Origin: a virus
IMG/VR virus record: IMGVR_UViG_3300034198_020104
Coordinates: 1-26,362 of that record
DNA length: 26,362 nucleotides
Reading direction: 5' to 3' (one strand)
Below are positions 1 to 26,362 of the stretch, piece after piece (within the stretch, counting starts at the first letter, position 1; every line of letters starts with the position of its first letter). The notes beneath the pieces were generated by a model. It was not told where the DNA came from, did not search any database, and saw nothing but the letters and a program-made list of their open reading frames with translations. Position numbers and translations under genes: made by a program.

Positions 1-1
1 C

Positions 2-244
2 GAGTGGTTAAAAGTTGATTCTATGACAATTAACTCACTCCCACCAAATGAAAATAATTTAAAAAAACTTCAGTTTTTTGTTGGTGGAGGTTATATTAAA
101 TCATTATCAAACGGGCCTAACGCTATTAGTGTTGGTGGTGGTGTAAGTTATAAGGGTAAACACAATTTATTTTTACAAGCAACAACCAATCAGGAATTAG
201 GGCTTAGTTATTATTACAACTTTCAACGTAAAAAGAAAAAATAA
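2..244 (+). CDS. C-terminal end of an unidentified protein, cut by the window edge
   Basis: The frame is open from the first bases of the window (Glu-Trp-Leu-Lys-Val-Asp-Ser precedes the first internal Met at base 23), so I read this as the last 80 residues of a longer gene rather than a short gene starting at 23. The visible part has Gly-rich, aromatic, alternating hydrophobic stretches (GGGYIKSL, AISVGGGVSYKG, LGLSYYYNF) typical of beta strands, then a basic tail. An outer-membrane or virion beta-rich protein would fit, but I cannot assign a family. The stop overlaps the next start as TAATG, indicating translational coupling with the glutaredoxin gene. Confidence 0.6.
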   Translation, partial: EWLKVDSMTINSLPPNENNLKKLQFFVGGGYIKSLSNGPNAISVGGGVSYKGKHNLFLQATTNQELGLSYYYNFQRKKKK

Positions 245-558
245 TGAACGAACAAGTACAAAGGTTATTAGAAGAAATTAAAAGTAGCTCAAATAAAAAA
301 ATTACACTTTACACAATGGAACATTGTCCTGCTTGTAAAGAACTAAAAGAAAAACTTACTCACCTTAACCTTAGATATGAAAATATTGAAATGGAGGGTA
401 ATGAAAAAATGTGGGAGTATTTAAAAGAAAACGGTGGTAAAGACTATGTACCACAAGTTGATGTTGAGGGTACTTTACTTAACGAATTTGATGAAGTTAA
501 TCAATTAGTTGGAATGGTGATTAGTGAAGTTATTGGTAGAAGAATTATCATAAAATAG
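244..558 (+). CDS. glutaredoxin/thioredoxin-like protein
   Basis: A 104-residue thioredoxin-fold protein. The first beta strand (KITLYT) leads into a CPAC redox site at residues 28-31, and the expected cis-proline is in YVPQV (Pro70). The usual glutaredoxin Gly-Gly after the cis-Pro strand is replaced by NEFDEV, so glutathione binding may be altered. Known relatives reduce disulfides with glutathione or thioredoxin reductase; phage versions often supply electrons to ribonucleotide reductase, but no such gene is visible here. It overlaps the preceding gene by one base and is followed by a strong intrinsic terminator, so it ends its transcription unit. The fold assignment is secure; the substrate is unknown. 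Confidence 0.85.
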   Translation: MNEQVQRLLEEIKSSSNKKITLYTMEHCPACKELKEKLTHLNLRYENIEMEGNEKMWEYLKENGGKDYVPQVDVEGTLLNEFDEVNQLVGMVISEVIGRRIIIK

Positions 559-577
559 TTTAAAAATTATTAATACT

Positions 578-606
578 AAACCACCTACAATGGGTGGTTT
601 TTTTAT
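578..606 (+). terminator. intrinsic terminator after the glutaredoxin gene
   Basis: An 8-bp stem (AAACCACC 578-585 with GGTGGTTT 593-600), a 7-nt loop and a run of T. Confidence 0.85.
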
Positions 607-614
607 GCTATGGT

Positions 615-625
615 GATATTTATTG
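615..625 (+). promoter_or_regulatory. AT-motif, candidate phage promoter
   Basis: GATATTTATTG between the terminator at 578 and the gene at 672. It is one instance of the TAATATTTAT motif that recurs upstream of genes on their own strand. A promoter role is inferred. Confidence 0.35.
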
Positions 626-671
626 AAAAAAGTGTATTCACACAATAATAAAAAATTTTAAAAAACTCAAA

Positions 672-830
672 ATGGCCAAGAGAGTATTAAGGTATACAGA
701 AGAAGAGTTCGTAACTCTTTTAGAAAACATTGTTAATAAAGTTAAAGCTGAAGAAAAACGTATTAACGAATCAAAATCAAGAAATGATAGAAGAAATTCT
801 TTAAACGAAAGATTTAAAAAATTAAAATAA
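672..830 (+). CDS. small basic protein, unknown
   Basis: A 52-codon ORF starting ATG GCC AAG after an A-rich leader and ending 9 nt before the next ATG. The product is highly charged, with Lys/Arg/Glu-rich amphipathic helix character (EEEFVTLLENIVNKVKAEEKR) and a basic C-terminal half. I do not recognise a family. The spacing and shared strand with the 840 gene, and the position directly after a terminator and the AT-motif at 615, support it as the first gene of the next unit. Small DNA- or protein-binding roles are possible but unproven. Confidence 0.6.
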   Translation: MAKRVLRYTEEEFVTLLENIVNKVKAEEKRINESKSRNDRRNSLNERFKKLK

Positions 831-839
831 TTTTTTCTA

Positions 840-1124
840 ATGGATAGAACTAATATTAAAAATATCCTTAAAGAAGAATTGAATGCGTCAGATGAGGCTA
901 GAATTAAAAAACTAGCCCGTGACGAGTTTGATAAAGAAATTAAGAAACACCTTTCAAGTTCTCAACTAGAAAAAAAGGTGAAAGAACTTGTTATAGCCAA
1001 CCTTAAGAATCATAGACCAACACAGAAAGAGGTTGCGTCGATTACAAAAGAAGTTTTGGTTAAACTTTATAAAACTCTTTGGACAAGAAAAGGATTCTGG
1101 AGTAACGGCTTAGAAAACATTTAA
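840..1124 (+). CDS. hypothetical helical phage protein
   Basis: A 94-residue, mostly helical and charged protein (KNILKEELNASDEARIKKLARDEF in several short helices). No catalytic motif or signal peptide is visible. Its stop overlaps the start of the DUF4314 gene as TAATG, so the two are probably translated together. I have no function to offer; a small virion or assembly factor is only a guess based on the tight coupling. Confidence 0.75.
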   Translation: MDRTNIKNILKEELNASDEARIKKLARDEFDKEIKKHLSSSQLEKKVKELVIANLKNHRPTQKEVASITKEVLVKLYKTLWTRKGFWSNGLENI

Positions 1125-2509
1125 TGAATATTTCTTCAAATCAAAAAGACCCAAACGCTAAAGAAGGTATGAGAATTAGGTTAGTCTCAATGGTAGACGA
1201 CCCTAATCCTATTACTGCTGGTACTGAAGGTACAATTCGTCTTGTTGATGGTGCCGGTATTATCCATGTTAATTGGGATAACGGTAGAACACTTGGTTTA
1301 ATACCTGGTGTTGATGATTATATTTTAGAACCTGCATTAGAAAATGTTTTTGATAAAATTAATGAGTCTGATAGTGGTAAAACGGCAATTACCACATCAA
1401 TAAAAAAGACTCCATCTGTTGTTAACAAATCTATGCCAAAACCAACTAAAATGTCTTCTTCTGTTACAAGTTCATTAAAATCTTCAGGTATTAAAACAGG
1501 ACAAGTTACAAATAATTTTAAATCAGCTGGTATTAAAGATGTTAAAGTTGAAAGTGAAGAGGGTATAGATGAAATGACTGGTGCTGGTGGAGCAGCCACG
1601 GGGTCACCAAGTTCTTCAGGAGCTTACGTTGGACCCATGGGAGCAACAAAACCGACTTTTGGGGCAGGACCTTTAACATCTAAAGGTGTTGCAAAACCTG
1701 GACCTCTACATCCACAAAAAAAGAAAAAAGTTAAAGAAAATATTTTTACAAAAGCTGATTTAGTTAGTGAAATAACTAACATGAAAGATACCGGTATCGA
1801 TGATACTAATAAGGAATCATGGGCTGATAAAAATAGTGATGGTTGGAGATGGAATGACTCACCTCTTTTTGAAGAAGGTGAAATTGTTGACCCTCTAGCT
1901 AAAATGTCTGTAACGTGGGACGATAGTAGTCTTGATGTTTCAAAAGAGTGGGACAACCGTCAAAAACTTAAAAAAGAAGATTTACTAAAAATAGTTAGTA
2001 ACCGCCTTAACGAATCTAAGAAAAAAGAAAAGTATACTATTACTAATGACAAAAAATTGGATAGTATAAAAGATAACTTTACCCCACCACCAATCGAGGA
2101 AGAACAGATAGAAGAAACTACAACATTTGGGTCTGTGTTTGGTAAAGGTTTCCCTAACGTACCTGCTTTTGCGGCACAAAAAGGACAATGGAGAACAGCT
2201 AAAAAACCTATTTGGAAAGGTGGTAAAATAGTTCAAAAAGTTGAAAATTCAGGTGTGTTAAACCCAGTTAATGAAGCAAATACAGTTAAATACAACCCAC
2301 AAGGAAAAATAGTTAAAATCAAAAAGAAGTGTACTAAATTTCCTTATTGTAGTCAGGGAGCTGTAGACAAACCTTTGAACATTTCTAATAAAGTCACAGA
2401 ACCTGGTTCATATGTGGAAGAACAACTAATGAAAAATATTCATGAAGTTGCTAAACAAACAGGTAAGTCTTTTCAAGAGGTCTATGATATTATTAAAAAA
2501 TCTTTGTAA
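1124..2509 (+). CDS. DUF4314-containing phage protein
   Basis: A 461-residue protein. Residues about 14-66 match the DUF4314 pattern as I know it: a Met-Arg-Ile-Arg-Leu-Val-Ser-Met opening, Asp-Asp-Pro, Gly-Thr-x-Gly-Thr and a closing His-Val-x-Trp-Asp-Asn-Gly-Arg, forming a small beta barrel. The remainder is long, low-complexity and Ser/Lys/Gly-rich (about 75-210), then charged, with a KKKCTKFPYC segment near residue 400 and a helical C-terminus. DUF4314 is a domain of unknown function common in phages. The disordered middle suggests a multi-part scaffold or virion-associated protein. It lies 8 bases before the next gene in the same unit. Confidence 0.75.
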   Translation: MNISSNQKDPNAKEGMRIRLVSMVDDPNPITAGTEGTIRLVDGAGIIHVNWDNGRTLGLIPGVDDYILEPALENVFDKINESDSGKTAITTSIKKTPSVVNKSMPKPTKMSSSVTSSLKSSGIKTGQVTNNFKSAGIKDVKVESEEGIDEMTGAGGAATGSPSSSGAYVGPMGATKPTFGAGPLTSKGVAKPGPLHPQKKKKVKENIFTKADLVSEITNMKDTGIDDTNKESWADKNSDGWRWNDSPLFEEGEIVDPLAKMSVTWDDSSLDVSKEWDNRQKLKKEDLLKIVSNRLNESKKKEKYTITNDKKLDSIKDNFTPPPIEEEQIEETTTFGSVFGKGFPNVPAFAAQKGQWRTAKKPIWKGGKIVQKVENSGVLNPVNEANTVKYNPQGKIVKIKKKCTKFPYCSQGAVDKPLNISNKVTEPGSYVEEQLMKNIHEVAKQTGKSFQEVYDIIKKSL

Positions 2510-2517
2510 AGAACAAA

Positions 2518-3705
2518 ATGGTTAGTCATACTTACATTGTTAGTACTTGGTTTAATAATAAAATTACTGATGTAAAAACTTTTGATGATATTAAAGATGC
2601 TAGAAATTATATCGAAACGTTGGATGCGGAATTAAAACCGTATAAAATGTTGCCAAAGAAAAAATACTACGAATTTAAGGCCACATCAAAAAACATTAAG
2701 TCGGAACAACATATTTATAATAAAAACAAAAACATGTCAAAAATAAACAATATAATTAAACAGGGTCTTGATAATCTTTTAGAAACTAAAGGATTTGAAG
2801 ACATGGAAGTTGCTTTTGGTGTTAAACACAAAAGTGATAATTTATCTGATGCTGAAAAAAATCAGTTTGGACCTATGGGACAATTAAAAACTTCTGAAGG
2901 GGGAAGCTTTCCAAATCCTAAAGTACCAGGTACTAAGGAAGTTGAAAAAGCAAACTTAAAGGGAGGTAAAGATGCTCAAGATTATTACAAAGAAGTGGCT
3001 AAAAAGATTAAAGATTATCAAACACCTAACGATAAAGAAAATTTTAAAGCACCAAAAGTACCTACAAATACTGACGGAGAAAACCAAAGACTTAAAACAA
3101 CTGGTTATGACGTAGGTGTTAGTGGTATGGAAGTAGTTGCTGATTTAGCTGCAAAAGAAGGTGGTACCGAAGAAGGTAAAAAGGCTTATAAAGATAGAGT
3201 TGAGAAACTTAATGGTAATGACGCTACCTATCAAAAGTTAGCTAAAAATGCTGACGCTACTAATACTCTAAAATACGATAAAGATGCTCGTAACACAAGA
3301 CCTGCCAAAGCACAAAAATCAAAACAACCAGAGCAACCTGAAAAGAAAAATGAAAGTGTTGAGTATACAGGCGTAAACCCTGAAAATATTTTTAAATCTA
3401 AAGGTAAAATAATGTCCGAAGAACAGGCTATTAAGTTAGCTAATAAAGTTCCTTCAAGAGTTAAAATTGATGAGACCACTTTTGCTATTACTGACGGTGA
3501 AAATACTTATAAATTAATTTGGGAAGGTGATATTGAAACAGGAGAACCTGTAATCACTAACTTTAAAAACAATCAATTGGTTAATGAAGACATCCAAAAA
3601 ATGAAGTATCTTTGGGGGTTCACACCAAAGGAAGATAAAAAAATCGTAAAAGAAGATGCTGAAGAAACATTTAAAAAGATGTTTAGAAAAGTAAAAGGAA
3701 AGTAA
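2518..3705 (+). CDS. hypothetical phage protein, Lys/Asn-rich
   Basis: A 395-residue protein with a short folded-looking N-terminus (residues 1-60, VSHTYIVSTWFNNKITDVKTFDD, reminiscent of a small alpha/beta domain) and a long polar region rich in Lys, Asn, Glu and Gly. A shorter ordered segment near residues 285-345 contains FKSKGKIMSEEQAIKLANKV followed by beta strands. No known family is recognised. It follows the DUF4314 gene by 8 nt and ends at a terminator, so the pair may act together. An internal ATG at 2734 (MSKINNIIKQGLDNLLETKG) could produce a shorter form. Confidence 0.7.
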   Translation: MVSHTYIVSTWFNNKITDVKTFDDIKDARNYIETLDAELKPYKMLPKKKYYEFKATSKNIKSEQHIYNKNKNMSKINNIIKQGLDNLLETKGFEDMEVAFGVKHKSDNLSDAEKNQFGPMGQLKTSEGGSFPNPKVPGTKEVEKANLKGGKDAQDYYKEVAKKIKDYQTPNDKENFKAPKVPTNTDGENQRLKTTGYDVGVSGMEVVADLAAKEGGTEEGKKAYKDRVEKLNGNDATYQKLAKNADATNTLKYDKDARNTRPAKAQKSKQPEQPEKKNESVEYTGVNPENIFKSKGKIMSEEQAIKLANKVPSRVKIDETTFAITDGENTYKLIWEGDIETGEPVITNFKNNQLVNEDIQKMKYLWGFTPKEDKKIVKEDAEETFKKMFRKVKGK

Positions 3706-3708
3706 TCC

Positions 3709-3734
3709 AAACCCCTCTTATAGAGGGGTTTTTT
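3709..3734 (+). terminator. intrinsic terminator
   Basis: AAACCCCTCT pairs with AGAGGGGTTT across a 3-nt loop, followed by T residues. It closes the unit that ends at 3705. Confidence 0.9.
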
Positions 3735-3742
3735 ATTTACCC

Positions 3743-3754
3743 TAATATTTATTT
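3743..3754 (+). promoter_or_regulatory. AT-motif, candidate phage promoter
   Basis: TAATATTTATTT lies directly after a terminator and 28 nt before the next ATG. It is a near-exact copy of the motif at 7350 and 22354. Confidence 0.4.
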
Positions 3755-3782
3755 AGAAATAATATGTTTTATATTATAACAA

Positions 3783-4247
3783 ATGAAAGGGAAACTACAT
3801 ACGATAGATTTCATAGAATACATTTCAAAACCAATGAAAAAGGATGATATTTTATTAATGTACAGGATTAATAATATTATTCCTGAACGTAGTGCTTTAT
3901 ATTTAGATTTTACACATTCATTATTTGATTTGGTGACTTCTACTTATTTAGGTGATGAAGTAATGAACGGTAATTCGGTTAAACAACATTTTGATTGGTG
4001 TTGGAAAAAAACGACTGATTCTTTTAAAAAAGAAAAAATATATTTTGAAAGTACTGAACTATACAATTATTTTTTCACATTATTTTTAGAATCTTTTTAT
4101 AGTGAAAATGATAAATCAGAAAAAAATGTTAACAAATTGTTAGAGTTTTGGCAAGATATATTTGTCTACTCAACTTCAAAAACCCTTTCAGAATTGGAGG
4201 CATTTATCGATTTATATAAAATTTTTGATAAATCTTTATCTAATTAG
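3783..4247 (+). CDS. hypothetical protein
   Basis: A 154-residue acidic, aromatic-rich protein, mainly helical by appearance (YLDFTHSLFDLVTSTYLGDE; LFLESFYSENDKSEKNVNKL). There is no signal peptide or recognised motif. It stands alone between the terminators at 3709 and 4259, with the AT-motif just upstream, which suggests its own transcript. Function unknown. Confidence 0.75.
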   Translation: MKGKLHTIDFIEYISKPMKKDDILLMYRINNIIPERSALYLDFTHSLFDLVTSTYLGDEVMNGNSVKQHFDWCWKKTTDSFKKEKIYFESTELYNYFFTLFLESFYSENDKSEKNVNKLLEFWQDIFVYSTSKTLSELEAFIDLYKIFDKSLSN

Positions 4248-4258
4248 TATTTAGTTTT

Positions 4259-4280
4259 TAAGGTATAAACCTTATTTTTT
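4259..4280 (+). terminator. intrinsic terminator, AT-rich stem
   Basis: TAAGGT (4259-4264) pairs with ACCTTA (4269-4274) around an ATAA loop and is followed by six T. It is weaker than the other terminators in the window. Confidence 0.6.
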
Positions 4281-4299
4281 AAATTAAAATATAGTTTTT

Positions 4300-4530
4300 A
4301 TGGACGTAAGAGTTTTAGATTTAGTAACCACAAGATATGTCGCTCGTAAATTAGCGATTGAAATGGACTTAGAAAATTTGATTAACAGTACCCCAACCAA
4401 CAAATCTAGTGCAGATTTTACCCAACAAATTATGGCTAAAACGACTGAATTAAGAAACATTGTTGCGGACTTTCAAACATGGGAAGGTATTGTCAATCAA
4501 CTAACAAAAACCCCTGAAGAAGGGAAATAA
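4300..4530 (+). CDS. small helical hypothetical protein
   Basis: A 76-residue protein with two apparent helices (VTTRYVARKLAIEMDLENLI and TQQIMAKTTELRNIVADFQ) separated by a Thr/Pro/Asn linker. No recognised domain. It is separated from the histone-like gene by 23 nt of A/T repeat (TAATAAATAAAATAAAT) that may act as a translation enhancer. It probably heads the run of small genes 4300-5936. Confidence 0.7.
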   Translation: MDVRVLDLVTTRYVARKLAIEMDLENLINSTPTNKSSADFTQQIMAKTTELRNIVADFQTWEGIVNQLTKTPEEGK

Positions 4531-4553
4531 TAATAAATAAAATAAATAAAAAA

Positions 4554-4742
4554 ATGGAACAAAACAGTTTAGACAAATTGAAAACAATGGTTTCAGAATT
4601 TGAAGCTGATTTCACAAAATTTTCTGAAAAAGGTAATAAAGCTGCTGGTACTCGTGCTAGAAAAGCTTTACAAGAAATCAGAAATCTTGCAAAAGATATC
4701 AGAACTGAAATTAGTGATGCTAAGAAAAAAACAGCAGCGTAA
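4554..4742 (+). CDS. histone H1-like protein (Hc1 family)
   Basis: A 62-residue protein with the pattern of the short Bacteroidota/Chlamydia Hc1 family: an N-terminal amphipathic helix (LDKLKTMVSEFEADFTKF), then the hallmark KGNKAAGTRARKAL (about residues 27-40), then a Lys-rich C-terminus ending KKKTAA. Family members bind DNA without sequence specificity. In a phage it may coat phage or host DNA or be packaged, but that is inference. Its stop overlaps the next start (TAATG). The family assignment rests on motif recognition and is fairly firm. Confidence 0.8.
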   Translation: MEQNSLDKLKTMVSEFEADFTKFSEKGNKAAGTRARKALQEIRNLAKDIRTEISDAKKKTAA

Positions 4743-4948
4743 TGATTGAATCTCTTTTAAATAAAGTCTTATTCGTATTGTTTTTCATGTCTATCTTAAA
4801 CATATTAAGACACATATGGAAAGTCTTTATGATTTTGAGAAATGATAATATTCCTAATAAATATGAGCTTTCAAAACAAGAGCTCATATTTTTAGGTTTA
4901 TCTGTCGCTTATCTATTCACAACATTTTTTACAAAAATTTCACTATGA
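4742..4948 (+). CDS. small two-helix membrane protein
   Basis: A 68-residue protein with two hydrophobic segments (about residues 5-24 and 47-66) joined by a basic/polar loop (RHIWKVFMILRNDNIPNKYELS). The gene is coupled at both ends, by TAATG with the Hc1 gene and by an ATGA overlap with the next gene. No family recognised. A small two-span protein could be a holin-type or envelope-remodelling protein, but no lysin is nearby to support that. Confidence 0.7.
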   Translation: MIESLLNKVLFVLFFMSILNILRHIWKVFMILRNDNIPNKYELSKQELIFLGLSVAYLFTTFFTKISL

Positions 4949-5160
4949 AAATAGGAGACAAAGTTTTATACAAAGACCAAATTGCCACGGTAATTAATGA
5001 AGTAAGACCAAGATGTAAATGTAAAGGTGCCGGATACTATGAAATAAATCCCGAAGGTTATCCTAAGAATCACATGATTAGAGTTTCTTTAGACACTGTC
5101 CTAGAACCTTATAAACCTTTAACTATGGCAAATCAAAAAATAGAAGTACACAAATTTTAA
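4945..5160 (+). CDS. small hypothetical protein, beta-rich
   Basis: A 71-residue protein starting with MKIGDKVLYKDQIATVINEV, the opening of an SH3-like small barrel, then a CKCKGAGYYEI segment with two Cys. There are too few Cys for a classic zinc site unless it dimerises. It overlaps the upstream gene by 4 nt and precedes the next by 1 nt. No function assigned. Confidence 0.7.
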   Translation: MKIGDKVLYKDQIATVINEVRPRCKCKGAGYYEINPEGYPKNHMIRVSLDTVLEPYKPLTMANQKIEVHKF

Positions 5161-5161
5161 T

Positions 5162-5623
5162 ATGATACAAAAACGTTTTAACGAATTACAGCCTTACCTG
5201 AGAGGTGTAAAATTAGCAGGTGAATATTCAGTCGTAGAATGTATTTTAAAAAATACATGGAAGATTGATGGTTTAACTGCTGAAGGTGTTCAATATAAAT
5301 CTTCAGGTAAAGAATCTGAAGAACATAAAGGATATGTTGGCCATATGTTTTGGTCCGAAATGTCAATTGATGACTTAGTTGACAATGTAGAACTTGTTGT
5401 TAATGCTAACATAGAAATGGAACAAAAACAGGCACTTCTTCGTTCCAAAGTAGAAGAACTTAAAAAAATGTTTGAAGATAAGTCTTTAGATGAACTTAAA
5501 GCTTTAAAATTTAGTTCTGAAATGGAAGTAACACTTAAAGTTAATAAACCTGAACCACCTCCAACTAAAGTGGTTAAGGAAGGAGAATTACCTAAAACTA
5601 ATGGCGTTACCGAAAAAGTTTAA
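5162..5623 (+). CDS. hypothetical protein
   Basis: A 153-residue protein. The N-terminal part (residues 1-75) has beta character with conserved-looking aromatic residues (HKGYVGHMFWSEM); residues 80-120 look like a coiled coil (EMEQKQALLRSKVEELKKMF); the C-terminus is Pro/Lys-rich. No family recognised. It overlaps the next gene by 23 nt in a different frame, which suggests coupled translation. Confidence 0.7.
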   Translation: MIQKRFNELQPYLRGVKLAGEYSVVECILKNTWKIDGLTAEGVQYKSSGKESEEHKGYVGHMFWSEMSIDDLVDNVELVVNANIEMEQKQALLRSKVEELKKMFEDKSLDELKALKFSSEMEVTLKVNKPEPPPTKVVKEGELPKTNGVTEKV

Positions 5624-5936
5624 TGAAACTATAAATTTTAAAAATAGAGTTGATTCATTAAATGATTTAACATTTTATTCAGTAAAATATGATTATACTC
5701 TTACGGATAAAAAAGTTGAAGACTTTGATGTAGATAGTGAGGTAACTGGGTTTAAAGAAATATCTGCTTTAAACGAAGAACAGGCAAAGGCCAAAGTAGA
5801 AAATTGGTTTAACGTTCTTGTTAAGAACGGTCTTTTAGAATCTTATGAAATAAAGTCAGTGGAAATTAAAAGTTTTTACGAAACTCTAAAAGATAAAAAA
5901 ATATTAGATATACTAGAATTTAAAAACCCTCAATAA
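5601..5936 (+). CDS. hypothetical protein
   Basis: A 111-residue protein. The ATG at 5601 lies inside the end of the previous gene; a later TAATG start at 5623 hits a stop after three codons, so 5601 is the best start. Visible features are beta strands (LTFYSVKYDYTLTDKKVED) and a helix (EEQAKAKVENWFNVLVKNGL). No known domain. The stop codon lies inside the loop of the terminator at 5922-5947, so the gene ends exactly at the end of its transcript. Confidence 0.75.
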   Translation: MALPKKFNETINFKNRVDSLNDLTFYSVKYDYTLTDKKVEDFDVDSEVTGFKEISALNEEQAKAKVENWFNVLVKNGLLESYEIKSVEIKSFYETLKDKKILDILEFKNPQ

Positions 5937-5947
5937 AGAGGGTTTTT
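5922..5947. terminator. bidirectional intrinsic terminator between convergent genes
   Basis: AAAAACCCTC (5922-5931) pairs with GAGGGTTTTT (5938-5947). A-run and T-run flank both sides, so it can act for both the + gene ending at 5936 and the - gene ending at 5950. Confidence 0.85.
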
Positions 5948-5949
5948 TA

Positions 5950-6486
5950 TTATTCCACAAATTTATCCCATTGGTCAGACTTAATCTTATTCAGATAAAA
6001 AGAATCGATACGACCCAAATCTTTAAGTTTTTGACCCCAAGCCTCAAAGTCTTCAAAGTGTTCCAATCTATCGTCCCACAACTCAACTTCACGAATATCA
6101 GGGTATTTACTCAATAAACTATTTAAATGATTTATTTTGTTATTTAAGGTTCTACCACCTGTATTAAATAGGTAATAATCAAAATGATAACCACGGTCAT
6201 TAACAATACTTCTAACAATATTTTCTTGTTTTTTTAATCTACCTGTTAAAAGAACCATTAGTGTTTCAGGATTATCCACTTCTTTTTGGTAAGCATCAAA
6301 CACTTCCCTAACAACAGGCATTTCCCAAACGGCTGTATCCATGGACTCATCACGACCCCACCAACCTAAGTAAGGCCAAGTTTTACCGTAATAGTCAGCC
6401 CATTTTTGTTTATTTTCAGGTGACCCAATTGGGGTTTCGACTAAAGTACCATCAAAATCAAATACTGAAAGCTTTCTTTTCTCCAT
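5950..6486 (-). CDS. HAD-superfamily phosphatase, RNA-repair (SAK) type
   Basis: 178 residues starting MEKRKLSVFDFDGTLVETP. The HAD nucleophile and acid are Asp10 and Asp12 (FDFDGTL); a Gly-Trp-Trp-Gly segment follows near residue 42; motif II Thr is in VLLTGR; motif III/IV is the LWDDR near residue 142. The DFDGTL...TP...GWWG arrangement resembles the HAD domain of 'Swiss army knife' RNA-repair proteins, where it is thought to remove terminal phosphates. A longer frame exists upstream but opens with a TTG; the ATG at 6486 gives the natural HAD N-terminus. It is a single - strand gene convergent with the 5601 gene. Substrate is inferred only. Confidence 0.8.
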   Translation of the reverse strand: MEKRKLSVFDFDGTLVETPIGSPENKQKWADYYGKTWPYLGWWGRDESMDTAVWEMPVVREVFDAYQKEVDNPETLMVLLTGRLKKQENIVRSIVNDRGYHFDYYLFNTGGRTLNNKINHLNSLLSKYPDIREVELWDDRLEHFEDFEAWGQKLKDLGRIDSFYLNKIKSDQWDKFVE

Positions 6487-6510
6487 TAAAATCTTATTTT
6501 TACTATACAA

Positions 6511-6522
6511 ATATAAATATTT
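6511..6522 (-). promoter_or_regulatory. AT-motif upstream of the HAD gene
   Basis: Read on the - strand this is AATATTTATAT, about 25 nt upstream of the ATG at 6486. It has the same orientation relative to its gene as the + strand copies. Confidence 0.4.
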
Positions 6523-6537
6523 TAAAACTTATAATCT

Positions 6538-6915
6538 ATGAAATTATTAATTTTTCTTTTAATCGCTTACGGAATTTCAAACATAATTGTTTTTGGTTCT
6601 ATTTTTAAAGGTTGGCGTACTTTTTGGTCAACTGTTAACCCAAACTTTTTTGGTACTTTGTTTACCTGTATGATTTGTCTACCAACATACGTTGGTTTTT
6701 TAGGTTCATGGTTAGTATGGTCCCCAACAGAATACTACGGTATTGTAAATGATAGTCTAAGTTTTATGGGTTTATTTACAATTCCAAAAGGATTAATCTC
6801 TGTTTTCTTAGATGGTTGTTTAACTTCAGGTTCGGTTTGGTTGATGCATACTTTACAAGAAGCTGTAGAAAGACATTTTAACTTACCTAACAATCAAGGT
6901 ACACCAGGTGTTTAA
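6538..6915 (+). CDS. membrane protein with CxxC-type segment (DUF1360-like)
   Basis: A 125-residue integral membrane protein: hydrophobic segments near residues 2-22, 36-60 and 75-100. The segment LFTCMICLPTYVGFLGSW resembles the 'CPxCxGFW' core of small phage membrane proteins annotated as DUF1360, though Pro and Gly are exchanged here. Function of that family is unknown. It is divergent from the HAD gene and 39 nt before the DoxX-like gene, with which it may be co-transcribed. Confidence 0.7.
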   Translation: MKLLIFLLIAYGISNIIVFGSIFKGWRTFWSTVNPNFFGTLFTCMICLPTYVGFLGSWLVWSPTEYYGIVNDSLSFMGLFTIPKGLISVFLDGCLTSGSVWLMHTLQEAVERHFNLPNNQGTPGV

Positions 6916-6954
6916 CTTTACATTATCAAATTAATAAATTATATTAGAGTCACT

Positions 6955-7308
6955 ATGAAAAAATATCTAACACTTAAAAATTTAGGTTGGGTTCTTACAG
7001 TAATCGTATCAGCAATGATGTTGATGAGTGGGACAACTAAAATTATTGCAACAGAAGAAATGGTTACAAATTTTACAGCCATGAATCTTCTTCCTTACAT
7101 GGCCTTAATCGGTGTTACTGAAGTAATTGGTGTAGCTTTATTGTTATACCCAAAAACTTCAATTTACGGAGCTCTACTAATATCAACAGTGATGGCAGGA
7201 GCCGCATCTATACACTTATCCCTTATGGGGGGTTCGGGTTTATTGATGCCTGTCTTACTTGGTTCATTAGCATGGGTAGGTCATTGTTTACGAAGTTACA
7301 GTAAATAA
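6955..7308 (+). CDS. DoxX-like membrane protein
   Basis: 117 residues with four hydrophobic segments (about 10-30, 46-65, 70-88, 92-112). The pattern matches DoxX-like small membrane proteins: a first helix followed by SGTTKI, then a second helix opening with a Gly/Glu motif (IGVTEVIGVALLLYPKTSIYGA). Bacterial members are linked to quinone or redox processes, but most have no assigned function. It ends just before a strong terminator. Phage copies are unusual, and this one may modulate the host membrane. Confidence 0.75.
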   Translation: MKKYLTLKNLGWVLTVIVSAMMLMSGTTKIIATEEMVTNFTAMNLLPYMALIGVTEVIGVALLLYPKTSIYGALLISTVMAGAASIHLSLMGGSGLLMPVLLGSLAWVGHCLRSYSK

Positions 7309-7322
7309 CCTAAAAAAATTAG

Positions 7323-7346
7323 ACCCCACTTAATGTGGGGTTTTTT
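7323..7346 (+). terminator. intrinsic terminator
   Basis: ACCCCAC (7323-7329), loop TTAAT, GTGGGGT (7335-7341), then a T-run. Confidence 0.9.
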
Positions 7347-7349
7347 ATT

Positions 7350-7361
7350 TAATATTTATTA
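7350..7361 (+). promoter_or_regulatory. AT-motif, candidate phage promoter
   Basis: TAATATTTATTA sits between a terminator and the Nudix start (18 nt away), the location expected for a new promoter. Confidence 0.45.
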
Positions 7362-7379
7362 TAGTAAACAAGTTATATT

Positions 7380-7826
7380 ATGGCAAAGAAAGAATATCAA
7401 TCAGTCGGAATTATAATGGTTGCTAAAGACACAAACAGGTTTTTTATGTTACACCGTGTAAATTACCCAATCACTTGGTCCGCATTAGCGGGTGGTATGG
7501 AAGGTAACGAAGACCCAATAGAAACCGTTAAAAGAGAGATAAAAGAAGAAATAGGTTTAAATCCTAACTTGGTTAAAGATATCCGAGTAGTAGGTACTTC
7601 TAATGCTATGGGACATACCCATTATGTTATGGTAGGTTTTGTAGACACAGAATTTAAAGTACCTAAATTACAAAAAAATGAGAACGATGATTATGGCTGG
7701 TTTACGGAAAAAAGTTTACCGTCACCCTTACATCCTGGTTTTAGAAAGTCTTTAGAAATGATTAAACCTTTATTAGATTTAAGAGAAAATTTAAAAATAG
7801 AACTTAAAAAATTATTAGATGAATAG
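7380..7826 (+). CDS. Nudix hydrolase
   Basis: A 148-residue Nudix protein. The Nudix box is complete: GGMEGNE followed by seven residues and REIKEEIGL (about residues 38-60), matching G-x5-E-x7-REUxEExGU, so the Mg-binding glutamates are present. Known members cleave nucleoside diphosphate-X compounds (modified dNTPs, ADP-ribose, NAD, RNA caps). The substrate cannot be read from the box. It heads a tightly overlapping unit of four genes ending with RNase HII. Confidence 0.9.
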   Translation: MAKKEYQSVGIIMVAKDTNRFFMLHRVNYPITWSALAGGMEGNEDPIETVKREIKEEIGLNPNLVKDIRVVGTSNAMGHTHYVMVGFVDTEFKVPKLQKNENDDYGWFTEKSLPSPLHPGFRKSLEMIKPLLDLRENLKIELKKLLDE

Positions 7827-8016
7827 GAATTTAATTAAAGACGAGGAACGTAAAATACGACAAGATATGGTCGCAACAGAAATTAAAAAAGAAAATTTTA
7901 TCAGAGATATTTTAGATAAAGGTTTAGGCGAAGAAATTTTAACGGAACCAAATACTGTACATGTTGAAAAAAAGATAAGTTTTTTTGATAAATTAAAATT
8001 AATGTTTTTAAAATGA
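7819..8016 (+). CDS. small charged hypothetical protein
   Basis: A 65-residue helical, highly charged protein (RNLIKDEERKIRQDMVATEI) ending in a hydrophobic-basic tail (FFDKLKLMFLK) that could touch a membrane or a partner. It overlaps the Nudix gene by 8 nt and the next gene by 4 nt. No family recognised. Confidence 0.65.
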   Translation: MNRNLIKDEERKIRQDMVATEIKKENFIRDILDKGLGEEILTEPNTVHVEKKISFFDKLKLMFLK

Positions 8017-8264
8017 GTAATACTGTAATAAATAAAATAACAACTTTAAAAGAGTTTGTTGATTTTGCCTTTTCTCTCAAAGAAATGGAAGAAGTTAAAA
8101 AAGGTTTCCCAATACCGACTACAATTATTTTTACTTTAGAAAAAATAAATCACGAAAACTTACAAAAAGAAATCATAAAAGAAAAAAAGTTAACAACTAT
8201 AGAGTTAGTTGATGAATTCGAACTTAATTTGTATGGTATTAATTTTAAATTTTTATCCAAATGA
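8013..8264 (+). CDS. small hypothetical protein
   Basis: An 83-residue alpha/beta protein (TTLKEFVDFAFSLKEMEEVK, then FPIPTTIIFTLEKI). It is ATGA-coupled on both sides to its neighbours. No family recognised. Its place directly before RNase HII in a coupled unit suggests shared expression, not necessarily shared function. Confidence 0.65.
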   Translation: MSNTVINKITTLKEFVDFAFSLKEMEEVKKGFPIPTTIIFTLEKINHENLQKEIIKEKKLTTIELVDEFELNLYGINFKFLSK

Positions 8265-8842
8265 ATTTAAGACCTTACCTTGACGCAAACAATATCGAAG
8301 TAGGTATCGATGAAGCTGGTCGTGGATGTCTTGCAGGACCCGTTGTTTCTGCAGCTGTAATACTACCTAAAGACTTTGACCACCCAATTGTAAGAGACTC
8401 TAAGAAACTATCTGAAAAGAAGAGAAAAGAGGCTTATAAAATAATAGTTGAGAATGCTTTGAACTATTCGGTTTCTTTAGTTTTACCTGAAACAATTGAT
8501 AAGCTTAATATTCTACAGGCAACCATGTTATCTATGCATAATTGTTTGGATTATATGGAAGGTTTTAACCATATACTAGTAGACGGTAATTATTTTAACA
8601 AATATAAAGATATTCCACACACTTGTGTAATCAAAGGGGATAACACTTATTATTCAATAGCTGCAGCGTCTATTTTAGCTAAGGTTTCAAGAGATGAGTA
8701 TATGAAACAATTACATAACGAATTCCCAAAATATAAATGGGAAAGTAATAAAGGTTATGGTTCAGAAGAACATATTAATATGATTAAAGAAATCGGCATA
8801 ACCGAACATCATCGTAAATCATTTTTAAAGAATATCATTTAG
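8261..8842 (+). CDS. rnhB: ribonuclease HII
   Basis: 193 residues, the normal length for RNase HII (E. coli 198). The motif VGIDEAGRGCLAGP carries catalytic Asp17 and Glu18; VDGN gives Asp108; KGD gives Asp127; the SIAAASILAKVSRDEY and HHRKSF family motifs are also present. The enzyme cuts RNA in RNA-DNA hybrids and single ribonucleotides in duplex DNA, and can remove primers during phage replication. It is the last gene of the coupled unit 7380-8842. All catalytic residues are intact, so it should be active. Confidence 0.95.
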   Translation: MNLRPYLDANNIEVGIDEAGRGCLAGPVVSAAVILPKDFDHPIVRDSKKLSEKKRKEAYKIIVENALNYSVSLVLPETIDKLNILQATMLSMHNCLDYMEGFNHILVDGNYFNKYKDIPHTCVIKGDNTYYSIAAASILAKVSRDEYMKQLHNEFPKYKWESNKGYGSEEHINMIKEIGITEHHRKSFLKNII

Positions 8843-8872
8843 TACTAAATTTATTTTTAATACCATTAACGT

Positions 8873-9316
8873 ATGGAGATACCAAAAGAAGTGTTAGATG
8901 ATATCATAGAATTTACCAATAGAAACTTTGAAAACTATGAAAGAGAACAATATCTTTCCGACAAAGAATTAGTGGAGTTAACAAATGAATTGTATGACAA
9001 TCAAAAAAAAGTTACCGTATTACAGAACCAATACGAAATTAAAGAAAAAGTTTTAAAATCTGAAAAACCATGGGTTTATCATACGTCTTTAAACATGAAT
9101 TGGGTTTTATTTTTCACATCTTCTTATCGTAAATTGTACCCATATTTGTGTGATGAAGAAAGAAATGAAACAAAACCTATTATAAAAAAAGTTAGACTTT
9201 TAAGAAAAGTTTTTAATCACGTTGACGGTATAGTCGAAGATGGGGATTTTGTTTATTTAATTAAAGATGACGTTAATTTAATCCAAACGGGGCTTAAAAA
9301 ATTTACCTTGAGTTAG
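8873..9316 (+). CDS. hypothetical protein
   Basis: 147 residues with an acidic helical N-terminus (EVLDDIIEFTNRNFENYERE), a heptad-like stretch (residues 40-65) and an aromatic middle (WVYHTSLNMNWVLFFTSSYR). No family recognised. Its 3' end overlaps the convergent - strand gene by 14 nt, with no terminator visible between them, so the two transcripts must be antisense at their ends. Confidence 0.7.
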   Translation: MEIPKEVLDDIIEFTNRNFENYEREQYLSDKELVELTNELYDNQKKVTVLQNQYEIKEKVLKSEKPWVYHTSLNMNWVLFFTSSYRKLYPYLCDEERNETKPIIKKVRLLRKVFNHVDGIVEDGDFVYLIKDDVNLIQTGLKKFTLS

Positions 9317-9944
9317 AACGATAAAGTCTATTGTAACCCACACCCGTTCTATCATGAATCTTTTTGTACCAAGGTTTACGATTTTCTTTTGGTATTGACC
9401 CAAAAAACAATATGTCACTTATTTTATTATCAAAACAATAAGTCCTTATCCTATTATAAAGTCTTACAGTTTCATCAATATCTTTACAGGTTATCAAATA
9501 AAGTTCTAACCCTTCAACAACAATTTTGTTGTTTATCATTAAAAGTTGTTTAGGACTTTTTTTGTTTTTATTAGGTAAAACAACATACTCAACAATTTCT
9601 TTAGCAGTTAGTTTACGATTAGCACCTGAAACATTAAAAGTTTCTTCAATTAAATATGGAGCGGTATCAACTATAATCCAATTTTCATCATCCACAGTTT
9701 CCTCAACAAATTTACCCAATTCGTTTTTAATGATTCTATTAACATCTTCTTCTTCTCTTTTTTTCAAAAGAAGTATTTCGTAATTAACATCCACCAAAAT
9801 TTTATCTCTATAGATTTTAGTCTTTGGGAAAAATATAACTTGAGATTTTAATTTTTCAAACCTATAATTAACATCGTGTTCCCTACTATAAGAGTGGAGA
9901 ACTTTAATTTTTTTACGATTTTCTGTTAAAACTATCTGATACAT
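9303..9944 (-). CDS. hypothetical protein, alpha/beta
   Basis: 213 residues starting MYQIVLTENRKKIKVLHSYS. A longer frame would need a GTG at 9968 and would place the AT-motif inside the gene; the ATG at 9944 has the motif at the usual distance, so I prefer it. Visible blocks include ENWIIVDTAPYLIEETFNVSG and a basic C-terminus (KPWYKKIHDRTG). No known family. It is divergent from dnaJ and convergent with the 8873 gene. Confidence 0.65.
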   Translation of the reverse strand: MYQIVLTENRKKIKVLHSYSREHDVNYRFEKLKSQVIFFPKTKIYRDKILVDVNYEILLLKKREEEDVNRIIKNELGKFVEETVDDENWIIVDTAPYLIEETFNVSGANRKLTAKEIVEYVVLPNKNKKSPKQLLMINNKIVVEGLELYLITCKDIDETVRLYNRIRTYCFDNKISDILFFGSIPKENRKPWYKKIHDRTGVGYNRLYRSNSR

Positions 9945-9950
9945 ATAATA

Positions 9951-9959
9951 TATAAATAT
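9951..9959 (-). promoter_or_regulatory. AT-motif upstream of the 9944 gene
   Basis: On the - strand this reads ATATTTATA, 6-14 nt upstream of the ATG at 9944. Confidence 0.35.
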
Positions 9960-10039
9960 GTTCCACACAAATTAAATTGGACCACTATAAAAAAATAATG
10001 GATTATGTTGATGAGATTAATAGAATCACAAATAAAAAT

Positions 10040-10987
10040 ATGAGTAAATATCACGATATATTAGGTGTACAGCCTACCGCTACCGAAGAGGAAATAAAAA
10101 AAGCTTATCGTAAGAAAGCTATGGAAAGTCATCCTGATAAGGGTGGGGATGCAGAAGAATTTAAAAAGGTTTTAGATGCTTACGAAATTTTAACAGGTAA
10201 AAAACAAGAACCAAGACCTGAACCACAACCAAATCCATTTGGTGGTAATCCTTTTGGTAGAAGAAATGGCTTTAGAATGAAAGCTAGACCTTTGAACATA
10301 GAAATTGAATTAACTGTTGAAGAAGTATTTTATGGGTGTGTTAAAAAAGTTAATTTTTTTGTAGACAGGTCTTGTAGAAGTTGTGGCGGTAGTGGTGGTA
10401 TTAAATTTAGTAGTTGTAGTTCTTGTGGTGGTCGAGGTATGCATATACAAAATATGCAAGGAATGCAAACATTTATGATGTGTAATATATGTGGTGGTAG
10501 TGGACAAGTTAGAACTGAAAATTGTAATACATGTCAAGGAATTGGTGCTAAAAAAGAAATTGAGACGGTAGACATACGAATCCCAAAAGGAACTACAGAA
10601 GGTTCCAAAATGGTGGTTACAAACGCAGGAAACGATGTTGTAGGTGCTGATAGAGGTGATGTTTTTCTAACAATTAGAGTTAAGTCACACCCAAAATATG
10701 AATTAAACGGTTTAAACATAAATCAAATAGAGGAACTCTCTTTTGTTGACATGGTACTAGGTAAAGAAGTTGAGATAGAAACTTTGAGTGGTAAGTTTAA
10801 AATAACCGTACCTAATTATTGTGAATCTAATAAAATGTTTCGACTAAGAGGCCAAGGTATAAAAGATGAAGATACTGGTGTTATAGGTGATTTATATGTT
10901 AAATTAGTACCTAAAGTACCTAGACAAGTTACCGAAGAAGAAAAGGAATTATTACTAAAACTTAAAGAAACAACTAACTTTTCTTGA
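10040..10987 (+). CDS. dnaJ: DnaJ (Hsp40) co-chaperone
   Basis: 315 residues from the ATG that gives the standard N-terminus MSKYHDILGV. J domain: residues 1-65 with HPD at 31-33. A short Gly/Phe/Pro linker (NPFGGNPFGRRNGF) follows. The zinc region with four CxxC repeats (CRSCGGSG, CSSCGGRG, CNICGGSG, CNTCQGIG) spans about 112-169, then the two substrate-binding barrels. DnaJ stimulates host DnaK and can assist phage protein folding. An in-frame ATG at 9998 would add 14 residues and cannot be excluded. The gene is full-length apart from a shortened C-terminal dimer region. Confidence 0.92.
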   Translation: MSKYHDILGVQPTATEEEIKKAYRKKAMESHPDKGGDAEEFKKVLDAYEILTGKKQEPRPEPQPNPFGGNPFGRRNGFRMKARPLNIEIELTVEEVFYGCVKKVNFFVDRSCRSCGGSGGIKFSSCSSCGGRGMHIQNMQGMQTFMMCNICGGSGQVRTENCNTCQGIGAKKEIETVDIRIPKGTTEGSKMVVTNAGNDVVGADRGDVFLTIRVKSHPKYELNGLNINQIEELSFVDMVLGKEVEIETLSGKFKITVPNYCESNKMFRLRGQGIKDEDTGVIGDLYVKLVPKVPRQVTEEEKELLLKLKETTNFS

Positions 10988-10996
10988 TATTTATAA
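10986..10996 (+). promoter_or_regulatory. AT-motif upstream of the metallopeptidase-like gene
   Basis: GATATTTATAA overlaps the dnaJ stop codon and lies 3 nt before the ATG at 11000. Confidence 0.35.
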
Positions 10997-10999
10997 TTG

Positions 11000-12226
11000 A
11001 TGAAAAAACAACAATTATTAAATGAAATCATGGGCGTACCAAAATCAGTGGATTTTTGGGTTGATTATTTTTCTTTAATTCTTTCTGGTATGGCAAAAGG
11101 TATCGTCAATCAAGACGAAATAGAAGAAAAAGACATGGCCTACCCAACTGAAGATGGTGAAGAAGTTGAAGGTAAAATTTACAGAGGTGCGACCAAAATG
11201 ACAGGCAAAGAATTCACCGATTGGGTTGTAAAATTAGGTGGGTATTCCGACTTAAAAGGTTTGATAAAAGATCCAAAATTTAAACAATTTCCTTTATATA
11301 ACCCAAAGGTAAAATTAGTACTAATGTTCTTCCCTAAAGAAGTTTTAGATAATGAAATAAAAAGTAGAACTGACGTACCTGATTTTGTTGAAGCTCACCA
11401 CGCTTTTGATATTTCAAAAAAGGCTATATCTAAATTAGGTCCTAATGAAATTTTTATAAACCAAGAGTTTGGGTTTACAGTTTATTTAACGCAAGACCAA
11501 TTAGATAATTTAGACCTTGAGGCATTCAAAAAAAGAATAAGACCAACAATAAGTCATGAATTAACTCATGCTTACGAGAATTATAATAGAATGAAAACAT
11601 CGGGTGATCCTTATCAAGGACGGGAAACAATGTTAAATGCGGCGGTCAAACTAATGGATGACAGCAAATACCCTCAATGGCGTGATTTCTTACATTTAAT
11701 TTATTTACACCTTGGATTTGAGATTAACGCTAGAATAACACAGTTTTATTATAGTATTAAAGACGAGGATATTACAACATCGGAACAGTTTATGAATATT
11801 CTTAAAAAATCTAGTGCTTGGAGAGAAGTCCAAATGTTAGAAAGTTTTAACGCTGACGAATTTATTAAAAGTTTTGGAATTAGAGGTTTAGATTTTTTTG
11901 AAATGATGGACGATATTGGTAAACAAATTGAAAGAACTCAACAAGGATTACCTTCAATCAAATCAACAAAATCACCTGAAGAAGGAATGAAACATTTAAT
12001 TAAAGGGTGGAATAGTGTTTTACAAATGTTAAATCAACAACTAATCCAAAGTGGTGTTTATAAAGGTAAATTGATGGATTTGGTTCCACAAAAAGCGATG
12101 AAAGACCCGTATGAGTTTTTTAAATTCTTTGAGAAAAGATTTCACAAAAAAGCTGACGGATTTAAAAGAAAATTATATAGAATATCAACTTTAGTTTTAG
12201 ATAAGAGTTTAATGGGTGAACAATAA
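11000..12226 (+). CDS. HExxH metallopeptidase-like protein
   Basis: 408 residues. HELTH at 186-190 (ISHELTHAYENYNRM) is the zinc-binding HExxH motif in its normal helical setting. A plausible third ligand lies in the helix with HLGFEINARI (about residues 237-246), as in gluzincins where Glu follows. There is no signal peptide, so it acts in the cytoplasm or in the virion. I chose the ATG at 11000 rather than the preceding in-frame TTG. It could be a structural-protein or host-protein protease, but the fold is not identified beyond the motif. It is 5 nt upstream of the exported-protein genes. Confidence 0.75.
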   Translation: MKKQQLLNEIMGVPKSVDFWVDYFSLILSGMAKGIVNQDEIEEKDMAYPTEDGEEVEGKIYRGATKMTGKEFTDWVVKLGGYSDLKGLIKDPKFKQFPLYNPKVKLVLMFFPKEVLDNEIKSRTDVPDFVEAHHAFDISKKAISKLGPNEIFINQEFGFTVYLTQDQLDNLDLEAFKKRIRPTISHELTHAYENYNRMKTSGDPYQGRETMLNAAVKLMDDSKYPQWRDFLHLIYLHLGFEINARITQFYYSIKDEDITTSEQFMNILKKSSAWREVQMLESFNADEFIKSFGIRGLDFFEMMDDIGKQIERTQQGLPSIKSTKSPEEGMKHLIKGWNSVLQMLNQQLIQSGVYKGKLMDLVPQKAMKDPYEFFKFFEKRFHKKADGFKRKLYRISTLVLDKSLMGEQ

Positions 12227-12231
12227 ATCAC

Positions 12232-12840
12232 ATGAAATATTTAAAAAATTTAACATTTTTAATTCTATTACTAATTTCAGTAAAAACCAATGCTCAATGT
12301 ACTGGTAGTACCTCTTTTAATTTAACACCTTTACCCCCTCCTGGTGGCTACACCCCAGGTACTATGGTTACTGTTTGTTTTACTATGAATGGTTATACTC
12401 AGACCGGTTCTAACTGGTTTGAAGGTTTTGATATTAATTTAGGTCCTGGTTGGACCGGCTTAACACCTATATCAGCCCCTGCAAATTGTGGAGGTAGTTC
12501 TACAGGTGGTCAGTGGATTTGGATGAATTCCGTTACAAGTGTTGCAACACCTGTTGTAACAGTAGGTCCTGGGTATTTTTTTGATTTAAACAACGATGGT
12601 AATGCTGGAAACGATTTTGGAGATAATAATACTTCTAGTTGTTCTTGGACTATGTGTTTTAGGGTTACAGTAGCCAATTCATGTTTACCACAAAATTTAT
12701 TAATACAAGTTACACCGGGGTCAGATGGTGTATGGGGTAGTTATACAAGTACTGCCTGTGATGTCACCACACCAATCAATGTTTACAATGGGAATAGCAA
12801 CCCAACACCAATAACAATAGGACCAATAAGTCATAATTAA
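12232..12840 (+). CDS. exported Cys-rich beta protein
   Basis: 202 residues. A clear Sec signal peptide (MKYLKNLTFLILLLISVKTNAQ, cleavage likely after NA before Q) precedes a Cys-rich, Gly/Thr/Pro-rich beta domain with an FDLNNDGNAGNDFGDNN segment that looks calcium-binding. It ends in IGPISHN, which resembles the end of the next gene product (LSPIQHN). It has no T9SS sorting domain of its own. It is the first of three exported-protein genes in a row. Codon use is typical of these secreted host-like genes. Function unknown; a surface or matrix protein is inferred. Confidence 0.75.
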   Translation: MKYLKNLTFLILLLISVKTNAQCTGSTSFNLTPLPPPGGYTPGTMVTVCFTMNGYTQTGSNWFEGFDINLGPGWTGLTPISAPANCGGSSTGGQWIWMNSVTSVATPVVTVGPGYFFDLNNDGNAGNDFGDNNTSSCSWTMCFRVTVANSCLPQNLLIQVTPGSDGVWGSYTSTACDVTTPINVYNGNSNPTPITIGPISHN

Positions 12841-12852
12841 AAAAAAAGAAAA

Positions 12853-13422
12853 ATGAAAAAATTACTTACTATTTTGTTTATGTTTTTAGCAACACTTTCG
12901 TTTGCACAATTGACAACCACAAACCCCGATACCGTTTGTTATAACGCGACAGGTTCAATTTATCAGGTACCTTCTTTAGGTCCAGGTCATACTTATACAT
13001 GGACTGTTTCAGCTCCTGGTACTATAACTTCAGGTGTTGGCACAAATTCTATCACTGTTAATTGGAATACCCTTCCTCCTGGTTTAAACACAAACGCTGT
13101 AACTGTTTACGCGACAAATACTGCATCAGGATGTCAAAGCACACCAATAACATTAAATGTTTTTGTATTACAAATAGTGCCGACAATAACAGCAATAGGT
13201 CCTTTTTGTGCTGGTGCTCCATGTGTTAATTTAGTGGGTACACCGGCAGGTGGTACATGGTCAGGGACAGGAGTTGTCGGAAATCAATTTTGTCCTACAA
13301 CAAGTGGAACGGGTACTTTTAATATTACGTATACCATAACACAAAACGGCTGTACTTTTACAACGACCACAACGGTAACAGTAAGTCCAGCACCTGTATT
13401 AAGTCCAATCCAACACAACTAA
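12853..13422 (+). CDS. exported PKD/Ig-like protein
   Basis: 189 residues with signal peptide MKKLLTILFMFLATLSFAQ (residues 1-19). Two Ig/PKD-like domains follow: one with YTWTVSAPGTITSGVGTNSI (about 47-66) and one with GGTWSGTGVVGNQFCPTTSG (about 133-152), forms common in Bacteroidota extracellular proteins. It ends in LSPIQHN. The stop overlaps the next start (TAATG), tying it to the T9SS-sorted protein that follows. Likely exported to periplasm or surface; partner or ligand unknown. Confidence 0.8.
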   Translation: MKKLLTILFMFLATLSFAQLTTTNPDTVCYNATGSIYQVPSLGPGHTYTWTVSAPGTITSGVGTNSITVNWNTLPPGLNTNAVTVYATNTASGCQSTPITLNVFVLQIVPTITAIGPFCAGAPCVNLVGTPAGGTWSGTGVVGNQFCPTTSGTGTFNITYTITQNGCTFTTTTTVTVSPAPVLSPIQHN

Positions 13423-13973
13423 TGAAAAATTTATTTACGTTAGTATTTTTAATACTGGGTATAAACCTTAATGCTCAACAAATAGTTGAATTATGCCCTG
13501 AAACAACTACAACATTTACCTATAGTTCAAATGCTGGAGTAAATGGTATATATACTTGGACCGTTGGGCCTGATACTTTTGTTGGCAATCCTCTTACTTA
13601 CACATGGACCGAAGAAGGTCAATATAATATAAATTTATATTTTATTTCCGACCTTGGTTGTACCGATACAATATCTTATAATGTTTTAGTAATACCGTGT
13701 CAAGATACCTATGTTTATGTACCTAATTCTTTTACACCAAACGACGATGGATTAAATGATGTTTTTAACTTATATGGTTATAATTTTAGTAACCCAGAAA
13801 TTTTTATTTATAATCGTTGGGGTGAATTAATTTATAATTCCAAAAATCTCGGGTGGGATGGTACTTATAAAGGTAACCAATGTAAACAAGACGTTTACGT
13901 TTATATTGTTAGATGGGTTGACACTCGTGGTAAATTAAAACAGGTTGTTGGTCATTTAACACTTTTAAGATAA
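13422..13973 (+). CDS. exported protein with T9SS type B sorting domain (CHU_C/gliding-motility C-terminal domain)
   Basis: 183 residues. Signal peptide (MKNLFTLVFLILGINLNAQ), one PKD-like domain (GIYTWTVGPDTFVGN, then EGQYNINLYFISDLGC), and residues 100-183 form the gliding-motility-associated C-terminal domain: VPNSFTPNDDGLNDVF opening, IYNRWGELIY, WDGTYKG, VYVYIVRW and a terminal GHLTLLR. In Bacteroidota this domain directs secretion across the outer membrane by the type IX system. Finding it in a phage-like context implies use of the host T9SS during infection. Coupled by TAATG to the gene before. Confidence 0.9.
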   Translation: MKNLFTLVFLILGINLNAQQIVELCPETTTTFTYSSNAGVNGIYTWTVGPDTFVGNPLTYTWTEEGQYNINLYFISDLGCTDTISYNVLVIPCQDTYVYVPNSFTPNDDGLNDVFNLYGYNFSNPEIFIYNRWGELIYNSKNLGWDGTYKGNQCKQDVYVYIVRWVDTRGKLKQVVGHLTLLR

Positions 13974-13986
13974 TTTTTAAAAAATA

Positions 13987-14017
13987 TTGACATATAAGTT
14001 AAATTTTTATACTTTTG
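13987..14017 (+). promoter_or_regulatory. Bacteroidota sigma-A type promoter of the small RNA
   Basis: TTG (13987-13989), 20 nt, TACTTTTG (14010-14017), matching the -33 TTG and -7 TAnnTTTG consensus of Bacteroidota. No ORF follows before the terminator at 14157. Confidence 0.7.
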
Positions 14018-14022
14018 TACAT

Positions 14023-14187
14023 ATTTAATAATTACAAACAACAAATATTCTCGTAACTATGACATTCAGGTTTTTCGAAATAAGAGAAAGAAGAGAATCG
14101 ACTAAAAGTCGGACTGAGTGTCGCGTGTAGTTATGTCCCATATACATACAATCCTCAAAATCCGACCATAAAAAAGTTGGATTTTTT
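14023..14187 (+). ncRNA. structured small RNA of unknown class
   Basis: About 165 nt between a host-type promoter and an intrinsic terminator with no convincing ORF. Pairing seen by eye: CGTAACTA with TAGTTATG as an outer stem, GACATTC with GAGTGTC inside it, and a CGACT-AAA-AGTCG hairpin within. ATTCTC at the 5' side could pair with GAGAAT inside the stem, making a pseudoknot. The next gene is tRNA-Glu. It could be a regulatory or 6S-like RNA, but I cannot place it in a known family. The 5' end is predicted from the promoter. Confidence 0.6.
14157..14187 (+). terminator. intrinsic terminator of the small RNA
   Basis: AAAATCCGAC (14157-14166) pairs with GTTGGATTTT (14176-14185; one G-T pair), followed by T. 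Confidence 0.85.
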
Positions 14188-14211
14188 GTTTTTATATTAA
14201 AAAGTTTTTTG

Positions 14212-14219
14212 TATATTTG
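14212..14219 (+). promoter_or_regulatory. -7 element upstream of tRNA-Glu
   Basis: TATATTTG fits the Bacteroidota TAnnTTTG element and ends 13 nt before tRNA-Glu. A TTTG at 14185-14188 is 23 nt upstream, slightly far for a -33 element. Confidence 0.5.
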
Positions 14220-14232
14220 TATTGTTAAAAAC

Positions 14233-14306
14233 GCTCCGTTCGTCTAGCGGCCTAGGACATCTCCCTTTCACGGAGAAGATCAGGGGTTCAAATCCCCTAC
14301 GGAGTA
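14233..14306 (+). tRNA. tRNA-Glu (anticodon UUC)
   Basis: A full cloverleaf: acceptor GCTCCGT with ACGGAGT (first pair G-T), anticodon stem TCTCC/GGAGA enclosing loop CTTTCAC (anticodon TTC, reads GAA), T-arm GGGG-TTCAAAT-CCCC, discriminator A. CCA is not encoded, so the host enzyme must add it. GAA is frequent in the phage genes. Confidence 0.95.
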
Positions 14307-14320
14307 CTAAATTAATTAAT

Positions 14321-14653
14321 ATGAAAAAAATAATTACAATCCTAACATTTGGTTTGGTACTTGGTTCTTGTACAACAGACAAATATCTTTTGAGTGTTGA
14401 TGAGATGAAAGATTACTCTGTAAAGGGAGATACGATTTTTTATAAATCAACACCTATCGCGGTTTATACTCATTGGGAATATGAATTAAACCCTTCACAC
14501 GGAAAAAAGGCAAAAGCAATTATCGAGTTAAGTATTAAACATATAAACATCCCCCCAATGGCTGATGATTTGGTTAAATTTATACACACCAAACACCCAA
14601 AAACCAAAATTGAAATTGTTTCACCAAGAGAATTTAGAGACGCTAATCATTAA
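14321..14653 (+). CDS. small lipoprotein
   Basis: 110 residues from the ATG at 14321, the only start giving a signal sequence: MKKIITILTFGLVLGSC with lipobox LGSC and Cys17 as the lipidated residue. A longer frame would read through tRNA-Glu and is rejected. The mature part is beta/alpha with YKSTPIAVYTHWEYEL and a Lys-rich helix (GKKAKAIIELSIKHI). No family recognised. It lies in the RNA-rich interval between tRNA-Glu and the 78-nt element, probably co-transcribed with the tRNA. A periplasmic or outer-membrane anchor role is inferred; superinfection-exclusion lipoproteins are one class to test. Confidence 0.75.
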   Translation: MKKIITILTFGLVLGSCTTDKYLLSVDEMKDYSVKGDTIFYKSTPIAVYTHWEYELNPSHGKKAKAIIELSIKHINIPPMADDLVKFIHTKHPKTKIEIVSPREFRDANH

Positions 14654-14658
14654 TTAAC

Positions 14659-14736
14659 TGTAATATGTGGGGTCGGAAACGTACCCGAAAGGGGTCAGAT
14701 CGAGGGCTTAAAAATTCTAACCCACCTCTATTACAT
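14659..14736 (+). ncRNA. compact structured RNA element, not a tRNA
   Basis: A 78-nt segment closed by a perfect 7-bp stem (TGTAATA 14659-14665 with TATTACA 14729-14735), like an acceptor stem in length. Inside are GGGTCG-GAAA-CG(T)ACCC, a GNRA-capped hairpin, and an alternative ACCC-GAAAG-GGGT hairpin that uses the same ACCC; GTGGG can also pair with CCCAC. There is no T-loop or anticodon arm, so it is not a normal tRNA. It sits 6 nt before tRNA-Arg. It may be a known Flavobacteria RNA motif (Flavo-1 is one to test) or a processing signal; I cannot settle this by eye. Confidence 0.55.
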
Positions 14737-14741
14737 AATTT

Positions 14742-14816
14742 GGTCCCGTAGCTCAATTGGATAGCAGCAACAACCTTCTAAGTTGTAGGTTACAGGTTCG
14801 ACTCCTGTCGGGATCA
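14742..14816 (+). tRNA. tRNA-Arg (anticodon UCU)
   Basis: Acceptor GGTCCCG pairs with CGGGATC (one G-T), D-arm GCTCAATTGGATAGC, anticodon stem ACAAC/GTTGT with loop CTTCTAA (anticodon TCT, reads AGA), T-arm ACAGG-TTCGACT-CCTGT, discriminator A. CCA is not encoded. The next base is the end of the HNH gene on the opposite strand. Confidence 0.95.
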
Positions 14817-15338
14817 CTAATTTAATTCATAATGTATTTCTCTATGACAATTAGCACATACAAGAATACATTTATCTAATTCATCAGTAATTAATTTATT
14901 GAATGAATATTTTTTTAAGTGGGAAAGATTAAAGTCTTTTTTATTAGGGTCTAAATGGTGAAATTCCAAAGCACCTACATATTTGTCATAACCACATCTA
15001 ACACATTTACCACCTTTATATGAAACCATTTGTTGTTTTAATTTTCTAATTCTATCTAAAGTTTGAATTTTAGAACATTCTTTACAATAAACTGAACTAC
15101 CCACTTTATTTCTTCTATTATAAAAAGAATCTAAAGGTAAGTTACAATCACACTTGGGACAATGTTTATAATCACCATATTCTTTAACACCAACCCCTTT
15201 AAAGTTTTTATAATTTGAGTTTAAGTTGTGTTTCTTAACCCAATAACGTATAGTGGTTAGAGATTTTTTAGTAATTTTTGAAATTGTATTTAAAGAATTA
15301 CCATCTGAGATTAATTTTTCTAAATTTTCTTTATCCAT
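14817..15338 (-). CDS. HNH endonuclease with N-terminal helix-turn-helix
   Basis: 173 residues. Residues 1-40 form a helix-turn-helix (NSLNTISKITKKSLTTIRYW). Zinc Cys pairs follow: CPKCDC near 60, CKEC near 85, CVRCGYD near 112. The HNH core is LEFHHLDPNKKDFNLSH with CANCHREIHYE at the end. This layout is typical of free-standing phage homing endonucleases. It is the only - strand gene in this part, and its stop codon abuts the 3' end of tRNA-Arg, consistent with insertion beside a tRNA. Whether it still homes is not known. Confidence 0.88.
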   Translation of the reverse strand: MDKENLEKLISDGNSLNTISKITKKSLTTIRYWVKKHNLNSNYKNFKGVGVKEYGDYKHCPKCDCNLPLDSFYNRRNKVGSSVYCKECSKIQTLDRIRKLKQQMVSYKGGKCVRCGYDKYVGALEFHHLDPNKKDFNLSHLKKYSFNKLITDELDKCILVCANCHREIHYELN

Positions 15339-15357
15339 AGTTTAAAGGTTTACATAT

Positions 15358-15368
15358 AATAAATATCC
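15358..15368 (-). promoter_or_regulatory. AT-motif upstream of the HNH gene
   Basis: On the - strand this reads GGATATTTATT, about 20-30 nt before the HNH start. Confidence 0.35.
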
Positions 15369-15440
15369 ATTAAACTACAAAAATTTCCTCCCTAAATATT
15401 ACACACCGCCCACTCATTGGTGTGGAAAACCCAGAATTTC

Positions 15441-15473
15441 TACAATATATATTGTATATAACCAATATACAAT
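15441..15473 (+). promoter_or_regulatory. overlapping inverted repeats at the start of the large exported gene
   Basis: A perfect 16-bp palindrome, TACAATATATATTGTA (15441-15456), overlaps a second inverted repeat, ATTGTATAT (15451-15459) with ATATACAAT (15465-15473), whose right arm includes the AT of the start codon at 15472. It could be a repressor operator or, in RNA, a hairpin that hides the start codon. Confidence 0.5.
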
Positions 15474-18400
15474 GAAAAAATTTTTATTAGGGATTCTAAC
15501 TGCAATAGTTGTAGTTTTTCCACACATTTCAAAATCACAAATAGGGGTAGGACCAGCACCATATTGTATGCCTGCATATGTAATGCAACCTTGTAATCAA
15601 TTTGGTCCTTCAAATGCACCAGGTAATTCTGTAAATGACTTTATTAATAGTTTTAATACAATTGGAGCATTAACTAACATTGTAAATAATAACTCAGGTT
15701 GTAATGCCCAAAATTTAGGAGGAACAAAAAACTATATGTTTTGGGGTTGCCAACACTACCTTAAAGTAAATCCAGGACAAGTAGTTACTTGCAATTTCCA
15801 ATCAGGTAATACATTTTCACAAGGTTTTGCTTTATTTGTAGATTGGAATAACAATGGTGTATTTAACTTACCAGCGGAAAGATTAATTGGAACTGGAATA
15901 CCACCCGCAGGAACATTTATATCAGGAAACTTTACAGTACCACCAACACAAGCACCTGGAGCATATAGATTGAGAGTTCGTTGTGTTTATTCTACTAGTG
16001 GTAATTTTATAGATCCTTGCAACACTTACACTTATGGTGAATGTGAAGACTATATGTTATATGTTGGTATTAACCCTCCAGGAACTGGAACAATAACATT
16101 AACTAGTAACTCACCTGTTTGTGTCGGCCAAGTAGTAAATATAAACACTACAATAACTGGAGGATCAGGAAATCCTAACACATACACCTATACTTGGTCA
16201 GGACCCAATGGATTCACAAGTAGTCAAATGAACCCCAGCTTTACAGCTACCTCAACAGCTATGAGCGGTATTTACACATTAAATATAGCTCCTGGAAATG
16301 GGTGTAATTCATCGGCTACAATACAAATATGGGTTAATCCAAATCCATCTACTTCAATTACAAACAATGGCCCTTTGTGTCAAGGAAGTAATGCTATATT
16401 TTTAAATACTATTTTAAGTAATGGTGTTGCAACTTATAATTGGACCGGCCCAAATGGCTTTACAAGTAATGTAGTATCTCCAACCATACCATCAGCACAA
16501 CCTTCAAATACTGGTACATACAATTTTACAATTGTGAGTACTTTTACAAATGGAGGTAGTTGTATTGTGACTTCAAATAGTAGTTTAGTGATAGTACCCG
16601 TATCTCAAGTATCTGTTACTCCTACTTACACTCAATGTCAAGGTACAAACATAAGTTTAAATGCAAATGTATTAGGAGCAAATTCATTTAGTTGGACTGG
16701 ACCAAACTATAGTAGTACACAACAAACCCCTATATTAACTTCTGTGACACCTACCAACTCAGGTAATTATTCAGTCACCGCCACATTTACAAGTCCTAGT
16801 ACTACATTAGTTTGTTCTTCAACAGCAGTATCAAATGTATCTGTTGTTCCAATGAATCCAGTTTCTATTACACCACCTCAAAATATTTGTCAAAATACAA
16901 ACCTATCAATAACAGCTACAGCAGCAGGAAATCCTAATTATGTTTGGACTGCTACAAATGGATTTACAGGAACATTACCTACATATACATTTAATGCTCA
17001 ATCAAGTACAACTGGAACTTATAGTGTATCAGCAGTGTTTAGTATTGGATCAGTTTCTTGTACAACTTATAACTCAACAAACATATCTGTAGTACCAGTT
17101 AGTTCTATAAACGTAGTCCCATTAATAAGTGTTTGTGAAAACGATAATGCTGTTTTGACAGCAACTGCTCAAGGAGCTATTTCATATACTTGGACAGGTC
17201 CAAACAACTTTAATATAGTACAGCCATTAACTTATTTTCAAAACCTGAATCCAAGCTGGAATGGAAATTACATAGTTACAGCCGCATTTACAAATGGAAA
17301 CTTAACTTGTTACAATACAAATACAACTACATTAGTTGTTAACCCTAAAATCAATTTCACACTAACTCCATACAACCAATTATGTTACAATAGTACTTAC
17401 AATGTATTGGGTCCGTTAGGTGGTTCTACATATACTTGGACTGGTCCTGGATATAACTCAAATACACAAAACTTATTTATACCTAACGTTAATTTATCAA
17501 ACGCAGGAACTTATAGTTTAGTTGTTGATTTAAACGGATGTAAAACTTATGGAAGTACAAATCTACAAGTACTTAATCCTATTGTTTGGCAAAACGTCCC
17601 TACGGATAAAACTTTATGTAAAGGGGATAGTTTTACTTTAACAGCACAAGCAGGTAATGGAAGTGGAAATTACGCTTACCATTGGGAACCTAGTGTTTAT
17701 TTAACTTCACCTAATGGTGGCATACAAACAGGTGTTGCCATGGGTACCATGATATATAATGTTAGTGTCTATGACGTATCTTGTCCGACTTATACAATAA
17801 ACACACCTGTTACACTTTCAGTAAATGTAGCTCCACAACCAACATTGAATTTAGATGTTAACAAAATTTGTGAACCATTTTGTTTTTTATACGATTCAAA
17901 AGTTAAAAACAAATCTAATCTTGTAAGTTATGATTTTAATGGTAAAACATTTATAGGTGATAGTATTAATATTTGTTTAAACGCGGGTTTTTATAATTTA
18001 AAAATTACTACCATAGGTAAAAATGGTTGCAAAGAAATTTTTAAATATGATAATATATTAACTGTACATCCAAAACCAAATGCTGACTTTACTTGGTTAC
18101 CCAATACACCAAATCATGTGTCAGATAATAAAGTTACTTTTTACCCGTTAGAACAATCAATGAAAATTGATGATTGGGTTTGGCAATTAACAAAGGACTC
18201 GACATCGACAATTAAAACCCCTGAACAAATTTATGAGACACCAGGTAACTACCCAATTAGTTTAATGTTGATAACTGAACATGGTTGTAAAGATACAGTG
18301 GTTAAAATTTTGACAATTGATGAAGAGTTATTAATTTGGGTACCTAATTCATTCTCACCTAACAGTGATGGTATAAATGAAACATTTAAACCAAAAGGTA

Positions 18401-18594
18401 GTGGAATAAAAAATTATGACATGGTGATTTTTGATCGTTGGGGCAGTATTATCCACAACACCCCAAATAAAGAATGGGATGGTACTTATAAAGGGGTTAT
18501 ATGTCAAGATGGAGTATATGTTTATAAAATCGTAATAACTGATGTTAAAGGTCTTAGACACGATTTTATTGGTCATGTCACTTTATTAAAATAA
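15472..18594 (+). CDS. large exported Ig-like repeat protein with GEVED and T9SS type B sorting domains
   Basis: 1040 residues. Signal peptide about 1-24 (KFLLGILTAIVVVFPHISKS). About 97-197 is a GEVED domain (ALFVDWNNNGVF, then a GECEDY ending at 189-194). About 205-720 holds at least six Ig/PKD-like repeats marked by YTWSGPNGF, YNWTGPNGF, FSWTGPNY, YVWTATNGF, YTWTGPNNF and YTWTGPGY. PKD-like domains follow, and residues 957-1040 are the gliding-motility-type T9SS sorting domain (VPNSFSPNSDGINETF, FDRWGSII, WDGTYKG, GHVTLLK). In Bacteroidota such proteins are surface adhesins; here the phage would rely on the host T9SS. Codon use differs before and after about 17570. Confidence 0.92.
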   Translation: MKKFLLGILTAIVVVFPHISKSQIGVGPAPYCMPAYVMQPCNQFGPSNAPGNSVNDFINSFNTIGALTNIVNNNSGCNAQNLGGTKNYMFWGCQHYLKVNPGQVVTCNFQSGNTFSQGFALFVDWNNNGVFNLPAERLIGTGIPPAGTFISGNFTVPPTQAPGAYRLRVRCVYSTSGNFIDPCNTYTYGECEDYMLYVGINPPGTGTITLTSNSPVCVGQVVNINTTITGGSGNPNTYTYTWSGPNGFTSSQMNPSFTATSTAMSGIYTLNIAPGNGCNSSATIQIWVNPNPSTSITNNGPLCQGSNAIFLNTILSNGVATYNWTGPNGFTSNVVSPTIPSAQPSNTGTYNFTIVSTFTNGGSCIVTSNSSLVIVPVSQVSVTPTYTQCQGTNISLNANVLGANSFSWTGPNYSSTQQTPILTSVTPTNSGNYSVTATFTSPSTTLVCSSTAVSNVSVVPMNPVSITPPQNICQNTNLSITATAAGNPNYVWTATNGFTGTLPTYTFNAQSSTTGTYSVSAVFSIGSVSCTTYNSTNISVVPVSSINVVPLISVCENDNAVLTATAQGAISYTWTGPNNFNIVQPLTYFQNLNPSWNGNYIVTAAFTNGNLTCYNTNTTTLVVNPKINFTLTPYNQLCYNSTYNVLGPLGGSTYTWTGPGYNSNTQNLFIPNVNLSNAGTYSLVVDLNGCKTYGSTNLQVLNPIVWQNVPTDKTLCKGDSFTLTAQAGNGSGNYAYHWEPSVYLTSPNGGIQTGVAMGTMIYNVSVYDVSCPTYTINTPVTLSVNVAPQPTLNLDVNKICEPFCFLYDSKVKNKSNLVSYDFNGKTFIGDSINICLNAGFYNLKITTIGKNGCKEIFKYDNILTVHPKPNADFTWLPNTPNHVSDNKVTFYPLEQSMKIDDWVWQLTKDSTSTIKTPEQIYETPGNYPISLMLITEHGCKDTVVKILTIDEELLIWVPNSFSPNSDGINETFKPKGSGIKNYDMVIFDRWGSIIHNTPNKEWDGTYKGVICQDGVYVYKIVITDVKGLRHDFIGHVTLLK

Positions 18595-18685
18595 AAAACA
18601 AAAAAGTATAAATAGCGTATTGACAGATACACTTTTTATACTTAGTATTAACAAACGTTCTTGAAAATATTGATTCTTTGATTAT

Positions 18686-19030
18686 TTGAAGCGGTTGGGA
18701 TGATTACATCAAATACAACTATGATTCAGAAAACGGACTTTTTCTCACAGGTCGAGTCCAATGACACCTAAAAGATAGGTATTAAGTTATCGTCAAGCTG
18801 TCATGAAAAACTATGTGGAGTTTGTTAGCAACTCTAAAATCTAATAAGTTAGGAAGGGTCTTCAAAATCCCCGAGTTCATTAGCGTCTCTCAAACCTAAT
18901 CAGGGTCACTCCTGGTCTTCCCCTAGGTGGGAACACAAAAGGTAACCATTATTCTGAAACATTCTCAGATAATCTAAGAAATCAAAAACATATCCTGTTG
19001 AAGCGGTGATAGAAGTTACATCAAAACTAT
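18686..19030 (+). repeat. two copies of a module inside the large RNA
   Basis: Copy 1 covers 18686-18722 and copy 2 covers 18998-19030. Both have TTGAAGCGGT, exactly 8 variable bases, TTACATCAAA, and ACTAT (4 and 0 bases later). The conserved blocks and the variable gap look like an RNA fold or a protein site, not a simple repeat. Confidence 0.6.
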
Positions 19031-19120
19031 TAGAAACGACAAACACTTTTATCTAAAATACTCAATAGGAACTTATATTGTCCACGCCACGGTCCATAGA
19101 CTGCGGTAGTGAGACCTGAC

Positions 19121-19153
19121 AGTCCCTACGAGTAAAATTGTAGGGACTTTTTT
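19121..19153 (+). terminator. strong intrinsic terminator of the large RNA
   Basis: AGTCCCTAC (19121-19129) pairs with GTAGGGACT (19140-19148), then a T-run. It separates the RNA from the SLOG gene, which starts at 19165. Confidence 0.92.
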
Positions 19154-19164
19154 ATTTTATTAAC

Positions 19165-19500
19165 ATGAAAGTAGCGGTAATAGGCAGTAGAACATTCAGT
19201 GATTATAGGTTGGTAAAAGAAACCTTATCAACGTTAGATATCACACTATTAGTATCTGGTGGGGCCATAGGGGCTGACTTACTAGGTGAACAATACGCAA
19301 AGTTAAATGAAATACCAACCAAGATTTTTTATCCTGATTGGAAAAAATATGGTAAAAAAGCGGGATTTATAAGAAACAGTGATATTATAAATGAATCGGA
19401 AATGGTAATAGCCTTTTGGGATGGTAAATCTAAGGGTACATTGGATTCGATTAAAAAAGCAGAAGAGTTAAATAAAAATATTTTAATAATTAAATTTTAA
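19165..19500 (+). CDS. SLOG-superfamily protein (DUF2493/YspA-like)
   Basis: 111 residues with the family signatures: MKVAVIGSRTFSDY at the start, VSGGAIGADLLGE (about 31-43), a PDWKKYGKKAGFIRN segment (about 58-72) and a terminal strand pattern. These are Rossmann-like nucleotide or ligand-binding proteins found in phages and in some defence systems; the ligand is unknown. It is 3 nt upstream of the Ro60 homologue, with an unusual leader only 11 nt after the terminator, and so is probably co-translated with it. No catalytic residues are defined. Confidence 0.8.
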   Translation: MKVAVIGSRTFSDYRLVKETLSTLDITLLVSGGAIGADLLGEQYAKLNEIPTKIFYPDWKKYGKKAGFIRNSDIINESEMVIAFWDGKSKGTLDSIKKAEELNKNILIIKF

Positions 19501-19503
19501 GTT

Positions 19504-21099
19504 ATGACAAAATTCAAATCAAAAGCAGTAGAAAATTTCGATGGTGGTATTTCTTATACCTTAAACCCACTTGATACTCTTCGTATCGTGGCAGCCTCAT
19601 CTATCTTCGGTGAACCTTCTTATTACAGAGGTTCTCATGACAAACCTTCAAACTTGTCAACTCTGAAAAGACACGACATTTTGGGTATGTATACCGACCC
19701 AAGTGAGACAACCACTGATGTTTTCACTAAGGCTATTGATGCCGCATTGGACTATGACTTCAAGGCAACCCTTGAATTCGCGGTTAAACTTCGTCATGAA
19801 ATGTTCATGAGACTTAACCCAGCGGTTATCTTCATTAGAGCATCTCAACACCCAAAGCGTGTTGAGTTTAATGAGGCCAACCCAGGTTTTATGAAGAAAA
19901 TTGGTATGGAAATCGTTGGTCGTCCTGATGATATCACCAATCAATTCGACTATTACATGTTCTTGAAGGGTTCTAAGAACAATCTCCCTTCAATCGTAAA
20001 ACGTACTTGGGCCGATAAGTTAGCTACTTTTGGGAGATACCAAATCCACAAGTACAAGTCAAAGTCATTAATTGACTTGGTACGTATTTCTCACGCTCAC
20101 TCAGAAGTAATTGACGAGTTAATGAAGAAAGGTGACGTGGCTGTTTCTGAAACGGAACAAACATGGGAGTCACTTAAGTCCCAAGGTAAAAATTGGAAGG
20201 AAATCCTTAACACAATTAAGGTTCCACACATGGCTCTTTTAAGAAACCTTCGTGGTATCTTTACTGAAGTGAACGATACTGAGTTGGCTAAGAAAGTTAT
20301 GGCCGACCTTAAAGGTGGTGTTCTTTACGGTAAACAATTTCCATTCCGTTACTACACGGCGTATAAGGAAATCGACAAGATTACCATCAACCATAAGGGT
20401 ATGATTCTTGACACTTTACAAGAGTGTTTGGATATCTCCCTAACAAACTTCCCTAAGTTAAAGGGTAAAGTGGCTTGTTTGTCTGATAACTCAGGTTCTT
20501 CTTGGGGTCAAATGACTTCTGAATACGGAAGTACACACATCGCAGAAATTGCAAACTTATCTTCTATCATCACGGCATTATGTTCTGATGAAGGATATGT
20601 TGGTGTTTTTGGTGAAAGATTAAGTTTAAAACCTGTTTCTAAAAGAGACGGTATTATCACTCAGTTGGAAGAAACTTGTAAAAGAGGTAAAGCACAAGGC
20701 CAATCTTGTGAACATGGAATTTGGTTGTTTTTACGTGAAGCAATTGACAATAAAGTTCACTATGATACAATCTTTATCTATAGTGATATGCAAGCAGGCA
20801 CAGGGAATTTGTACGGTACAAACATAAATCGTAATGATGTCCACGAAAATGGTGGTAACTACGTTGACGTACTTAAAATGGTGGAAGAATATCGTGAAAA
20901 GGTTAACTCAAAAGTTAATATATTTACAACCCAAGTTGCGGGTTACAATAACAGTTTAATACCTTGTAATCTTTATAGAGGTGGAATATTAACAGGTTGG
21001 ACTGGAAAAGAAGCGTTGTACGCTAGTGAATTAATCTCTGTTTGGGATGAAATCGAGACTAAGGTCGAAGTTGAAACCGAACAAGAAGTTCAGGCCTAA
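19504..21099 (+). CDS. Ro60-type TROVE and vWA domain protein
   Basis: 531 residues, the length of bacterial Ro (Rsr) proteins. The N-terminal two thirds is TROVE-like, with helical repeats (DAALDYDFKATLEFAVKLRH, TWESLKSQGKNWKEIL, LKGGVLYGKQFPFRYYTAY). The vWA domain starts near 322 with MIDAS DNSGS at 328-332 and a second Asp in IYSDMQAG (Asp428), so metal binding looks intact. Ro proteins bind Y RNAs and misfolded RNAs and work with PNPase. About the first 1000 bases have clearly more G/C-ending codons than the rest of the window, which may mean high expression or transfer. The RNA partner is likely the ncRNA just upstream. Confidence 0.88.
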   Translation: MTKFKSKAVENFDGGISYTLNPLDTLRIVAASSIFGEPSYYRGSHDKPSNLSTLKRHDILGMYTDPSETTTDVFTKAIDAALDYDFKATLEFAVKLRHEMFMRLNPAVIFIRASQHPKRVEFNEANPGFMKKIGMEIVGRPDDITNQFDYYMFLKGSKNNLPSIVKRTWADKLATFGRYQIHKYKSKSLIDLVRISHAHSEVIDELMKKGDVAVSETEQTWESLKSQGKNWKEILNTIKVPHMALLRNLRGIFTEVNDTELAKKVMADLKGGVLYGKQFPFRYYTAYKEIDKITINHKGMILDTLQECLDISLTNFPKLKGKVACLSDNSGSSWGQMTSEYGSTHIAEIANLSSIITALCSDEGYVGVFGERLSLKPVSKRDGIITQLEETCKRGKAQGQSCEHGIWLFLREAIDNKVHYDTIFIYSDMQAGTGNLYGTNINRNDVHENGGNYVDVLKMVEEYREKVNSKVNIFTTQVAGYNNSLIPCNLYRGGILTGWTGKEALYASELISVWDEIETKVEVETEQEVQA

Positions 21100-21103
21100 T
21101 TAA

Positions 21104-21130
21104 AAAAGGAGAGTTAAACACTCTCCTTTT
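21104..21130. terminator. bidirectional terminator between convergent genes
   Basis: AAAAGGAGAGT (21104-21114) pairs with ACTCTCCTTTT (21120-21130), serving both the Ro60 gene and the - strand gene whose stop is inside it. Confidence 0.85.
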
Positions 21131-21563
21131 CTTTTTTCTTATTGTTTTTATACTTTTCAATAATCTCCTTTTCCGATTCCTCACCAACATTGGTGTGAAG
21201 TTGATTTAAATTTTTAACATAGAAAACAAATTCATGTGTTAATAAACCATCATCAGAATAGTCACACTTTAAACTCATTTTTTCAAATTCAACATTCATG
21301 TCGTAACCGTTAATTACGTGACCAACTGGATCTAAAAATTCTAATTTAATTTTTCTTAACTGAATAACATCATCAGGTACTATTGTGTAATCAACCGTGT
21401 TTAATAAGGAAAAATTTAATTTTGTATAAGTTTTCCCCTTCTCAACAAAGGTCTCTAAGTTTGTGGAACGAACCAACCATGCTGGTACTTTACCAACTTT
21501 TAATAACCATCTATTGGTTCTTAAAGGTTCTTGTAGTTTGAATTCTGAAATTTTTTCTGCCAT
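21114..21563 (-). CDS. hypothetical beta-rich phage protein
   Basis: 149 residues. The body (residues 12-120) is predicted beta-rich with NRWLLKVGKVPAWLVRSTN, a LDPVGHVIN turn and CDYSDDGLLTHEFVFYVKNL. The general pattern resembles the tail-tube type of phage structural protein (T4 gp19/gp54 group), but I cannot confirm this. The C-terminus is highly charged (EKEIIEKYKNNKKKEKE). It is a single - strand gene between the Ro60 and Mom-like genes, sharing its upstream palindromic AT-motif with the latter. Confidence 0.65.
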   Translation of the reverse strand: MAEKISEFKLQEPLRTNRWLLKVGKVPAWLVRSTNLETFVEKGKTYTKLNFSLLNTVDYTIVPDDVIQLRKIKLEFLDPVGHVINGYDMNVEFEKMSLKCDYSDDGLLTHEFVFYVKNLNQLHTNVGEESEKEIIEKYKNNKKKEKESV

Positions 21564-21580
21564 ATAACATTATTTTTTAA

Positions 21581-21590
21581 TAAATATTTA
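21581..21590. promoter_or_regulatory. palindromic AT-motif between divergent genes
   Basis: TAAATATTTA is a 10-bp palindrome between the start at 21563 (-) and the start at 21622 (+); it contains the recurring motif in both directions. Confidence 0.4.
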
Positions 21591-21621
21591 GGTTGTAATT
21601 TTTATTGTTTAAAATTATAAT

Positions 21622-22356
21622 ATGGATAATATTATAAAGTTCATTACTAGAGAAGTAAAGGCGAACACAATTTTTACTATAAAATTAATTGATAAAAAAA
21701 TTGCTTACGATTTTGTTAAAACCTATCATTACTTAGGTGAGGCTAAATTCTTTGCTAAATTTTCTTTTGGCTTATACCATAAGGAAACAAACGAATTAAT
21801 GGGTGTAACTACCTTTAGTAATCCACAAGGTAATGTGGCACTTAAAGGTTGGTTTGGGTTAGAAAACTCAGACCAAACAGTAATGGAACTTAGTAGACTA
21901 TGTGTATTACCTGATTTAAACGGTACTAATGCAACTTCCTACCTTTTAGGTAATAGTATAAGGTTATTGAAAAAAGAAGGTATTAGAGCAGTTATAACTT
22001 TAGCTGACGATAGTCGACATAATGGAAGTATCTACCAAGTTTGTAACTTTAGATACTATGGTTTAACTGATAAGAAGTCAGACTTTTTCCACTTTAATGA
22101 AAATGGTGAATGGAAAGTTAACCCAAGGGGACCGACAAAAGATAAGCAAGGTGTTTGGATTAATCGGACTCAAAAACATAGATACGCTTATATTATCGAC
22201 GAAACTTTAAAATGTTTGTATGAACAACAATCTTATCCGAAAAAAACGGACACTAAACAATACGATTGTTGTGGTAGTACAAAAATCGTAAAAGATAAAC
22301 GTTTTAATATTGATTATCCTTGTCCTAAGTGTACAGTTTCAATGGAAGTTGAGTAA
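21622..22356 (+). CDS. Mom-like acyltransferase with C-terminal zinc ribbon
   Basis: 244 residues. A GNAT-type fold is suggested by LMGVTTFSNPQG (59-70), VMELSRLCVLPDLNGTNATS (87-106) and the helix/strand LLKKEGIRAVITLADDSRHN (115-134), closing with GSIYQVCNFRYYGLT (135-149). The ELSRL-(x)-V...NATS/(A)ES and D..H.GSIYQ..NF.Y.G pattern is that of the phage Mu Mom family, which modifies adenine N6 in phage DNA. Residues about 217-240 hold four Cys (CC, CPKC), a probable zinc ribbon absent in Mu Mom. DNA modification is inferred, not shown. A stop overlaps the AT-motif at 22354. Confidence 0.72.
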   Translation: MDNIIKFITREVKANTIFTIKLIDKKIAYDFVKTYHYLGEAKFFAKFSFGLYHKETNELMGVTTFSNPQGNVALKGWFGLENSDQTVMELSRLCVLPDLNGTNATSYLLGNSIRLLKKEGIRAVITLADDSRHNGSIYQVCNFRYYGLTDKKSDFFHFNENGEWKVNPRGPTKDKQGVWINRTQKHRYAYIIDETLKCLYEQQSYPKKTDTKQYDCCGSTKIVKDKRFNIDYPCPKCTVSMEVE

Positions 22357-22365
22357 TATTTATTT
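22354..22365 (+). promoter_or_regulatory. AT-motif upstream of the capsid-like ORFs
   Basis: TAATATTTATTT overlaps the Mom-like stop codon and ends 3 nt before the ATG at 22369. Confidence 0.4.
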
Positions 22366-22368
22366 AAT

Positions 22369-22596
22369 ATGGTGATTGAGAAAGATATTAGGGTACATGA
22401 TTTTTTAAGGGGTGGACCTAAGTGGCGTATTATACTTGGGAGTAAAGGTCAACCTTTTCTTAACCCTGGATATACTTGGGCACCTTATATAATGAGTGTT
22501 GACTTTGTGACAGATTTCCAACCTAGACAGGGTATGTTATCAAGATACGGAATTAATACCATAAATAACGGATACTATAGTACAATTACGTTATGA
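22369..22596 (+). CDS. gp23 C-terminus-like small protein
   Basis: 75 residues. The second half, YTWAPYIMSVDFVTDFQPRQ and MLSRYGINTINN, matches the C-terminal signature of T4-type major capsid proteins (gp23: APY, then FQP, a Gly, and TRYG). The whole ORF is far shorter than gp23 (about 520 residues), so it represents only that block. It overlaps the next ORF by 4 nt (ATGA), and that ORF carries further gp23-like blocks. It may be a split or recruited capsid segment. Motif similarity is from memory of gp23; the assignment to a function is open. Confidence 0.6.
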   Translation: MVIEKDIRVHDFLRGGPKWRIILGSKGQPFLNPGYTWAPYIMSVDFVTDFQPRQGMLSRYGINTINNGYYSTITL

Positions 22597-23234
22597 TTAG
22601 TAAATCAGTACCTGGATTTTGTTTTGTCGACCCAACAAATAAAGAAACTATTAATATAAGATTTACTTCAGTTAATGTTGTTGGTGAAACTCGTAGAATT
22701 AGAGCTGTATGGACTCCTGAAATGGCACAAGACATAACTGCTTTTCATAATATAGATGCTGAGGCTGAATTAACTGCTTTACTGACTGAAAATATAAGAA
22801 ACGAAATTGACCAACAAATACTCCGAGATTTACATGACAATCAAAGGTTTTACAACAACAATAGACAAGAAGAAATTTTTAACAGATGGAACCAAATCGG
22901 TGGTAATATTTTAAATCAAGGTTATAGAGCCCCACAAGATAATAATCAACCTGATTTTGGGAATATCATGTTGCCTATAGCTAGAAGAGTTGCTGTACAA
23001 ACAATGGGTTTAGATTTAGTTACAGTACAACCATTGGAACCACCGACAGGGGGTCTTTTAGAGTTTTTAGATTACAATCAATACTTTACCGACAGTAATT
23101 ATATTTCATTACCTAACGAAGAAGGTTGGTATACAAAAGGTATATTTGAATCTATATTGATTAAAATTGATATGTTACCATTTAAATTTATACCTAAACG
23201 TAAATCTCGTAGAAGAAGAGACCAAAACGGTTAG
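22593..23234 (+). CDS. protein with gp23-like middle and N-terminal blocks in swapped order
   Basis: 213 residues. Residues about 27-75, with RIRAVWTPEMAQDITAFHNI and AEAELTALLTENIRNEIDQQ, match the gp23 core (T4: LKAQYTLELAQDLKAVHG...DAELSGILATEI..EINRE). Residues about 125-160, with MLPIARRVAVQTMGLDLVTV and QPLEPPTGGLLEF, match the N-terminal gp23 block (MVRR...D(I/L)..VQPM..PTG). In gp23 this N-terminal block comes first. The C-terminus is very basic (PKRKSRRRRDQNG). The order C-block, core, N-block across the two ORFs is the reverse of gp23. Role unknown: decoration, scaffold or rearranged capsid relic. Confidence 0.65.
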   Translation: MISKSVPGFCFVDPTNKETINIRFTSVNVVGETRRIRAVWTPEMAQDITAFHNIDAEAELTALLTENIRNEIDQQILRDLHDNQRFYNNNRQEEIFNRWNQIGGNILNQGYRAPQDNNQPDFGNIMLPIARRVAVQTMGLDLVTVQPLEPPTGGLLEFLDYNQYFTDSNYISLPNEEGWYTKGIFESILIKIDMLPFKFIPKRKSRRRRDQNG

Positions 23235-23257
23235 TTAGAATTTAACATATAATTAAC

Positions 23258-23288
23258 TTGACATATATACACCCAAGATAATTATATG
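23258..23288 (+). promoter_or_regulatory. possible host-type promoter of the glycosyltransferase
   Basis: TTGACA (23258-23263) then about 18 nt and a TAATTATATG that only partly fits TAnnTTTG, directly before the ATG at 23290. Weak. Confidence 0.3.
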
Positions 23289-23289
23289 T

Positions 23290-23994
23290 ATGAGTTTATC
23301 TAAAAAATTAACAATTGTTATACCCTGTAAAAATGAAGGTTTAACAATTAAAAAAACCTTAGAATTATTAAATCACCAAAGTGACATAGAAAATGTTAGT
23401 GTTATCGTCGCCGATATATCGGATGATAAGTTTACTAAAAAAATATTAGAAGAGGATAAATATTTTTTTAAACTTAAAGTAGTAAAAGGTGGTTTACCTT
23501 CTGTCGCTAGAAACAATGGTTTTAAATTCTGTAAGACACCTTACGTTTTATTTTTAGATGCTGATATATTTTTATTAGATAATGAGCTATTAATAAATTC
23601 TGTAAGACATATAGAGTTTAAAAATAAAGATTTAATTTCTTGCAAATTCAACACATCAAATGGTAAATACAATTATGTATATAATTTATTCTATAAGTTT
23701 CAAAAACTCACAAAGTGGGTTTCACCGTTTTGTTTAGGTGGTTTCATGTTAATAAAATCAAAAAAATTTAAAGAAATAGGTGGATTTGATGAGAAGCTGA
23801 CTATTGCTGAAGATTATCAGTTAACACGTAAAATAAGTTCAAATAAATTTGACGTATTAAATAATGTAGTCTTCACCACACCAAGAAGATTCGATAATAA
23901 AGGTTTGTTGTATATGTTTAAAATTTTTATTGGGTCTTATATTAATAGAAATGATACAAATTATTTTAAATACGATAAAAACTATTGGTCATGA
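23290..23994 (+). CDS. GT2-type glycosyltransferase
   Basis: 234 residues of GT-A fold: LTIVIPCKNEG at 7-17, SVARNNGFKFCKTPYVLFLD (71-90) leading into the DAD motif at 90-92 that binds metal and nucleotide sugar, and an acceptor-side GGFDEKLTIAEDYQLTRK (about 165-182) with the ED pair. Short C-terminal hydrophobic/basic part. Family 2 enzymes transfer sugars to lipids or glycans. The stop overlaps the next start (ATGA), linking it to the LpxH-like enzyme. Phage glycosyltransferases often alter host O-antigen or phage components; which applies here is not known. Confidence 0.88.
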   Translation: MSLSKKLTIVIPCKNEGLTIKKTLELLNHQSDIENVSVIVADISDDKFTKKILEEDKYFFKLKVVKGGLPSVARNNGFKFCKTPYVLFLDADIFLLDNELLINSVRHIEFKNKDLISCKFNTSNGKYNYVYNLFYKFQKLTKWVSPFCLGGFMLIKSKKFKEIGGFDEKLTIAEDYQLTRKISSNKFDVLNNVVFTTPRRFDNKGLLYMFKIFIGSYINRNDTNYFKYDKNYWS

Positions 23995-24701
23995 AATGGA
24001 AAACAATAATAATGAGTGATTTACATTTAGGTGCAAGACAATCACAAACAGAAAAAATATTAAATTTTTTAAAAGAAAATAAATCAGAAAAATTAATATT
24101 AAATGGTGATATTGTTGATGGTTGGGCCTTAAAAAACAAAGGTAAGTGGAATGATGATTGTACAAAGATATTTAGAAAGTTTATGAAAAGGTCTGAAAAA
24201 GGTTGTGAGGTTATCTACATTAGAGGTAATCATGATGATTTTTTAAAACCCTTTATACCTTTTACAATGAACAATATTCAAATAGTTAGGAAGTATGTAC
24301 ATACTGGTATTGATGGTAGGACATATTACTGTTTTCATGGTGATGTTTTAGATTTTGTTATAATGGAAGTTAGATGGTTAGCTGTTTTGGGTGGTTGGTC
24401 TTATGATTTTGTTATAAGATTAAATACAATGTATAATAAAATAAGAAAAACTTTTAATCTACCGTACCACTCATTAGCAAACACAATTAAACAAAGTGTT
24501 AAAAGTGCAATAAATTTTGTTTCAGATTTTGAAAAAAATGCTAAAGATTTAACAAAACAAAAAGGTTACGATGTCGCCGTATGCGGACATATACACCAAC
24601 CAAAATTAGAAGTTGATTATATGAACTCTGGTGATTTTTGTGAAAACTCTACCTGTTTGGTTGAGGATTTTGAGGGTAATTGGAAAATTATTTTTGTTTA
24701 G
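23991..24701 (+). CDS. LpxH-like metallophosphoesterase
   Basis: 236 residues from the ATG at 23991; an in-frame TTG two codons upstream is less likely. The calcineurin-type motif set is complete: SDLHLG (Asp10, His12), GDIVDGW (Asp40), RGNHDD (Asn80, His81), FHGD (His116) and CGHIHQP (His200, His202). The overall pattern is that of UDP-2,3-diacylglucosamine pyrophosphatase-like proteins, which cleave a lipid A precursor, including the family-typical helical middle (residues 120-190). The order glycosyltransferase-phosphoesterase suggests envelope lipid or glycan modification. Whether the substrate is a lipid A intermediate is inference. Confidence 0.85.
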   Translation: MKWKTIIMSDLHLGARQSQTEKILNFLKENKSEKLILNGDIVDGWALKNKGKWNDDCTKIFRKFMKRSEKGCEVIYIRGNHDDFLKPFIPFTMNNIQIVRKYVHTGIDGRTYYCFHGDVLDFVIMEVRWLAVLGGWSYDFVIRLNTMYNKIRKTFNLPYHSLANTIKQSVKSAINFVSDFEKNAKDLTKQKGYDVAVCGHIHQPKLEVDYMNSGDFCENSTCLVEDFEGNWKIIFV

Positions 24702-25474
24702 ATTTTTGTGTCTTTAATAAATTTACCGTAAGCCTTTTTATAAGACTCTTGCGTTTCATCATAAACATCTTTGGTATATTGCCAATTCCAATATAAATCA
24801 TTATTTGTTTTGAAACCGTAAAAATCGTGAACTTTCTTCTGAGTTTCAGTAACATTTTCACCATTCCAATTTTGACCTACACAGATAAAACCTGATTCAA
24901 TATCCTTTATAATATTACTTTCACCCAAGGTATTGTGTCTATTTTCAATCCAAGTTAAACGCTCAATTAAATTTTGGTAATGCATATTGGCCTGACCCCA
25001 TCTAATAGAACTAAAGAAAACTACAGCATCAGATTCAAACAATTCTTTTGAAATTTTCCACAATTCATCCGATTTATTATTAAAACTTGCCCAACATCTA
25101 TGAAAACCTGAAGGATTTTTATCTTTGTTTTTTAATAAGGCTTTTTTAAGACCACAACTGTTACCATCTTTTCTTGATACATTACCCTCACATGCAAATA
25201 TTTTTAATTCAGGAACATCTATTAAAACAACTTTATCACCCAATTCTTCCTCCAAGTAGTGAGCAATAATTGTTGATTTTGGTACATCAATATTGTTATC
25301 ATCCCAATTAAATCTGTTGGAACAAGTTAATAATAAAACTTTATTCTTTTTCTTTAACACTTTTAAAGTTTTTGATAAAGCTTTGTAAGCATCAGATTGT
25401 ACCATTTCTTCAGATAAAATCTCTTGACGGAATTTTAAAACCTCTTCTTTTATTTTTATTCTAATATCAGACAT
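24698..25474 (-). CDS. flavodoxin-fold NAD(P)H-dependent FMN reductase
   Basis: 258 residues. After about 45 helical N-terminal residues the flavodoxin fold starts with KVLLLTCSNRFNWDDNNIDV, followed by PKSTIIAHYLEEEL (phosphate-binding region), VVLIDVPELKIFACEGNVS, and SDAVVFFSSIRWGQANMHYQ with NLIERLTWIENRH (flavin-side helix) around 150-180. This is the layout of NADPH-dependent FMN reductase-like proteins. The long N-terminal helix region is extra. It is convergent with the LpxH-like gene, overlapping by 4 nt. Its role in phage infection is unknown; redox supply is a guess. Confidence 0.8.
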   Translation of the reverse strand: MSDIRIKIKEEVLKFRQEILSEEMVQSDAYKALSKTLKVLKKKNKVLLLTCSNRFNWDDNNIDVPKSTIIAHYLEEELGDKVVLIDVPELKIFACEGNVSRKDGNSCGLKKALLKNKDKNPSGFHRCWASFNNKSDELWKISKELFESDAVVFFSSIRWGQANMHYQNLIERLTWIENRHNTLGESNIIKDIESGFICVGQNWNGENVTETQKKVHDFYGFKTNNDLYWNWQYTKDVYDETQESYKKAYGKFIKDTKI

Positions 25475-25477
25475 ATG

Positions 25478-25488
25478 TTATAAATATT
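25478..25488 (-). promoter_or_regulatory. AT-motif upstream of the FMN reductase gene
   Basis: On the - strand this reads AATATTTATAA, 4-14 nt upstream of the ATG at 25474. Confidence 0.35.
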
Positions 25489-25534
25489 TTGATTTTATAT
25501 AAGTTTATCATTATCTTTATTAAAAATAAATTAT

Positions 25535-25759
25535 ATGAACCCAGATAAACAAATCGAGACCTTAGAAAGAAAAGTTGCAAACCTTATGTTTCAAATTAAA
25601 AATCGTGAAATCACAATGGCAGAATCAAAAATCGGAAAATATTTTAACAGACTTAAACCATTGGATTTGGCATCTTATGAAAATTTGTTAAAGGAGTATA
25701 AAAAAATAATTGAAGAAGTAAAATCAGTTGAAACCACACAAGAAAATACAGAGGCATAA
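25535..25759 (+). CDS. small coiled-coil protein
   Basis: 74 residues with an amphipathic helix (KQIETLERKVANLMFQIKNR), a second helix (YENLLKEYKKIIEEVKSVE) and an acidic end (TTQENTEA). No family recognised. It is divergent from the FMN reductase gene and overlaps the next frame by 32 nt. Confidence 0.65.
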   Translation: MNPDKQIETLERKVANLMFQIKNREITMAESKIGKYFNRLKPLDLASYENLLKEYKKIIEEVKSVETTQENTEA

Positions 25760-26048
25760 TTTAACAGATCCTTATCATGGTTATAAGACCTTTAAGGATT
25801 TAAAGTTTTACCCACATCGTAATGGTATGGGTGGAAAACAGGCTATCATGGAATTTGATAACGGACACCGTATATCAGTTGTTGGTGGTGGTATAGGTCT
25901 TTATGGTGATGGAATAACAACTTTTGAAATTTGGAGAAGTTGTGACGGTGACGTTAAAGGTTATTTAACAGCAGAAGAAGTGACTGAAGAAATGATGGAA
26001 CTACAAGACTTAAGTCCCAACGAACCCAGAAATGAATATGGTTTCTAA
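25728..26048 (+). CDS. hypothetical phage protein, start uncertain
   Basis: 106 residues from the TTG at 25728. There is no ATG before residue 34 (Met in GMGG), yet the coding pattern clearly starts earlier: LTDPYHGYKTFKDLKFYPH, then QAIMEFDNGHRISVVGGGIG and DGDVKGYLTAEEVTEEMME. This resembles small phage proteins with the pattern FxxLxFxPHxxG...M.FDNG..ISVV...GYLT.E.V. The start is therefore a non-ATG codon or a frameshift from the gene before. Function unknown. Confidence 0.6.
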   Translation: MKPHKKIQRHNLTDPYHGYKTFKDLKFYPHRNGMGGKQAIMEFDNGHRISVVGGGIGLYGDGITTFEIWRSCDGDVKGYLTAEEVTEEMMELQDLSPNEPRNEYGF

Positions 26049-26067
26049 AAAAAAATAAAAAAATATC

Positions 26068-26097
26068 TTGACAAATAAAATAACTTTAGTATCTTTG
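26068..26097 (+). promoter_or_regulatory. Bacteroidota sigma-A type promoter
   Basis: TTG (26068-26070), 19 nt, TATCTTTG (26090-26097): the best consensus match in the window. It drives the small peptide/attenuator unit in front of tRNA-Gln. Confidence 0.8.
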
Positions 26098-26129
26098 TAT
26101 CATATTTATTAAAAAATAAAGGAAATCAA

Positions 26130-26222
26130 ATGAAAAACTTAACAAACATATTATTCGTGATGACACTAACGGTGTTATTTCAGTTTTTACAAACTGAACT
26201 CGGGTTCCTATGTCTAAGTTAA
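26130..26222 (+). CDS. 30-codon hydrophobic peptide, possible leader peptide
   Basis: MKNLTNILFVMTLTVLFQFL followed by QTELGFLCLS and a stop, 33 nt after a good promoter and preceded by a purine-rich AAGGAAA. One membrane span fills most of it. Within the ORF, TCGGGTT (26200-26206) is complementary to AACCCGA (26249-26255), the left arm of the following terminator, so translation could affect termination. It may be a membrane peptide or a leader; two Gln codons occur before tRNA-Gln, which is suggestive but few. Confidence 0.5.
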   Translation: MKNLTNILFVMTLTVLFQFLQTELGFLCLS

Positions 26223-26246
26223 TCATTTAAAATATTAACTAATTAG

Positions 26247-26281
26247 AAAACCCGAAGGACGTAAAAATCTTCGGGTTTTTT
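26247..26281 (+). terminator. intrinsic terminator before tRNA-Gln
   Basis: AAAACCCGAAG (26247-26257) pairs with CTTCGGGTTTT (26269-26279), then T. It lies only 10 nt before tRNA-Gln, so the tRNA needs read-through or its own promoter. Confidence 0.88.
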
Positions 26282-26291
26282 GTTTTTACAC

Positions 26292-26362
26292 TTTCGGGTC
26301 GTCTAAGGGCAGGACAGATGTTTTTGGAGCATCTAATGGTAGTTCGATTCTATCCCCGAAAA
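26292..26362 (+). tRNA. tRNA-Gln (anticodon UUG)
   Basis: Acceptor TTTCGGG with CCCGAAA, D-arm GTC/GAC, anticodon stem GATGT/GCATC with loop TTTTGGA (anticodon TTG, reads CAA), T-arm GGTAG-TTCGATT-CTATC, discriminator A at the last base of the window. Whether CCA is encoded cannot be seen. Confidence 0.93.

Follow-up and report, generated by a model that had tools for sequence, protein, structure and literature searches.

In Chlamydia, Hc1 is described as a DNA-binding protein that condenses the nucleoid (PMC2848022; PMC12619734). The first of these sources assigns the binding to the C-terminal domain, and gives the N-terminal domain as the one reported to mediate dimerisation (PMC2848022). 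Phages also carry the family: moraphages, which are jumbo phages with predicted Bacteroidota hosts, have PF07432 in four complete genomes published in November 2025, and the authors suggest that it may compact the genome as it is packaged and, arguing by analogy, shut down the host (PMC12619734). Short Hc1 proteins occur as well in Lak phages and in Synechococcus phage S-SRM01, both large phages. Finally, Bacteroidota themselves encode a short Hc1 (PF07432), mostly 57–64 amino acids long in the copies read, which spans the full profile, bears the same signature as the protein described below, and mostly lacks a long tail.

We analysed a 26,362-base virus record (hereafter the window, meaning the whole stretch of DNA), which held one Hc1 match in its entire length. 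The gene lies on the plus strand at 4554–4742, with an ATG start, a TAA stop and 62 codons, and is a short form without the C-terminal lysine-rich domain. A Pfam search (hmmscan) matched the 62-amino acid protein to PF07432 (Hc1) at E 8.2e-23, with 80.5 bits versus a cut-off of 23.5. The alignment covered protein residues 5–59 and profile positions 3–57 of 57, i.e., the profile's full length, and the protein thus belongs to the Pfam family. The sequence-only reading had proposed an Hc1-type histone-like protein, to be abandoned if no profile matched; the family identity was upheld, whereas the roles that it suggested, namely compacting phage DNA, mimicking the host chromatin protein or silencing host genes, are putative. 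Five further Pfam rows were all under their own cut-offs (the top one, EzrA, reached 18.6 bits versus 39.6), and nothing convincing came from a PHROGs profile search (best E 0.013). The chlamydial model, NCBIfam NF051889 (HctA), scored 18.8 bits versus a cut-off of 100, placing the protein outside that family, and the match was limited to the N-terminal half (protein 6–59 on model 7–59 of 121). That is, the window Hc1 resembles chlamydial HctA in its N-terminal domain, but lacks the C-terminal half that is reported to bind DNA. It is like the short Hc1 of Bacteroidota, except that it is phage-carried and its neighbours are lineage-specific. Its identity to the Lak and S-SRM01 copies is 45–51%, and these occupy different places in the tree. 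With moraphages, compared by description only, the common features are a PF07432 protein encoded by a phage, a large genome, hosts predicted to be Bacteroidota and, in some moraphages, DnaJ (PMC12619734).

An AlphaFold2 monomer model of the protein was a helical hairpin (mean pLDDT 93.7, pTM 0.75). The predicted helix 1 comprises residues 5–26 (4566–4631, plus strand), and the predicted helix 2 comprises residues 29–61 (4638–4736, plus strand) and bears R34, R36, K37 and R50. The signature KGNKAAGTRARKAL (residues 26–39; 4629–4670, plus strand) sits at the hairpin turn. Residues R34, R36 and R50 were invariant in all 104 phage and all 72 cellular copies; K37 was conserved in 102/104 phage and 72/72 cellular copies, and T33 in 102/104 and 70/72, respectively. 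All five residues were invariant in a narrower alignment of 32 rows. The window Hc1 has a pI of 9.6 and a net charge of +4, distributed as −2 in residues 1–24, +1 in 25–32, +4 in 33–50 and +1 in 51–62. Past residue 53 there is only SDAKKKTAA, which is not a lysine-rich C-terminal DNA-binding domain. Tails of at least 20 residues beyond the position of residue 53 were seen in one of the 104 phage copies (L048, lysine-alanine-rich with four acidic residues) and in 14 of the 72 cellular copies; in 13 of these the tail is of a common Polynucleobacter type and not rich in lysine, and in the other one (L135) it is alanine-lysine-rich. We rejected the idea of a fold relative informative on function, because none of 101 PDB matches and none of 251 viral structure matches to the model reached E ≤ 0.001; the best solved structure stood at E 0.51. 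Klosneuvirus KNV1 supplied the second-ranked viral structure match, a 131-amino acid protein (26% identity, E 0.15, probability 1.00); the match is not significant, but a giant-virus protein of the Hc1 type would deserve attention.

The gene is kept in the lineage to which the window belongs. Hc1 held its position in all ten syntenic contigs (L002–L011), which have a common gene block on both sides, and identity to the window copy in the best segment ranged from 91% down to 60%. Because these contigs had been found through Hc1 itself, retention was retested through two further block genes, one of 154 amino acids at 3783 (5 loci) and one of 221 amino acids at 9303 (7 loci). Nine of the 12 loci spanned the site and all nine had Hc1; they come from seven contigs, of which L170 (Hc1 39% identical) and L177 (63%) were new. 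Three contigs (L171–L173) ended before the Hc1 site, and their records of 17–32 kb hold no Hc1. Altogether, Hc1 was at the same place in 12/12 related contigs spanning the site, two of which were found via other genes. Nei-Gojobori comparisons of the window gene with four relatives (ungapped pairs, without a significance test) gave dN/dS of ~0.06–0.25, the dN and dS pairs being 0.085/0.335 for L002, 0.034/0.527 for L003, 0.127/0.516 for L005 and 0.129/0.577 for L007. Judged from these sequences, the gene is more than a chance frame and appears to be under purifying selection.

We also looked at genes beside Hc1 in eight other phage contigs. The ten proteins were picked by eye without a background rate, from a neighbour view that did not include rows from about L068 to L076; the results are examples and not statistics. 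Five of the ten were DNA-metabolism genes, one each in five contigs: a DnaB-type helicase (L042) and an SbcC-like protein (L062) directly upstream of Hc1, a single-strand binding protein directly downstream (L017), and a thymidylate synthase (L033) and an exonuclease (L165) one ORF away. The Hc1 copies of L062 and L165 are sisters in the tree. Three of the remaining proteins were baseplate genes, all around Hc1 in L031, and the others were a cytidyltransferase-like protein (L048) and a radical-SAM protein (L056).

With moderate confidence, we read the window Hc1 as a small protein of the nucleoid-associated type that is produced during infection. Its 62 residues are predicted to fold into the helical hairpin, and this would probably dimerise by analogy with the equivalent chlamydial domain; the title of the primary paper on that dimerisation speaks of a ‘potential’ dimerisation site. 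As the protein lacks a C-terminal DNA-binding domain of the chlamydial type, the hairpin itself must account for any DNA binding; we infer that it would use the basic residues at and after the turn, with R34, R36, K37 and R50 lying close to the turn or along helix 2. Bound Hc1 may then bridge or coat phage DNA, or alter transcription of the host nucleoid, while the phage replicates; both the target DNA and the timing of expression are putative. The full PF07432 match, the hairpin model, the invariant arginines, the pI, the DNA-metabolism neighbours, the signs of selection and retention, and the DNA binding and nucleoid condensation described for chlamydial Hc1 all support this reading. Against it stand the missing C-terminal domain, the net charge of only +4, the mixed neighbours elsewhere (baseplate, cytidyltransferase-like, radical-SAM), the window's own immediate neighbours, which are unassigned proteins and a membrane-type protein, and the lack of a solved structure or significant fold match. 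A limited literature search found no paper testing DNA binding or function of a short Hc1 without the chlamydial tail.

The same structural results can be read in another way, with the hairpin as a protein-protein adaptor that binds no DNA and a family name inherited from Chlamydia. The absence of the chlamydial nucleic-acid-binding domain fits this, as do the weak structural matches, which are helical hairpins of various kinds and include several designed oligomers. We nevertheless consider the adaptor unlikely, given that the invariant residues are arginines, for which a purely structural hairpin has no obvious need.

Short Hc1 proteins are widely distributed. Hc1 scored above the cut-off in 148 of 247 sampled genomes of Bacteroidota (the phylum of the genome titled Bacteroidetes), in agreement with the earlier suggestion that the short type is common there. 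A phage copy is also less unusual than that suggestion implied: one scan of IMG/VR confirmed at least 584 Hc1 stretches from 599 candidates and another at least 515 from 600 candidates, and phage Hc1 had already been published (PMC12619734). Among 50,697 phage records, 23 gave a tblastn match at E ≤ 1, namely 15 Lak records, two S-SRM01 records, three uncultured huge phages, one marine virus and two records of Rabbitrun. Gordonia phage Rabbitrun (annotated as Lsr2-like, 37% identity by tblastn) was dropped, as its locus (L163) did not match the Hc1 profile built here, and it is left out of every Hc1 tree and count. From 178 fetched phage loci, a profile search yielded 104 distinct Hc1 proteins of 56–79 residues, taking the start codon nearest the profile match. 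The S-SRM01 copy is annotated as histone H1 (L161, 7983–8171), and ~3 kb away the same phage has a Dps-type gene (DNA starvation/stationary phase protection; 11229–11663). In another virus record, of 289 kb, two Hc1 genes lie in tandem (L077, 9962–10439), the second strongly diverged.

The window Hc1 is related, by sequence comparison, to copies in Bacteroidota and neighbouring phyla. Our unrooted tree had 121 rows (49 phage, the window included, and 72 cellular) and 65 columns; it was made before the 104 distinct phage proteins were collected, and L170 and L177 were left out. So short an alignment leaves many forks open (50 of 116 inner branches); the bootstrap had not settled, and several branches are long. 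An AU test on the 49 phage versus 72 cellular rows rejected a single phage origin of Hc1 (p = 0.000265). The phage or cell label required eight changes on the tree, at least three of them forced by starred branches. Because the sampled phage copies do not form one clade, the gene probably moved between cells and phages more than once in the sampled set; the tree being unrooted, we infer the direction of any transfer. A starred clade (100/99) united the Lak phage copy with three copies from Bacteroidota. An unstarred branch (90/86) separated the nine rows of the window lineage, together with the very long second copy of L077, from Bacteroidota, Balneolota, Planctomycetota and other rows.

These results bear on whether the protein targets the host, mixing with the host's short Hc1 as a putative partner or dominant-negative and thereby changing nucleoid structure or transcription. 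The many Bacteroidota genomes with Hc1 would supply such a partner, which has the same domain and a similar length, and the grouping of the Lak copy with Bacteroidota copies is as expected of a host-matched protein. Moreover, the domain kept is the one reported to dimerise (PMC2848022). The tree rows nearest to the window copy, however, are all phage copies, and targeting of the host seems improbable for the window Hc1.

The gene is phage-borne, as the sequence-only reading had held: the window is a virus record, and T4-type head genes occur in its relatives. One of these, G003 (318 kb, the record that contains L007), had matches to Portal_T4 (3.5e-76) and Gp23 (5.9e-63). A T4-type portal was not found in the six other lineage records searched, all of which are shorter than G003, and Gp23 was found in 5/11 lineage records. 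Taking a T4-type portal plus Gp23 in the lineage as the mark of a T4-related jumbo phage, the lineage qualifies through G003, and the window has a Gp23-like piece. Megablast of window positions 1–25000 (of 26362) returned no near-identical INPHARED record; a 409-amino acid window protein matched one huge-phage record at 27% identity (LR745206), which also has Hc1. Besides DnaJ, the window encodes two proteins (13422–13973 and 15472–18594) that combine CHU_C type IX secretion domains with PKD-like or GEVED domains, and the CHU_C domain presumably points to a Bacteroidota host. We concluded that the window is probably part of a large phage of Bacteroidota. The CHU_C proteins were present in L003/L004 and L171–L173 and were not found in L006 or L008–L011, loci that run beyond the neighbouring DnaJ gene.

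Several other features of the window were recorded. The T4 Gp23 pieces lie at 22369–23234, where a 213-amino acid frame matches only profile positions 132–196 and a 75-amino acid frame weakly matches a major head family (E 0.09). In the relatives G262 and G263 the Gp23 pieces are in permuted order (303–354, 132–196, 4–38), and G003 also has Gp23 in normal order; from sequence, the window pieces look like a rearranged capsid paralogue. A SLOG/YspA-type gene directly precedes a gene for a TROVE/Ro60-like RNA-binding protein (19165–21099), the latter 87% identical in L008, and a Mom-family DNA modification protein (PF25680, 97.9 bits) is encoded at 21622–22356. The 461-amino acid protein at 1124–2509 has DUF4314 at its start and no family match in the remainder. 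No tool named the protein at 8261–8842, whose PHROG has no assigned function; from its sequence it resembles an RNase HII.

Packaging of Hc1 in the virion, where it would help condense a large genome in the capsid, is a further putative role. Besides the baseplate genes around Hc1 in L031, L032 appears similar, and baseplate genes are usually late. The moraphage paper likewise proposes compaction during packaging (PMC12619734). On the other side, in the four records that yielded both, Hc1 and the T4-type portal are ~35 to 181 kb apart on the contig, and we regard a virion role as quite unlikely.

In the window itself, Hc1 belongs to a run of plus-strand genes. Upstream are a 154-amino acid gene (3783–4247) and a 76-amino acid gene (4300–4530, an ORF in the same gene run), neither with a family assignment; the smaller protein had no Pfam, PHROGs or NCBIfam match at E ≤ 1, and its gene was detected by tblastn in five of the ten syntenic contigs, with ORFs of 75–80 amino acids at its position in L007, L009, L010 and L011. 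Downstream, a 68-amino acid protein with two hydrophobic segments (4742–4948) has an ATG that shares one base with the Hc1 stop (TAATG), and a 153-amino acid gene without family assignment follows (5162–5623), syntenic in 10/10 contigs. Among 107 loci, tblastn detected the 68-amino acid protein only in L002–L011. In all 11 distinct lineage members, the window included, the gene that follows either overlaps the Hc1 stop or begins at most four bases beyond it, and in the ten others its product has 60–73 amino acids and two hydrophobic segments. We then asked for an ATG at −30 to +40 bases from the Hc1 stop, a length of 40–120 amino acids and a 17-residue window of mean hydropathy ≥ 1.6, leaving aside three of the 104 phage copies that were too close to a contig end. 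Such an ORF followed Hc1 in 11 of 101 distinct phage copies, ten in the window lineage and one in L220, whose 43-amino acid candidate was the only one among the 91 others, and we rejected the idea that Hc1 is generally paired with a membrane protein. Pairing within the lineage, in which the hairpin would bind phage DNA and the adjoining membrane-type protein would anchor it at the membrane as a minimal tethering or partition device, is very improbable.

Phage-encoded Hc1 is already known, with similar speculation on its role in the moraphage paper (PMC12619734), and the window is a further instance; no other report was apparent in a limited literature search. Our analysis contributes the observation that the tail is missing, a test of retention, evidence that the gene was transferred several times, and a neighbour specific to the lineage. 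It also corrects an easy over-reading, in which a match to the Hc1 family is taken as DNA compaction; the match alone does not imply this, since the protein lacks the region to which DNA binding is attributed in Chlamydia. Bacteroidota and viral contigs commonly have short, tail-less Hc1, and the phages that keep it offer small, tractable test cases.
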